Assembly (NCBI GenBank): GCA_018267475.1
Contig: JAFDYI010000007.1
Span: 1 to 56,372, forward strand
Length of the DNA: 56,372 nucleotides
Origin: Bacteroidota bacterium
Lineage (GTDB): Bacteria > Bacteroidota > Bacteroidia > B-17B0 > Aurantibacillaceae
Direction: 5' to 3'
Position 1 is the stretch's first letter. Each line of letters starts with the position of its first letter. A program made the position numbers and the translations under genes. The notes under the pieces were generated by a model that saw only the letters and a program-made list of their open reading frames with translations, did no database searches and had not been told where the DNA came from. This document shows, in pieces, positions 1 to 56,372 of this stretch.

Positions 1-75
1 ATTATATTTGCAGAAAGACTTAGAATATAAACAAATAATCTTCCTTTTTAATTTACATACTTTGGTGTATAGTGT
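1..75 (+). mobile_element. Insertion-sequence end (partial; interior lies off the window)
   Basis: These bases match the reverse complement of 56253-56327 at 67 of 75 positions, so the two window ends carry the same element in opposite orientation. The outer boundary ends in TATAGTGT, like the other copy (GATAGTGT). The copy at the right end interrupts a recombinase gene exactly where this homology stops, which is why I read it as a transposable-element terminus. No transposase is visible and the family cannot be named. Confidence 0.55.
3..10 (+). promoter_or_regulatory. Possible outward promoter in the insertion-sequence end
   Basis: The octamer TATATTTG fits the Bacteroidota -7 consensus TAnnTTTG and points out of the element. 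It is conserved in the copy at the right end of the window. Here it would transcribe antisense to the gene that follows. Confidence 0.3.
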
Positions 76-152
76 AAAAGAAAGAGCATCTTAATATCCC
101 TTTACTAAAAAAACATATCGCTCCCTTTTATACCGTTCAAAAATTGGATTTG

Positions 153-1103
153 CTATTTGAATCTCAGTTTTTTTATGGCACGTAGCAAACGCAACGATTT
201 AGAATTTGTTTTCTTTATATGTAAGTACGGGGTTTGTTTACCCCCAAAAGAGCGAAAAAACCGATTTACCGAAGGCAACATACTTCCGCAAAAATTAAAA
301 CTTTTACTCACTTTTGCCGCTTCTTTAATAGCAGCCCACATAAGCAAACTATAAGCGCCGCTACTTCTGTATTGTTCATCTGCCCCACCCATTAAGTAGT
401 AAGCACTTTGAGCATCCCACACTAAATAAAAAGCAGCGTGTATGTTTTGTTGTGCATCTTTTGCTACTAAAATTTTTCGGCAAGCGTGTTTTGTACAGGC
501 TTCATCTATTTGTTTTACATAAGATAAAGAGTAAGGTACTTTTTTATTTTGCCTACTAAAACTCAATGTATTTATTTGGTAAAACAAATCTATATCACTG
601 CTTTCTATTACTGTAATTTCTTTTTCAGCCTTCCGTATTTGTGTACGAGTACTTGAATCAAAGCGCTCAAATACATTGTTTATATCGCTCAAATCGTTTA
701 TGATATAGGTGTAGCGTGTGGTTTGCTCAAAACCATTCCAAAAAAAAGGCAAATGATTTTTGTGCGAGGGTAGAAAATATAAGTCAAATAAATCAAATGC
801 AGGAAGCGCTTGTATGAGGCTCTCCGTTATTTGCTGTTCATGGCTAACCTGGCTTGATTCTTTTTGTCCTTCATAATAAGTGATAACCGGGGCTGTGCCT
901 ATACTTAGCAGGGGCATGTTTATCAAACAAAACCCTTTTTTCTTTTTTATAGGGTAAGCCCAAGCTCCCGTTATGCTTTCTTTATTTTTTGCAAAAACAA
1001 CATCCCAGTTGGTTCCACACACCGCATCAAGCCACCAAGCCTGCTGAAACAAGCCTATTTCTTTGTTTAAACAATATTGTATGTATGTTTCTTTTGTAAT
1101 CAA
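153..1103 (-). CDS. FemAB-like / GNAT-fold acyltransferase
   Basis: The 316-residue protein is soluble, with no signal peptide. Its second half (about residues 150-285) resembles the Acetyltransf_6/FemAB half-domain: a basic RTQIRKAEK helix, a strand with AAFYLVWDAQSAYYLMGG, then an SGAYSLLMWAAIKEA helix. The N-terminal FQQAWWLDAVCG block is typical of Bacteroidota relatives. Such enzymes move an amino-acyl or acetyl group onto an envelope or polysaccharide precursor; the substrate here is unknown. The start is TTG, because no in-frame ATG precedes the conserved N-terminal block. It lies downstream of the insertion-sequence end and upstream of nothing co-transcribed that I can identify. Confidence 0.65.
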   Translation of the reverse strand: MITKETYIQYCLNKEIGLFQQAWWLDAVCGTNWDVVFAKNKESITGAWAYPIKKKKGFCLINMPLLSIGTAPVITYYEGQKESSQVSHEQQITESLIQALPAFDLFDLYFLPSHKNHLPFFWNGFEQTTRYTYIINDLSDINNVFERFDSSTRTQIRKAEKEITVIESSDIDLFYQINTLSFSRQNKKVPYSLSYVKQIDEACTKHACRKILVAKDAQQNIHAAFYLVWDAQSAYYLMGGADEQYRSSGAYSLLMWAAIKEAAKVSKSFNFCGSMLPSVNRFFRSFGGKQTPYLHIKKTNSKSLRLLRAIKKLRFK

Positions 1104-1128
1104 TTCGGCTTAAAAATACGTAAAAAAC

Positions 1129-1156
1129 AAAAGCCCCGCTATATAGCAGGGCTTTT
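1129..1156 (-). terminator. Intrinsic terminator of the T9SS protein gene
   Basis: AAAAGCCC pairs with GGGCTTTT around a GCTA/TAGC inner stem with one mismatch. Read on the minus strand it is followed by a T-rich tract. It sits directly after the stop of the secreted BNR-repeat protein gene. Confidence 0.7.
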
Positions 1157-1178
1157 GCTTTAGTAATAACAAGCGTGT

Positions 1179-3284
1179 TTAGTTATTGATAATCAATTTG
1201 CTTGTTTGTATGTTTTTTCCGTCGCTTACGCTTATCAAGTACATACCGCGTTGCAGATTAGATAAATCTACGTTGGTATCATTATCTTTTAACGCATTAC
1301 GATATATTTCTTTACCTATCATATCAGTAATAATTAAAGTGGTAGCACCATTTAAGTTAGGTATAGAAACAGTAACTAATCCAGTACTTGGGTTGGGGTA
1401 AACAGCCAGTTTGTTGTTATTAACTACTTGGTCAATACCTGTGCAAGCACTTACTGTTACCGTGCTAGTGCCGGTAGTGTAGCAAGCACCTTGCTCGCCT
1501 TGTACATAATAAATGGTAGTTGTAGTTGGGCTAGCTACTACCATGCTTCCGGTAGAAGCACTTAGGCCGGTTGTTGGAGTCCAAGAAAAAGAAGATACGC
1601 TGCTTGAAGTAGCCATAAGTGCTACGCTGGTAGTGTTGGTAGTGCATATAGTAGCCGAGTTAGCTGTAATCATAGGGCCAGGAGTAGCACTAGCTGTAAT
1701 AGTAAATGTGTTTTTACCTTGGCAAGTTCCGGTAGCTCCTGTAAGCGTATAAGTAGTAGTAACCGTTGGGCTGGCTAACACATTAGCAGCTGTAGCAGAG
1801 CTTAAACCGGTAGTAGGCGCCCATACATACGTAGTAGCACCACCCGCTTGTAATAAAAGTTTGCTTCCGGCACATACCGTATTAGAAAGGCTGCTCATAG
1901 TTACCGTAGGGGTAGGAACGGCCGTTACCGTTATGTTTACTGTTTGTGTATTCACACAACTTCCGAGTGTACCATTTACCGTATATGCCGTAGTAGTAGT
2001 TGGATGCACCACAATGTTGGCTGTGTTTTGTGTGGTTGACCAAGTGTAAGTAGTAGAGCCTGATGCGCTAAGCGAAACAGAATCGTTTAAACACATAGCC
2101 GTTTTAGAAGCGGTAATAATAATAGGGCAAGCCATATTGATTTTTGGCCCCATATAACGGTTCATGCCTCCGCGTCCATAAGGAGTAGCGCCAGAGCTGG
2201 TGATAGAGTCAGCAAAGTTACCTGCCCATCCGTGTATAGAGTCAATCATTTGCACGGTAAGCATGCGCACCGCCGAAACAGTACCGGTTTCAATGGCAGT
2301 CCAAGTAGCGCCGTCGTTGTTGGTAACAGAGGTTACATACGCTGCATTGCCTGCATTAGCCCCTACTGACATATAGGTGTTTCTTCCGGGTACTACGCAA
2401 AAATCGTATAAGCCGGTAGCTGTAGGACTAACGGTAACGGGTGCCCAGGTTAAGCCTCCATCGTTCGTTTTTTTCAAAGAACTGGTAGTAGCGGTAGTAC
2501 TAGCTAAACCCCAAGCCATACCGTGTAAAGAATCTCTAAAAGCTAAACCTTGAACGGTTCCGCCAAAGCCGGTTGGAGAAGTGTTTACCACCCATGTTTT
2601 TCCGCTATCTGAAGAGCTATAAACACGGCCTTTACCGGTACCAAACCAAAATTTATGTCCCATAGCAAAGTAGCAGTTAGTTAAACCGTATTCGCCCGAT
2701 AATGGGTTGGGTAGGTTGGCATCGGGTACGCGAGTCCATGTAGCGCCGCTATCGTTCGTGTGATAAATCTCAAACTCGGTGCCGCTGCCGCTGGTGTTCC
2801 CGTTAGGGTCTCCTAAGCAAATACCGTTTCGTTTGTTCCAAAAATAAACAAAGTCAGGGAAGTTGGCCGTTCCGGTAAACATGGTTAATGAGTCCGTTAA
2901 GTTTTTCCAGGTAGCCCCTCCGTTAGATGTTTTTAAAATTTTACCGCTAGCTCCTGTACCGGCTTTGAAATAAGCTGCAATGTAGGCAGTGTTTGAGTCT
3001 AAAGCACAGATATTGGAAGAGCTGTACTGAGTGGTATCAGCCAAAAAAGTACCTCTTGTAAAGGTAGTACCATTGCCTGTTTTTACGAATAAGTTGCTGG
3101 CACGCCCCGGTACGTTACCATCATAAGGTAAAGCCCATACGGTGTTGCTATCTACGGCGCTCATCCAACGAACACCAAAATTTTTGCTGGCATTCATGTT
3201 GCGGGAACTCCAAATGGCCGATGTTTGGCTATAAGCAAGCATTCCTGCTGCTAATAAACCCGCTGTACATACTAGTTTTTTCAT
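1179..3284 (-). CDS. Secreted BNR/Ycf48-like repeat protein with T9SS type A sorting domain
   Basis: The 701-residue protein begins with a clear signal peptide (KKLVCTAGLLAAGMLAYSQ). Residues about 25-370 contain BNR/sialidase-type turns (GGATWKNLTD, DSGATWTRV, DGGLTWAPV) that predict a beta-propeller like Ycf48. Three Ser/Thr-rich Ig/PKD-like modules of about 75 residues follow (SLSASGSTTYTWS, LLLQAGGATTYVW). The last 75 residues are a T9SS type A sorting domain (YPNPSTGLVTVSI ... GMYLISV ... KLIINN), so the protein should cross the outer membrane and be attached or released there. It has its own promoter and terminator and is therefore monocistronic. The ligand is unknown. Confidence 0.85.
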   Translation of the reverse strand: MKKLVCTAGLLAAGMLAYSQTSAIWSSRNMNASKNFGVRWMSAVDSNTVWALPYDGNVPGRASNLFVKTGNGTTFTRGTFLADTTQYSSSNICALDSNTAYIAAYFKAGTGASGKILKTSNGGATWKNLTDSLTMFTGTANFPDFVYFWNKRNGICLGDPNGNTSGSGTEFEIYHTNDSGATWTRVPDANLPNPLSGEYGLTNCYFAMGHKFWFGTGKGRVYSSSDSGKTWVVNTSPTGFGGTVQGLAFRDSLHGMAWGLASTTATTSSLKKTNDGGLTWAPVTVSPTATGLYDFCVVPGRNTYMSVGANAGNAAYVTSVTNNDGATWTAIETGTVSAVRMLTVQMIDSIHGWAGNFADSITSSGATPYGRGGMNRYMGPKINMACPIIITASKTAMCLNDSVSLSASGSTTYTWSTTQNTANIVVHPTTTTAYTVNGTLGSCVNTQTVNITVTAVPTPTVTMSSLSNTVCAGSKLLLQAGGATTYVWAPTTGLSSATAANVLASPTVTTTYTLTGATGTCQGKNTFTITASATPGPMITANSATICTTNTTSVALMATSSSVSSFSWTPTTGLSASTGSMVVASPTTTTIYYVQGEQGACYTTGTSTVTVSACTGIDQVVNNNKLAVYPNPSTGLVTVSIPNLNGATTLIITDMIGKEIYRNALKDNDTNVDLSNLQRGMYLISVSDGKNIQTSKLIINN

Positions 3285-3326
3285 TTTTTTTGTTTTAAAA
3301 TTAATTTGTTTGTTTTAAAAGTGCAC

Positions 3327-3334
3327 CAAAGATA
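3327..3334 (-). promoter_or_regulatory. Bacteroidota -7 promoter element of the T9SS protein gene
   Basis: On the minus strand this reads TATCTTTG, an exact TAnnTTTG match about 40 bases before the start codon. No clear -33 box was seen. Confidence 0.5.
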
Positions 3335-3354
3335 TACTTTTTTTTAAATAAATG

Positions 3355-4113
3355 TTATTTCTTTTTAAAAGATGCGATGAATTTTTTGGTAAAGTCGCTT
3401 AAAACAAGGGTGCCGCTCATTTTGGCGCGTTCTATCAGTAAAGTATCCCACGTTTCGGTGCCTTCCCACATTATTTTTTTCAGCATACTCATAGCTTCAG
3501 GGCTACTCGTCGCTAGTTTTTCAGCTAAACTTTTTATAGCCGCATCCATAGCCTCATTGTTTGCAAAAATTTGTGCATACAGCCCTTTTTCTTTAGCAAA
3601 AGCCGCACTATGCCATTCGCTGGCATCAATGGTAAGTTGGCAAAAAGCCGAAGTGCCCATTTTACGCTCTACGGCGGGACCTACTACAAAGGGACCAATA
3701 CCTACCGCCAGCTCACTTAGTTTGATAGCTGCGTTTTCGTTAGCAAAGGTGTAATCGGCAGCCGATGCTAAACCCACCCCGCCCCCTACCGCTTTACCTT
3801 GCACACGGGCTATTACAAACTTGGGCGCTTTGCGCATCGCATTTATTACCTGAGCAAAGCCCGAAAAAAAACGCAAGCCTTCTTCGATGTTTTTTATAGA
3901 GATAAGCTCATCAAACGAAGCGCCTGCACAAAAGGCTTTTTCGCCATCGCTTTTTAAAATAATGACTTTGGCATCGGGGTTGTTGCCTGCATTTTCTATC
4001 TCTTTAGCTAAAGTGCGCAATATATCACCGGGCAACGAATTGCTTTGTGGGTGAAAAAATGTAACGGTTGCTATGCCGTTTTCCATACTTGTTTTTACAT
4101 ATCCGTTTTCCAT
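3355..4113 (-). CDS. Enoyl-CoA hydratase/isomerase (crotonase) family protein
   Basis: The 252-residue protein has the full crotonase fold. VIILKSDGEKAFCAGAS forms the oxyanion-hole strand and GKAVGGGVGLASAADYTF the second. The acidic residue of IKLSELAVGI aligns with the second catalytic Glu of classical hydratases. The first catalytic Glu position (GGGCELA in crotonase) is Gly here (GGGVGLA), as in several isomerase or methylglutaconyl-CoA hydratase-like members, so the exact reaction cannot be given. The N-terminus carries MENG twice (residues 1 and 10), so the start could be nine residues shorter. It lies between the T9SS gene and the restriction-modification operon, apparently as a single gene. 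Confidence 0.85.
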   Translation of the reverse strand: MENGYVKTSMENGIATVTFFHPQSNSLPGDILRTLAKEIENAGNNPDAKVIILKSDGEKAFCAGASFDELISIKNIEEGLRFFSGFAQVINAMRKAPKFVIARVQGKAVGGGVGLASAADYTFANENAAIKLSELAVGIGPFVVGPAVERKMGTSAFCQLTIDASEWHSAAFAKEKGLYAQIFANNEAMDAAIKSLAEKLATSSPEAMSMLKKIMWEGTETWDTLLIERAKMSGTLVLSDFTKKFIASFKKK

Positions 4114-4222
4114 AATTTTTAGTTTAATTTTTGGTGTTTTTTTTATTTTAATTCTATATTTTTTGACTTCTCAAATACATGATACAATAATGTATAAGAA
4201 ATAGATGAATTTTTTATGGCTT

Positions 4223-4603
4223 TTAAAACAAACTCATTTGGTCTCTATCTTCTTTTTTTATTTTTGGCTTGTGTATTTTTTCTTTAATAGGTTCGGTAAA
4301 TATTTCTTGTCGTTTTTCTGTTTTGGCAACAATGGTTTCTATATTTGCAATGGCAAGTTCTATTTCGTTGGGTGCATCGGGTATGTTATTTTCTGCTTTG
4401 TAAATACGCGCTTCTATTATTTGACTGCGCCACGCTTCAAGCAACTCTAAAGAGTTTGTGTTTCTTTTTTGCTCCGCCAACTCCATTTGTAAATGAACGG
4501 TGTTTAATTTTTCTGATAAAACAGCATCGGGCAACGCAGCCAGGTAATTTACGTTTGCTTCTGCCTTATCAATTGCTTCTTGTATGCGGGTGTGGTTACT
4601 CAT
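4223..4603 (-). CDS. Small restriction-modification-associated protein ending in a clamp-binding-like motif
   Basis: I do not recognise a named family in this 126-residue protein. It is highly charged and predicted largely helical (residues 1-95), with a basic linker (KEKIHKPKIKKEDRD). It ends exactly in QMSLF, which fits the bacterial sliding-clamp-binding pentapeptide (QLSLF/QLDLF type). Its ATG overlaps the stop of the DUF559 gene by four bases (ATGA), so it is the last gene of the methylase operon. A DNA-targeting accessory that tethers the system to replication is inference; a specificity or stability subunit is equally possible. Confidence 0.6.
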   Translation of the reverse strand: MSNHTRIQEAIDKAEANVNYLAALPDAVLSEKLNTVHLQMELAEQKRNTNSLELLEAWRSQIIEARIYKAENNIPDAPNEIELAIANIETIVAKTEKRQEIFTEPIKEKIHKPKIKKEDRDQMSLF

Positions 4604-4607
4604 TGCT
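4596..4607 (-). repeat. 12-bp direct repeat, downstream copy
   Basis: On the minus strand this reads AGCAATGAGTAA and is identical to 5072-5083. It spans the start of the small clamp-motif gene. The two copies bracket the DUF559 gene exactly and resemble a target-site duplication. Confidence 0.7.
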
Positions 4608-5079
4608 GTTTATGTCCCCCTCTTTGAGGGGGATTAAGGGGGAGGCGTTCCTCCAATTCTTTAATAGTTAAATATATATTTTGATTTACCTGTTTTATGT
4701 TTTTCAGCACATCTTCATCGGTAAACCGTATAACGTTAAATCCGGCGTCTTCTAATTTTTTTTGTCTTACGATGTCTTTTTTAATTACTTCTTGCAGTGT
4801 ATGTGTATATCCATCAACCTCTATTATAAGGTTAAGTTCTTTGCACATAAAGTCTGCAACAAAATTTAAAACAGGGCGTTGCCTGTTAAATGTATAACCT
4901 GTTTGTTTGGCTTTTAATACATACTTCCATAGGCAGGCCTCTGCCTTGGTCATAGTATAACGCAAGTTGTGGGCAGTAGTTTTTAGTTTTGGGTTATAGT
5001 GGTGGTGGTTTGGTATAACCTCCCCCTTGCCCCCTCCTGAGGGGGACAGGTTTTGCTGTATGCTGATGTCATTACTCAT
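4600..5079 (-). CDS. DUF559 (Vsr-like) endonuclease
   Basis: The 159-residue protein contains the DUF559 core at residues about 30-143, with LRYTMTKAEACLWKYVL, the FNRQRPVLNFVADF strand and IIEVDGYTH. The Asp of ADF and the Glu/Asp of EVDG are the expected metal ligands of this Vsr/PD-(D/E)XK-like fold. Residues 12-21 (SPSGGGKGEV) and 146-156 (LPLNPPQRGGH) are not part of the fold: they are translated copies of a GC-rich palindrome in opposite orientations. The gene overlaps the upstream methylase by eight bases and the downstream gene by four. It is a nicking or double-strand nuclease by family; its substrate is unknown. Confidence 0.8.
   Translation of the reverse strand: MSNDISIQQNLSPSGGGKGEVIPNHHHYNPKLKTTAHNLRYTMTKAEACLWKYVLKAKQTGYTFNRQRPVLNFVADFMCKELNLIIEVDGYTHTLQEVIKKDIVRQKKLEDAGFNVIRFTDEDVLKNIKQVNQNIYLTIKELEERLPLNPPQRGGHKQQ
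4615..4645 (-). repeat. GC-rich palindromic element, copy C (inverted relative to A and B)
   Basis: The core CCCCCTC-TTT-GAGGGGG can form a 7-bp hairpin, and a further arm (AAGGGGGAGG) follows on the plus strand. It encodes the C-terminal LNPPQRGG of the DUF559 protein. Its orientation is opposite to the copies at 5017 and 6320. Confidence 0.8.
5017..5046 (+). repeat. GC-rich palindromic element, copy A
   Basis: The element has an arm CCTCCCCCTT followed by the hairpin CCCCCTC-CT-GAGGGGG. It matches copy B at 29 of 30 bases and is translated in frame as SPSGGGKGEV near the N-terminus of the DUF559 protein. Confidence 0.8.
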
Positions 5080-5083
5080 TGCT
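5072..5083 (-). repeat. 12-bp direct repeat, upstream copy
   Basis: On the minus strand this reads AGCAATGAGTAA. It spans the last codons of the methylase and the start of the DUF559 gene, and is identical to 4596-4607. A strong Shine-Dalgarno-like GGAGG lies just upstream in the methylase codons. Confidence 0.7.
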
Positions 5084-7975
5084 ACCTCCTTCCACGATTT
5101 TAATTTCCTCGGGGCTTAATTCATACAACTCATAAACTAACTGGTTTATTTTTTCTTCGCTGTATTCTATGCGTTGTTTTAGCTGCTCAATTTTTGTAGG
5201 CAGTTTTTCTTCTTTAATTTCTTCGTTTAGTTTTAAAAGTAAATCAACGTGTTTTATGATTTCTTCACCAATTTGTTTTTTAATTTTGGAATCTAACAAG
5301 CAAATAGGAAGCTGTTTTACATTAATAGCTTTAACTTCTGCAAACGCTTTCCCTTTCTCAGGCATCAACTTCCCATAAACAAAATCTATTAACTTGGAAT
5401 TAAGAATCCCTAACAAGAATTTTAAATCTATGGGCTCAAAATCATTTAATATACAATGAGTAGAGTGCCTTGAAATATATTGCTTTTCGTCAAGCGTGGC
5501 GATTATTTTATCAGAAGTCTGACGTATGATAATTTTCGGCGTATTAAATATCCTTGAATCTCTTAATGCAAAATCAATTTTATTCTGTTTTGTGTCAAGG
5601 TCTTTTAGCTTAATCCTGCCTCTAATAGTAGGGTCATAGTTTATCCATAATCCTTTCCAATTTGTGCAGTATCTATTTATATCCTTTCCCTCCAGAATTT
5701 TTTTGTACGTCTTCCCCTGTGATTTTTCTGAAAGAAGAACCTTAGCTACATTTCCCGTATTTACTCCATTATTTACTGAACAGAAAAAATCAAGTTTTTC
5801 CCCATGAAGATATATTTTATTAAGAACTTTTTGGAAAATTGGATTCGTGAATGAAAATGATTTATTTTCTCCAATTAGAATTTCTTTTTGATTTATTACA
5901 ATAGGCTTTTTATTAGAAAATTCATTCGCCTCATTAATGTCATAACAGTTTATTTTCGGGTTAGACTCTTTTAAGTTTTCAAACACAGAAATAAAAGTAC
6001 CTCCAGTCGTTGCATCTTCAAAAACTTCGTAGTTAATTTTATTGAGAAAATGTATTTTACTGTTTTTAGTAAAATGCTCACGCAGTTTTCTATAATAAAT
6101 ATTATCTATAAAGGTACGCGGAACAATAAAGCTAACTAATCCATTTTCTTTTAAAATCTTTAAGGCTTTTTCATAAAAAAAAGCATATAAATTGGGTTTA
6201 TAATCATTAGATAAATATCGCGAAAGTAAATAGTCAACTTCGGGTTTTAAAAACAAAGTATCTTCCTTTCCCCCAATGGTTACATAAGGCGGATTACCAA
6301 TAACTACATCAAAGCCGCCAACCTCCCCCTTGCCCCCTCCAGAGGGGGAAAATACCTGCGGAAATTGTTTTTTCCAAGAGAAAGGTTTTATCTTTTTTTC
6401 AAAACCTAAATCAATTTCATTATCGTAAAAATCGGTATCAATTAAGCTATTTCCATCTTTAACGTTATTATCTAAATCGGGTAGTACTCTTTCGTGAAAT
6501 AAACTTATTTGCTGTTTAATGCTGGCTTCGGTTTCGCCTTCCATACATTTAAGCAATAAGCTAAGTTTACTTACTTCTACGGCATTGGCATCTAAATCAA
6601 CACCATAAATGTTATTAATAAGTATGTGTTTTTTTTCGTGTGTGGTTAAAGTGCCTTGTGGTGTAAAAGGGTTGTCTTTTCCTTTTTTATCGGCATAGCC
6701 TTTTTGGTGGTACCAATTTATATGGTAGTTTAATAGATACTCAAAAGCGCCTAACAAAAAAGAACCACTGCCGCAAGCCGGGTCAACAATTTTTATTTTT
6801 TCAATTTCTTTGGGTGTTTTGCCGTCAATAAGTTTGCCTACGGTGTTTTTTACAATATAATCTACTATGTATTGTGGTGTATAAAAAACGCCGCCTGCTT
6901 TACGCACTTCAGGTTTTTCTTCAATTTTTACCCCACGTGCAGGGGTAATGCGTATTACTTTACCTAAAAATTGTTCGTAAGCGTTACCCAGTATTTCAAC
7001 CGGCATTACACTAAACTCAAAATTGCATTTTGGGTAATACAACTCATCAATAACATTTTTAATAACCTTGTTATCTATTTTAAGTATGGGCGTAATAGTA
7101 TCTTTTTCAAAGTCAAACAAACCGCTGTTGTATTTATCGTCAGCCTGTTTAAATAAATCAAGTAAATTAGTATAAGCGTTACCCTTTGATGCGGCTTGTT
7201 GTAACTGCCCGTAAGGCTCAATAGAGCGGTCTTCGCAAAAGCGCAGAAAAATTAAACGGTCAATAGTTTGCTGAACGGTGTAGTTTAACTCTTCGTCGTT
7301 TATTTTTTTATTATTTACAACAAAACTTGTGGCTAGGTATTTACGCCATTGGTCTAGGCTTTGTACAAAGCGTTTATCGAGCGTATCAGTTCCTTTTTTG
7401 TTGGCACTGCCTTGTATAAATTTATCAAAGCGCCCTTTAGTAACGGCTTCGTGGCTAAAGGTATCGTATATAAAATCAAATTCTTTTATATAGTCTTCAA
7501 AGCCAATATATTTTAAACGCGCCACCGTTGCGCTATCGTTTAAGTTAGGAACTTTAGAGCAATCGTAAACAATAAAATCTTCAAAATTGGTAAGGATAGA
7601 AACGTGCGCCTGTGCGCTGCTTCCATAACGCCTTAATTGGTAGGCAGATTCCTTATTTGTTTTAATAGCAACCGAAGGCTTTTTTGCCTCTACATAAAAC
7701 AATCTTTTTTTGCCGCTGCCCGATAAACGAAAACCATAGTCGGGTGCTTTTGCTTTGCCGCGCACCACCACTTTGTCTTCATAAATTACCTCTCGGTATG
7801 CTTCGCTGTCGCCTTTTTCGTTATCAATATCCCAACCCAATGCTTTAAAAAATGGATTAATAAAATCCTGTCTTGTTTTTTGTTCGTTGTATTCGGGCAG
7901 GTGGTATTCTTTGCGATGTTCGGCAAAACGCGCTACGAGTTTGGTAATAATTGATTTTGCTTCTTCGCGAGTCAT
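5072..7975 (-). CDS. Single-chain restriction-modification enzyme (HsdR_N nuclease plus N6-adenine methylase, type IIG-like)
   Basis: The 967-residue enzyme starts with a type I HsdR N-terminal-like nuclease domain: PDY at residues 78-80 and EAK at 96-98 give the PD-(D/E)XK signature. The Eco57I/TaqI-like methylase follows, with SAM-binding DPACGSGSFL at about 398 and catalytic NPPY at 561-564. The C-terminal 350 residues (NGVNTGNVAK, ISRHSTHCIL, KQLPICLL) look like a TaqI-type target-recognition domain with a coiled-coil end. It should methylate adenine and cut at one recognition site. Residues 543-552 (SPSGGGKGEV) are an in-frame palindrome insertion shortly before NPPY; the reading frame is otherwise intact. 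First gene of a three-gene operon. Confidence 0.85.
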   Translation of the reverse strand: MTREEAKSIITKLVARFAEHRKEYHLPEYNEQKTRQDFINPFFKALGWDIDNEKGDSEAYREVIYEDKVVVRGKAKAPDYGFRLSGSGKKRLFYVEAKKPSVAIKTNKESAYQLRRYGSSAQAHVSILTNFEDFIVYDCSKVPNLNDSATVARLKYIGFEDYIKEFDFIYDTFSHEAVTKGRFDKFIQGSANKKGTDTLDKRFVQSLDQWRKYLATSFVVNNKKINDEELNYTVQQTIDRLIFLRFCEDRSIEPYGQLQQAASKGNAYTNLLDLFKQADDKYNSGLFDFEKDTITPILKIDNKVIKNVIDELYYPKCNFEFSVMPVEILGNAYEQFLGKVIRITPARGVKIEEKPEVRKAGGVFYTPQYIVDYIVKNTVGKLIDGKTPKEIEKIKIVDPACGSGSFLLGAFEYLLNYHINWYHQKGYADKKGKDNPFTPQGTLTTHEKKHILINNIYGVDLDANAVEVSKLSLLLKCMEGETEASIKQQISLFHERVLPDLDNNVKDGNSLIDTDFYDNEIDLGFEKKIKPFSWKKQFPQVFSPSGGGKGEVGGFDVVIGNPPYVTIGGKEDTLFLKPEVDYLLSRYLSNDYKPNLYAFFYEKALKILKENGLVSFIVPRTFIDNIYYRKLREHFTKNSKIHFLNKINYEVFEDATTGGTFISVFENLKESNPKINCYDINEANEFSNKKPIVINQKEILIGENKSFSFTNPIFQKVLNKIYLHGEKLDFFCSVNNGVNTGNVAKVLLSEKSQGKTYKKILEGKDINRYCTNWKGLWINYDPTIRGRIKLKDLDTKQNKIDFALRDSRIFNTPKIIIRQTSDKIIATLDEKQYISRHSTHCILNDFEPIDLKFLLGILNSKLIDFVYGKLMPEKGKAFAEVKAINVKQLPICLLDSKIKKQIGEEIIKHVDLLLKLNEEIKEEKLPTKIEQLKQRIEYSEEKINQLVYELYELSPEEIKIVEGGSNE
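6320..6349 (+). repeat. GC-rich palindromic element, copy B, inside the methylase
   Basis: The element is identical to copy A apart from one loop base (29/30). It is read in frame as SPSGGGKGEV eight residues before the NPPY motif, so the element has inserted without breaking the gene. The hairpin core is CCCCCTC-CA-GAGGGGG. Confidence 0.8.
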
Positions 7976-8016
7976 ACAATAAAGGTCGGGTATAATGTTT
8001 TGATGGTTTTTTTGTG

Positions 8017-10683
8017 CTAATTAATAAACGTTTTTGCTTTGGCAATAGCTGCTTGCAGGCCCTCGGTTTTATTGCCTCCGGCCTGTGCATAAAAAGATTG
8101 GCCGCCTCCGCCTCCATTTATTTCTTTGGCTATTTCGCGTACTATTTTTCCGGCATCTAATTTTTTTTCTTGTACTAAATTGTCGGATATAATCAGTGAA
8201 ATGCTGGGCTTGCCTTTTACCTCGGCGCCTAATACACAGTATAGATTATCTACCTGTGTGCGAATATCAAACAATAGGTTTTTTATTTCTTCGGCGCTAT
8301 CCAATTCAATTTTTTCGGCAATAAGGTTGACGTTGTTTATGGTTTGTTTTTTTTGCAGCAATTCTTTTTTTAACACGTTTGATTTTTCTTTCATAAAAGC
8401 CTGTACTTGCTTTTGTAAGTGATGGTTTTCTTCTAATAAGGTGTTGATGCTTTTTAGCACATCGGCCGGATTTTTCAGTGCGTGCTTTATTTGATTTAGT
8501 TGTTCGCTTTGCTGTTCAAAAAACGTTTCGGTAGTGGTAGAAGTAATGGCTTCTATACGGCGAATGCCTGCTGCTATGGCGCTTTCGGAGCTTATTTTAA
8601 ACAAGCCTATTTGCCCGGTGGCTTTTACGTGGGTGCCGCCGCACAGCTCTACCGAGTAGTTTCTATCAAAAGCTACCACGCGCACAATTTCTCCGTATTT
8701 TTCGCCAAACAAAGCCATAGCCCCTGTCTTTTTTGCGTCTTCTAATGCCATAAGCTGAATATCAGAAGCTATGTTTTCTCTTACTTTTGTATTTACAATA
8801 TGTTCTATCTGACGTATTTCTGGTTCCGATATTTTTGCGAAATGCGAAAAGTCAAAACGCAGATGCTCCTCGCTTACCAAACTCCCTTTTTGTTCTACGT
8901 GTGTGCCTAACACTTGGCGTAGCGCCGCGTGCAACAGGTGTGTGGCGCTGTGGTTGTTGGCAATAAGGTTTCGGCGGTTTTTATCCACATGTGCCATAAA
9001 GGAGGAACTAAGGCTGCGCGGCAATTTATCAGTAACATGAATGATGATCCCGTTTTCTTTTTTTGTGTCAGAAATAAGTACCTCTTCATTAGCGCTGATC
9101 AGTTTTCCGCTATCGCCTACTTGCCCGCCGCTTTCGGCATAAAAAGGGGTTACGTTAAGTACCAGTTGAAACTGTTCTTTGTTTTTTGTTTTTATTTTTC
9201 GGTACCGGGTAATGTAGCACTCGGCATCGGTATCCTCATAGCCTACAAATTTTACTTCACGACCTCGGTCGGTATTCCATTGCACGGCGGTATAAACCCA
9301 ATCGTCTGTATTAACTTGAGTGGCAGCACGCGAACGGTTTTTTTGTTCTTCAAGGCAGGTATCAAACTCTTTTTCATCAATAGATAAGCCATAACCGCGC
9401 ACAATAAGCGACGTTAAATCCAATGGAAACCCAAAGGTATCGTAGAGTTCAAAAACAGTTTTGCCATCTATTATTTTTTTCTTTTGGTTGTTTACAACAT
9501 CTAAGCACAGGTTGTCAATGCGGCGCAGGCCAATATCTAACGTTTTATAAAAAGAATTTTCTTCTTCTTTTATTACTTTTTCAATTAACAATTTTTGCGA
9601 AATGAGTTCCGGAAAGGCTTGCCCCATGTGATTGGCCAAAACCGGCACCAGGCGATACAAAAAAGGCTCTTTTAAGCCTAACGATTGGTAGCCATAACGA
9701 ACGGCACGGCGTAAAATACGACGAATAACATAGCCCGCACCAGTATTGCTGGGCAGCTGCCCATCGGCAATAGAAAAGGATATGGCGCGTATGTGATCAG
9801 CAATAACCCGTATGGCTATATTGATAACCAATTGCGTTTTGTGTTGTTCCTCATTTACAGGTTTGTAATGATGCCCACACAGCGATTCTATTTTTTCTAT
9901 AATGGGGGAAAACACGTCGGTATCGTAATTGCTTTGTTTATGTTGCAGTACGCGCACCAAGCGCTCAAAGCCCATACCGGTATCTACGTGTTGTTTAGGC
10001 AGCTTTACTAAAGAGCCATCGGCGCGACGCTCAAACTCCATAAATACGTTGTTCCAAATTTCAATTACCTGTGGATTATCGCTGTTTACTAAGGCGGCTC
10101 CATTTGTTTGTTTTCGTTCTTCTTCGCTCCTCCCGTCGTAGTGTATTTCGCTGCAAGGGCCGCAGGGGCCTTGGTCTCCCATTTCCCAAAAATTATCTTT
10201 TTTGTTTCCTTTTAAAATACGGTCTTCGGCAAGGTGTTGTTTCCAAAAGTCGTACGAGTCTTGATCAAAAGCTAAATTTTCTTTTGCGTCTCCTTCAAAC
10301 ACAGTAACATACAATCGGTTTTTATCTATTTTATATACTTCGGTTAGCAGCTCCCAAGCCCAGGCAATGGCTTCTTTTTTAAAGTAGTCGCCAAAGCTCC
10401 AATTACCCAGCATTTCAAACATGGTATGGTGGTAGGTATCTACTCCTACTTCTTCTAAATCATTATGTTTACCGCTTACACGCAGGCATTTTTGGGTATC
10501 GGCTATGCGCGAAAATTTAATAGGGGCATTGCCCAAAAACAAATCTTTAAAAGGAGCCATACCGCTGTTGTTGAACATAAGGGTAGGATCGTTTTTTACT
10601 ACCATGGGGGCAGAGGGCACTATTTCATGACCTTTTGATTTAAAAAAATCTAAAAATTGCTGGCGAATTTGATTGGCGTTCAT
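8017..10683 (-). CDS. alaS: Alanine-tRNA ligase
   Basis: AlaRS charges tRNA-Ala and edits mischarged Ser/Gly in the cytoplasm. From MNANQIRQQF the protein is 888 residues, the normal length for the family. The class II core (DFFKSKGHEIVPS, FEMLGNWSFGDYF) is followed by the editing domain with the zinc motifs NHSATHLLHAAL and CGGTH, then a C-terminal coiled coil and a DHHA1 Gly-rich region (GGGGGQSFYAQAGG). The open frame extends 130 codons further upstream, but a TATATTTG promoter lies just before the ATGATG, so the long version is not real. The start may be the ATG three bases earlier. The gene is divergent from clpS. Confidence 0.95.
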   Translation of the reverse strand: MNANQIRQQFLDFFKSKGHEIVPSAPMVVKNDPTLMFNNSGMAPFKDLFLGNAPIKFSRIADTQKCLRVSGKHNDLEEVGVDTYHHTMFEMLGNWSFGDYFKKEAIAWAWELLTEVYKIDKNRLYVTVFEGDAKENLAFDQDSYDFWKQHLAEDRILKGNKKDNFWEMGDQGPCGPCSEIHYDGRSEEERKQTNGAALVNSDNPQVIEIWNNVFMEFERRADGSLVKLPKQHVDTGMGFERLVRVLQHKQSNYDTDVFSPIIEKIESLCGHHYKPVNEEQHKTQLVINIAIRVIADHIRAISFSIADGQLPSNTGAGYVIRRILRRAVRYGYQSLGLKEPFLYRLVPVLANHMGQAFPELISQKLLIEKVIKEEENSFYKTLDIGLRRIDNLCLDVVNNQKKKIIDGKTVFELYDTFGFPLDLTSLIVRGYGLSIDEKEFDTCLEEQKNRSRAATQVNTDDWVYTAVQWNTDRGREVKFVGYEDTDAECYITRYRKIKTKNKEQFQLVLNVTPFYAESGGQVGDSGKLISANEEVLISDTKKENGIIIHVTDKLPRSLSSSFMAHVDKNRRNLIANNHSATHLLHAALRQVLGTHVEQKGSLVSEEHLRFDFSHFAKISEPEIRQIEHIVNTKVRENIASDIQLMALEDAKKTGAMALFGEKYGEIVRVVAFDRNYSVELCGGTHVKATGQIGLFKISSESAIAAGIRRIEAITSTTTETFFEQQSEQLNQIKHALKNPADVLKSINTLLEENHHLQKQVQAFMKEKSNVLKKELLQKKQTINNVNLIAEKIELDSAEEIKNLLFDIRTQVDNLYCVLGAEVKGKPSISLIISDNLVQEKKLDAGKIVREIAKEINGGGGGQSFYAQAGGNKTEGLQAAIAKAKTFIN

Positions 10684-10691
10684 CATAGCCG

Positions 10692-10699
10692 CAAATATA
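10692..10699 (-). promoter_or_regulatory. -7 promoter element of alaS
   Basis: On the minus strand this reads TATATTTG, followed by only five bases before ATGATG. The spacing predicts a leaderless or nearly leaderless alaS transcript and fixes the start codon. Confidence 0.6.
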
Positions 10700-10817
10700 G
10701 TCATTTCACAACGAATGTAACACCATGCTCTATGTTGTGCGTGTTTTCTACTTTTAAAGATGCCTTCCTGAAAATAATAAAGCAGCTCCGGAGCGACAAT
10801 ATATGCAAAAAAATAAG

Positions 10818-10825
10818 TACCTTTA
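10818..10825 (+). promoter_or_regulatory. Probable -7 promoter element of the clpS operon
   Basis: TACCTTTA matches TAnnTTTG except for the last base and lies 19 bases before the clpS ATG. It is the only good candidate in the divergent alaS-clpS gap. Confidence 0.4.
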
Positions 10826-10844
10826 CTAAAATTTTTGTAACAGC

Positions 10845-11120
10845 ATGGAAACCGAATTGTTAGAGCAAACCCGAGCGCATAGCGAGCAAAAAGTTCAACC
10901 AGTAAGAGAGCTTGTTTTATACAATGATGATGTAAACACCTTTGATTTTGTGATAGAAACACTGGTGCAGGTATGTCAGCATCAAACCCTACAAGCCGAG
11001 CAATGCGCTTACATTGTGCATTACAAGGGAAAATGTGAGGTAAAAAAAGGCAGCCTTTCAGAGTTAAAACCATTGTGTCGGGCTCTTTTAGATAAAGGGC
11101 TGAGCGCCTCTATCAAATAA
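10845..11120 (+). CDS. clpS: ATP-dependent Clp protease adaptor ClpS
   Basis: ClpS binds N-degron substrates and hands them to the ClpA/ClpC unfoldase. The 91-residue protein has the family core ELVLYNDDVNTFDFVIETLV, where the NDD of the first strand belongs to the substrate pocket. The second half (CAYIVHYKGKCEVKKGS) gives the expected His/Gly-containing face that contacts the Clp N-domain. Its N-terminal tail is short and acidic, as usual. It is the first gene of a run with the RluA synthase, arfB, tatC and ispD at short spacing. Confidence 0.9.
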   Translation: METELLEQTRAHSEQKVQPVRELVLYNDDVNTFDFVIETLVQVCQHQTLQAEQCAYIVHYKGKCEVKKGSLSELKPLCRALLDKGLSASIK

Positions 11121-11138
11121 CGTTTACACCTCATTTTT

Positions 11139-11813
11139 TTGGAATTAGAAATTTTATACGAAGACAACCACTTAATTGCTGTGAATAAAAAGCCCGGACA
11201 TATTATACAGGGAGATAAAACGGGTGACGAGCCTTTATCCGAAAAAGTAAAGCAATGGCTAAAAGAAAAACACAACAAGCCCGGCAATGTATTTGCTGGG
11301 GTTATTCATCGTATTGACAGGCCGGTAAGCGGTGTGGTATTGTTTGCTAAAACCAGCAAAGCTTTAGCGCGCATGAACGAACTTTTTAGAGATAGAAAAA
11401 TAGAAAAAACCTATTGGGCAGTAGTAAAAAACAAACCACCACAAAACAAACAAACCTTAGTACACTACCTAATTAAAGACGAAAAAAACAATCGATCAAA
11501 AGCGGTAACACCAGAAAACAAAAAAGCTTTGCGTTCTGAATTAGACTACCAAGTAGTGGCGCAAACAAATACCTATTTTTTATTAGAAATAAAACCAACC
11601 ACCGGCAGGCATCATCAAATACGGGTACAACTGGCAGCTATTGGCTGCCCTATAAAAGGCGATGTGAAATATGGGTTTAAACGTACTAACGACGATGGCT
11701 CCATTCATTTACACGCCCGCTCTCTACACTTTATACATCCCGTAAGTAAAGAACCGATTGATATTGTAGCGCCGCCGCCTAACGAAACGGTATGGAACGC
11801 CTGCAATAAATAA
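11139..11813 (+). CDS. RluA-family RNA pseudouridine synthase
   Basis: The 224-residue single-domain enzyme isomerises uridine to pseudouridine in rRNA or tRNA. The catalytic Asp lies in HRIDRPVSGVVLFAKTSKAL, and TGRHHQIRVQLA is the second conserved motif. There is no S4 domain, so it is closer to the RluA/TruC-like short members than to RluD, and the target uridine cannot be assigned. The start is TTG: MELEILYEDNHL matches the family N-terminus and no ATG lies in frame before it. It begins 18 bases after clpS. Confidence 0.88.
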   Translation: MELEILYEDNHLIAVNKKPGHIIQGDKTGDEPLSEKVKQWLKEKHNKPGNVFAGVIHRIDRPVSGVVLFAKTSKALARMNELFRDRKIEKTYWAVVKNKPPQNKQTLVHYLIKDEKNNRSKAVTPENKKALRSELDYQVVAQTNTYFLLEIKPTTGRHHQIRVQLAAIGCPIKGDVKYGFKRTNDDGSIHLHARSLHFIHPVSKEPIDIVAPPPNETVWNACNK

Positions 11814-11830
11814 AAAATACGCATAAAACG

Positions 11831-12241
11831 GTGAAAAAAATAGATGAAAAAATACAAACCGAGTTTATCATAAAAACCTCGCGCAGCGGTGGTAAAGGCG
11901 GGCAACACGTAAATAAAGTAGAAACCAAAGTAGAGTTGGCTTTTTGTATTGCTCAATCTCTTTTTTTAAGTGAGGAACAAAAGACTCTTTTAGTAAAAAA
12001 AGTATCTAACAAGATAGATAGCAAGGGTTTTTTTCACTTGCACGAAGATGGATCGCGCTCGCAGTACACCAATAAAGAAAAACTCATAAAAAAAGCATTG
12101 AAAATACTAGAACTAGCTCTTGTAAAACCAAAAAAAAGGATATCTACTAAAATAAGTAAAGCAGTTAAAAAGAAACGCAGTCAAGAAAAAAAATCGCTTA
12201 GCGAGCTAAAAAAAACGAGAAGCAAAAAAATAGATTTTTAG
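11831..12241 (+). CDS. arfB: Ribosome-rescue peptidyl-tRNA hydrolase ArfB (YaeJ-like)
   Basis: The 136-residue protein contains the release-factor GGQ loop (SGGKGGQHVNKVETK) and none of the codon-recognition domains of RF1/RF2. It ends in a strongly basic tail (KAVKKKRSQEKKSLSELKK), which in ArfB enters the empty mRNA channel of stalled ribosomes. It should free ribosomes stuck on truncated mRNA by hydrolysing peptidyl-tRNA. The start codon is GTG. It lies 17 bases after the pseudouridine synthase and is probably in the same transcript. Confidence 0.9.
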   Translation: MKKIDEKIQTEFIIKTSRSGGKGGQHVNKVETKVELAFCIAQSLFLSEEQKTLLVKKVSNKIDSKGFFHLHEDGSRSQYTNKEKLIKKALKILELALVKPKKRISTKISKAVKKKRSQEKKSLSELKKTRSKKIDF

Positions 12242-12393
12242 TCCAAAGCATTCTAAATATTTTGTAAAGAAAGTTGTTTTTTAAGTAACTACCATGATCT
12301 TTTGGGCGTTCCGCGCCAAAACATTTCTTCTTACAGCAAGCGCAACTCTTTTTTTCTATTATTTCAAAAAACCGATCCCTATAAAAATTATTG

Positions 12394-12401
12394 TACTTTT
12401 G
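12394..12401 (+). promoter_or_regulatory. -7 promoter element of tatC
   Basis: TACTTTTG is an exact TAnnTTTG match with six bases between it and the tatC ATG. The same six-base spacing is seen at two other genes in the window. Confidence 0.55.
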
Positions 12402-12407
12402 TGCGCT

Positions 12408-13214
12408 ATGGCAACAAGCAAGGGCGATATGCCTTTTTTTGAACACATTGAAGCCTTACGAGGGCACCTGATGCGCAGTGTATTGGTGGTAGCGGTATTG
12501 GGTATTGTTTTGTTTTTTTACAACGATATTTTATTCGGCAAAATAATATTTGGCCCCCGTCATCAAGACTTTATTACCTATCGCGTTATTTGCGCGCTGG
12601 GGCATCGTTTTTTTCACGATAACTCCGCTTGCATACAAGTAGCTACACAAGAACTTATCAATACCGACCTGGCCGGACAATTTACTATGCACATGTGGAT
12701 TTCATTTATAGGCGGCGTTATTTTAGGAATGCCTTATATTTTATGGGAACTGTGGCGTTTTATAAGTCCTGCTTTGAGAGATAGTGAAACAAAACCCGTA
12801 AAAGGATTTGTTTTTATATCAACTCTGCTTTTTTTAACCGGGGTAGCTTTTAGTTATTTTTTGGTGTTTCCACTTACCTGGAATTTTTTAGCCCCTTACG
12901 CAGTAAGCAACGATGTAAAAAATTTAATTTCGTTCGATTCGTATGTGTCCAATCTTACCACTCTTACCGTAGCTTTTGGTTTGGTATTTGAAATGCCGGT
13001 AGTTGTTTATTTTTTAAGTCGTATCAACATACTTACCCCTGTTTTTATGCGAAAATACAGGCGCCATGCGGTGGTTGTTATTTTAGTTTTGGCGGCGCTT
13101 ATTACCCCTACCTCCGACATTCCTACTATGATGGCGGTATTTGTGCCTTTATATGCTCTGTACGAAATCAGTATTTTTGTGTCGGCTTTTGTTACCAAAA
13201 AATATAACACCTAA
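12408..13214 (+). CDS. tatC: Sec-independent protein translocase TatC
   Basis: TatC is the six-helix membrane receptor for twin-arginine signal peptides. From MATSKGDMPFFEHIEALRG the protein is 268 residues with six predicted membrane helices. It has the cytoplasmic N-terminal FFEHIEALRGHLMRS motif and the conserved ILWELWRFISPAL loop. A longer in-frame extension exists upstream, but the promoter just before this ATG makes it unlikely. No tatA/B gene is nearby. ispD follows after three bases. Confidence 0.93.
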   Translation: MATSKGDMPFFEHIEALRGHLMRSVLVVAVLGIVLFFYNDILFGKIIFGPRHQDFITYRVICALGHRFFHDNSACIQVATQELINTDLAGQFTMHMWISFIGGVILGMPYILWELWRFISPALRDSETKPVKGFVFISTLLFLTGVAFSYFLVFPLTWNFLAPYAVSNDVKNLISFDSYVSNLTTLTVAFGLVFEMPVVVYFLSRINILTPVFMRKYRRHAVVVILVLAALITPTSDIPTMMAVFVPLYALYEISIFVSAFVTKKYNT

Positions 13215-13217
13215 AAA

Positions 13218-13883
13218 ATGCGAGCCCTTATCATAGTTGCAGGAGGCACCGGTAGCCGTATGAATGCCGAACTCCCTAAGCAACTACTGCCTATACATCA
13301 AAAACCCATTATAGTGCATAGCATCGAAAAGTTTGTTGCCTTTGATGCGTCCATGCAGATTATTATTTCTCTACATTCGGATTATTTTAATTTGTTTGAA
13401 CAAATAAAAAACACCTATAACCTGTCGGTGCAAGTAGTTTCTGGTGGCGACACCCGCTTTCATTCGGTGCAAAACGCCTTAGCTGTGCTGCATGATGAAG
13501 TAAACATAGTGGGAGTGCACGACGCGGCTCGTCCGTTAGTAAGCTTGCAAACGATTGAAAATACATTTTCAGCCGCTGAAAAATTGGGTGCAGCAATTCC
13601 GGTAATTGATATGAATGAATCGCTGCGCGAGGTAGAAAACAATACCTCAAAAGCGGTTGATAGAACAAAATACAAAACAGTACAAACCCCTCAATGTTTT
13701 AAAAAAAACATTTTGATTGGTGCCTACGAAACGCCCTACAACCCTTTGTTTACTGACGATGCCAGCGTTGTGGAAAAAAATGGGTACAAAATTTTTCTTA
13801 CCGAAGGGAATATAGAAAATATAAAAATTACCTATCCGCAAGATTTGAGATGGGCGGAGATGCTGCTACATGCATCAACCTAA
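13218..13883 (+). CDS. ispD: 2-C-methyl-D-erythritol 4-phosphate cytidylyltransferase
   Basis: IspD couples MEP to CTP in the non-mevalonate isoprenoid pathway. The 221-residue protein shows the nucleotide-binding loop GGTGSRMNAELPKQLL, the HDAARPLV motif and the TPQCFKK and DDASVVE motifs that shape the active site. The length is normal. It begins three bases after tatC and is translationally linked to it. Confidence 0.93.
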   Translation: MRALIIVAGGTGSRMNAELPKQLLPIHQKPIIVHSIEKFVAFDASMQIIISLHSDYFNLFEQIKNTYNLSVQVVSGGDTRFHSVQNALAVLHDEVNIVGVHDAARPLVSLQTIENTFSAAEKLGAAIPVIDMNESLREVENNTSKAVDRTKYKTVQTPQCFKKNILIGAYETPYNPLFTDDASVVEKNGYKIFLTEGNIENIKITYPQDLRWAEMLLHAST

Positions 13884-13902
13884 CAATAAAAAATAATTTC
13901 CG

Positions 13903-13910
13903 TAGTTTTG
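13903..13910 (+). promoter_or_regulatory. -7 promoter element upstream of the PolX-like gene
   Basis: TAGTTTTG matches TAnnTTTG. It lies four bases before the ATG of a 22-codon open frame and 76 bases before the PolX-like start. Confidence 0.45.
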
Positions 13911-13914
13911 TGTG

Positions 13915-13983
13915 ATGAAACTCAGCAACCCGACAAAAAAAGCAACTGTTGTTTTTCAAAAAAACAATAATAGCGTATTTTAG
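13915..13983 (+). CDS. Possible 22-codon leader peptide before the PolX-like gene
   Basis: An ATG placed directly after a TAGTTTTG promoter opens a 22-codon frame rich in Lys, Asn and Val that ends three bases before the PolX-like ATG. It has no recognisable motif and could be a coupling leader or chance. No attenuator-like hairpin is obvious. Confidence 0.25.
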   Translation: MKLSNPTKKATVVFQKNNNSVF

Positions 13984-13986
13984 CGA

Positions 13987-15588
13987 ATGCTTGACTGCTA
14001 CGACATAGCCGAAAAATTACAACTTACTTCTAAGTTATTAGAGCTGCACGATGGCAACTCATTTAAAATAAAAGCCTTACAGGGAGCGGCTTTTAGGCTG
14101 TCTAAAATGCAGATAACCTCCGAAGATTTTACAGAAGAAAAATTAATAAAAGCGCAAATTATCGGAAAAAGTATAGCAAAAACCGCCATAGAAATAGCGC
14201 ACACAGGCACCTCGGCAGAGCTCCTCAAATTAATACAAGATACTCCGGAAGGGGTGGTGCAAATGCTTTCTATAAAAGGAATAGGCCCTAAAAAAGTAAG
14301 GCAACTTTGGCGCGAATTAGAGGTAGAAAGCCCTGCCGAGTTGCTATATGCTTGCTACGAAAACCGTTTAGTGGACCTAAAAGGATTTGGACAAAAAACA
14401 CAACAAAGCATAAAAGAAAACATTGAATTTTTACAAGCCTCATCAGGCAAAGCACACTACGCCAGTGTAGAAACGTTAGCCGATGAGGTGATAGAAGAGT
14501 TGAAAGAATTGCCCTACGTATCTAACATTAGTGCCACCGGTGCTTTGTATAGAAAGTGTGAAATTCTTGAGGCACTTACCTTTTTAATAGCCTCTGACGA
14601 AACATTTGAACACCATTTTGAAAGTCCGATACCGATACAACTGATTTTTACCACCGACGACGACTTTTATTACCAGTTAGTAAAAACATCGTCTAACGAA
14701 AAACATTTAGAAAAAATACAATTTCATACCCTCAGTTCCACAAAATTTTTATCCGAAAAAGAAGTGTATGAAGCCCTAAACCAGCCCTATTTTTTGCCCG
14801 AGTGGCGCGATGGTCTTTTTGATGAACGTATCATAAGCCAATACCCTACCCACCTACTAGAAGAAAAGCAGCTAAAGGGCGCCTTACACAACCACAGCAC
14901 CTATAGCGACGGCGCACACAGTATAGCCGAAATGGCGCAATACTGTATGCAATTAGGTTACGAGTATTTTGGTATTGCCGATCATAGCAAAAGCGCTACC
15001 TATGCTAATGGCATGAAAGAAGATACTGTTGTGCAGCAACACAAAGAGATTGATGAACTTAATAAGCAGTTTAAAACAAAAAATAGAGCTTTTAAAATAC
15101 TAAAAGGTATTGAGTGCGACATTTTGTACGACGGCTCTTTAGATTACAGCAACGAGATTTTATCCTCTTTTGATTATGTGGTAGCCTCGATACACCAACA
15201 TTTTAAAATGGACGAAGAAAAAGCAACCAACCGCCTTATCAAAGCTATTGAAAATCCATACACCACCATATTGGGGCACCCTACGGGGCGCCTGCTGTTA
15301 GGTCGCTTGGGCTATCCTATTCATCACAAAAAAGTAATTGATGCCTGCGCCGCCAATAAGGTAGTGATAGAGCTAAATGCGCACCCCTATCGCTTGGATA
15401 TAGATTGGCGCTGGATTCCATACTGTATGGAGAAAGGCGTGTGCATCTCTATAAACCCCGATGCGCACGAAAAAAAAGGCTTACACGATATGCACTTTGG
15501 CGTATGCGTAGCGCGCAAAGGCTTACTAAGTAAAGACTTTTGTTTTAATGCTCTTTCCTTATCGGAAATAGAAAAATACATGGGTTAA
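13987..15588 (+). CDS. PolX-like protein: helix-hairpin-helix, degenerate polymerase domain and intact PHP phosphoesterase
   Basis: The 533-residue protein has the bacterial PolX architecture: helix-hairpin-helix motifs (residues about 1-150), an X-family nucleotidyltransferase domain (about 160-290) and a C-terminal PHP domain (about 297-533). The nucleotidyltransferase signature is lost. Where active PolX has GSLRR and DLD, this protein has GALYRK (G185) and EALTF, with no catalytic Asp pair. The PHP ligands are complete: HNHST (H301, H303), IADHS, GIECDIL, ASIHQHF, GHPTGR and NPDAH. It is therefore predicted to be a 3'-5' exonuclease or phosphoesterase in DNA repair, without polymerase activity. 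Confidence 0.85.
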   Translation: MLDCYDIAEKLQLTSKLLELHDGNSFKIKALQGAAFRLSKMQITSEDFTEEKLIKAQIIGKSIAKTAIEIAHTGTSAELLKLIQDTPEGVVQMLSIKGIGPKKVRQLWRELEVESPAELLYACYENRLVDLKGFGQKTQQSIKENIEFLQASSGKAHYASVETLADEVIEELKELPYVSNISATGALYRKCEILEALTFLIASDETFEHHFESPIPIQLIFTTDDDFYYQLVKTSSNEKHLEKIQFHTLSSTKFLSEKEVYEALNQPYFLPEWRDGLFDERIISQYPTHLLEEKQLKGALHNHSTYSDGAHSIAEMAQYCMQLGYEYFGIADHSKSATYANGMKEDTVVQQHKEIDELNKQFKTKNRAFKILKGIECDILYDGSLDYSNEILSSFDYVVASIHQHFKMDEEKATNRLIKAIENPYTTILGHPTGRLLLGRLGYPIHHKKVIDACAANKVVIELNAHPYRLDIDWRWIPYCMEKGVCISINPDAHEKKGLHDMHFGVCVARKGLLSKDFCFNALSLSEIEKYMG

Positions 15589-15621
15589 TATAACACAATA
15601 AGCCCGATATGCTTTTATTTA

Positions 15622-16251
15622 CTACGAAAAAAGTTTATATATCTCTCGTATTTGCTTCGTAATTTTAGGCAAGTTAACATTCAAATCTATCAATTTGCCC
15701 GTTTTAATATCAAAAACCCAGCCGTGTAATTGTATTCTTTTTTCTAGGTAGGCCTGTTGCACATCTATTGTTTTTGCCACGTTTACACACTGCTCTATCA
15801 CATTTAATTCCACTAAACGGTCGTAGCGCTTTGCCTCTGATTGTATCGCGTTTAATTCCTCTTGATGCAAGCGGTACACATCTCTTATATTACGCAACCA
15901 AGGGTTTAAAATACCCAAATCATTTGCTTGCATGGCGGCTTTGATACCTCCGCATTGATAGTGCCCACATACTACCACATGCTTTACTTTTAAAATACTT
16001 ACGGCATAGTTTATTACCGACAGCGCACTTAAATCATTATTCGGAGCCAGATTGGCGATATTGCGATGCACAAAAATTTCGCCGGGTTGTACACCCATCA
16101 ACGCTTCAGCGGTTACACGGCTATCGGAGCAGCCGATATACAAGCAGCTGGGAGCCTGACCTTTTGCTAGTTTTTTAAAATAGGAGGGCGATTGTTTTAA
16201 CCGCTCTTGCACCCATTTTTCATTATTTTTTAAAATTTGTTCTACATTCAT
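15622..16251 (-). CDS. Beta-class carbonic anhydrase
   Basis: The 209-residue enzyme interconverts CO2 and bicarbonate. The zinc ligands and the catalytic Asp/Arg dyad are present: CSDSRV (Cys, Asp, Arg) and GHYQCGG (His, Cys). The length and the VHRNIANLAPNNDLSALSVINYAV segment are typical of the E. coli Can-like branch, so it should be cytoplasmic. It is divergent from the SDR gene; the upstream TATCTTAG on the minus strand may be its -7 box. Confidence 0.92.
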   Translation of the reverse strand: MNVEQILKNNEKWVQERLKQSPSYFKKLAKGQAPSCLYIGCSDSRVTAEALMGVQPGEIFVHRNIANLAPNNDLSALSVINYAVSILKVKHVVVCGHYQCGGIKAAMQANDLGILNPWLRNIRDVYRLHQEELNAIQSEAKRYDRLVELNVIEQCVNVAKTIDVQQAYLEKRIQLHGWVFDIKTGKLIDLNVNLPKITKQIREIYKLFS

Positions 16252-16280
16252 TCTGTGCGCTAAGATATGGCATTAAAAAG

Positions 16281-16288
16281 TATCTTTG
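16281..16288 (+). promoter_or_regulatory. -7 promoter element of the SDR gene
   Basis: TATCTTTG is an exact consensus match 13 bases before the ATG, in the divergent gap with the carbonic anhydrase gene. Confidence 0.5.
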
Positions 16289-16301
16289 TAAAAAATGTTT
16301 T

Positions 16302-17090
16302 ATGAACTTAGATTTAAAAAATAAACGCGCTTTAGTATCGGGCAGTACACAGGGCATTGGCAAAGCAGTAGCAACAGAGTTAGCTCTTTTAGGAGCTAAC
16401 ATTACTTTATTAGCCCGTAATGAAGAATCTTTAAAAAAAATAAAGGCAGAACTAAACACCGAAAAAGGGCAACAGCACGCATACATTGTAGCCGATTTTA
16501 ATCGCCCTGATGAAGTACAAAAAAACGTACAGCACTACATACAACGGCAAGGTGCCATAAACATTTTAATAAACAATACCGGCGGCCCTCCGGCCGGCTC
16601 GGCTCATTTAGCACAAACACACGAGTTCTTATCTGCGTTTAACAACCATCTTATCTGCAATCATATTTTAATGCAGGCTTGCTTAGAAGGCATGAAACAT
16701 TCCGGGTATGGGCGTATTGTCAATATCATTTCTACTTCGGTAAAGCAGCCTTTGCATAATTTGGGTGTTTCTAATACGGTGCGGGCAGCAGTAGCTAACT
16801 GGTCTAAAACATTAGCTAACGAACTAGGTACTTTTGGCATTACGGTAAACAACGTGTTGCCCGGCGCTACTAACACACAGCGCTTGCAAGGTATTATAGA
16901 AAGTAATGCAGCAAAAAATCAAAAAAGTTTGGAGGAAGTAAAAGCCGGTATGCAAAAAGAGATTCCTATGAAACGTTTTGCCGAACCCGTAGAAATAGCA
17001 CAGGCAGTTGCCTTTTTAGCGAGCCCGGCAGCAGCGTATATCAATGGGGTAAACCTTCCGGTTGATGGAGGACGTACTGCTTGTTTGTAA
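16302..17090 (+). CDS. Short-chain dehydrogenase/reductase with atypical active site
   Basis: The 262-residue protein has the Rossmann glycine motif GSTQGIGKAVA, the NNTGGPP strand and a C-terminal VDGG end, as in FabG-like SDRs. The usual Tyr-xxx-Lys is missing. Aligning NIISTS with the FabG Ser motif places Ser where Tyr is expected and Arg where Lys is expected (SNTVR). A subfamily of SDRs shares such replacements; its reaction is not established and it may be non-classical or non-enzymatic. It appears to be transcribed alone. Confidence 0.82.
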   Translation: MNLDLKNKRALVSGSTQGIGKAVATELALLGANITLLARNEESLKKIKAELNTEKGQQHAYIVADFNRPDEVQKNVQHYIQRQGAINILINNTGGPPAGSAHLAQTHEFLSAFNNHLICNHILMQACLEGMKHSGYGRIVNIISTSVKQPLHNLGVSNTVRAAVANWSKTLANELGTFGITVNNVLPGATNTQRLQGIIESNAAKNQKSLEEVKAGMQKEIPMKRFAEPVEIAQAVAFLASPAAAYINGVNLPVDGGRTACL

Positions 17091-17104
17091 TTTTTTAGTT
17101 CGCT

Positions 17105-18529
17105 CTATGCGCCGCTCCACTTAATGCCAATTACGCACACATCATCGGTTTGCTCTACGCTTCCTTTCCACTCATTGAATAGGGCTTCTATGGCTAATTT
17201 TTGTTTACTCATACTATCCAAGCTATGACTTATTAGCGCATTTTCAAACTGTTTACGCATCAATTTTTTTCCTTTCGGACCGCCAAATTGGTCGGCATAG
17301 CCATCAGTAAATAAATAAATACAATCGTTTTTTTCTAAAGAAACAACCGTATTTGAATACGGAAGCACTTCTTGATTCATATTACCTATTGCTTGTTTAT
17401 TGGGGTTTAAGGTAATAAGTTCGCCCTTACGCACAATATACACCGCATTATTAGCACCAGCATATATCATTTTTTTTTCTTCAAAATTTAAAGCAATAAA
17501 CGAAATATCCATGCCATCTCGTATTGTTTCCTTTTCTTGTCCTTGATTAAGGGTGTTAATAATTTTTCGATTCAAAAAATCAAGTGCTTCGGCCGGACTG
17601 TTTATGTTTTTTTCTACCGCACTTTGACTTAAAAAATTAGAACCCAGTAAACTCATAAAGGCTCCCGGAACTCCGTGCCCCGTGCAGTCGGCAACGGCCA
17701 TTAAAAAATATTTTTTTTGATGCTCTCGGTCTATAGTAGTATTTATTTCACGTGCCCAATAAAAATCGCCGCTTACAATATCTCGCGGTTTATACAAAAT
17801 AAAATATCGGTCTTCAAAAACCTGTTCCATCACATTTTTTGAGGGCAATAAGGCTTCTTGCAAGCGTTTGGCATAGCGCAAACTACTGGTCATTTCCGCA
17901 TTTTTACATTCTACTTCTTTTTTTTGTTCTTCAATTATTTCTTTTGAAAGCTCTAATTCTAAACGGCTTTTCAGCTCTTTATAGGTAAGCTTACGGCGGA
18001 TATGAATGGTAACAACGGAAAAAACAGCTACGGTAAGAGTAGGGAGTCCGCCATTAAGAAAAAATGCGCCTAACGGCAAAGGGCTGTTAAGCATATAAAA
18101 AACGATATTACTGAGTATAGTAAGCAGTATAAGGGCTAAGGATAATCTCAAATTCCATAAAAGCAACATACCTACTCCCGCAAAAAATGTAATGTACGAA
18201 ATAGTGAACTTTTGTAAATTGGTTATATCCACTATGCTCAGCAAGTACGCGTTTTGTACGGATATAGCCGAAGCCGCCAAAAAAGCACAGGCATAAATAC
18301 CGATACCCAGTTGGTTACGAAGAAGTACTGCTAAGGTAGTGATAGCTGCCATACCAAAATGGAGCACAAAAAGCAAAGTCCAACGCTCTGGCAGTATAAC
18401 ATAATCATTAAAATACCAAACAGCATTAGTAGCTATGGCCACCCAGCAAGCAACAAGATGCATTCTTTCGGTCGTTTTTTTAAACTCCGTTTGTATATGC
18501 GATTCGGATAGTTGGGCTTCTTGCATCAT
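17105..18529 (-). CDS. Membrane-anchored SpoIIE-type PP2C phosphatase
   Basis: The 474-residue protein begins with about six hydrophobic helices (residues 25-190) that form a membrane sensor-like region. A coiled coil follows (ELSKEIIEEQKKEVECKNAEM), then a SpoIIE/PP2C serine phosphatase domain (about 225-474). Metal-binding acidic residues are in RDIVSGDFYW, VADCTGHGVPGAF and FTDGYADQFGG. Such proteins dephosphorylate anti-anti-sigma or other STAS-type partners; none is encoded nearby. A TATTTTTG promoter lies ten bases upstream. Confidence 0.85.
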   Translation of the reverse strand: MMQEAQLSESHIQTEFKKTTERMHLVACWVAIATNAVWYFNDYVILPERWTLLFVLHFGMAAITTLAVLLRNQLGIGIYACAFLAASAISVQNAYLLSIVDITNLQKFTISYITFFAGVGMLLLWNLRLSLALILLTILSNIVFYMLNSPLPLGAFFLNGGLPTLTVAVFSVVTIHIRRKLTYKELKSRLELELSKEIIEEQKKEVECKNAEMTSSLRYAKRLQEALLPSKNVMEQVFEDRYFILYKPRDIVSGDFYWAREINTTIDREHQKKYFLMAVADCTGHGVPGAFMSLLGSNFLSQSAVEKNINSPAEALDFLNRKIINTLNQGQEKETIRDGMDISFIALNFEEKKMIYAGANNAVYIVRKGELITLNPNKQAIGNMNQEVLPYSNTVVSLEKNDCIYLFTDGYADQFGGPKGKKLMRKQFENALISHSLDSMSKQKLAIEALFNEWKGSVEQTDDVCVIGIKWSGA

Positions 18530-18539
18530 AAAGTGTACA

Positions 18540-18547
18540 CAAAAATA
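18540..18547 (-). promoter_or_regulatory. -7 promoter element of the SpoIIE phosphatase gene
   Basis: On the minus strand this reads TATTTTTG, ten bases before the first ATG. Confidence 0.4.
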
Positions 18548-18657
18548 ATCTTATTTTTTATACTTATGGATAGCTGAAAGAATAGGGCGTTAAAAAAGCA
18601 AAAAACATCATAGTCTTAAAATAGTTTACAAAAAAACGGTATAGCACTCACGCGCTA

Positions 18658-19281
18658 CTAAAGCGTTTGCACTTTTTCCTTCTTTATCTTGGTTAGTTTA
18701 AAACCAAAAGTAACGCCGCCCCAAGGAATAGGACTAAAATAAAAATGCATTCTAAGAGGGTCGTCAATTATTAGTGTGGTTGCTGTAACTTTAAAATAAA
18801 ATCTTTTTTTTGATATGTATTGATACCCAATAAAAATGGGCTGAAACATAATACTCATAGGAGACACATAGGATTCGCTGTACTCTGGATTATTGTAATT
18901 TTGCCTTGCGTACGCTCTTCCAGCCGCGCTTGTGGGGTAGGGGTTTGTGGCTATCATAAAAGTAGTTCCGGTACCTACAAAAAATTTATTCCGTTTTTTT
19001 CCTAAATTGAAAGAATAAGTCATGGGTATATAAAAGCTATACCCAGTTTCAGAATAAATTAAGTCCCAATAACTAAGCCCTGTTCTAAAGGTGTGGAATA
19101 TTTTTTCTTTTATACAAAAATTTCGTTCGTAATTTATCGAATAGAGTATGCAAGTACCCAATGCTTCAGCTGTAACATTATTTTTAGCTACATACTTTTT
19201 ATTAAAGCAAAGACTGTCTTGAGCTTTTATTTGAGCAAAGCCAAAATAAACGCACAATAGAAAAAACAATTTAGTCTTCAT
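18658..19281 (-). CDS. Secreted or outer-membrane protein of unknown function
   Basis: The ATG chosen gives 207 residues starting with a good signal peptide (MKTKLFFLLCVYFGFAQIKA, cleavage before QDS). A longer frame starts upstream of the promoter and is rejected. The mature part alternates aromatic and polar residues (YSFYIPMTYSFNLG, KRFYFKVTATTLII, PWGGVTFGFKL), as expected for a small beta-barrel. I do not recognise a family. The sequence around ATNPYPTSAAGRAYARQ has no known motif. Confidence 0.6.
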   Translation of the reverse strand: MKTKLFFLLCVYFGFAQIKAQDSLCFNKKYVAKNNVTAEALGTCILYSINYERNFCIKEKIFHTFRTGLSYWDLIYSETGYSFYIPMTYSFNLGKKRNKFFVGTGTTFMIATNPYPTSAAGRAYARQNYNNPEYSESYVSPMSIMFQPIFIGYQYISKKRFYFKVTATTLIIDDPLRMHFYFSPIPWGGVTFGFKLTKIKKEKVQTL

Positions 19282-19320
19282 AAAAATAGTAAAGGCGCAC
19301 TTATCATCATAAGCCTTACA

Positions 19321-19328
19321 CAAAGATA
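19321..19328 (-). promoter_or_regulatory. -7 promoter element of the small barrel-like gene
   Basis: On the minus strand this reads TATCTTTG. It lies about 40 bases before the chosen ATG and inside the longer frame, which supports the shorter start. Confidence 0.5.
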
Positions 19329-19423
19329 GTATTATTTTTGTGCGGGGCAAGCACTAAGAAAAAAAGAAAAACAAATTACGGCCTACTTAGGAGATGCGCA
19401 ACAAAAAAACGCGAAGCACTTGC

Positions 19424-20314
19424 CTATAATTTAGTGCGTACGCCGTTTTCATAGGAAACAATAAAGCAATCGCTCACTCCTTTTGAAAGCAAGCCCGCTT
19501 TATATTTTTTTGCTTCTTCCAAGGTTTTAAATTGACCTACCAATACTTTGTACAATCCGTTTTCTTCTACAATTTTTATAGTTCCGTATTCAGCAAATTT
19601 AGCTTTGTTAGGCTTGATGCTAAGGGCATATACCTGCACATGATATACCGCGTTGCTTTTGTTACTCGATGCAGCTGCATTGCTGTTGCTTGCTTCTTTA
19701 GCTGCGCTGGGCGTAGCAGAAGCGGGCGGAGTTGCCGAGGTAGGTTGTGCCGGCGGAGGGGTAGAGGCTACTTCTACTGTTTTGGCAGACTCAGAAGTTG
19801 CGCTTGGACTATCATCACTGGTAACAGCCGGAGCCGATGGGACGCTTGTGCTTGATGGGTTAGAGGGTGGGGTAACCGCGGCGGCAGCACTACCTGCACT
19901 ATATGAAACCGTAGCGGGGGTAGGCGTGTAATCTTTTTTCACATTATTTTCTAAGTAGAAAAACTGAGGCGTTAATGTAATGCTGCCCGATGTATTAGCA
20001 GGGGCTGTAATACGCAGCGTAAAAGTAAAACTATTTTCACTGGGTAAAGATACCCATACAATTTTAGCACGATTATTTTCAAAAGTAAAATTACCTCCTT
20101 TTATTTCTACACTTTCTACCGTAAAACCAGCAGGAACATCTACCTGAAATTTAGCAAAACTCCCCATGTTGGCTCCTTTGGTAAGGGTGAAGTCGGTTTG
20201 TAAGCCAATGCCCCCGGTAGCAGAAGCGGGTAAGTTATTGGTAATGCTTAGCTCTTGAGAAAGAAGAGCAGAACTCATTAAAAAAAGGAAAGCGGCTAAT
20301 AGGTTTTTTATCAT
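19424..20314 (-). CDS. Periplasmic or outer-membrane SPOR-domain protein
   Basis: Starting at MIKNLLAAFLFLMSSALLSQ (signal peptide) the protein is 296 residues. Residues about 20-135 form a beta-rich domain resembling DUF11/cohesin-like folds (FAKFQVDVPAGFTVESVEI, FTFTLRITAPANTSGSITL). A Pro/Ala/Ser/Thr linker follows. The last 75 residues are a SPOR domain (VYHVQVYALSIKPNKAKF, YKVLVGQFKTLEEAKKY), which binds glycan strands lacking stem peptides. A role at the cell wall or septum is likely. A TTG three codons upstream is a poorer start. A CATCTTTG element precedes it. Confidence 0.8.
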   Translation of the reverse strand: MIKNLLAAFLFLMSSALLSQELSITNNLPASATGGIGLQTDFTLTKGANMGSFAKFQVDVPAGFTVESVEIKGGNFTFENNRAKIVWVSLPSENSFTFTLRITAPANTSGSITLTPQFFYLENNVKKDYTPTPATVSYSAGSAAAAVTPPSNPSSTSVPSAPAVTSDDSPSATSESAKTVEVASTPPPAQPTSATPPASATPSAAKEASNSNAAASSNKSNAVYHVQVYALSIKPNKAKFAEYGTIKIVEENGLYKVLVGQFKTLEEAKKYKAGLLSKGVSDCFIVSYENGVRTKL

Positions 20315-20406
20315 AACAAACAATTATTAACTCGCAAAGATGAAAAAAAAAGTCTGATTTTCAAAATAGGCACCTTTTAGCACTACTTATTCGCTCTACC
20401 CTGATT

Positions 20407-22779
20407 TTAAAACTTAAACGTAGCCTGAAAAACAAAAGTACGCGGCGGCTCTATCAAACCCGGGCGCGACATAAACTCGGTGTTCATCAAATTATTGATT
20501 AAAAAAGACAGGCGCAAGTTTTCGCTGGCTTGGCAAGCAATACGCACATCATTAACCCATACTCCTTTGTTATGCACCTGCCTGTATTGTGCCATGCCGG
20601 GTAATAAAAACCAATTCTCGGGGGCGTATTGATCGGGCATACCTACATCATACAATACGTTTTGTGTAAAGCGCCTGTCCACATTTTGCATAAAGCTGTT
20701 GTAACGCGCACTCCAGCCAATAGAAATTTTTTTATACGTAAGTTGCACATCGCTTTTAAACATGGTTTTATTTCTATAACGCAACACGTTGGTTCTGGAA
20801 GTACCTAAGGTATCTTTTGCCGCGTTGTAATTGGGGTTGATGGGGTTTGAGTAGGTATATCCGCTTAGTAAATCTACCCGTATAGGCCCTATATTGCCGC
20901 TACCGCTTAGCGAAGCATCTATACCTGTAATTTGTGCCTCGCCAATATTTTGAAATTGAAAGCCAATGTATTTGGCAATATCCGTAAGGCTGCCCACATT
21001 TTTCCCGGCCGTATCATACACAAAATTAAAATCAATCATGTTGTAATAGTGAGTAAGATAACCCGCCACATCTGCAAACCCTTGAAAATTTCCAATTTTA
21101 AATCCTTGCTTAATGCCTAATTCGGCGGTATAGCCGCGCTCGGGCTGCAAATTGGAGTTGGGGTATATGTTTAAGCCGCCTACCTGTGTGGTAATGTATT
21201 TTTCGGCATCGCTGGGAAAGCGATACCCTTGCCCAAAAGAAGCACGAATAAAAGTATATTCAAAAGCCTGATAATTTAGCCCCATACGAAACACCGGTTG
21301 AAAAGGCAGGTTGTTCTTAGTATTGTTTTTTACCAAGAAAAAACTGCCGTGAGTAGTGGCCGTATCTACCTTGTAATACTCGGCGCGCATACCTGCCGAA
21401 ATGGTCAATCTATTAAAAAATTTTTTATCAAACTGTGCATAGCCGGCTATGTTTTTCCCTATTTTAATGCCGTACAAGGTAGGCGCTAGCACTACTTGCT
21501 TCATCGCTACCAAGCCCGTTGTGATATTAAAATTTTTCTTAAAACTTTTTTGCCATTGGTACTCTCCATAATACAACTCCGCCCGCGAACCCTGATTGAT
21601 ACCGCCCGACATATTGGTGTTGTTCGTTAAAAAATAACGGCCGCGCAAATTATGCTTGCCTCCTTTTTTGCTGATGTAGGTAATGTAGGGATCTATGTTT
21701 TCCCGTAAGTTGTTGTAAGAAGATAAGGCATTAGGCCTGGACATAAAAGCAGAGTCGGCACTTTTCCATAAAAAAAACAAACGCCCTGAGTAAGCCATCA
21801 TGGTGGCATTAAGCCCTATCATCAAGCCTTCTACTTTTTTAAAGCGGTACCGTAGGTTTACGTTGCCGCGTATGCGTTGTTCGTTAGCACTATCGCGGTA
21901 GCCATCGTCGTTGTAAAACTGCCCTCCCAGCACCAAATCCAGGTTTTTTATTTTTTCTGAATGCGAAAAAGTAACGCATTGATACATGGGATTTGATTTT
22001 TTTTGTTGCTTCCACCAGTTCATACTTTCTCTGTCAGGATTTCCGTAAATGCCCGTCATGGTAGTAATTTGTGTTTCGGGTTTTTCGCCGGCAAATTTAG
22101 TGCGCATATTAAGCACCCCGTTTAAGGCAGAGGAGCCATACAGTACCGATGAAGCCCCTTTCATTACCTCCATTTGCGCCATATTTTCTATAGGAACATA
22201 ATTAAATTTAATATCGTTAGCATCAGCTGAAATCATCGGCATGCCATCTACCAGCATCATCACCCGGCTTCCTGCTCCGTAGGTAAAACCGCTGCCGCCG
22301 CGTATGCTTAACTGCCCATCGGTAATGGCTACGCCCGGCACTTGGTTCATAATTTGGTCTAGTTGTGCGATGGCTTTTGCTTGCAACAAATCGCTTTTTA
22401 TTACCTCCATAGATACCGTTACCTCTGATAGTTTTTGTTCAAATTTTCCGGCAGAAACAACTACTTCATCTAACGCTTTATTGGAAGCCTCTAACGTAAT
22501 GTGCAATCGTAGCGTATCGCCCTGTTGAACTTCCATTGTTTTAAAAAAAGGCACATAACTTACCATGGTAGCTTTGATGGTTTGCCTCCCTGCGGGTATT
22601 TTCAGTTCAAAATAGCCATCGGCATCGCTTAACGCATTTTTATCGCCGCACTGCAAAACAACACCCGGCAGTACTTCTTTGCTGTTTTTATCACTTACTT
22701 TTCCTTTTATAATACATTGAGCCAGCGAGGTATAGGATAAGATACACTGAAAAATAAAAAGAGATATTCGTTTAATCAT
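20407..22779 (-). CDS. TonB-dependent outer-membrane receptor
   Basis: The 790-residue protein has a signal peptide, a carboxypeptidase D-like regulatory domain (about 22-105, IIKGKVSDKNSKEVLPGV), a plug (LDQIMNQVPGVAITDGQLSIRGG, SSVLYGSSALNGVLNMRT) and a 22-strand barrel ending in an aromatic residue (FVFQATFKF). It lacks the SusC-specific features, so it more likely imports a metal chelate, vitamin or siderophore. No SusD partner or substrate gene is adjacent. It is divergent from dprA. Confidence 0.9.
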   Translation of the reverse strand: MIKRISLFIFQCILSYTSLAQCIIKGKVSDKNSKEVLPGVVLQCGDKNALSDADGYFELKIPAGRQTIKATMVSYVPFFKTMEVQQGDTLRLHITLEASNKALDEVVVSAGKFEQKLSEVTVSMEVIKSDLLQAKAIAQLDQIMNQVPGVAITDGQLSIRGGSGFTYGAGSRVMMLVDGMPMISADANDIKFNYVPIENMAQMEVMKGASSVLYGSSALNGVLNMRTKFAGEKPETQITTMTGIYGNPDRESMNWWKQQKKSNPMYQCVTFSHSEKIKNLDLVLGGQFYNDDGYRDSANEQRIRGNVNLRYRFKKVEGLMIGLNATMMAYSGRLFFLWKSADSAFMSRPNALSSYNNLRENIDPYITYISKKGGKHNLRGRYFLTNNTNMSGGINQGSRAELYYGEYQWQKSFKKNFNITTGLVAMKQVVLAPTLYGIKIGKNIAGYAQFDKKFFNRLTISAGMRAEYYKVDTATTHGSFFLVKNNTKNNLPFQPVFRMGLNYQAFEYTFIRASFGQGYRFPSDAEKYITTQVGGLNIYPNSNLQPERGYTAELGIKQGFKIGNFQGFADVAGYLTHYYNMIDFNFVYDTAGKNVGSLTDIAKYIGFQFQNIGEAQITGIDASLSGSGNIGPIRVDLLSGYTYSNPINPNYNAAKDTLGTSRTNVLRYRNKTMFKSDVQLTYKKISIGWSARYNSFMQNVDRRFTQNVLYDVGMPDQYAPENWFLLPGMAQYRQVHNKGVWVNDVRIACQASENLRLSFLINNLMNTEFMSRPGLIEPPRTFVFQATFKF

Positions 22780-22790
22780 ACATTCTGTTT

Positions 22791-22798
22791 TATCTTTG
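22791..22798 (+). promoter_or_regulatory. -7 promoter element of dprA
   Basis: TATCTTTG lies 22 bases before the TTG start in the short divergent gap with the TonB receptor gene. Confidence 0.5.
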
Positions 22799-22820
22799 CA
22801 AGATAGTATTTATTTATTTT

Positions 22821-23945
22821 TTGAAAGCATACTCAAATCAACTATTTTATCAAATAGCGCTAACTCAAATAGTTGGCGTAGGAAGCGTTATTGCAAAAAA
22901 CCTTGTTGCCTATTGCGGCAGCGCCGAATCCATCTTTAAAACCTCCCGAAAAGAGTTACTGAAAATTCCACTAATAGGTGAATCGGTAGCCAACCGCATT
23001 ATAGACGCGCAAAACAACAGCGACCTTTTTTTACGGGTAGAAGAAGAATTGCGTTTTATAGAAAAAGAACATATTACCCCTCTTTTTTTTACAGATACTC
23101 AATATCCACACCGTTTAAAACATTGTAACGATGCCCCTATTTTGCTTTTTTATCAAGGCAATGTAGATTTGAATGCGGAAAAAATAATTTCCGTAGTAGG
23201 CACACGCAGCGCCACTGAATACGGGAAGCATCAAACCGAAAAATTGATAAAAGAGCTAAGCTCCGAATCTATTTTAGTGGTAAGCGGCTTGGCTTATGGC
23301 ATTGATATACACGCACACCGCGCAGCTATAAACAACGGACTAAGCACCATAGGCGTAGTAGCACATGGCTTAGACACGCTATACCCTTCCGTACACCACC
23401 ACACAGCAAAAAAAATGCAACAACAAGGAGGGTTGCTTACCGAATACTTATCCAACACCATTCCGGATAAAGAAAATTTTCCACAACGCAACCGTATTGT
23501 GGCCGGCATGTGCGATGCCGTAATCGTAGTAGAGTCAAAGCGCACAGGGGGAGCCCTTATTACCGCCGAAATAGCACATACCTACAACAAAGATGTGTTT
23601 GCCTTTTCCGGTCGGGCAGAAGACGAGCTTTCTGCCGGGTGCAACATGCTGATAAAACGAAACAAAGCCGCCCTTATAGAAAACGCAGCCGATTTGCTAT
23701 ATGCTATGAATTGGGAACAGAAGGAACAAAAAAAGAAAACAACCACACAAATACCTTTAGCCATCAACCTTTCGGAAGAAGAAATGAGCATTGTAAACGT
23801 GCTGAAAGAAATACCCGCTATTCATGTTGATGATATTTGCAGCCGCTTAAATCTATCGCCGGGCAAAGCCTCCGGACTTTTACTTCAATTAGAATTTAGT
23901 AACATCATAAAATCATTGCCCGGAAAACGATACACCTTAAACTAA
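22821..23945 (+). CDS. dprA: DNA-processing protein DprA
   Basis: DprA loads RecA on incoming single-stranded DNA during natural transformation. The 374-residue protein has an N-terminal helix-hairpin-helix region (VGVGSVIAKNLVAYCG, LIGESVANRII), the Rossmann core (SVVGTRSATEYGKHQTEKL, VVSGLAYGIDIHAHRAA, PQRNRIVAGMCDAVIVVE, GALITAEIA) and a C-terminal winged helix (HVDDICSRLNLSPGKASGLL). The start is TTG, with no in-frame ATG before the conserved N-terminus. The mechanosensitive channel gene follows after six bases, suggesting co-transcription. Confidence 0.93.
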   Translation: MKAYSNQLFYQIALTQIVGVGSVIAKNLVAYCGSAESIFKTSRKELLKIPLIGESVANRIIDAQNNSDLFLRVEEELRFIEKEHITPLFFTDTQYPHRLKHCNDAPILLFYQGNVDLNAEKIISVVGTRSATEYGKHQTEKLIKELSSESILVVSGLAYGIDIHAHRAAINNGLSTIGVVAHGLDTLYPSVHHHTAKKMQQQGGLLTEYLSNTIPDKENFPQRNRIVAGMCDAVIVVESKRTGGALITAEIAHTYNKDVFAFSGRAEDELSAGCNMLIKRNKAALIENAADLLYAMNWEQKEQKKKTTTQIPLAINLSEEEMSIVNVLKEIPAIHVDDICSRLNLSPGKASGLLLQLEFSNIIKSLPGKRYTLN

Positions 23946-23951
23946 AACACC

Positions 23952-25003
<1,052 letters not shown>

Positions 25004-25005
25004 GC

Positions 25006-27045
25006 ATGACTACATCGGATTTTAAACAACTTGTGTTACAAGGCATTCCGGATAAACTACCCAACCCAAAGCCTTTTGACGCCACCTTAAACCACGCGCC
25101 CAAACGAAAAGAAATACTAAACGAAAGCGAAAAAAAATTAGCTATAAGAAATGCGTTGCGCTATTTCGACGAAAAGCATCACGCTGTTCTTGCTAAAGAA
25201 TTTGCCGAAGAATTAAAAACCTACGGGCGTATCTATATGTATCGCTTCCGCCCTGACTATACCATATACGCACGCCCTATTTTAGATTATCCGCACCAAT
25301 CGGTGCAGGCAGCTGCCATTATGCACATGCTAAGTAACAATTTAGATTACGCCGTAGCCCAACACCCACACGAGCTTATTACCTATGGCGGCAACGGTTC
25401 GGTGTTTCAAAATTGGGCGCAGTACCTGCTTACCATGCAGTACTTAGCTACTATGACAGATGAGCAAACCTTAGTACTGTATAGTGGCCACCCTATGGGT
25501 TTGTTCCCTTCGCATAAAGAAGCGCCGCGTGTTGTAGTAACAAACGGCATGATGATACCCAACTACAGCAAGCCCGACGATTGGGAAAAGTTTAATGCTC
25601 TGGGTGTTACCCAATACGGGCAGATGACCGCCGGAAGCTTTATGTATATTGGTCCGCAAGGTATTGTGCATGGCACCACCATTACCGTTATGAACGCGGC
25701 ACGTAAAGTAGCACATTCTACCTCCGATAAAGCCGGGGAAGGACTGCTGTTTGTTACCGCAGGGTTGGGCGGCATGAGCGGTGCCCAACCCAAAGCAGGA
25801 AAAATAGCAGGTTTGGTAAGCGTGGTAGCCGAAATAAACCCTAAAGCGGCTGTTAAACGCTTGCAGCAAGGTTGGGTGGACGAGCTTCATGAAAACCTGG
25901 ACGAATTAATACCTCGAATAAAAAAAGCACTTACCGGAAAAGAAGCGGTATCCATAGCTTACCAAGGCAATGTAGTAGATTTGTGGGAACGCTTAGCGCA
26001 AGAAAACATCTCCGTAGCCATTGGCTCCGACCAAACATCTTTGCATAACCCCTGGGCGGGAGGCTATTATCCTGTTGGTTTTTCTTTAGAAGAAAGCAAT
26101 AAACTGATGGCAGAAAATCCCGAAAAATTTAAAGAAGAAGTACAAAAAACATTAGTACGTCATATCCATGCCATAAACGTACTCCATAAAAAAGGCATGT
26201 ACTTTTTTGACTACGGAAATGCTTTTTTATTAGAAGTAGGAAGAGCAGGCGGCGACGTTTATAAAAACAGGCCTCCCCAAAAAGGAGGGTACAACGGCGT
26301 TGATTTTAAATACAAAAGTTATGTGCAAGATATTTTAGGCCCTATGTGCTTTGATTACGGCTTTGGCCCCTTTCGCTGGGTGTGTACCAGTGCCAAGCCT
26401 CAAGATTTAAAAACAACCGATGAAATAGCCCTACGTGTGCTGAAAGAGATGCACCAACAAGCTCCTGCCGAAATACAACAACAATTAAAAGACAATATCT
26501 TATGGATACAAGATGCGATGCAAAACAATTTAGTGGTGGGTTCGCAAGCACGAATTTTATACGCTGATAGTGAAGCACGCATTCGTATTGCAGAGGAAAT
26601 AAACAAGGCTATTGCCAACAACTTTATTTCGGCACCGGTAGTATTGGGGCGCGACCACCATGATGTAAGCGGTACGGACTCTCCTTACCGAGAAACTTCT
26701 AACATATACGACGGCTCGCAATACACAGCCGATATGGCCGTACACAACTTTGTAGGCGACGCCTTTAGAGGCGCCACCTGGATAAGTTTGCACAATGGAG
26801 GCGGTGTGGGCTGGGGCGAAGTAATAAACGGAGGCTTTGGCTTAGTACTTGATGGCACAGCTAATGCACAGCGTCGTTTGCAACAAATGCTTTTTTGGGA
26901 CGTAAATAACGGCATAGCCCGCCGATCTTGGGCACGCAATGAAGAAGCTCTGTTTGCCATAAAACGAGAAATGCAGCGTACGCCTGCTCTAAAAATTACC
27001 TTGCCCAACCGAGTAGATGATTCCCTGTTGGAAAAACTCTTTTAA
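25006..27045 (+). CDS. hutU: Urocanate hydratase
   Basis: HutU converts urocanate to imidazolone propionate in histidine degradation. The 679-residue protein matches the long Bacteroidota form: NAD-binding and substrate motifs YGGNGSVFQNWAQY, GLGGMSGAQPKA, SVAIGSDQTSLHNPWAGG, MCFDYGFGPFRWVCTSA and HNGGGVGWGEVINGG are all present. Near residue 424 the sequence NRPPQKGG replaces a shorter stretch expected in relatives and is encoded by a small palindrome. No other hut gene is in the window. Confidence 0.93.
   Translation: MTTSDFKQLVLQGIPDKLPNPKPFDATLNHAPKRKEILNESEKKLAIRNALRYFDEKHHAVLAKEFAEELKTYGRIYMYRFRPDYTIYARPILDYPHQSVQAAAIMHMLSNNLDYAVAQHPHELITYGGNGSVFQNWAQYLLTMQYLATMTDEQTLVLYSGHPMGLFPSHKEAPRVVVTNGMMIPNYSKPDDWEKFNALGVTQYGQMTAGSFMYIGPQGIVHGTTITVMNAARKVAHSTSDKAGEGLLFVTAGLGGMSGAQPKAGKIAGLVSVVAEINPKAAVKRLQQGWVDELHENLDELIPRIKKALTGKEAVSIAYQGNVVDLWERLAQENISVAIGSDQTSLHNPWAGGYYPVGFSLEESNKLMAENPEKFKEEVQKTLVRHIHAINVLHKKGMYFFDYGNAFLLEVGRAGGDVYKNRPPQKGGYNGVDFKYKSYVQDILGPMCFDYGFGPFRWVCTSAKPQDLKTTDEIALRVLKEMHQQAPAEIQQQLKDNILWIQDAMQNNLVVGSQARILYADSEARIRIAEEINKAIANNFISAPVVLGRDHHDVSGTDSPYRETSNIYDGSQYTADMAVHNFVGDAFRGATWISLHNGGGVGWGEVINGGFGLVLDGTANAQRRLQQMLFWDVNNGIARRSWARNEEALFAIKREMQRTPALKITLPNRVDDSLLEKLF
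26272..26289. repeat. Small GC-rich inverted repeat inside hutU
   Basis: CCTCC and GGAGG flank an A-rich loop, encoding PPQKGG. The translated form resembles the NPPQRGG of palindrome copy C, but the identity is too short to prove relationship. Confidence 0.35.
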
Positions 27046-27108
27046 AACGAACTAAAGAATTTGATGCCTGAGTTTCAAATGTGCTTTTACGATTATTTCA
27101 GAGGTGAT

Positions 27109-27606
27109 TTAGCTTTGGCTGTTGAGATAATCAAAAACAAACTCTTGCTCAAAGCCTTTTGACAGCGCGTAATGCAGCAACTTCTGTTTTTTTCGCAAGT
27201 GATTTTTTTCAATGGTTGTTTTTGCTTTTTGATCTAACATTTTTTTTAATGTTTGTATGTAGTCGGCATGGTCAATTTGTGCTAACCCTTTTTTTATACA
27301 GTATTCAGATAGGTTGCGGGATTTAAGTTCGTTTCGTATTTTTATTTTTCCCCATTTTTTTATACGAAATTTTCCTCCTGCAAAGGCTATAGCAAAGCGC
27401 TCTTCGTTTACAAAATTATCGGCAATCAATAAAGCAATGATGTTTTCTATTTCTTCCCCCTTCAATCCGTATTCATATAATTTGTTACGCACTTCTTGTT
27501 GGCACCGCTCTTGGTAAGCGCACCAAGTCTGTGCTTTTATGTAGGCTTGTTTGGGTGTGTAGTATTTTTTTTGGGGTGGTTCCACTGTTTTAGGGTTGCG
27601 GCTCAT
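27109..27606 (-). CDS. recX: RecX-family regulator of RecA
   Basis: RecX caps RecA filaments. The 165-residue protein shows the helical triplet-repeat organisation: CQQEVRNKLYEYGLKGEEIE, then LIADNFVNEERFAIAFAGGKFRIKKWGKIKIRNEL, then a third helical repeat at the C-terminus. The YxxxFVNEERFA-like core is the family signature. Its start overlaps the end of the upstream hydrolase gene by 17 bases, so the two are in one transcript. It is convergent with hutU and no terminator is evident between them. Confidence 0.88.
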   Translation of the reverse strand: MSRNPKTVEPPQKKYYTPKQAYIKAQTWCAYQERCQQEVRNKLYEYGLKGEEIENIIALLIADNFVNEERFAIAFAGGKFRIKKWGKIKIRNELKSRNLSEYCIKKGLAQIDHADYIQTLKKMLDQKAKTTIEKNHLRKKQKLLHYALSKGFEQEFVFDYLNSQS

Positions 27607-28399
27607 TCAAAAATGCAAGAATAAGTTGCGAAGTTTGGGCAATGGCTTCGAGGTTTAGGGTATGCCCTACCTGTGGTATAATTTCTAATTGCGAATGAGG
27701 AATGGCCTTGTGCACTTCGTAAGCTAAAGCCACCGAAAGCAACAAATCTTTTTCTCCGTGAATAATGAGTGTGGGTGTTTTAATGTTGCGCAACATGGGG
27801 CGGTAGTCGGGGCGCTCTTTAGTAGCACGCATCAGTTTAAAAAGGGCTTCGCTGCTGCTGTTGGCATCGGCGCGCGCTTGTTTCATCAAATCAATTGGAA
27901 TAATCGGGTTTTTAAAATACGATTCGCCAAGCACGCTGGGCAGCATTACGTCCAGCATCAGCCCGTAGCCCCCGACTTCTAAGGCACGCCACCACGATGT
28001 TTCAATAGCTTCGTAATAGGGTGTTTTGTGAGCAAAGGTGCTCATCAAAATTAAATTTTGTAAGCGATTGGGATACAGCAAGGCAAAGTGTTGTGCTACG
28101 ATGCTTCCGTAAGAAAGCCCGGCAAGGTTTGTTTGCTCTATTTTTAATTCGTCTAACACTTCTTTTACATCTTGTGCATGCCTATCGAAGTTGCGCCACG
28201 GCGCGTTTTTTGATGATTGCCCTTGAAAAACAAAATCAATCAATACTATTTTAAAATCTTTTTTAAAGTACGGAAACATCAAGGCCCAGGCCATAGTAGA
28301 TTGCGATAAGCCATTTAAAAACACTATCGTTTGGGTGCCTTGTTGGTTTCCGGCTATCTCGTAATAAACATCTAATTGATCGGATGTTTTTAAAAACAT
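27590..28399 (-). CDS. Alpha/beta hydrolase
   Basis: The 269-residue protein has an alpha/beta-hydrolase fold. The nucleophile elbow is GLSYGS (Ser), the acid is in HGEKDLLLSV and the His in VGHTLN. The oxyanion region FLNGLSQSTMAW is typical of esterase/haloperoxidase-like members. No signal peptide is present. The substrate cannot be assigned. It precedes and overlaps recX. Confidence 0.85.
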   Translation of the reverse strand: MFLKTSDQLDVYYEIAGNQQGTQTIVFLNGLSQSTMAWALMFPYFKKDFKIVLIDFVFQGQSSKNAPWRNFDRHAQDVKEVLDELKIEQTNLAGLSYGSIVAQHFALLYPNRLQNLILMSTFAHKTPYYEAIETSWWRALEVGGYGLMLDVMLPSVLGESYFKNPIIPIDLMKQARADANSSSEALFKLMRATKERPDYRPMLRNIKTPTLIIHGEKDLLLSVALAYEVHKAIPHSQLEIIPQVGHTLNLEAIAQTSQLILAFLNEPQP

Positions 28400-28417
28400 A
28401 GGATATAGTTCAACGGG

Positions 28418-29908
28418 TTATTTCAGACGTAATTTTTGCCCTACCGAAAGAGGCGAGTTCCTATTCATTCCGTTTAGGTTCAAAAGTTCATCTACCGATA
28501 AATTGTTCTCGCGGGCAATTTTATAAAAAGAATCCCCTTTTTTTACGATATAAACACTCGTTTCGCTTTTCGGTTCGTTTTCTTTTTTCAAGGTGTTTTC
28601 GGCTATTGTTTTTTTGTCGCCTATATTTTTCTCGCTGCTGCTTGGTTCTGTTTTTTTAGTGCTGTCTTTTACTGTAGATGCTACGGGTTTTTCTGTTTTG
28701 TATATAACCAACTTTCTTCCTGCATGAATGCCTTTTTTTCCAATTAAGTTCCATGTTTTTATATCGCCTATGGTTACTCCGTATTTACGGGCAATGGCGC
28801 TTAGTTTCTCGCCGGCTCGGACGGTATGGGTTATCTGTATTTCTTTTGTTTGGGTAGCCGCTAAAAGCTGCTGCTCTTCATTTTGTTTTCGCAGCATGGC
28901 ATATATCTCTTCTTCGTTGCTTACAAATTTCCCGATACTGCTTTTGGGCATGGTAAGCACGTTTCCTCCGGCAGGAATTACTTGTTTTTTGTAAATAGGG
29001 TTGAAGTATTGCACCTCTTCTACCGAAGTGCCTAACACGCTTGATAACTGTTGAAAGGTAAGCGGTTCTTTTATTATTACGGTGTCTAATTCAAAATAGG
29101 TTTTTTGAGGCACATCGGGTGTGATGTTGTGCTCGGGGTAATAAGTCATAACGTAATTGGCTGCAATAAAAGCAGGTACATAGGCCTGTGTTTCTATGGG
29201 TAAATAGGGGCGAATTTGCCAATAGGTAGTTTTGCCGCCACTGCGACGAATGGCTCTGTTTATGGTACCCGGCCCGGCATTGTAGGCGGCCAGCACCATT
29301 TGCCAGTCGTTAAACATTTTATATAAAAATTGTAAATACTCGGCCGCGGCTATGGTAGCTTTATAGGGATCTGAACGCTCGTCTATATACGAAGTAACGT
29401 TTAGTCCATATAATTTACCGGTGGGATACATAAATTGCCAAAGCCCTACGGCACCTGCTCTAGATCGAGCTAAGGGGTTTAGAGCTGATTCAATCACGGC
29501 TAAATTTTTTAATTCTAAAGGAATGTTGTAACGATCAAAAACCTCTTCAAACATAGGATAATAAAGGCGCGACAAACCTATAATGCGCGAAAGCAAGGCG
29601 CGGCGTCTTATATACATATCAATATAAGGGCGCACCGTGGCGTTATACTGCAAATCAAAAGGAGAAGCGGCATCTAATTTAGCTAAGCGATTTTCATATA
29701 CAAAGTCGTCAAAGCGCGGAATAGAATCGGGGGCATAACCCAATTTGTTTTTTCCTGAAACGGGCTTGGCATACAGTTTGTCTAGAATTTTTTTAGTGGC
29801 CAAGCTATCTAAAGAGGCGGCAATGGGATCGTCTTGCATGGTGGGCTGTTGCGCACAAAGCATATTTGCTAAACAAATAAAAAGGAATATGACGCTCTTT
29901 TTTTTCAT
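28418..29908 (-). CDS. LysM-containing membrane-bound lytic transglycosylase (MltD-like)
   Basis: From MKKKSVIFLFICLANMLC the 496-residue protein has a signal peptide. Residues about 105-245 are a family 1 SLT lytic transglycosylase with catalytic Glu in LAVIESALNP and the AVGLWQFMYPTG and AAYNAGPG motifs. Two LysM domains follow (THTVRAGEKLSAIARKYGV and YIVKKGDSFYKIARENNL), separated by a Lys/Ser/Glu linker. It cleaves peptidoglycan to anhydromuropeptides in the periplasm. The upstream ATG ten codons earlier would spoil the signal peptide. Confidence 0.9.
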   Translation of the reverse strand: MKKKSVIFLFICLANMLCAQQPTMQDDPIAASLDSLATKKILDKLYAKPVSGKNKLGYAPDSIPRFDDFVYENRLAKLDAASPFDLQYNATVRPYIDMYIRRRALLSRIIGLSRLYYPMFEEVFDRYNIPLELKNLAVIESALNPLARSRAGAVGLWQFMYPTGKLYGLNVTSYIDERSDPYKATIAAAEYLQFLYKMFNDWQMVLAAYNAGPGTINRAIRRSGGKTTYWQIRPYLPIETQAYVPAFIAANYVMTYYPEHNITPDVPQKTYFELDTVIIKEPLTFQQLSSVLGTSVEEVQYFNPIYKKQVIPAGGNVLTMPKSSIGKFVSNEEEIYAMLRKQNEEQQLLAATQTKEIQITHTVRAGEKLSAIARKYGVTIGDIKTWNLIGKKGIHAGRKLVIYKTEKPVASTVKDSTKKTEPSSSEKNIGDKKTIAENTLKKENEPKSETSVYIVKKGDSFYKIARENNLSVDELLNLNGMNRNSPLSVGQKLRLK

Positions 29909-30103
29909 GCAACCGGTATTAATAAATAGACGCTTCATGTCGCGCTCACAATACTACCTATTTTTATTTAATAAAAGTACTAAATTTTCTTCATTTTTCC
30001 AAATTTTTCGACCACTATACCTTAAAAACCGCAACAAATGCCAATATGCCCGATAAAATCTGATTAAAATGCAGCAACAATACAAAAAAATGCGGGCAAT
30101 AAA

Positions 30104-30111
30104 TATCTTTG
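30104..30111 (+). promoter_or_regulatory. -7 promoter element of the phosphopantetheinyl transferase operon
   Basis: TATCTTTG lies 26 bases before the chosen ATG and inside the longer in-frame extension, which is therefore unlikely to be translated. Confidence 0.5.
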
Positions 30112-30137
30112 CGTTTTTAATAGACTTAAAAAGCATC

Positions 30138-30731
30138 ATGCAAAAAACAGCAGAGCTCCTCATTTCAAATCCATCAGAAGAGGTATATTTAGCTACTCTG
30201 AATCTTGTTGCTTTTGCAGAAATAAACAGCCTGAGCGAAAAGCGTGTGATAGAAAAACAGGCTGCTTTGCATGCGGTGCGCTGCTTTTTTAAACATGCGG
30301 ATATAGAAATTTTATATCACAGCACCGGCAAACCCTATCTTAATAATGGCTGGCACCTTTCTATCTCTCATTCGTACGATTGGATTGTGCTGCTTTTTTC
30401 AAACAACAAAAAAGAGGTAGGCATTGATATTGAAAAAATAAGCAACCGAGTGCAAGGCATAAAAGACAAATTTTTATCAGACGCCGAGATACTGGATTTA
30501 GCGCAAGCACCCGCCGAGAAATATACGACCTACTGGTGCGCCAAAGAAACGGTATATAAAGCCTTTGGGGTAGAAGGGCTTGTGTTTGGCGATGAAATTT
30601 TAATAGAAAACTTTGTGTACCAACCACAAGGAGGAACGATACAAGTGCAAATAAAACGCCCCAACGTAGAAAAAAAATATACATTAGCCTATTCTATTTT
30701 TAATGAATACATAATAACCTATACCTTGTGA
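30138..30731 (+). CDS. 4'-phosphopantetheinyl transferase (Sfp-like)
   Basis: The 197-residue enzyme transfers phosphopantetheine from CoA to a carrier-protein Ser. It contains the three family motifs: HLSISHSYDWIVLLF, VGIDIEKI (metal-binding Asp) and WCAKETVYKAFG. It could serve fatty-acid ACP or a polyketide/flexirubin-type carrier; no carrier protein is nearby. Its last codon overlaps the GTG of the next gene, so the two are translationally coupled. Confidence 0.88.
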   Translation: MQKTAELLISNPSEEVYLATLNLVAFAEINSLSEKRVIEKQAALHAVRCFFKHADIEILYHSTGKPYLNNGWHLSISHSYDWIVLLFSNNKKEVGIDIEKISNRVQGIKDKFLSDAEILDLAQAPAEKYTTYWCAKETVYKAFGVEGLVFGDEILIENFVYQPQGGTIQVQIKRPNVEKKYTLAYSIFNEYIITYTL

Positions 30732-31456
30732 TACCTTCTATATATACCAAAATACATGTAGCAAAAAAGAAACAACAACCACAGTTGGCCGTACTTATCG
30801 ATCCTGATAAATTTAATTTACAACTGATACACTTAGCCAATCAATGCCGGGTGTCCTATTTTTTTGTAGGAGGCAGCACGCTGGCAAAAGGGGCGGTACA
30901 CCAAGTAGTTTCTACTATAAAAAAACATTCTAACATTCCTATCATCATTTTTCCGGGCGACGAAACGCAGCTAAGTGCTAAAGCCGAAGCCGTATTATTT
31001 CTCTCCTTACTATCCGGCAGAAACCCTGAATATCTGATTGGCAAGCAAGTACAAGCTGCCCCCCTTATTAAAAAAATAAAATTAGAAAGCATTGCTACCG
31101 CTTATATTTTGGTAGAAGGAAAAAACACCTCGGCTACACAAAAAGTAACGGGTACGCATCCTTTAAAAAACACAAAAGAAATAGTGCATACAGCCCTTGC
31201 TGCCGAGATGTTGGGTTTTAAAACCGTATATTTAGAAGCCGGCAGCGGAGCGCGAAAAAGCGTTTCAACTTCGATAATAAAACAGGTAAAAAAAGTATTG
31301 AACATACCGCTTATTGTAGGCGGCGGCATTGACAGCGCAGCCAAGGCACAGCAACTTATCAGTGCAGGAGCCGATATAGTGGTGGTAGGAAATGCCTTAG
31401 AAAAAAACCCTTTTTTGTTACCCGAAATAGCTTCGTTGTTTAATAGAAAAAAATAG
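30728..31456 (+). CDS. Geranylgeranylglyceryl/heptaprenylglyceryl phosphate synthase-like protein
   Basis: The 242-residue TIM barrel matches the GGGPS/PcrB family, which links polyprenyl diphosphate to glycerol-1-phosphate. Motifs are LIDPDKF, FFVGGSTL, VYLEAGSGA, LIVGGGI and ADIVVVGNALE (phosphate-binding). Bacteroidota carry such enzymes although they do not make archaeal membranes; the lipid product here is unknown. It starts with GTG overlapping the transferase stop. Two more phosphate-binding barrel proteins follow. Confidence 0.88.
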   Translation: MIPSIYTKIHVAKKKQQPQLAVLIDPDKFNLQLIHLANQCRVSYFFVGGSTLAKGAVHQVVSTIKKHSNIPIIIFPGDETQLSAKAEAVLFLSLLSGRNPEYLIGKQVQAAPLIKKIKLESIATAYILVEGKNTSATQKVTGTHPLKNTKEIVHTALAAEMLGFKTVYLEAGSGARKSVSTSIIKQVKKVLNIPLIVGGGIDSAAKAQQLISAGADIVVVGNALEKNPFLLPEIASLFNRKK

Positions 31457-31463
31457 TATTTGT

Positions 31464-32096
31464 ATGAAAATTGTGGTAATATCTCCTTCAAAAAGCAAAG
31501 AAAACGAAATAAGCCAGGCAATACAAATGCTGGAAGCCGGCTTAGGCACCTACCATATAAACAAACCTAAGTACAGCACTAAAAAAATGAAACAATATAT
31601 AGAAGAAATACCGGAACATTTTCATGATCGTTTGGTGATTCACTCGCACCACAACTTAGCCATTAAGTACCGATTACAAGGGGTGCATTACACTAAAAAA
31701 CATTTAGAAGGGGGCTTAAAAAATTGGTGGCGCGAAAAACGACTGGCACTATCGGGCTGCTCTTTTGTAAAAACAACTTCGCATGGTAAATTATCTTCTT
31801 TGTACGACAAACAAAAAACAAAATTTGATTACGTATTTTTACTTCCCGTTTTTGATTCTATAACCGGGAAATACCAAAGCGGGTTTTATGAAGAAAGCAT
31901 TATAGCTGCTATACAAAAAACCAAGAAAAAAATAATAGCACGCGGTGGCATTGATATAAACCGAATAGAAAAAATAAAAGAGTTGGGTTTTTATGGTATG
32001 GCTTTATATACCTGCCTGTGGAACAACGAAAACCCTTTTGAATCGTATCTAAAAGTAATACACCGTTGCCAAGAATTAAAAATAACCGTTGAATAA
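31464..32096 (+). CDS. ThiE/TenI-like TIM-barrel protein, degenerate paralog 1
   Basis: The 210-residue protein resembles thiamine-phosphate synthase in layout (GVHYTKKH, FLLPVFDSITGK, ARGGI). Key residues differ: the family Q-x-R-x-K strand is YHINKPKY, so the Arg is lost, and the G-P of the pyrophosphate loop is LP. Thiamine synthase activity is therefore doubtful. It overlaps the next gene by one base (TAATG) and shares its ancestry, so this is a tandem duplication. Confidence 0.65.
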   Translation: MKIVVISPSKSKENEISQAIQMLEAGLGTYHINKPKYSTKKMKQYIEEIPEHFHDRLVIHSHHNLAIKYRLQGVHYTKKHLEGGLKNWWREKRLALSGCSFVKTTSHGKLSSLYDKQKTKFDYVFLLPVFDSITGKYQSGFYEESIIAAIQKTKKKIIARGGIDINRIEKIKELGFYGMALYTCLWNNENPFESYLKVIHRCQELKITVE

Positions 32097-32686
32097 TGTC
32101 CTTTAAAATCATCCTCATAACCCCGGAGCTTTTTTTAGAGCATGAAATAGAGATTCTTATCTCTTTATTCCAAAATGGCTTGCAGCACCTGCACGTACGA
32201 AAACCCCAAGCAAGTAAAAGCGAGCTGAAAGCGTACTTACAACAAATTCCAAAAAAATACCACAAAAAAATAGTGATACATACGCAGTATGCTTTAGCCG
32301 AAGAGTTGGGCTTAAAAGGCATTCACCTTACAGAAAAAACACGAAAAAAAGCGCACAAGCAAAAAATAATTTCGGCGTCTTTTCATACCATTTCAGATAT
32401 TTTGCGCAGCAAAAAAAAATACGAATATGTGTTTTTAGGTCCTGTTTTTGATAGCCTCAGTTCCTCAAAAAAACACGGTTCTTTTGGGTTTCAAGAACTG
32501 GATAAGCTGTTTCAAAAAAGAAAAAATGTGATGGCTCTTGGCGGCATACAAGCAAGCAACATGAAGCAAATAAAACAAATAGGTTTTGCCGGAGCCGCCA
32601 TGATAGGTGCTATTTGGCAACACAAACAACCTCTTGCCGCTTTTTTGCAAGTACAGCGAAAAGCCGCTGCTTTTACTTCCGTATAA
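32096..32686 (+). CDS. ThiE/TenI-like TIM-barrel protein, paralog 2
   Basis: The 196-residue protein is closer to ThiE/TenI: QHLHVRKPQ, GIHLTEKT, FLGPVFDSLSSSKKHG, VMALGGI and AGAAMIGAIW. No other thiamine gene or TPP riboswitch is nearby, and it lies in a transcript with a phosphopantetheinyl transferase and a GGGP-synthase-like protein. It may thus act on another phosphorylated substrate. The end overlaps the end of convergent murA by 14 bases. Confidence 0.75.
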   Translation: MSFKIILITPELFLEHEIEILISLFQNGLQHLHVRKPQASKSELKAYLQQIPKKYHKKIVIHTQYALAEELGLKGIHLTEKTRKKAHKQKIISASFHTISDILRSKKKYEYVFLGPVFDSLSSSKKHGSFGFQELDKLFQKRKNVMALGGIQASNMKQIKQIGFAGAAMIGAIWQHKQPLAAFLQVQRKAAAFTSV

Positions 32687-33974
32687 TTTCGGCGCCTAAG
32701 GCATTGAGGCGGGTATCAATATGTTGGTAGCCTCTATCTATTTGATTGATATTGAAAATAACACTTTTGCCTTTGGCACTAAGCGCGGCTATTAGCAACG
32801 AAACGCCGGCGCGTATATCAGGCGAAGCCATTTGAATAGCTCGTAACTGGGTGCGCCTGTCCAACCCCATAACCACGGCACGATGAGGGTCACTTAAAAT
32901 AATTTGTGCTCCCATATCAATTAGTTTATCTACAAAAAACAAACGGCTTTCAAACATTTTTTGATGAATAAGCACGTTGCCTCGTGCTTGCGTGGCAGTA
33001 ACCAAAGCAATGCTTATTAAATCGGGGGTAAAGCCCGGCCAAGGCGCATCAGAAATGGTAAGAATAGAGCCGTCAATAAAGGTATCTATTTCGTAATGTT
33101 CTTGTGCGGGTATGTGTAGGTCGTCGCCTTTCAAATTCATTTTTATACCTAAGCGCGTAAACATTTCCGGGATAATCCCTAAGCTGGGGTACGATACGTT
33201 TTTTATCGTAATATCCGACTGGGTAACAGCGGCTAAGCCAATAAAAGAGCCTATCTCTATCATATCGGGCAGCAATCGGTGGTTAGTTCCTTTTAAATTT
33301 TTTACCCCTTCTATGGTAAGCAGGTTAGAGCCTACCCCGCTAATTTTGGCGCCCATGCGGTTTAGCATGTTGCACAGTTGTTGCAGATATGGTTCGCAGG
33401 CGGCGTTGTATATAGTGGTAATGCCTTCGGCTAAAACGGCAGCCATTACAATGTTGGCCGTTCCGGTAACAGAGGCTTCATCTAGCAGCATATAACTGCC
33501 GCGCATATTTTTTCCTTCTACTTTAAAAAGTTCGTTTTCGGTATCGTAAATAAATTGAGCCCCTAGTTTTTCAAAACCAAGAAAATGGGTATCTACTCTG
33601 CGGCGCCCAATTTTATCGCCTCCGGGCTTGGGCATATAAGCTTTGCCAAAGCGTGCCAGCATAGGGCCTACCAGCATGACAGAGCCGCGCAGGTTGCCCC
33701 CTTTTTTCTTAAACTCGGGCGATATAATAAAATCTACATTTACGGCATCGGCCTGAAACGTATATTCTTCGTGGGCTGTTTTTTCTACTTTTACACCTAA
33801 GTCGCGCAGCAAATCAATTAGTTTTAAAATGTCAATAATATCCGGGATATTGCCGATAGTAACTTTTTCGGAGGTTAATAGCACGGCGCAAATAACTTGC
33901 AGCGCCTCATTTTTAGCGCCTTGCGGAATGATATCGCCTTTTAAATGCTTGCCCCCGTTTACTTCAAAAATCAT
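32673..33974 (-). CDS. murA: UDP-N-acetylglucosamine 1-carboxyvinyltransferase
   Basis: MurA catalyses the first committed step of peptidoglycan synthesis. The 433-residue protein has the two-domain EPT fold (GAKNEALQVICAVLLTSEKV, RGSVMLVGPMLARFG, DIRAGVSLLIAALSAKG). The catalytic loop residue equivalent to E. coli Cys115 is Asp120 (PKPGGDKIGRRR). Asp at this place keeps activity in other bacteria and removes the target of fosfomycin. A TAGTTTTG promoter lies upstream. Confidence 0.95.
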   Translation of the reverse strand: MIFEVNGGKHLKGDIIPQGAKNEALQVICAVLLTSEKVTIGNIPDIIDILKLIDLLRDLGVKVEKTAHEEYTFQADAVNVDFIISPEFKKKGGNLRGSVMLVGPMLARFGKAYMPKPGGDKIGRRRVDTHFLGFEKLGAQFIYDTENELFKVEGKNMRGSYMLLDEASVTGTANIVMAAVLAEGITTIYNAACEPYLQQLCNMLNRMGAKISGVGSNLLTIEGVKNLKGTNHRLLPDMIEIGSFIGLAAVTQSDITIKNVSYPSLGIIPEMFTRLGIKMNLKGDDLHIPAQEHYEIDTFIDGSILTISDAPWPGFTPDLISIALVTATQARGNVLIHQKMFESRLFFVDKLIDMGAQIILSDPHRAVVMGLDRRTQLRAIQMASPDIRAGVSLLIAALSAKGKSVIFNINQIDRGYQHIDTRLNALGAEIIRK

Positions 33975-33994
33975 AGTTTGTTGTATTTATAGCA

Positions 33995-34002
33995 CAAAAC
34001 TA
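33995..34002 (-). promoter_or_regulatory. -7 promoter element of murA
   Basis: On the minus strand this reads TAGTTTTG, about 20 bases before the murA ATG. The rest of the 275-base gap to the next gene holds a perfect CAAGCGCTTG palindrome (34119-34128) and an AAACCC/GGGTTT hairpin, whose functions are unknown. Confidence 0.45.
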
Positions 34003-34249
34003 ACAAACGCTTTAGCCTTGCTTTCATACTTTTAAAAAAAGAAGTAACAACAACGAGTTAATTAAAAAAGCAAATACAAAAACCCGTTAAATAGGGGTTT
34101 CCTCTTTTATAAAAGAAGCAAGCGCTTGTTTTGCTGATGCTAACACTAAAAAGCTAAATACTTTTTTTGCACTTTAAAAAAAATATAAGAGTTTTGCAGC
34201 ACAGCACCCTGTATGTTGTGTTGCCGATACCCTTAGCGAAACTAAAAAA

Positions 34250-34597
34250 ATGACGCCAACCAAAACCCCTCCCGATTTTTTTGACATGGTATATCAAGTG
34301 GTGCGCTTAATACCCAAAGGCCGTGTTACCTCGTACGGGGCTATTGCCAAGTACTTGGGCGCGGCTAGCTCTTCTCGCTTGGTGGGTTACGCTATGAACG
34401 GTGCCCACAGCCAAAAACCAAAAGTACCGGCACACCGGGTAGTAAACAGGCAGGGCTTGCTTACAGGCAAACATCATTTTGCCAGCCCAAACCTCATGCA
34501 ACAACTTTTAGAAAAAGAAGGCATAAAAATAAAAAACGACCAAATAGTGCATTTTGAAAAGTACTTTTGGGACCCGCAAAAAGAATTGGCTTTGTAA
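34250..34597 (+). CDS. Alkyltransferase-like (ATL) protein of the MGMT family
   Basis: The 115-residue protein has the DNA-binding half of O6-alkylguanine transferases (LIPKGRVTSYGAIAKYLG, SRLVGYAMNG). The reactive Cys of PCHRVV is Ala here (VPAHRVV). ATL proteins with this change bind O6-alkylguanine without repairing it and recruit nucleotide excision repair. The C-terminal FEKYFWDP is typical for Bacteroidota homologues. Confidence 0.9.
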   Translation: MTPTKTPPDFFDMVYQVVRLIPKGRVTSYGAIAKYLGAASSSRLVGYAMNGAHSQKPKVPAHRVVNRQGLLTGKHHFASPNLMQQLLEKEGIKIKNDQIVHFEKYFWDPQKELAL

Positions 34598-34629
34598 TAC
34601 ATGTAAGTTGCACGCTTAAAATTATTTTT

Positions 34630-34637
34630 TATATTTG
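34630..34637 (+). promoter_or_regulatory. -7 promoter element of the OmpA-family gene
   Basis: TATATTTG lies 22 bases before the ATG and is followed directly by a 6-bp inverted repeat (CGTGTT-AAAA-AACACG, 34638-34653) that spans the expected transcription start. Confidence 0.5.
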
Positions 34638-34659
34638 CGTGTTAAAAAACACGTTTTAT

Positions 34660-37041
34660 ATGAAGAAAATTATACTTTTTTCTTGTTTCTTGTCAGGAAT
34701 AGCCATTAAAGCACAGGATTTTATTGGTTTTAATCAAAGTAATTACGCCGGCGTTTCAGGTATTTACCTAAACCCCGCCTCTATTGTAGATAGCCGCATG
34801 CGTTTTGATATGACTTTGGGCGCTATAGACGTGGGGGCTTACAATAATTTTGTAGGCTTAAAAAGCACCGCTTTAAAAGGTTTTGGCTCCTTTCCGGCTT
34901 TTAACGACCCTCATTTCCAACAAAATTACTTAACGGTAAACCCTACCGACCACCAAGAGCGCGTGTTTTCTAAAAGCCGTATTGCAGGGCCTTCTTTTAT
35001 GATAAACATAAACAGAAAAAATGCTATTGCCTTTGCCATCAGCGAACGCAACTACATCAATGTAGATGGTATTACTAAAGATTTAGCTAATTTGGTATAT
35101 AACGGGCTTAACTTCCCCTCTTTGCAAAACCAAAATTTGCAAGCTTCTAACGTAAATATACAAACTATGAGCTGGTTGGAGTATGGCTTAACCTACGCCC
35201 ACGTGTTTAAAGATGATAACGAACACTTTTTTAAAGCCGGCATTACCGTAAAAATGCTGCAAGGCATTCAATCAGCTTACGTGCACATAAAAAACTTTAG
35301 CTACAACTTCCCTACCGACTCGCAAGCCACCTTTATGAACTCGGCTGTTAGCTACGGACACTCCAGCAACCTCAACCTCGAAAAAGTAGGATATGGCGGC
35401 AACAGCGGTACCGGTATTTTTGATTTTTCGCAATCATACCCCGGCTTTTCTATGGATATAGGAGCCGTATATGAGTGGCGCCCCAACTACAAAGACTATA
35501 AATACGATATGGACGGTAAAACCGGTTTATGGCGCCGCGACCAAAACAAATACAAGTTAAAAATAAGCGCCGCCCTTACCGATTTAGGATATATCACCTT
35601 TAAAAAAGGACCTACCAGCAACGATTTTACGGCCAACATCAATTATTGGGATTTAAAACATCTAAACCCAAAAGGAGTAGGCTCTATGGATAGTATTTTT
35701 AAAGCTAACTTCCCGCAAGGCACTCAATCTTCTACCTATACCGCCCTTACCCCCATGGCCATCAACATATCGGCCGATTACCACTTATGGAAAGATTTTT
35801 ATGTTAATCTAAACCCATATATCGCTTTTCAATTTAGAAACAGCGCCACCAAAGTACACGACATTAGCAGCATTATTCTTACCCCACGTTGGGATTGGAA
35901 ATGGTTTGGTGCTTTTATACCCATACAATACAACTTTATTGATGGTTTTAGAGCCGGTTTAGCCCTGCACTTAGGCCCCTTTGCCGTTGGTACCAGCAAT
36001 ATAGCCCCTCTTATTGGGCAAAAAACCATATACGGAGCCGATGTATATGCTATTGTAAAAATACCCGTTCCGTACGGAAAACCAAAAGATAAAGACCACG
36101 ACGGCGTATCGAACCGAAAAGATAAATGCCCAAAAGAACCCGGTGTGTGGGAATTTATGGGATGCCCCGATAAAGATGGCGACCACGTGCCCGACAGCGA
36201 AGACAAATGCCCCACCGTATTTGGTGTAAAAGAATTGCATGGTTGCCCCGATAGAGATGGCGACGGCATTACCGATGCTGATGATGCCTGCCCCGATGAT
36301 AAAGGCTTAGCCGAGTTTAAAGGTTGCCCCGATAGAGATGGCGATAAAATTATTGACAAAGAAGACGAATGCCCTGATGAGCCCGGTTTAGCCGTATTTA
36401 TGGGTTGCCCGGATAGAGATAACGACAGCATTCCGGATAAATACGACGAATGCCCCGATGTCCCCGGCCCGAAAGAATACAAAGGCTGCCCCGATAAAGA
36501 TGGCGATAAAATAGTAGATAAAGACGATAACTGCCCCGATGTACCCGGCCCTGTTGAAAACAAAGGCTGCCCATGGCCCGATACCGATAAAGACGGCGTA
36601 CTGGATAAAGACGACGACTGCCCTACCGTACCCGGTATTGCTTCGCTAAGAGGATGCCCACCGGCCGTAGTAGTAAAACCAGCCGAGCAAAAAATATTGG
36701 AAAAAGCCTTCAAGAGCTTGCAATTTGCTACCGGTAGCGATGTTATTAAAGCCGTATCATACCCCTCGCTTAATGAATTGGCCGGTTTAATGAAAAAACA
36801 CGAAGGCGACTGGACTCTTAAATTATCCGGACATACAGACAACCAAGGAACGCCGGAATCGAATATGATTTTATCTGAAAAACGTACTAAAGCCGTAGAA
36901 AAATACCTGATGAAAAAAGGCGTAAAAGACGATAAAATTACTACCGAATGGTTTGGACAAACACAACCTATTGACAGCAACGATACCCCTCAAGGCCGTC
37001 AAAAAAACCGCCGAGTAGAAATGAAAGTACTCTATAAGTAA
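34660..37041 (+). CDS. Outer-membrane OmpA-family protein with thrombospondin-3 repeats
   Basis: From MKKIILFSCFLSGIAIKA (signal peptide) the protein is 793 residues. Residues about 20-470 form a DUF5723-like barrel region (NYAGVSGIYLNPASIVDSRMRFD near the start). Residues about 477-667 hold seven to eight calcium-binding thrombospondin type 3 repeats (pattern DxDxDGxxDxxDxCP). The C-terminal OmpA domain (LQFATGSDVIKAV, LSGHTDNQGTPESNMILSEKR, GRQKNRRVEM) binds peptidoglycan. It should anchor the outer membrane to the wall. A strong intrinsic terminator follows. Confidence 0.9.
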   Translation: MKKIILFSCFLSGIAIKAQDFIGFNQSNYAGVSGIYLNPASIVDSRMRFDMTLGAIDVGAYNNFVGLKSTALKGFGSFPAFNDPHFQQNYLTVNPTDHQERVFSKSRIAGPSFMININRKNAIAFAISERNYINVDGITKDLANLVYNGLNFPSLQNQNLQASNVNIQTMSWLEYGLTYAHVFKDDNEHFFKAGITVKMLQGIQSAYVHIKNFSYNFPTDSQATFMNSAVSYGHSSNLNLEKVGYGGNSGTGIFDFSQSYPGFSMDIGAVYEWRPNYKDYKYDMDGKTGLWRRDQNKYKLKISAALTDLGYITFKKGPTSNDFTANINYWDLKHLNPKGVGSMDSIFKANFPQGTQSSTYTALTPMAINISADYHLWKDFYVNLNPYIAFQFRNSATKVHDISSIILTPRWDWKWFGAFIPIQYNFIDGFRAGLALHLGPFAVGTSNIAPLIGQKTIYGADVYAIVKIPVPYGKPKDKDHDGVSNRKDKCPKEPGVWEFMGCPDKDGDHVPDSEDKCPTVFGVKELHGCPDRDGDGITDADDACPDDKGLAEFKGCPDRDGDKIIDKEDECPDEPGLAVFMGCPDRDNDSIPDKYDECPDVPGPKEYKGCPDKDGDKIVDKDDNCPDVPGPVENKGCPWPDTDKDGVLDKDDDCPTVPGIASLRGCPPAVVVKPAEQKILEKAFKSLQFATGSDVIKAVSYPSLNELAGLMKKHEGDWTLKLSGHTDNQGTPESNMILSEKRTKAVEKYLMKKGVKDDKITTEWFGQTQPIDSNDTPQGRQKNRRVEMKVLYK
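36088..36660 (+). repeat. Thrombospondin-3 coding repeats
   Basis: About eight imperfect units of roughly 70-80 bases encode Asp-rich, Cys-containing calcium-binding repeats. They produce a long spurious antisense open frame. They could allow length variation by recombination. Confidence 0.8.
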
Positions 37042-37052
37042 ACAAAAACAAG

Positions 37053-37086
37053 AAAAAGGGGTTTTTACGTAAAAGCCCCTTTTTTT
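37053..37086 (+). terminator. Intrinsic terminator of the OmpA-family gene
   Basis: GGGGTTTTT pairs with AAAAGCCCC (one G-T wobble) around the ACGT loop, flanked by A and T tracts. Two weaker A/T-flanked hairpins follow within the next 100 bases. Confidence 0.85.
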
Positions 37087-37278
37087 ATACCCCTATGCGA
37101 CTGCTTAAAAAAAGGAACTGCCTTTTTCCAAAGGTACACTCCATACTTCTAAAATGATTCCATACAAAAGGTGCCCCTTTTTTCTCTCGTATAATTTGCT
37201 CTCTCTAAAGAACCTGAGATTTTAACAAACTTAAACAGGTATTCGGCTAAAATATAAGTGTGCGTTTTAAGAAATTGT
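37087..37278. other. Intergenic stretch with two further hairpins
   Basis: AAAAAGG-AACTG-CCTTTTT (about 37107-37127) and AAAAGG-TGCC-CCTTTT (about 37168-37184) could be back-up terminators or a small RNA end. An isolated ACCTGAGA resembles part of a TPP riboswitch, but the rest of that structure is missing. Confidence 0.35.
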
Positions 37279-37286
37279 TACATTTG
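37279..37286 (+). promoter_or_regulatory. -7 promoter element of glutamate dehydrogenase
   Basis: TACATTTG lies 37 bases before the ATG, giving a normal-length leader. Confidence 0.5.
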
Positions 37287-37323
37287 CAGCCGCTAAAGTA
37301 TGTTTAATTTAAATCTTTAAAAT

Positions 37324-38598
37324 ATGTCAGCACCAACAGCCGCCCCCGTGGCGCACACAGAGAGTATGTTTCATGCCGTTTTAGCCCGCTTAGATGCTGC
37401 CGCTAAAGCCATGAATTTGTCGGACGATGTAGCACAAGTACTTCGCTATCCCCAAAAATTAGTAAAAGTATGTTTCCCCGTTACTATGGATAACGGAAGC
37501 ATGCAAATGTTTGAAGGCTACCGCTGCGTACACTCTACGCACCTAGGCCCCTCCAAGGGAGGTATCCGCTACGCTATGGACGTAAACGAAGACGAAGTAA
37601 AAACCCTTGCCGCCTGGATGAGTTTTAAATGTGCTGTAGCCAATCTGCCCTATGGCGGAGGCAAAGGCGGTGTAAAATGCGACCCACGCAAACTAAGCGT
37701 AGGCGAATTAGAACGCATAACCCGTGCCTACGCAAAAGCCATGCGCGATGTATTTGGCGTTAATAAAGACGTGCCCGCCCCCGATATGGGTACTAGCGGC
37801 CGCGAAATGGCTTGGATTTTAGACGAATTAAATAAAGTACATGGAGAGGACGTTCCGGGGCTGGTTACCGGCAAACCCATCGTATTAGGAGGCTCTTTAG
37901 GCCGAGATGCCGCTACCGGACGCGGTGTTATGGTTTCTACCTTTGCAGCCCTAAAAAAAATGGGCCTAGATCCTAAAAAAGTAAGCGTAGCCGTACAAGG
38001 TTTTGGTAACGTAGGCTCGCACACTGCTCGTTTATTGCATGAGCATGGAGTAAAAATATGCGCCATAGGCGATCACACCGCCACCTTTTGGAACGAAAAA
38101 GGCATTGATATTACGGCAGCCTTGGCTTATGCCAAAAAAAATGGAGGTGTGCTAAAAGGATTTACCGGAGGCACCGAAATAAAAAGCGGCGAACTATTAA
38201 CCGCTAAAGTAGATGTGCTGATACCTGCCGCCCTACAAAATGTAATCACAGAAGATAATGCGGGCAACATACAAGCCAAACTGATTGTAGAAGGCGCCAA
38301 CGGCCCCACAACCGCCGAGGCAGATCCTATTTTACAAGACAAAAAAATAATTGTAGTGCCCGATATTTTGGCCAACGGAGGCGGGGTAACCGTTTCTTAT
38401 TTTGAATGGGTGCAAAACAAAATGGGTTATTACTGGACTGAAAAAGAAGTGAACGAAAAACACGACTTAAGCATGGAAACTGCTTTTGAGCACGTATGGA
38501 ACAACGCTCAAGAGTTTAAAACCACAATGCGTTTAGGAGCCTACATTACCGCTTTGAAAAAAATAGAACAAGGTGTAAAAATGAAAGGGTTTTATTAA
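37324..38598 (+). CDS. Glu/Leu/Phe/Val dehydrogenase family, probably glutamate dehydrogenase
   Basis: The 424-residue enzyme has the substrate-domain motifs of glutamate dehydrogenase: GGIRYAMDVNEDEVKTLAAW, the catalytic Lys region PYGGGKGGVKCDP and DVPAPDMGT. The Rossmann domain has VAVQGFGNVGSHTARLL. It oxidatively deaminates glutamate to 2-oxoglutarate or the reverse. The length is that of the hexameric small type. It is monocistronic between its own promoter and a perfect terminator. Confidence 0.92.
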   Translation: MSAPTAAPVAHTESMFHAVLARLDAAAKAMNLSDDVAQVLRYPQKLVKVCFPVTMDNGSMQMFEGYRCVHSTHLGPSKGGIRYAMDVNEDEVKTLAAWMSFKCAVANLPYGGGKGGVKCDPRKLSVGELERITRAYAKAMRDVFGVNKDVPAPDMGTSGREMAWILDELNKVHGEDVPGLVTGKPIVLGGSLGRDAATGRGVMVSTFAALKKMGLDPKKVSVAVQGFGNVGSHTARLLHEHGVKICAIGDHTATFWNEKGIDITAALAYAKKNGGVLKGFTGGTEIKSGELLTAKVDVLIPAALQNVITEDNAGNIQAKLIVEGANGPTTAEADPILQDKKIIVVPDILANGGGVTVSYFEWVQNKMGYYWTEKEVNEKHDLSMETAFEHVWNNAQEFKTTMRLGAYITALKKIEQGVKMKGFY

Positions 38599-38611
38599 AA
38601 ATAAAAACCAC

Positions 38612-38642
38612 AAAAAAGCCGCTTTATAAAGCGGCTTTTTTT
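38612..38642 (+). terminator. Intrinsic terminator of glutamate dehydrogenase
   Basis: A perfect palindrome, GCCGCTTT-AT-AAAGCGGC, is flanked by A and T tracts directly after the stop. Confidence 0.9.
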
Positions 38643-38702
38643 ATACTCAAGTTTTTCGTTACTTTTATCCAAACAAAAAACAGCCTTTTTAATACTGCAC
38701 GC

Positions 38703-39296
38703 ATGATTACATATTACAAAACTACTTTAACAGCGCTTATTCTTAGTCTTTCGGTTTTTTCGCAAAACAGCAATTTATACCCATCTACCGTAAAACTAGA
38801 AACCAAAGTAAAAGACAGTACCTGGCACGCCGTAGCCACTAGCGTAGTGCAGGTAAGCGAAGCCACCAGCGAAATGGCTTTCAGAATGCCTATTCAATCT
38901 ATTGATACCGATAACCCAAGCGTCGATTCGGCGCTCTCACAAATAAAATCGTTTGTGTATTTGCGTGGCGACTTTCCTATCACAAGTTTAAGTTTTTCTT
39001 CAGCAAACAACGAAAACGACAAAGATTATTCGGGCAAAGCGTTTCTTACTATAAACAGCATCACCAAACAAATTGATTATACGGTAGAAGTATATAACTA
39101 CAACAATAACGGCGATTACAACGTAGGGGTAAACACCTACCAAGTACGCATTGGCTTGTCTTTTGAGTTTGACCCCGAAGATTTTAAACTAAACAACTAC
39201 TGCAAACCTTTGGTAGATCTTATTAAAATAGAAGTAAGCAATGGTTTTGTAAATAAATTAAATATGGATGGAGAAACTATTTTCAATCAAAATTAA
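38703..39296 (+). CDS. YceI-like periplasmic protein
   Basis: The 197-residue protein has a signal peptide (ends near VFSQNSN). The mature part has the YceI-like features of a lipocalin-type polyisoprenoid-binding barrel: YPSTVKLETKVKDSTWHAVATSV, PIQSIDTDNPSVDSALSQI, SGKAFLTINSITKQIDYTVEV and a C-terminal strand. Sequence match is weaker than for bona fide YceI, so the ligand is open. It precedes a lipoprotein gene by nine bases. TACTTTTA about 35 bases upstream may be its promoter. Confidence 0.65.
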   Translation: MITYYKTTLTALILSLSVFSQNSNLYPSTVKLETKVKDSTWHAVATSVVQVSEATSEMAFRMPIQSIDTDNPSVDSALSQIKSFVYLRGDFPITSLSFSSANNENDKDYSGKAFLTINSITKQIDYTVEVYNYNNNGDYNVGVNTYQVRIGLSFEFDPEDFKLNNYCKPLVDLIKIEVSNGFVNKLNMDGETIFNQN

Positions 39297-39305
39297 AAAT
39301 AAAAC

Positions 39306-40322
39306 ATGAAAACAAAAGTAAAAACAATCGTTATTTCAATTTTTGTATGCGCCTTAGCCAGCTGTTCTAAATACGGAAATGTGATGCTAAACTACCCGGC
39401 GCCCCCTCTAAAAGTATTGCCGCCCGATATTCATTATATGGCGGTTATCAATAGAACCATGCCACCTCTTGAAAGTAAAAAAAACTGGGGCACCCTTCTT
39501 GGAAAAATTTGGGAAGGAAAAATATTAGGCTCTGATAAATTAGCTTCAGACGATGCGATAAAAGGAGTGTTTGATAAAATTAACGGGTGGCGTGGCCTTA
39601 GCATCGTTATTCCCTCACAAACACGCTATGTAGGCACAGGCACAAACCAAACGCCGGAACCTATGGGCTGGGATTTGGTGAAACAAATTTGCGATAGCAA
39701 CCGCGCTGATGTGTTATTAGTATTAGAAATGTTTGACCAAAGAAGCAATTTAGTAGGCAACGTTATCAATACCGGTATCAATATGTTAGAACATGGCGGT
39801 GGTATGCCATCAGGTATTGGTATGGTACGGGTAAATGTAACGTGTTTTTGGCGCTTGTACGACCCCTTTCAAAAACGCATTATTGATGAGTACGAAACAT
39901 CTAATTTTGTTGATTTTAATAACGGCGGGGGCGTAGTGCCCATGCCGCCTCCCAATGGTTTGCAACAAGTAGCGCGTGCCGCCGGCGTAGAATATATACA
40001 GCGTTTTTTGCCCTCATTTTATCGCGTAAGCCGCACGATGTATAAAAGAGGAAGAGGAAAACGGCAGCAGTTTTTGGCGGCTTTCCGTCACTCAGAAGTA
40101 GCCGATTGGCAAGGAGCCCTGCCTATTTGGCAACAGTTAGCGCAAAATTGCAGGCGCGTAAATGCAGGGCGGGCCTGCTTAGATATAGCGGTAGCTTACG
40201 AGGTGTTGGGCGATATTAACGAGGCCATGAAATGGGCTAGCAAAGGCTACGAAGATTACCGGAATAAAATTTGTAGAGATTATAGAAATACGTTAGCTTA
40301 TCGTTTAAAATTAGGGTATTAA
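39306..40322 (+). CDS. DUF6340-like lipoprotein with TPR-like C-terminus
   Basis: The 338-residue protein carries a lipobox (CALASCSKYG), so it should be lipid-anchored. PPDIHYMAVINRTMPP, RGLSIVIPSQTRYVGTG, CDSNRADVLLVLEMFDQRS and the C-terminal TPR-like helices (LPIWQQLAQNCRRVNAGRACLDIAVAYEVLGDINEAMKWA pattern, residues about 270-330) agree with DUF6340 family proteins of Bacteroidota. Function unknown. It lies in a run with the YceI-like and DUF2461 genes. Confidence 0.75.
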   Translation: MKTKVKTIVISIFVCALASCSKYGNVMLNYPAPPLKVLPPDIHYMAVINRTMPPLESKKNWGTLLGKIWEGKILGSDKLASDDAIKGVFDKINGWRGLSIVIPSQTRYVGTGTNQTPEPMGWDLVKQICDSNRADVLLVLEMFDQRSNLVGNVINTGINMLEHGGGMPSGIGMVRVNVTCFWRLYDPFQKRIIDEYETSNFVDFNNGGGVVPMPPPNGLQQVARAAGVEYIQRFLPSFYRVSRTMYKRGRGKRQQFLAAFRHSEVADWQGALPIWQQLAQNCRRVNAGRACLDIAVAYEVLGDINEAMKWASKGYEDYRNKICRDYRNTLAYRLKLGY

Positions 40323-40329
40323 AAAACAC

Positions 40330-40995
40330 ATGATGGAAGAAATTATCGCATTTTTAAAAAAAATAAAAAAGAACAACCATAAAGAGTGGTTTGATAAACA
40401 CAAAGCACATTACACAGAAGCTAAAGAAATATACGAGCAAATAGTACAACAAATAATAGCCGCCAACACTCACTTTGACAAAGCGCTTTTGGGGTTAGAA
40501 GCAAAACAAACTACCTTTAGAATTTATAAAGACGTACGTTTTTCTAAAGATAAAACACCCTACAAAACAAACTTTGGTGCCAGTATAAACCCCGGTGGAA
40601 AAAAAGCCGACGTCCCGGGATACTACATACATATAGAACCCGGCAATTCTTTTATAGGCGGCGGCTGTTGGATGCCGCAACCTGATAAGCTGCAAGCCAT
40701 AAGGCAAGAAATAGATTACAACTTAAACCTCTTTCAGAAAATACTATCCAACCACGATTTTAAAAAATACTTTCCTGGTTTAAGTAAAGAGGGCAAGCTG
40801 GCACGCCCGCCCAAAGGCTATGAAAAAGAAAACCCGGCTATCGAATTTTTAAAACACAAAAACTTTGTGGTAATACATTCTATAAAAGACGAGGTGCTGC
40901 TAAGCAAAAACTTTGTTTCTTACACAGCCAAAGCCTGCCAAGCTATGTATCCTTTTGTTTCTTTTTTGCGCGAGGCAAGTGCATCTGAAAAATGA
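40330..40995 (+). CDS. DUF2461 (TIGR02453-type) protein
   Basis: The 221-residue soluble protein matches DUF2461: KNNHKEWFDKHKAHYTEAKE at the N-terminus, FRIYKDVRFSKDKTPYKTNFG, PGYYIHIEPGNSFIGGGCW and LARPPKGYEKENPAIEFLKHK. The family is widespread and of unknown function. It is the last gene of the run before the convergent adhesin gene. Confidence 0.88.
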   Translation: MMEEIIAFLKKIKKNNHKEWFDKHKAHYTEAKEIYEQIVQQIIAANTHFDKALLGLEAKQTTFRIYKDVRFSKDKTPYKTNFGASINPGGKKADVPGYYIHIEPGNSFIGGGCWMPQPDKLQAIRQEIDYNLNLFQKILSNHDFKKYFPGLSKEGKLARPPKGYEKENPAIEFLKHKNFVVIHSIKDEVLLSKNFVSYTAKACQAMYPFVSFLREASASEK

Positions 40996-41043
40996 TTCCG
41001 CGCTTGGTAGTTTATAGAGAAATTGACCTACAAAAAAATAGTT

Positions 41044-41095
41044 CCTTTTGTTTTTTATAAACGGTGGTCGTTTTTTCGTTGAAAAAACAAAAAGG
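41044..41095. terminator. Possible bidirectional terminator between convergent genes
   Basis: CCTTTTGTTTTTT pairs with AAAAAACAAAAAGG (one bulge) around a 25-base loop. It lies between the DUF2461 gene and the convergent adhesin gene. The A/T-rich stem could serve either strand. Confidence 0.4.
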
Positions 41096-41116
41096 TCTTT
41101 CTATTTTACCTTTGTA

Positions 41117-44100
41117 TTATCTCAGTAAGGTTACCGTACCCGAATACGAGTGCCCTTTGTGGTCTGCAGTTCGTATGCTAATACGCCAAGCATATACATC
41201 GGTTTGCAGGGCGCTTCCGTGGTTATGCAAAGCCCCATTCCAGCCCTCGGTTATATCCTTACTGGTAAATACTTGGTTTCCCCATCGGTCGTATATGTAT
41301 ATCACATAATCAGAAACACCTTCGCCCATAGCTTTAAACACTTCGTTTTTTCCATCTCCGTTAGGAGTAAAAGCATTAGGAACGTATAAGGCAAAATCAT
41401 TTTCTATCACTACCGTACGAACGGCTGTATCGGCGCAGCCGTTTTTAGAGGTAACAATTAAAGAAACCTCGTGCGGGCCTGGGTTTTGATACAAATGTTG
41501 GGGACTTAACTGGTTAGAAATACTGGCATCACCTAAAGTATCACCAAAATTCCAGGTGTAGGTAAGAGGCCCACCCATTACATTATACGATTGGTTTTGA
41601 AACGTTACATTAGGTGCTAAAATAGTTACCGGTTTGGGTTCATAATCAAATTCGGCTTTGGGTATGGCGTACGTAATAATACGCGCCCAAGCTGTGTTTT
41701 GACAGCCGTTGGCATCGGTATAAAGCACTTTTACATTTCCGGTTCCGGGCACCTTATAACATACCGTTGGCGAAATACCTGTGGCGGTGCCGCCGTTAGG
41801 ATATGTCCACATATAAGCATTGTTTGCAGCAGGTGGCGTATTGCTGTTTACAGTATAGGTAGCACACTGCGGTACGCAGCCCTTTACCGTGTCGGGGCTT
41901 ATGCTTACCACGGGCAATGCGTTTACTATCAAACTCACCGTTCCTGAGTTGCTGCAACCATTAGCATCGGTGCCGGTAACGGTGTAAGAAATAGGGGTGG
42001 TATTGAAAGGAGTAACATATACCGGGTTACCCGCGGTAGCACTTAAACCTGTGGCGGGGCTCCACGCATAACTACCGGTAGCGCCTGCGCCCGCAGCATT
42101 AAGCATGCCCGACAAACCAATACAAACCGGTGCCGTAGTAGCGGTAATAGTAGGTAGTGGATTAACCGTAGCCGTAAAAGTGCCTGCGTTTACACAACCA
42201 TTAGCATCTGTAACAATCATGCTAAGCATGGTGCTGCCTGCTTGTGTGGCAGCCATAGTAATGGGTAGCGTTGCGGTGTTGAACGGAATTGCCGGTATGC
42301 TGTAATTAGCAAAAGTAGCCGGACTAACCGTAATAGAAAGAGTATTGCCTATACAAACAGGAGGGGCTAAAACAGTAAAAGTGGGTAACGGATTGATAGT
42401 GAGCAGCGCTGTGCTGTTGTTCACGCAACCGTTGGCATCGGTACCGGAAACCGTATAAACGGTAGTAGCTGAGGGGCTTGCGGTAGGGTTAGCCACATTC
42501 GGATTATTCAAGTTAGCAGTGGGCACCCATGAATAGGTGTTAGCTCCGGTAGCACCAATTGCAGTGCCGGTGCCGCCCGCACACATAGAACCCGGTGTAG
42601 TAGTTAAAGTAGGCAAGGCGTTTACAGTTACCGTAGTGGTAGCGGTAGTAGTACAGGTACCCACACCTCCGGTAATAAAATAGGGTGTAGTACTATTAGG
42701 CACAACCGTTACCGTAGAAACCGCGCCATTGGTTATAGCAAAAGTATTGGTAGCCACTCCGGAACTCCATAAATAAGAAGTAGCTCCATTGGCTGTAAGA
42801 GTGGCCGTTTGCTGCCCTATACATATAGTAGCTGTATTTACTGTAATGGTAGGGTTGGCTAATACGGTGATAGTAGCCGTACTTTGCGCGATACAGGCGC
42901 CTGCACCACTAGATACGGTATAAATAGTGGTACTGGCAGGACTTTTAGTAACCGAAGCCGTGTTTTCACCTGTATTCCAAGTGTAAGTGGCCGCACCAGA
43001 CGCTGTTAATACCCCTGAATTTCCTTGACATATTGTAGTAGAGCTTACTACCGGCGGCACGTTAGGATTGACTACTACACTGGTTGTAGCTACACAAGTA
43101 ACGGTTCCTCCCGTAGTACCCGTTACGCTATAAGTGCCCGCCATAGCAGCCGTAGCACCCGATATGATAGGATTGGCACTGGTAGAAGTAAACCCATTAG
43201 GCCCCGTCCAGTTATAGGTGGTGGCGGTAGTGTTGGTAGTAGCTGCGTTTAAGCTAATGGTTTGCCCTGTGCAATAAGGGCCTGTATTGGCCGCTGTTAC
43301 CCCACAGTTAACAATGTTACAGTTGGTGGAACCCGTGCCTCCGGTTTGGCTAAACACAATGTGCCCGGTCTGACCGGAGAAATTGGTTAATAAAAGGATA
43401 TAAAACTGCCCGGCAATGGCGTTGTTTATAGTGCATGTTTCGGTAGCTGAGGCAGAATAGCTACAATCCACCGAGCTGCTAGGCACCACGGGGCAACCGG
43501 CAGCTAAGCTGGTGAAAGGCCCCCAGCAGGCAAAATCCACATCTATAAGGCTGCCCGAAGTAGAGCCTGTGCCGGCATACTGTGCAATAGAAATACTTAT
43601 ATTACCCGAGTTGGCTATTTGTAAATAATACCAAGATGGGTTGGGAGTAGAATACAAACAATTCATTTGCCCCATAGAAGGTACGCCTGTACTGTTAGGA
43701 AAATCGTAGGTGGTGCCGGTGCAAAAAGGGTTGGCTGTACCGCAAGAGGCTCCTCCCATAGGGCTTGGCGGAAGCGGGGCAGGTCCTCTACCCACCGTAG
43801 CCGTAAAGCCGTCTTGTTTTTGGTAGCTATCACTTGTATATACCAACGTTAAAGAAGCACCGCTGGCTTTGACAACGGTAGGGCGTATGCCCCCTGTATA
43901 AGCGCCTATCAATCGGGCGGAAGGGCTGGCTCCATCAAAAATGTAAAGCACATCAAATTGGTTTTCTAAAGAAAAAGAAGAGAAACTCAAATAAGGACTT
44001 TCGTTATTATCAGACGTGATGGTTTGCATCCATGATTGATTAGAAGCATCATCTTGATGTATTAAATCTTCAAAATGGGTTATCGTTTTTTTAGGGGTAT

Positions 44101-44467
44101 AAAAGGCGTTCGTGGTTTGCGTTTTATTTGCTCCTAACACTTCAAAAAGATAGGTATCGGCCGACATTTTTAAGGATACCCCATCTGAATGCTGCGCCAC
44201 TATAGGTGCAAGAGGTTTTCCGTACTTTTGATACAATTCTTGTGCTGAGTATAATTGTAAAGAAACGCTTGTGCCCTCAATAGGAAGCGTGCGGCGCTCA
44301 TCTAAATAGCGAAGCTCATCTAAAGCCAAATGCTGTATGGCTTTATCAAACGCTAAAGTGGATACACCTTGAGGGGCTATAAATTCATAATGAGCCTTAT
44401 ATACTCCCTGCTGAGAAAAACTGCTTGCCCAAGCAAACACAAACAAAAGGAAAAAAATCTTTTTCAT
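41117..44467 (-). CDS. Giant secreted adhesin-like protein: CUB, PKD-like modules and gliding-motility C-terminal domain
   Basis: The 1116-residue protein has a signal peptide. A CUB-like domain follows (about 130-225: LENQFDVLYIFDGASPSARL, SDSYQKQDGFTATV), then a secreted pre-peptidase-like region (about 235-385), six to seven Ig/PKD-like modules (about 390-935), a true PKD repeat (about 955-1030: YTWNFGD) and a CHU_C/T9SS type B domain (about 1035-1116: YVPNAFTPNGDGKNEVFK, YDRWGNQVFTS). It should be exported by T9SS and exposed on the surface. The catalytic or binding role is unknown. A TAAATTTG promoter precedes it. Confidence 0.85.
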   Translation of the reverse strand: MKKIFFLLFVFAWASSFSQQGVYKAHYEFIAPQGVSTLAFDKAIQHLALDELRYLDERRTLPIEGTSVSLQLYSAQELYQKYGKPLAPIVAQHSDGVSLKMSADTYLFEVLGANKTQTTNAFYTPKKTITHFEDLIHQDDASNQSWMQTITSDNNESPYLSFSSFSLENQFDVLYIFDGASPSARLIGAYTGGIRPTVVKASGASLTLVYTSDSYQKQDGFTATVGRGPAPLPPSPMGGASCGTANPFCTGTTYDFPNSTGVPSMGQMNCLYSTPNPSWYYLQIANSGNISISIAQYAGTGSTSGSLIDVDFACWGPFTSLAAGCPVVPSSSVDCSYSASATETCTINNAIAGQFYILLLTNFSGQTGHIVFSQTGGTGSTNCNIVNCGVTAANTGPYCTGQTISLNAATTNTTATTYNWTGPNGFTSTSANPIISGATAAMAGTYSVTGTTGGTVTCVATTSVVVNPNVPPVVSSTTICQGNSGVLTASGAATYTWNTGENTASVTKSPASTTIYTVSSGAGACIAQSTATITVLANPTITVNTATICIGQQTATLTANGATSYLWSSGVATNTFAITNGAVSTVTVVPNSTTPYFITGGVGTCTTTATTTVTVNALPTLTTTPGSMCAGGTGTAIGATGANTYSWVPTANLNNPNVANPTASPSATTVYTVSGTDANGCVNNSTALLTINPLPTFTVLAPPVCIGNTLSITVSPATFANYSIPAIPFNTATLPITMAATQAGSTMLSMIVTDANGCVNAGTFTATVNPLPTITATTAPVCIGLSGMLNAAGAGATGSYAWSPATGLSATAGNPVYVTPFNTTPISYTVTGTDANGCSNSGTVSLIVNALPVVSISPDTVKGCVPQCATYTVNSNTPPAANNAYMWTYPNGGTATGISPTVCYKVPGTGNVKVLYTDANGCQNTAWARIITYAIPKAEFDYEPKPVTILAPNVTFQNQSYNVMGGPLTYTWNFGDTLGDASISNQLSPQHLYQNPGPHEVSLIVTSKNGCADTAVRTVVIENDFALYVPNAFTPNGDGKNEVFKAMGEGVSDYVIYIYDRWGNQVFTSKDITEGWNGALHNHGSALQTDVYAWRISIRTADHKGHSYSGTVTLLR

Positions 44468-44486
44468 GACATTCTGTATTTTAACA

Positions 44487-44494
44487 CAAATTTA
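44487..44494 (-). promoter_or_regulatory. -7 promoter element of the adhesin gene
   Basis: On the minus strand this reads TAAATTTG, about 20 bases before the ATG. Confidence 0.45.
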
Positions 44495-44565
44495 ACCCTT
44501 TATTCTTAATAAAGAAAAAAAATTACGCCAAAAGCGCATTTTTAACATATTAAAATACAAAATAG

Positions 44566-44573
44566 TACCTTTG
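44566..44573 (+). promoter_or_regulatory. -7 promoter element of the YciO-like gene
   Basis: TACCTTTG with exactly six bases to the ATG suggests a leaderless transcript. Confidence 0.55.
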
Positions 44574-44579
44574 TAGCGT

Positions 44580-45212
44580 ATGTTGCTTCGTATAAACCCC
44601 GATAAAATGAACGCGCCGGATATATATCAAGCCGTAGAATTATTGAAAAATGGCGGGGTGCTGGTGTATCCTACTGACTCTGTATATGCTATGGGTTGCA
44701 GCAGCAACAGTCCAAAAGCCATAGAAAAAATGTGTCGTATAAAAAAAACACGCCCCGAGCATATTCATTTGTCTTTGGTTTGCGCCGATTTGAGTCAGCT
44801 AAGTCATTACACCAAACCCTTATCCAACAACACGTTTCGTTTAATGAAAAAAGCACTACCGGGGCCATACACCTTTATTTTGCAAGCTTCCCACAGTGTG
44901 CCTAAGATATTTTTAAAACAAAACAAAAAAACCATTGGTATTCGGGTACCACAGCACGCCATCTGCAAAGAGCTTATTACCCAATTAGGTTGCCCGCTGC
45001 TTTCTACTTCTTTACACAACCAAGAGGACGAGATAACCGATTATTTTACCGACCCTGATTTAATATACAATCAATATCAAAACACCGTAGATGCCGTTAT
45101 TGACGGAGGCTTTGGTAATTTATATCCCACAACGGTATTAGATTGTACGCACGAAGATGAGGAACCCATTGTGCTGCGCGAAGGCTTGGGCAGTTTAACT
45201 ATTTTAGGTTAG
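44580..45212 (+). CDS. Sua5/YciO/YrdC-family protein, YciO branch
   Basis: The 210-residue protein has the YrdC-like fold: GVLVYPTDSVYAMGC, GPYTFILQASHSVPKIF, KKTIGIRVPQHAICKELI, PTTVLDCTHEDEEPIVLREG. True threonylcarbamoyl-AMP synthases (TsaC/Sua5) have a PSAN-type motif; here it is LLSTSLHNQ, as in E. coli YciO, whose role in tRNA t6A is disputed. I place it in the YciO branch and would not assign t6A synthesis with confidence. It may still be annotated as tsaC by similarity. Confidence 0.82.
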   Translation: MLLRINPDKMNAPDIYQAVELLKNGGVLVYPTDSVYAMGCSSNSPKAIEKMCRIKKTRPEHIHLSLVCADLSQLSHYTKPLSNNTFRLMKKALPGPYTFILQASHSVPKIFLKQNKKTIGIRVPQHAICKELITQLGCPLLSTSLHNQEDEITDYFTDPDLIYNQYQNTVDAVIDGGFGNLYPTTVLDCTHEDEEPIVLREGLGSLTILG

Positions 45213-45263
45213 GTGTATAAACTCCACCTATATTTCTGAATACGAACAAGCAAGTAAGTATAT

Positions 45264-45297
45264 AAAAAAAGCCTGCTTGTGTCAAGCAGACTTTTTT
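45264..45297. terminator. Bidirectional terminator between the YciO-like gene and rpmE2
   Basis: The stem AGCCTGCTTG/CAAGCAGACT (one mismatch) around TGT is flanked by seven A and six T. It separates two convergent genes and can work on both strands. Confidence 0.8.
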
Positions 45298-45323
45298 ACA
45301 TAAACCAAAATATAAAACAAAAA

Positions 45324-45575
45324 CTATTTCTTTTTAGAATAGCGAGTGCGGAATTTATCTACGCGACCTGCTGTATCTACCAACTTGTGTTTGCCGGTAT
45401 AAAAAGGATGCGAGGTATTTGAAATCTCTAATTTTATTAAAGGGTATTCGTTGCCGTCTTCCCATTTTATGGTATCTTTTGTATCGGCACAAGAGCGGGT
45501 TAAAAAAGTATAATCGTTTGACATGTCTTTAAAAACACACATTCTGTAGCTTTCGGGATGGATATCTTTTTTCAT
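45324..45575 (-). CDS. rpmE2: 50S ribosomal protein L31 type B
   Basis: The 83-residue protein is the type B form: [43 protein letters not shown]. It lacks the zinc CxxC pairs of type A L31, so it does not need zinc. L31 bridges the ribosomal subunits. A TAGCTTTG promoter lies about 20 bases upstream. Confidence 0.95.
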
Positions 45576-45595
45576 AACTTAAAATTTTTGGACTG

Positions 45596-45603
45596 CAAAG
45601 CTA
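45596..45603 (-). promoter_or_regulatory. -7 promoter element of rpmE2
   Basis: On the minus strand this reads TAGCTTTG, 20 bases before the ATG. Confidence 0.5.
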
Positions 45604-45679
45604 CTGCTTTTTTTGATACCCGCAAGCATTTTTTTTAAAAGAACCTCTTTTAAAGATTTTATCAAGCAAGGTAAATGAT

Positions 45680-45687
45680 TACATTTG
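45680..45687 (+). promoter_or_regulatory. -7 promoter element of the TPR lipoprotein gene
   Basis: TACATTTG with six bases to the ATG. The upstream in-frame TTG lies inside this element, so the ATG is the true start. Confidence 0.55.
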
Positions 45688-45693
45688 CAGCCT

Positions 45694-46737
45694 ATGAGAA
45701 AAATCTTTTTTCTTTTTTTATTTCCCTTTTTTATTGTAAGTTGTTCAAATTCAAACAATAAAGAGAAAGATACCCCTAAAGCAGAAAAAAAAGACAGCTT
45801 GAACGACGAACTTCACTCGGCAGGCATAAAAACCTTAAACGAGCAACTAAAAACAAGCCCAAACAACCCTCATTTGTATTACCAAAGAGGGCTGCTGTAT
45901 TTGGGTTTTAAAGATTTTGAAGCCGCCGAAGCCGATGCCCTTCGCGCCTTAAAGATAGACAGCCTGAGCAACGACAGCTTTTACATCTTACTTACCAATG
46001 CCTATTTCTATGCCGGCAAAACCCGATTAGCCAAAGAAACCTTAGACCGCTGCATAAAAAATATAGAAAACGCCACACAAGCCTACCTGCGCCTGGCCGA
46101 AATTTTCTTTTATGTAAAGAAGTATCAAGAATGTATTACGAACGTAAACAAAGCCTTAAAAATAAATCCCAACTTAGCGATAGGATACTTTATAAAAGGG
46201 ATGTGCTACAAAGAAAGCGGCGACACCTCGGTAGCGCTTAGCAGTTTTCAAACTGCCTGCGAGCAAGACGATCAGTACTACGATGCCTTTGTAGAAACCG
46301 GTCGCCTTTTAGCCGCCAAGCACAACCCCTTGTGCATCGAATACTTTAACAAAGCCCTAAAAATAAATCAAACGGCCGAGGTTGTTTATTTTGTGGCTAA
46401 ATTTTTTCAAGACAGCAAACGCATTCCGCAAGCCATTGATGCCTACAACAAGCTTTTAAGTATAGAACCTAAAAACCAAAACGCTTTATATAATATGGGC
46501 GTAATACACTACATTTATTTAAAAGATATAAATAAAGCCAAAGGTTACTTCACACAGGCTATTGATGCTAATGCCGAATATGCAGATGCCTACTTAGCGC
46601 GCGGTATATGCTACGAGGACCAAAACAACCTAAGCGAAGCCGAGGCCGACTATAAAATGGCTACCCAAAACAGAACCAACTACGAAGCCGCTATCATGCG
46701 CCTAAACGCTCTATTAGAAAAAAGAAAAGGAAAGTAA
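45694..46737 (+). CDS. TPR-repeat lipoprotein
   Basis: From MRKIFFLFLFPFFIVSCSNS the 347-residue protein has a signal peptide with a lipobox (IVSC, lipidated Cys at about 17). The rest is eight to nine tetratricopeptide repeats (SPNNPHLYYQRGLLYLGFKD, NPNLAIGYFIKGMCYKESGD, DAYLARGICYEDQNNLSEAE). It should be a periplasmic or outer-membrane scaffold; no partner is evident. It is transcribed alone before the threonine dehydrogenase gene. Confidence 0.85.
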   Translation: MRKIFFLFLFPFFIVSCSNSNNKEKDTPKAEKKDSLNDELHSAGIKTLNEQLKTSPNNPHLYYQRGLLYLGFKDFEAAEADALRALKIDSLSNDSFYILLTNAYFYAGKTRLAKETLDRCIKNIENATQAYLRLAEIFFYVKKYQECITNVNKALKINPNLAIGYFIKGMCYKESGDTSVALSSFQTACEQDDQYYDAFVETGRLLAAKHNPLCIEYFNKALKINQTAEVVYFVAKFFQDSKRIPQAIDAYNKLLSIEPKNQNALYNMGVIHYIYLKDINKAKGYFTQAIDANAEYADAYLARGICYEDQNNLSEAEADYKMATQNRTNYEAAIMRLNALLEKRKGK

Positions 46738-46806
46738 TTTTTAACATTTCTTTTTCTTCTTAATGTATGCACAGCCGTAAAAATTAGTATTTTTAGCCCC
46801 TACTTT

Positions 46807-47754
46807 ATGACGATTAACAAGGAAGATAAAATACTTATTATTGGTGCGGGCGGGCAAATAGGCGTTGAACTGTTAGAATATCTTAATTCATTATACGGCT
46901 CCTCTAATGTAGTAGCTGCCGACCTAAAACCATCTGATGCTTTTGCCCAAAATCCTTTTGAAATACTAGATGTATTAGATAAAAATGCCCTCATCAATGT
47001 AGTAAAAAAGCACGACATCAAGCAAGTGTATTTATTAGCCGCCCTACTATCAGCTACCGCCGAAAAAAACCCACTGTACGGCTGGCAACTTAATATGCAA
47101 GGTCTTTTTAATATACTTGATTTAGCTAAAGAAAAACAAATACAAAAAGTATATTGGCCCAGTTCTATTGCCGCCTTTGGCACCACCACGCCGCGCCAAA
47201 ACACGCCTCAATACACCGTTATGGAACCCACCACCGTATATGGTATAAGCAAGCAGGCAGGAGAGCGCTGGTGCGAGTACTACCACCTAAAATACGGGGT
47301 AGATGTACGCAGCTTGCGCTACCCGGGTTTAATCAGCTACAAATCGGCACCGGGTGGCGGCACTACCGACTACGCCGTGCATATCTTTCACGAAGCTCTG
47401 AAGCACAAAAAATACGAATGTTTTTTATCGGAATATACTACCTTACCTATGATGTATATGCCCGATGCCATAAAAGCCACGGCAGAAATAATGCACGCAC
47501 CCGCCGAACAAATAAAAATAAGAGGCGCCTACAACGTAGCAGCCTTTAGCTTTAACCCTAAAGAAATAGCCAACGAAATACAAAAACACATTCCGGAGTT
47601 TAGCATCAGCTATAATCCTGATTTTAGACAAGAAATAGCCAACACCTGGCCGCAAAGCATAAACGATGCCGAAGCCCGCCAACACTGGCACTGGCAGCAT
47701 CAATACCAGCTACCTCAAATGGTAACCGATATGCTGAAAAACCTAAAAAAATAA
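46807..47754 (+). CDS. L-threonine 3-dehydrogenase, short-chain (epimerase-like) type
   Basis: The 315-residue enzyme is of the NAD-dependent epimerase-like Tdh type found in Flavobacteria. The NAD loop is GAGGQIGVELLEYL, catalytic Tyr and Lys are in YGISKQAGERW, and RYPGLISYKSAPGGGTTDYAV is diagnostic of the family. It oxidises threonine to 2-amino-3-ketobutyrate, feeding glycine synthesis. No Kbl ligase gene is adjacent in this window. Confidence 0.93.
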   Translation: MTINKEDKILIIGAGGQIGVELLEYLNSLYGSSNVVAADLKPSDAFAQNPFEILDVLDKNALINVVKKHDIKQVYLLAALLSATAEKNPLYGWQLNMQGLFNILDLAKEKQIQKVYWPSSIAAFGTTTPRQNTPQYTVMEPTTVYGISKQAGERWCEYYHLKYGVDVRSLRYPGLISYKSAPGGGTTDYAVHIFHEALKHKKYECFLSEYTTLPMMYMPDAIKATAEIMHAPAEQIKIRGAYNVAAFSFNPKEIANEIQKHIPEFSISYNPDFRQEIANTWPQSINDAEARQHWHWQHQYQLPQMVTDMLKNLKK

Positions 47755-47907
47755 ATGAAACTTTTTATACAAAAACACGTACAAACTAAGGAAAAACGCA
47801 ACATTTAATAATGAACAATAATGAACGAAATGTTAAAAAAATCTGAACTTCATCTACAAAAAGGTAGTATACGTCTAATTGTTTTGTAATATGAAAAAAA
47901 AGTTATA

Positions 47908-47915
47908 TATCTTTG
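47908..47915 (+). promoter_or_regulatory. -7 promoter element of the MORN-repeat gene
   Basis: TATCTTTG lies 17 bases before the chosen ATG and inside a longer open frame, which supports the shorter start. Confidence 0.5.
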
Positions 47916-47932
47916 TATTAAATTTCAGCATC

Positions 47933-48835
47933 ATGCGATTAAATCTAAGATGGATATTATTGTTTTTTGTTTTTAGTTTTGGCTACGCCCAGCCACAATC
48001 CTTTGAATTAGACCCTTCCAACGGAAAAGATTCTATAAACATTATTGATTTTAGCGGCCTAAAACAAGGGCGCTGGATTATTTTTGGAAAAAGCAAACCC
48101 AACACCTGCTACCAACCCACCGCTAAAGTAGAAGAAGGAAAATACGCCGACAATAAAAAAAGCGGTATTTGGAAAGAGTATTTCTGCAACGGAAATACTA
48201 AAAGCAAAATAACCTTTCAAAACGGCCGTCAAGATGGTTATGCCATTTTATACCATGATAACGGAAAAGTGTCGGAAGAAGGCGTTTGGAAAACTAACAA
48301 ATGGGTAGGCAACTACAAACTATACTACGATAACGGGCAAGTACAGCAAGAGTTTAACTTTAACCCCAGCGGCAAACGCGAAGGACCTCAAAAATACTAT
48401 TACGAAGATGGGCAAGTGCAAATAACCGGCAACTGGCAAGGTGGTAAAGAAAGCGGGCAAGTTACCGAATACTACCCAACCGGAGAAGTAAAGAAAACGG
48501 TAAACTACAACAACGGCGATGCTGATGTAGCCTCTATAAAAGAATTCCAGGCTAAAAAACCGGTAAAAGAACAACCTGTAGTAGCCGACAACAGCAAAAA
48601 AGTAATGGTAGATAAAACCGAAACCATGCAAGATCCTAATGCAAAAATATCCAACGTGCTGAATGGGCAACACGTGCTGTATAACAGAAACCGTCAAAAA
48701 ACAAAAGACGGTATTTTTAAAGACAATCGTTTTATGGACGGCAAAAACTATATTTACAGCCCTGATGGCATCTTGCTTCGCATAGAAATCTATAAAAACG
48801 GAAGCTATGCAGGCGACTCTCAAATAGATAATTAA
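47933..48835 (+). CDS. Secreted MORN-repeat (YwqK-like) protein
   Basis: From MRLNLRWILLFFVFSFGYAQ (signal peptide) the 300-residue protein has four to five MORN_2-type repeats (residues about 60-185: GYAILYHDNGKVSEEGVW, YKLYYDNGQVQQEF, YYYEDGQVQITGNW, TEYYPTGEVKKTVNY). A charged linker and a fifth repeat-like end follow (MDGKNYIYSPDGILLRIEIY). Such proteins are called YwqK-like, but no toxin gene is adjacent, so an antitoxin role is not supported. Location is probably periplasmic. Confidence 0.8.
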   Translation: MRLNLRWILLFFVFSFGYAQPQSFELDPSNGKDSINIIDFSGLKQGRWIIFGKSKPNTCYQPTAKVEEGKYADNKKSGIWKEYFCNGNTKSKITFQNGRQDGYAILYHDNGKVSEEGVWKTNKWVGNYKLYYDNGQVQQEFNFNPSGKREGPQKYYYEDGQVQITGNWQGGKESGQVTEYYPTGEVKKTVNYNNGDADVASIKEFQAKKPVKEQPVVADNSKKVMVDKTETMQDPNAKISNVLNGQHVLYNRNRQKTKDGIFKDNRFMDGKNYIYSPDGILLRIEIYKNGSYAGDSQIDN

Positions 48836-48941
48836 CCGCTGGTTTTTGTTTAAGCCCCTTTTGTAAAGTAATTGCTAAAAAGAAGCCTTTGTTTGAAACA
48901 AATCAAGCAAATAGTACTACTTTTACCGCATAAATTTTTAC

Positions 48942-50558
48942 ATGAAAACACATTTTTTATTAGCTGCTATGGCGGCATCTGCGGTAAGTTTCTCTCAAGT
49001 AATTACAGATACTACCAAAGCCCCCGAAAACTGGTTTAACTTAGACCCATACCTAAACAAAGTAAACGGTGTGGGAGCCGAGCGTGCCTATAACGAATTG
49101 CTAAAAGGAAAAAAATCGACTACCGTAATTGTAGGAGTAATAGATAGCGGTGTGGATTTTAACCACGAAGACCTAAAAGACGTAATGTGGGCAAACCCAA
49201 AAGAAATAGCAGGCAACGGTATTGACGATGATAAAAACGGATATATAGACGATATACACGGCTGGAATTTTTTAGGGGGTAAAGACGGAAAAAATGTAGA
49301 AAAAGAAAACTTAGAACTTACCCGCCTGTATCGCGAACTAAAAAAGAAATACGATGGCAAAGACGAAACAAGCATAGCCAAAGCCGATAAAAAAGAATTT
49401 GAACAATACAAAAAAGTAAAAACCGCTTACGAAAACAAACTGATGGAAGCTAAGATGGGCGCTACCCAATACAGCTACATTAAACAAACGCTGCAAAATG
49501 TAAATACACGCGCCAAACAACAATTTGGCACCGATACCGTAAAAATGGTGCAACTAAAAAAATATACCGCTTCCGATAAAAAAGAAGACGGCATGGTACA
49601 ACTTATTTTAATGCGCGACTCGTCGGGTACACTCAATCACCTTTTAGACCAACTAAAAGAAGCCGACAAATACTTTAGCGACCAAACCGAATACAATTTA
49701 AATTTGGATTTTGACCCACGCAGCATAATAGGCGACAATTACCAAAATGCAGAAGAAAAAAACTACGGTAACCCCGATTGCAACGGGCCAAACAGTTTGC
49801 ACGGCACACACGTAGCCGGTATTATAGGCGCTAACCGCACCAACAATATAGGTATAAAAGGAGTGGCAGACAACGTACGCATCATGTCGGTACGTGCCGT
49901 ACCCGATGGAGACGAGCGCGATAAAGACGTGGCCAACGCCATCATATACGCTGTGGATAATGGAGCCAAAGTAATAAACATGAGCTTTGGAAAAACATTT
50001 CCCTACAATAAAGCCATCGTAGATAAAGCCGTAAAATACGCTGAAAGCAAAGACGTACTTTTAATACACGCTGCCGGCAACGACGGAGTAGATGTGGACA
50101 AAAATATTTTTTATCCATGCCGCCAATTTGAAAATGGAAAAAAAGCCAACAACTGGATAGAAGTAGGCGCCCTAAATTGGCAAAAAGGCGTTAAAATACC
50201 CGCCAACTTTTCTAACTACGGCAAAAAAACAGTTGATTTATTTGCGCCCGGCGTGGACATATACTCTACCAAAAACGGTGGTGGCTACCTAAACGAAAGC
50301 GGCACCAGCATGGCATCGCCGGTAACAGCGGGTGTGGCTGCGGTTATACGCTCGTACTTTCCAAACCTTACTGCTAAACAAGTAAAAAAGATTTTAGAAA
50401 AATCGGTAGTAAAAGACTATAAAAGCAATCCGGTAAATAAACCCGGCCGTAGCGAAGAAACGGGCAAAGATAAAACAAAGTTTAGCGACCTATCTGTTAC
50501 AGGCGGCGTCGTAAGTTTATATAACGCTGTTTTGTTAGCCGAAAAAATGAGCAAGTAA
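48942..50558 (+). CDS. Secreted S8 (subtilisin-type) serine peptidase
   Basis: The 538-residue protein has a signal peptide and the catalytic triad in subtilase order: Asp68 (VIDSGVDF), His290 (LHGTHVAG) and Ser456 (ESGTSMASP). The segment between Asp and His contains about 200 extra, Lys/Glu-rich, coiled-coil-like residues, common in Bacteroidota members. There is no T9SS sorting domain, so it is probably periplasmic. The LysM/periplasmic-binding gene begins four bases after its stop. Confidence 0.93.
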   Translation: MKTHFLLAAMAASAVSFSQVITDTTKAPENWFNLDPYLNKVNGVGAERAYNELLKGKKSTTVIVGVIDSGVDFNHEDLKDVMWANPKEIAGNGIDDDKNGYIDDIHGWNFLGGKDGKNVEKENLELTRLYRELKKKYDGKDETSIAKADKKEFEQYKKVKTAYENKLMEAKMGATQYSYIKQTLQNVNTRAKQQFGTDTVKMVQLKKYTASDKKEDGMVQLILMRDSSGTLNHLLDQLKEADKYFSDQTEYNLNLDFDPRSIIGDNYQNAEEKNYGNPDCNGPNSLHGTHVAGIIGANRTNNIGIKGVADNVRIMSVRAVPDGDERDKDVANAIIYAVDNGAKVINMSFGKTFPYNKAIVDKAVKYAESKDVLLIHAAGNDGVDVDKNIFYPCRQFENGKKANNWIEVGALNWQKGVKIPANFSNYGKKTVDLFAPGVDIYSTKNGGGYLNESGTSMASPVTAGVAAVIRSYFPNLTAKQVKKILEKSVVKDYKSNPVNKPGRSEETGKDKTKFSDLSVTGGVVSLYNAVLLAEKMSK

Positions 50559-50562
50559 TTAT

Positions 50563-52254
50563 ATGAAGCACCTTCGTTTTTGGTATTTTACTTTTTTTTT
50601 ACTCTGCCTGAGTTCTTTTATGTATGGGCAACGCAACGAAAAAGGAAAAAACATACAAACCATAAACGGAAAAAAATACTACCTGCATAAAGTTGAAAAA
50701 GGACAAAGCCTCTACGGCATCGCTAAAATGTATGATAGCGACTTAAACACCCTGATTGTAGAAAATCCGGAAGCTATTGACGGAATTAAATCGGGGCAAG
50801 AACTAAAAATACCGGTAGAAAAACGAAGCGAACAAAATCAACCCTCTCTTAAAGACTACGAAGAATACCTTACCCATAAGGTAAGTAAGGGTGAAACCAT
50901 TTACGGCATCTGTCACAGGTATCAAATTACCGAACAGCAACTTACACAGCTTAATCCCAATATAAAAAACGGATTAAAAGAAAATACGGTGTTAAAAATA
51001 AAAGAGAAAAACGAAGCGGTGGCCGCTAAAGAAAACACCCCTCATAGCAATATCAACAGCAACCCAACCCATCCTCCCCACCCTGTCCAAGAACCCGAAA
51101 AAAAACCGGAACCAAAAGAAGAAGAGGAAACAAACCCGAAAGAAAATACAGAGCCGATTGAACTGACAAACAAACAGAAAAAAAACAAATATACCGTAGC
51201 CCTGTTTTTACCTTTTATGTTTTCAAGCGAACTTAATGTAGATGAATTAGTAAGCAATAAACAAGATTTTCCAATAGCGCAGCAGTTAGCCTTAGATACC
51301 TATGAAGGATTAAAGCAAGCCGCCGACTCCTTGGCCACCTCCGATTTTTCTATTGAGTTTAAACTATACGATATAGCCGAAAGAGACTCCGCTTCTTTAT
51401 TAAAAATGGTACAAACCCATGATTTTCAACATATAGATTTAATTATAGGCCCCTTGTACAACGCTCCTTTTAAATTTATTGCCGGCGAAGCAAAAAAATA
51501 CCAAATACCTTGCGTATCGCCCTTTACACAACAAAATAAAATTTTATTCAATAATGTTTTTACCAGCAAAGTAATAGCCTCTAACAATACTTTATTAGAA
51601 GGCTTAGCTGCGTTTTGTGCCGACTCTATGCGCCAACAACAAGTGGTTTTAATAAACAGCGGCCATGCAAAAGATGCCCCTAATGTAGCCCTATTTAAAG
51701 AGTACTACAACAAACAAAGTCGCGATACCCTTACCGAGGCGCGGGGCATTGCCGGCGCAAAAGCCACATACAAAGCAGAAAAAACAACCTACTACATTGT
51801 GCCAACCGAAAACGAAGTTTTTATCAGCGACTTCCTGACGCAACTAAACGTATTTGCCAACAAAAAAGAAAACATCTGCGTAATAGGATTAAAAAAATGG
51901 GTTAATTACGACAACCTGGATTTGGAATACTTTAATAAATTCAAATTTACCTATGCTACTACTCACTTTATAGAAAACGAACACCCTTTCATAAAAAAAA
52001 TGAACGCAGCCTATCTTCAAAAATACAACACCAACGCCGAAGACTATTACTACTTGGCTGCCGATATAGGTTTATACTATTTTAATTTACTGAAACAAGT
52101 AGGCAGCGCTTTTAGCGTATCTTTAGAGGATATGTCCAAAAAAGGCACCTGCTTAAATTACCGTTTTATTCACCCAAACAACGATACCGGTTTCGAAAAC
52201 AAAGCCATACAAATTATTCGATATAGCGATTACACGTTAAAAAAAATAAACTAA
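50563..52254 (+). CDS. LysM and type 1 periplasmic-binding-fold fusion protein
   Basis: The 563-residue protein has a signal peptide, two LysM domains (about 38-88: YYLHKVEKGQSLYGIAKMY; about 105-150: THKVSKGETIYGICHRYQI), a Pro/Glu linker, and a C-terminal type 1 periplasmic-binding fold (about 208-560: YTVALFLPFMF, HIDLIIGPLYNAPFKFIAGEA, ITYATTHFIENEH-like end). LysM anchors it to peptidoglycan. The second half may sense a wall fragment or have lost ligand binding. Its stop overlaps the hemF start (TAATG). Confidence 0.85.
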   Translation: MKHLRFWYFTFFLLCLSSFMYGQRNEKGKNIQTINGKKYYLHKVEKGQSLYGIAKMYDSDLNTLIVENPEAIDGIKSGQELKIPVEKRSEQNQPSLKDYEEYLTHKVSKGETIYGICHRYQITEQQLTQLNPNIKNGLKENTVLKIKEKNEAVAAKENTPHSNINSNPTHPPHPVQEPEKKPEPKEEEETNPKENTEPIELTNKQKKNKYTVALFLPFMFSSELNVDELVSNKQDFPIAQQLALDTYEGLKQAADSLATSDFSIEFKLYDIAERDSASLLKMVQTHDFQHIDLIIGPLYNAPFKFIAGEAKKYQIPCVSPFTQQNKILFNNVFTSKVIASNNTLLEGLAAFCADSMRQQQVVLINSGHAKDAPNVALFKEYYNKQSRDTLTEARGIAGAKATYKAEKTTYYIVPTENEVFISDFLTQLNVFANKKENICVIGLKKWVNYDNLDLEYFNKFKFTYATTHFIENEHPFIKKMNAAYLQKYNTNAEDYYYLAADIGLYYFNLLKQVGSAFSVSLEDMSKKGTCLNYRFIHPNNDTGFENKAIQIIRYSDYTLKKIN

Positions 52255-53183
52255 TGCCCTCAAAAGAAAACATAAGCGAGTGGTTACAAACTTTACAAAA
52301 AAGCATTTGTACCGCGCTGGAACAAGTGGAGGAAGACGCCGTTTTTTCTACCGAACCTTGGCAACGCCCCGAAGGCGGAGGGGGCATTACCCGTGTCATA
52401 CAAAACGGGGCTGTATTGGAAAAAGGAGGCGTTAATTTTTCGGCAGTACAAGGCCCCGCACCGGCCTTTTTATTTGCAGAAAAAGAGCACAGTCTGCAAC
52501 CTTCTCATCAACAAAACAAAGCTACTTTTTATGCTGCCGGCGTATCTATTGTGCTGCACCCCAAAAACCCTTGGGTTCCTATTATACACATGAATATACG
52601 CTACTTTGAAATGAGTACCGGCGTATATTGGTTGGGCGGCGGTATTGATTTAACCCCCCATTACATCAATAAAAACGATGCGGTATTTTTTCACCAAACA
52701 TTAAAAGCAGCATGCGATAAACATCACAAAGACTATTATCAAAAGTTTAAAAAATGGGCTGATGATTATTTTTACATCACGCACCGCAATGAAACACGGG
52801 GTATAGGCGGCATTTTCTTTGATAGGATGAATCACTCTGAGGATATGAGTTTTGAAAAAAACCTGGCTTTTTGGAAAGAGATAGGCAATACCTTTGCCCC
52901 TTTGTATGTAGAGTTGATACAACGCAACAAAGAAAAAAAATATACAGAAAATGAAATCAACTGGCAGCGGATACGCCGCAGCCGCTATGCCGAATTTAAT
53001 TTAGTGTATGATAAAGGCACCAAATTTGGTTTAGAAACCAACGGCCGTATAGAAAGTATTTTGATGAGCCTGCCCCCACTGGCCGCCTGGCACTATAACT
53101 ACAAGCCGGCGCCCAACAGTGCCGAAGCCCAAACCCAAGCACTTCTGAAAAAAGAGATGGATTGGATAAACCCTTCTTTTTAA
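52254..53183 (+). CDS. hemF: Oxygen-dependent coproporphyrinogen III oxidase
   Basis: HemF decarboxylates coproporphyrinogen III with O2 in heme synthesis, so the organism can use oxygen. The 309-residue protein has all signatures: WQRPEGGGGITRV, IHMNIRYFEM, VYWLGGGIDLTPHY, HRNETRGIGGIFFD, RRSRYAEFNLVYDKGTKFGL and WHYNYKPAP. The start overlaps the upstream stop by one base. A terminator hairpin overlaps its last codons, with the stop codon in the loop. Confidence 0.95.
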   Translation: MPSKENISEWLQTLQKSICTALEQVEEDAVFSTEPWQRPEGGGGITRVIQNGAVLEKGGVNFSAVQGPAPAFLFAEKEHSLQPSHQQNKATFYAAGVSIVLHPKNPWVPIIHMNIRYFEMSTGVYWLGGGIDLTPHYINKNDAVFFHQTLKAACDKHHKDYYQKFKKWADDYFYITHRNETRGIGGIFFDRMNHSEDMSFEKNLAFWKEIGNTFAPLYVELIQRNKEKKYTENEINWQRIRRSRYAEFNLVYDKGTKFGLETNGRIESILMSLPPLAAWHYNYKPAPNSAEAQTQALLKKEMDWINPSF

Positions 53184-53206
53184 GATAAAAAGGAGGGATT
53201 TTTTCT
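53171..53206 (+). terminator. Intrinsic terminator overlapping the hemF stop
   Basis: CCCTTCTTTTT pairs with AAAAAGGAGGG (one T-G wobble), with the TAA stop at the apex and a T-rich tract after. It closes the S8/LysM/hemF transcript. Confidence 0.75.
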
Positions 53207-53226
53207 GTTTTTTCCAAAAAAAATGC

Positions 53227-53234
53227 TACCTTCG
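53227..53234 (+). promoter_or_regulatory. Probable -7 promoter element of prs
   Basis: TACCTTCG differs from TAnnTTTG by one base and lies 14 bases before the ATG, downstream of the hemF terminator. Confidence 0.35.
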
Positions 53235-53248
53235 CCCCCCTTTTTGTT

Positions 53249-54181
53249 ATGGAATCGAAAGTACGTTTTTTTGCAGGCAGCAGCTCTAAAGAATTAGCAG
53301 GTAAAATAGCCGCCTCTTATGGCACCTCTTTAGGCGAAGTAAAGCTTATTCGCTTTAGCGATGGAGAAATTCAACTCTCTTTTGAAGAAAGCGTGCGCGG
53401 GCAAAAAGTTTTTTTAGTACAATCTACCATGCCCCCTGCTGAAAACTTGATGGAGCTACTGCTTATGATTGATGCTGCCAAGCGCGCCTCAGCACGCGAA
53501 ATTGTAGCGGTAATACCCTACTTTGGCTATGCCCGTCAAGATAGAAAAGACCAACCCCGTGTAGCTATTGGCGCTAAGCTGGTAGCCGATATGCTGGCCG
53601 TAGCCGGTGCCACCCGCGTGATTACTATGGATTTGCATGCCGACCAAATACAAGGCTTTTTTGATGTACCCGTTGACCACCTATACGCCTCTACCGTGTT
53701 TATGCCTTACATTCAAAATTTGCAATTGGCCAACGTTACCATTGCTGCGCCCGATATGGGAGGCAGCAAACGAGCCAACGCCTACGCCAAATATCTTAAA
53801 AGCGAAATTGTTATTTGCTACAAACAACGTACTAAAGCCAATGTAGTGGACCACATGACCGCCATAGGCGAAATAGAAGGAAAAAACATTGTTTTAGTAG
53901 ATGATTTGGTGGACACAGGCGGAACCCTGTGCAAAGCCGCTGATATGATGATAGAACGAGGTGCCCTAAGCGTACGCGCTATATGCACACACGGCGTTTT
54001 ATCAGGCAAAGCACAAGAAAACATTGAGAACTCTAAATTAGCCGAGCTTATTGTAACCGATACCATACCGCAGCACACACACAGTAAAAAAATAAAAGTA
54101 GTTTCTATTGCCGATTTGTTTGCTAAGGTTATCTACAATATAGAGCATTTAGAGTCTATTAGTTCTAATTTTATCGTATAA
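53249..54181 (+). CDS. prs: Ribose-phosphate pyrophosphokinase
   Basis: Prs makes PRPP from ribose-5-phosphate and ATP for nucleotide, His and Trp synthesis. The 310-residue protein has FAGSSSKELAGKIAASYG, the IPYFGYARQDRKDQP flexible loop, TMDLHADQIQGFFDVPVDHL and the PRPP-binding loop VLVDDLVDTGGTL. The length is normal. It has its own promoter and is followed by rplY, a common Bacteroidota arrangement. Confidence 0.96.
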   Translation: MESKVRFFAGSSSKELAGKIAASYGTSLGEVKLIRFSDGEIQLSFEESVRGQKVFLVQSTMPPAENLMELLLMIDAAKRASAREIVAVIPYFGYARQDRKDQPRVAIGAKLVADMLAVAGATRVITMDLHADQIQGFFDVPVDHLYASTVFMPYIQNLQLANVTIAAPDMGGSKRANAYAKYLKSEIVICYKQRTKANVVDHMTAIGEIEGKNIVLVDDLVDTGGTLCKAADMMIERGALSVRAICTHGVLSGKAQENIENSKLAELIVTDTIPQHTHSKKIKVVSIADLFAKVIYNIEHLESISSNFIV

Positions 54182-54270
54182 ATAATACTCGCAAAACCAA
54201 TAAAATAAACGAATGTGGCAAAAGTAAGCGAGGCTTTTAAAACATTCACAACAAAAAAATAACTAAAAAA

Positions 54271-54915
54271 ATGAAAGTAGTTACATTGAGCGGTTCGCCA
54301 CGTGCGAACGTAGGGAAAGTAAACGCAACCGAATTGCGCAAAACAGGTAAAATACCTTGTGTGCTTTACGGTGGCAAAGAACAAATGCACTTTAGCGCTG
54401 ATGAGCGCGACTTTAAACACATTATCTACACACCGGAAGTGTGCTTTGTGGAAATTGACGTAAACGGAAAAAAAACAAAAGCCATATTGCAAGAAGCGCA
54501 ATACCACCGTATTACCGATAAACTGATTCATGCTGACTTTTTAGAAATTACAGAAGGAAAACACGTAGTAATGAATATCCCTGTAAAACTGCATGGACAA
54601 AGCGAAGGCGTAAAAGCAGGCGGAAAATTAAATTTTAAACAACGCATGCTAAAAGCGAAAGCTATGGCCAATAAAATGCCTCGCCAGGTAGATTTGAATA
54701 TTGAAACCCTTACCGTTGGCAAATCTATTGCGGTAGGCGATATTAAAATAGACGGCGTAGAGTTTTTAAACCCTAAAAACATCAGCGTAGTATCCGTAAA
54801 TATGTCGCGCAACGTGGCTGAAGAAGCTGCGCCTGCCGCTGCTGCTGCCGCACCGGCTGCCGCTGCCGCCGCAAAACCGGCTGATGCTGCTGCAAAACCG
54901 GCTGCAAAAAAATAA
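54271..54915 (+). CDS. rplY: 50S ribosomal protein L25 (CTC family)
   Basis: The 214-residue protein binds 5S rRNA. It has the L25 N-terminal domain (LSGSPRANVGKVNATELRK, IPCVLYGGKEQMHFSADER), the CTC C-terminal beta domain (PVKLHGQSEGVKAGGKLN) and an Ala/Pro/Lys-rich tail (EEAAPAAAAAAPAAAAAA-like) common in this phylum. It is separated from prs by 89 bases and followed by a strong terminator before the tRNA. Confidence 0.94.
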   Translation: MKVVTLSGSPRANVGKVNATELRKTGKIPCVLYGGKEQMHFSADERDFKHIIYTPEVCFVEIDVNGKKTKAILQEAQYHRITDKLIHADFLEITEGKHVVMNIPVKLHGQSEGVKAGGKLNFKQRMLKAKAMANKMPRQVDLNIETLTVGKSIAVGDIKIDGVEFLNPKNISVVSVNMSRNVAEEAAPAAAAAAPAAAAAAKPADAAAKPAAKK

Positions 54916-54933
54916 ACGGAACACGATACCTCT

Positions 54934-54968
54934 AAAAAGTCCGTTTATAGCAAACGGACTTTTATTTT
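54934..54968 (+). terminator. Intrinsic terminator of rplY
   Basis: AAAAGTCCGTTT pairs with AAACGGACTTTT around ATAGC, followed by a T-rich run, directly before the tRNA. Confidence 0.88.
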
Positions 54969-55050
54969 GCCCTGATGTTGGAATTGGTAGACAAGCACGT
55001 TTGAGGGGCGTGTGCCGCAAGGCGTAGGGGTTCAAGTCCCCTTCAGGGTA
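54969..55050 (+). tRNA. tRNA-Leu (anticodon GAG)
   Basis: The acceptor stem GCCCTGA/TCAGGGT (first pair G-U), the anticodon stem CACGT/GCGTG with loop TTGAGGG (anticodon GAG, reads CUC/CUU), a class II variable arm with GCC/GGC stem, and the T arm AGGGG-TTCAAGT-CCCCT all fit. The discriminator is A and CCA is not encoded. Its 3' end overlaps the stop of the convergent recombinase remnant. Confidence 0.95.
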
Positions 55051-56252
55051 CTAGGCCGGTCTTATCTTCAAAATTTGATAAGACCGGCTTTTTTATTTCC
55101 CCTGAATCATTTGATAATTGCGAAGTTAGCTCGATGACCGAATTTATTTCCTCGGTTCGATAATGCTCAATTTTCACGTCATAGACTACTCCTTGCGGAA
55201 ACAGCGTATTTTGAAAAGTTTGTTTTTGGTAGTAATCGCCACAAGCCCACGCTGACGGGAGGTTACAGGCTAATCTCGATGTAAAATCGATCAATTCTTT
55301 AGGGTTCGATAATTTTTGGTCGAGCTTTTCGTAAGCCTTCACCAAGTCCTCTTTTTGCTTGGCAAAAATCACCGAAAATTCTTGGTAAATATCAAAAGCT
55401 ACCTTGCCTATTGCGTGGTTCTTTCTTAAAGTAAAGAACTCTTCATCTATCGCATTAATTTGCAGGGAAAGGGCTTTTTTCTCGCTCGTGTTCGCTTCCG
55501 TGCAGAAATCCCACACATAATGCAAATGGGCTTTTAAAGGCTCCATGTGGAGGTTTTCTACCGAATATTTCTTTAAGAATTCTTGGAACTTATCGTGCAT
55601 AATTTTTATGCTTCGGTTGATCCCTATTCCAATCTTGTTTACCTTATAATAATAAAGTCCTTTCTTTTTTACTAAATACCCTGTATAAGGATAACCTGTG
55701 TCTGCATCTTTTACAAAGACTTTTAAGGGTAAGTTATCATTGGCTTTGTTGACCTTAAATCCGGCAGTAGTTTTTAATTCGTTGGCTTTTAAGAATAATT
55801 CTTCACTGATTAATGCAGGGTGCTTGCCTTTTACTAATTCTCCGTTAAGTAAATTATGTGACATCTTTCCGCAATAAAACGGATTCTTGAAAATTTCAGC
55901 CAGCGTTTGTTTGGGAACTGTTAGTCCTCGCACTTTTAATCGCTCAATGATTTGTTCTATCGTCATGCCGATAGCTCGGTATTCAAAGGCTTCTTTGATT
56001 AACTCTCCTTTTTCATTGATGATAATGGTTTGTGTTGGCGCACCTTTTACAAATTCATAACCAGTAGGTGCGTTTCCTATCCATTCTCCTCTCAATAATT
56101 TTTCACGCATGCCATCAATGGTTTTTTGTCTGCGTAAATCGTTATCGTATTTACTAAAGATGAACTGAATGTTTTGTTGCAATGCTCCTGCATGCGAGTT
56201 GGTATCTATTGGCTGAGTAACCGCCATAATATTGATGCCCACTTTCTTTAAG
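55043..56252 (-). pseudogene. Large serine recombinase, 5'-truncated by an insertion-sequence end
   Basis: The remaining about 400 residues begin at the end of the resolvase domain (VLKKVGINIMAVTQPIDTNS, LQQNIQFIFSKYDNDLRR). The recombinase domain follows (IGNAPTGYEF, NPFYCGKMSHNLLNGELVKGKHPALISEE), then a ribbon region and a helical C-terminus. The catalytic Ser of the resolvase domain and the about 100 residues before it are missing; sequence of the insertion-sequence end takes their place. In the zinc-ribbon region (GYPYTGYLVKKKGLYYYKVN) the Cys expected of relatives are absent. It reads towards tRNA-Leu and stops inside it. An integrative element formerly sitting at the tRNA is plausible. 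Confidence 0.75.
55055..55096 (+). terminator. Terminator of tRNA-Leu
   Basis: A perfect 12-bp stem (GCCGGTCTTATC / GATAAGACCGGC) with a 10-base loop is followed by six T. It lies within the last codons of the recombinase remnant on the other strand. Confidence 0.85.
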
Positions 56253-56254
56253 AC

Positions 56255-56266
56255 ACTATCCCCCAA
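56255..56266 (+). repeat. 12-bp sub-terminal repeat, copy 1
   Basis: ACTATCCCCCAA is identical to 56344-56355, 89 bases away in direct orientation. Confidence 0.6.
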
Positions 56267-56317
56267 AGAATGTAAATTAAAAAGATAGGTTTTTTGTTTA
56301 AATTCTAAGTCTTTCTG

Positions 56318-56325
56318 CAAATATA
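56318..56325 (-). promoter_or_regulatory. Possible outward promoter in the insertion-sequence end
   Basis: On the minus strand this reads TATATTTG and points into the truncated recombinase. It is conserved in the copy at window start. Confidence 0.3.
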
Positions 56326-56343
56326 ATCATAAATTGGTTTAGT

Positions 56344-56355
56344 ACTATCCCCCAA
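56344..56355 (+). repeat. 12-bp sub-terminal repeat, copy 2
   Basis: Second copy of ACTATCCCCCAA, further inside the insertion-sequence end. Confidence 0.6.
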
Positions 56356-56372
56356 TTTCTGATATGTAGTGT

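Follow-up and report, generated by a model that had tools for sequence, protein, structure and literature searches.

A DUF559 nuclease gene of a Bacteroidota bacterium lies in a compact, putatively mobile cassette bounded by inverted hairpin units

The window analysed here (the whole 56,372-nucleotide stretch of contig JAFDYI010000007.1 of a Bacteroidota bacterium) contains three consecutive reverse-strand genes, encoding an Eco57I-type methylase, a DUF559 nuclease and a 126-aa protein, together with three hairpin units and a pair of direct repeats.
4223..4603, reverse strand: 126-aa gene directly downstream of the DUF559 gene, with the C-terminus QMSLF, at the insertion target
4581..4607, reverse strand: copy A of the 27-nt direct repeat, covering the start region of the 126-aa target gene; this copy is the ancestral one (start kept in relatives)
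4600..5079, reverse strand: DUF559 ORF, 159 aa, with its ATG in one direct-repeat copy and its TGA in the other (PF04480, E=3.6e-30)
4608..5056, reverse strand: DUF559 cassette, 449 bp, consisting of a hairpin unit, the DUF559 coding part and an inverted hairpin unit, with the 27-nt direct repeats at its bounds; missing in five relatives
4613..4645, no strand assigned: hairpin unit on the 3' side of the DUF559 gene, TGTCCCCCTCTTTGAGGGGG + ATT + AAGGGGGAGG
4663..4989, reverse strand: DUF559 (Vsr/EDxHD-fold) nuclease domain with conserved D46, E57, D59 and H63
5019..5048, no strand assigned: hairpin unit 5' of the DUF559 gene, in opposite orientation to the 3' unit, coding for SPSGGGKGEV
5057..5083, reverse strand: direct repeat copy B, 27 nt, methylase end and DUF559 start
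5072..7975, reverse strand: Eco57I-type methylase gene, 967 aa, upstream neighbour of the DUF559 gene
6322..6349, no strand assigned: third hairpin unit, without a nuclease, in frame in the methylase between FPQVF and GGFDVVIGNPPY; missing in relatives
The 126-aa target protein has no Pfam match; its C-terminus QMSLF (4223-4240), encoded beside a restriction-type methylase, resembles a sliding-clamp binding motif.

The sequence TTACTCATTGCT (AGCAATGAGTAA on the coding strand) occurs exactly twice in the window, at 4596 and 5072, as the initial annotation had reported. That annotation had read the two copies as a 12-bp target duplication; the duplication stands, but its length is 27 nt, with 23/27 positions identical between TGTATGCGGGTGTGGTTACTCATTGCT (4581-4607) and TGTATGCTGATGTCATTACTCATTGCT (5057-5083), compared to a best value of 20 among 1,494 random pairs of 60-bp neighbourhoods in the window. 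The decay of the duplication to 85% identity argues that the window insertion is not a recent one. The opposite orientation of the two hairpins was also borne out: the outer ends (TGTCCCCCTC at 4613-4622 and GAGGGGGACA at 5039-5048) are perfect inverted copies of each other, and so are the inner tracts (AAGGGGGAGG at 4636-4645 and CCTCCCCCTT at 5019-5028). With up to three mismatches allowed, CCCCCTCNNNGAGGGGG has five matches versus 0.48 expected, and none of 100 shuffles reached as many. The third hairpin copy (6322-6349) codes for the same SPSGGGKGEV as the DUF559 N-terminus. The 2.76-Mb genome (99% complete) has no CCCCTC..GAGGGG hairpins beyond these three in the window, and its single DUF559 gene sits among them. 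A different palindrome, CCCCTGC(ACG/GTG)CAGGGG, has three copies in the same genome (G000:C13:15509, C33:39361, C33:42501), away from the DUF559 gene.

For the empty-site comparison, the methylase was searched in 60 relatives. Five of these (G429, G435, G430, G421 and G413; loci L045, L046, L047, L051 and L052) carry the methylase followed directly by the 126-aa homologue, without DUF559 between them, which is the empty junction that the initial annotation had predicted. The G429 junction, GGAGGTAATAATGAGTAAAGATG, is the overlap of the window minus the cassette. The start of the target gene is therefore ancestral, and the DUF559 frame starts and stops in the two duplicate copies. The 27-nt length of the direct repeat and the empty site rule out that the repeat arose from convergent start sites. 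The third hairpin is likewise missing in relatives, which read FPxVFKQGGFD versus FPQVF-SPSGGGKGEV-GGFD in the window, and the matching FPEVF loop of a related methylase (G043, L018) holds hairpin linkers together with a complete DUF559 domain. Elsewhere, a decayed DUF559 with a hairpin lies behind the target gene (G406, L048), and an inverted hairpin pair without a nuclease lies behind a methylase homologue (G428, L050). One of the empty junctions (L046, G435) holds a different repeat behind the methylase, GATCCTTCGACAGGCTCAGTACGAGATC, inserted without a frame shift into the opening codons of the target gene; this repeat occupies the junction that holds the DUF559 cassette in the window.

The DUF559 alignment keeps D46, E57, D59 (nearly) and H63, and its profile matches 3hrl and 3r3p. 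The best structural matches of the predicted model (pLDDT 88) are 3hrl and the homing nuclease I-Bth0305I. In a Thermosynechococcus study of inteins, a DUF559 gene was assigned to the EDxHD homing family (PMC9403480). A Caulobacter DUF559 protein is reported to be needed for a DNA damage response in methylase mutants (PMC12907096), so proteins of this family are able to act on DNA inside the cell.

DUF559 matches were found in 222/395 sampled Bacteroidota genomes and were strong in 162. To describe their surroundings, 111 Bacteroidota loci were chosen by DUF559 score, regardless of hairpins, and a generic C/G-run hairpin detector was applied to 300 bp on each side of the domain. A hairpin was present upstream in 84/111, downstream in 81/111, on both sides in 70/111 and on at least one side in 95/111, compared to 3/29, 1/29, 0/29 and at most 4/29 in an HNH control from the same phylum. 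The enrichment around other Bacteroidota DUF559 genes that the initial annotation had anticipated is thus present. Hairpin density was 0.40 per 50 bp beside the domain versus about 0.01 far off, and 300-bp flanks held 1.0 hairpins for DUF559 versus 0.07 for HNH. Of 80 named loci in a second set, 76 had a hairpin on one side or more and 54 on both; because this set was found with relatives of hairpin-flanked loci (four closer queries), it is biased and its rate is not an unbiased estimate. Outside Bacteroidota, 20/23 DUF559 loci agree (including loci of Nitrospirae, Marinimicrobia, Chloroflexi, Alphaproteobacteria, a CPR bacterium, Brocadia and Cloacimonadota), and two cyanobacterial plasmid copies are also hairpin-flanked. 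In a Neisseria gonorrhoeae record (L323, 2505-2637), two C/G-rich hairpins lie downstream of the DUF559 gene, and there is none of this kind in the 350 bp upstream.

The two ends of a cassette belong together. Across 179 loci, the upstream flank scored a median of 33 against the reverse complement of its own downstream flank and 18 against that of another locus (p~1e-54), and in genomes with several DUF559 genes the own end pair beat the mean of the others in 35/44 cases. In the end unit, a spacer separates the hairpin (CCCCT..AGGGG or a variant of it) from a G-tract tag, which is mostly GGGGTGTGT or GGGGTGGGT. A plain inverted-versus-direct contrast within loci gave no difference (p=0.87), as the loci often have long direct repeats as well. 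The tag points inward in most stand-alone genes (125 versus 44) and outward in most embedded ones (31 versus 8; p~1e-9), which may put one simple mechanism for both in doubt. The end units come in two designs, with the tag outside the hairpin in most embedded cases (L024, L026, L032, L042) and inside it in most stand-alone ones (L037, L264, window).

Direct repeats directly outside the hairpins exceeded the 99th percentile of mismatched pairs in 25/98 stand-alone loci. The cleanest duplication (L283) has 54 identical bp with the hairpins directly inside; compared to 27 nt in the window, lengths elsewhere are about 20-75 nt. Two genomes each contain a pair of similar cassettes at different positions: L264 and L267 of one Chloroflexi genome share 476 bp at 90% with largely unrelated flanks, and L142 and L167 of G078 share 490 bp at 85% with unrelated flanks. 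At many loci there are arrays, or else direct repeats of 70-160 bp with hairpins inside them, and recombination could have produced these. At five loci (L173, L192, L039, L033, L143), the DUF559 gene lies between 110-160-bp hairpin-containing direct repeats, like miniature elements on each side. A scan of 72 loci for excisions that restore an ORF recovered mainly embedded cases and added little for stand-alone ones.

Hairpins and nuclease are also linked at the genome level. Defined as at least 10 hairpins and at least three times the reversed-pattern control, with one narrow hairpin pattern, enrichment was found in 49/162 genomes with DUF559 versus 4/233 without, and the within-family odds ratio was 13 (p=1e-5; permutation p=2e-4). 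By the single pattern used, 113/162 genomes with DUF559 were not enriched and four without it were; both counts speak against the mobile-element reading. Hairpin units without a nuclease occur both solo and paired: G211 contains 163 hairpins, many of them as inverted pairs about 75-170 bp apart, and one such pair (L330) has the same hairpin and tag as the DUF559 cassette L208 of that genome.

In 40 of the 111 loci, the DUF559 domain lies within an ORF of at least 300 aa. Pfam matches of 20 host ORFs include B12-dependent methionine synthase (MetH), leucyl-tRNA synthetase (LeuRS, two sites), methylmalonyl-CoA mutase, a GATase_5 (PurL-type) protein, HisA, coproporphyrinogen oxidase and N-formylglutamate amidohydrolase, as well as HsdR, HsdM, Eco57I and type ISP methylases, an M23 peptidase and a UvrD-type helicase. 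Comparison of filled forms with empty homologues set the insertion points in MetH, in which filled forms carry about 135 extra residues, and in LeuRS. In embedded cassettes, the inverted hairpins at the ends code for linkers (e.g., GCCCCCCAGCCCCCAAAGGGGGAG). The ten loci searched held no Rfam intron family, and the Pfam hits of the 20 host ORFs included no intein domain; these two results speak against residence in an intron or intein and leave free-standing homing forms unaffected.

Occupation of one host site can be patchy. In one genus, 5 filled MetH genes are isolated among 30, requiring 5 changes on the host-gene tree, all of them forced by well-supported branches; as far as gene trees go, the pattern is compatible with gain or with loss and does not separate them. 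On the nuclease tree, host genes are clustered (13 changes versus a shuffled mean of 35). The LeuRS editing-domain entry loop (L117, L118, L119, L123, L127) contains DUF559 in some genera and other repeat-like peptides elsewhere (RHTERSRS, HAELVEAPQ, VIASEAKQS), and it looks, from the sequences compared, like a general hot spot for in-frame repeats.

Several known systems resemble these cassettes in part. As in REP/RAYT systems (TnpA-REP; REPtrons, REPINs), inverted short hairpin repeats flank the enzyme gene, solo or inverted-pair copies occur without the enzyme, the hairpin type is tied to its own enzyme and occasional copies lie inside genes (PMC3733652, PMC8266576). The REP/RAYT likeness drawn in the initial annotation holds for this architecture but not for the enzyme or the tags. 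There, the enzyme is an HUH (Y1) tyrosine transposase, whereas here it is a Vsr/EDxHD-fold nuclease, and the window's genome contains no Y1 transposase (PF01797). The palindromes of REP/RAYT systems are tagged with GTAG/CGTC, but only 7/295 hairpins flanking DUF559 have such a tag beside the foot (GTAG 3/295, CGTC 4/295). A RAYT origin of the hairpins is ruled out by the missing transposase and the lacking tags. In addition, DUF559 cassettes differ in their long direct duplications and in the presence of whole cassettes in frame inside essential genes. They resemble EDxHD/Vsr homing endonucleases (I-Bth0305I) in their nuclease, whose domain and fold are homologous and whose acidic and His residues are conserved, and in their distribution, with lineages tied to particular host genes and a patchy filling of one site. 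They differ from these in that no intron (Rfam) or intein domain (Pfam) was found at the DUF559 loci searched, in their inverted hairpin ends and hairpin-only derivatives, and in a nuclease that apparently stays in the host protein. The cassettes combine a REPtron-like architecture with homing-like lineages, but a defining feature of each is missing, and we therefore file them under neither.

Rickettsia palindromic elements and other in-frame palindromic repeats also place short palindromes in frame in protein genes, but the repeats at DUF559 loci bracket a nuclease gene, a candidate mobiliser. In phage T4 MobA/gene 60, a nuclease and a hairpin-bearing insert jointly form a mobile cassette, as at DUF559 loci, although the nuclease belongs to another family and the reading frame at DUF559 loci simply runs through the insert. 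Terminal inverted repeats, seen in the window and across the 179 loci, are shared with classical DNA transposons and insertion sequences, but the DUF559 duplications are long and variable, not short and of fixed length. Unlike a Vsr repair partner of a cytosine methylase, the window gene has an Eco57I/N6-type neighbour and no linked cytosine-5 methylase, and relatives lack the nuclease.

We propose, with a probability of roughly 60%, that the DUF559 gene is a compact mobile element in which a Vsr/EDxHD-type nuclease ORF lies within inverted hairpin units that the nuclease putatively recognises and nicks. The mobile unit itself, self-contained as the initial annotation had it, is well supported by the inverted ends, the 27-nt duplication, the empty sites and the hairpin enrichment elsewhere. 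All three outcomes that the initial annotation had named as refuting its idea went the other way: some homologous operons lack DUF559, the site occurs empty, and other DUF559 genes are enriched in flanking hairpins. Sequence comparison establishes a cassette between inverted hairpins with a duplicated target at a site empty in relatives. It also shows that most DUF559 loci are built alike, that hairpin units occur apart from the nuclease and that the same host sites have been filled in frame repeatedly. As the best reading of these comparisons, we infer that the Vsr/EDxHD-fold nuclease itself moves the hairpins. The nuclease would recognise the hairpin unit (as a folded strand or cruciform) and nick or cut there and at the target, where offset nicks and repair synthesis would yield the long, variable direct duplications. 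In the window, the doubled start region of the target gene gives the nuclease a start codon, with the next gene keeping its own. Hairpin units that lack a nuclease may be mobilised in trans, much as RAYTs are believed to move REPs. Cassettes would also settle in frame within essential proteins as an extra domain, which is possible because the units read as Pro/Gly-rich linkers, often without stop codons, and related nucleases within host proteins would keep to one site in a homing-like manner.

The main rival, which we consider unlikely, is a homing nuclease that does not recognise hairpins: it would cut the unoccupied site and be copied in by break repair, with the hairpins as passive landing pads, frame-keeping linkers or translation insulators. 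The fold and sequence kinship to I-Bth0305I, the placement of a DUF559 gene in the EDxHD homing family (PMC9403480), the host-gene-specific lineages on the nuclease tree and, in one genus, the five filled MetH genes that stand isolated with the insertion at the same site all fit such a nuclease. However, three findings are not expected from homing: most loci have inverted hairpins at both ends, hairpin units have spread apart from the nuclease, and hairpin number goes with DUF559 at the genome level.

Alternatively, another agent could spread the hairpins, and DUF559 could prefer them as a target, or both could gather at insertion-tolerant sites, so that the association would reflect shared sites. 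Consistent with this are hairpin-only insertions where DUF559 sits elsewhere (the methylase loop), the entry of other repeat families into the LeuRS loop and the hairpin-containing direct repeats that flank some DUF559 genes. We nevertheless regard it as improbable: the window's genome has three hairpin units but no Y1 transposase, genomes with DUF559 are hairpin-enriched within families too, and the ends of one cassette match each other above other cassettes of the same genome. That the nuclease is an ordinary part of a restriction-modification operon, serving as the cutting or repair partner of the methylase with the hairpins and repeat as incidental terminators and convergent starts, is suggested by the Eco57I-type neighbour and by DUF559 domains in HsdR, HsdM and type ISP genes. 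As the sole explanation it is already contradicted, and highly improbable, given the five relatives with the operon but without DUF559, the 27-nt duplication and the same cassette in LeuRS, MetH, HisA and other metabolic genes.

Extended to the family, the proposal of a nuclease acting on its own hairpin units leads to a broader idea towards which we lean slightly, that DUF559 nucleases may supply the missing mobilisers for C/G-rich hairpin repeats, taken as one bacterial superfamily. Such elements would form a class of their own that a Vsr/EDxHD nuclease drives: forms with the nuclease would be autonomous and solo or paired hairpins non-autonomous, target duplications would be long and variable, and the elements could reside in frame in essential proteins without splicing. 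In the open-access literature we found no earlier description of such an element, though one may have been missed. According to PMC3733652, CGTC palindromic repeats are not associated with transposase genes, and repeats without a known mover are therefore a recognised gap. A mobile cassette accounts for the unexpected nuclease domain in MetH, LeuRS, HsdR and other proteins of some species, which matters for annotation. If the proposal is true, a mobile element would use a homing-type nuclease in place of a known transposase, and very small nucleases with natural hairpin specificity would be on offer. The DUF559 family is widespread, as are the unexplained C/G-rich hairpin repeats of bacterial genomes; the link between them gives both a testable role.
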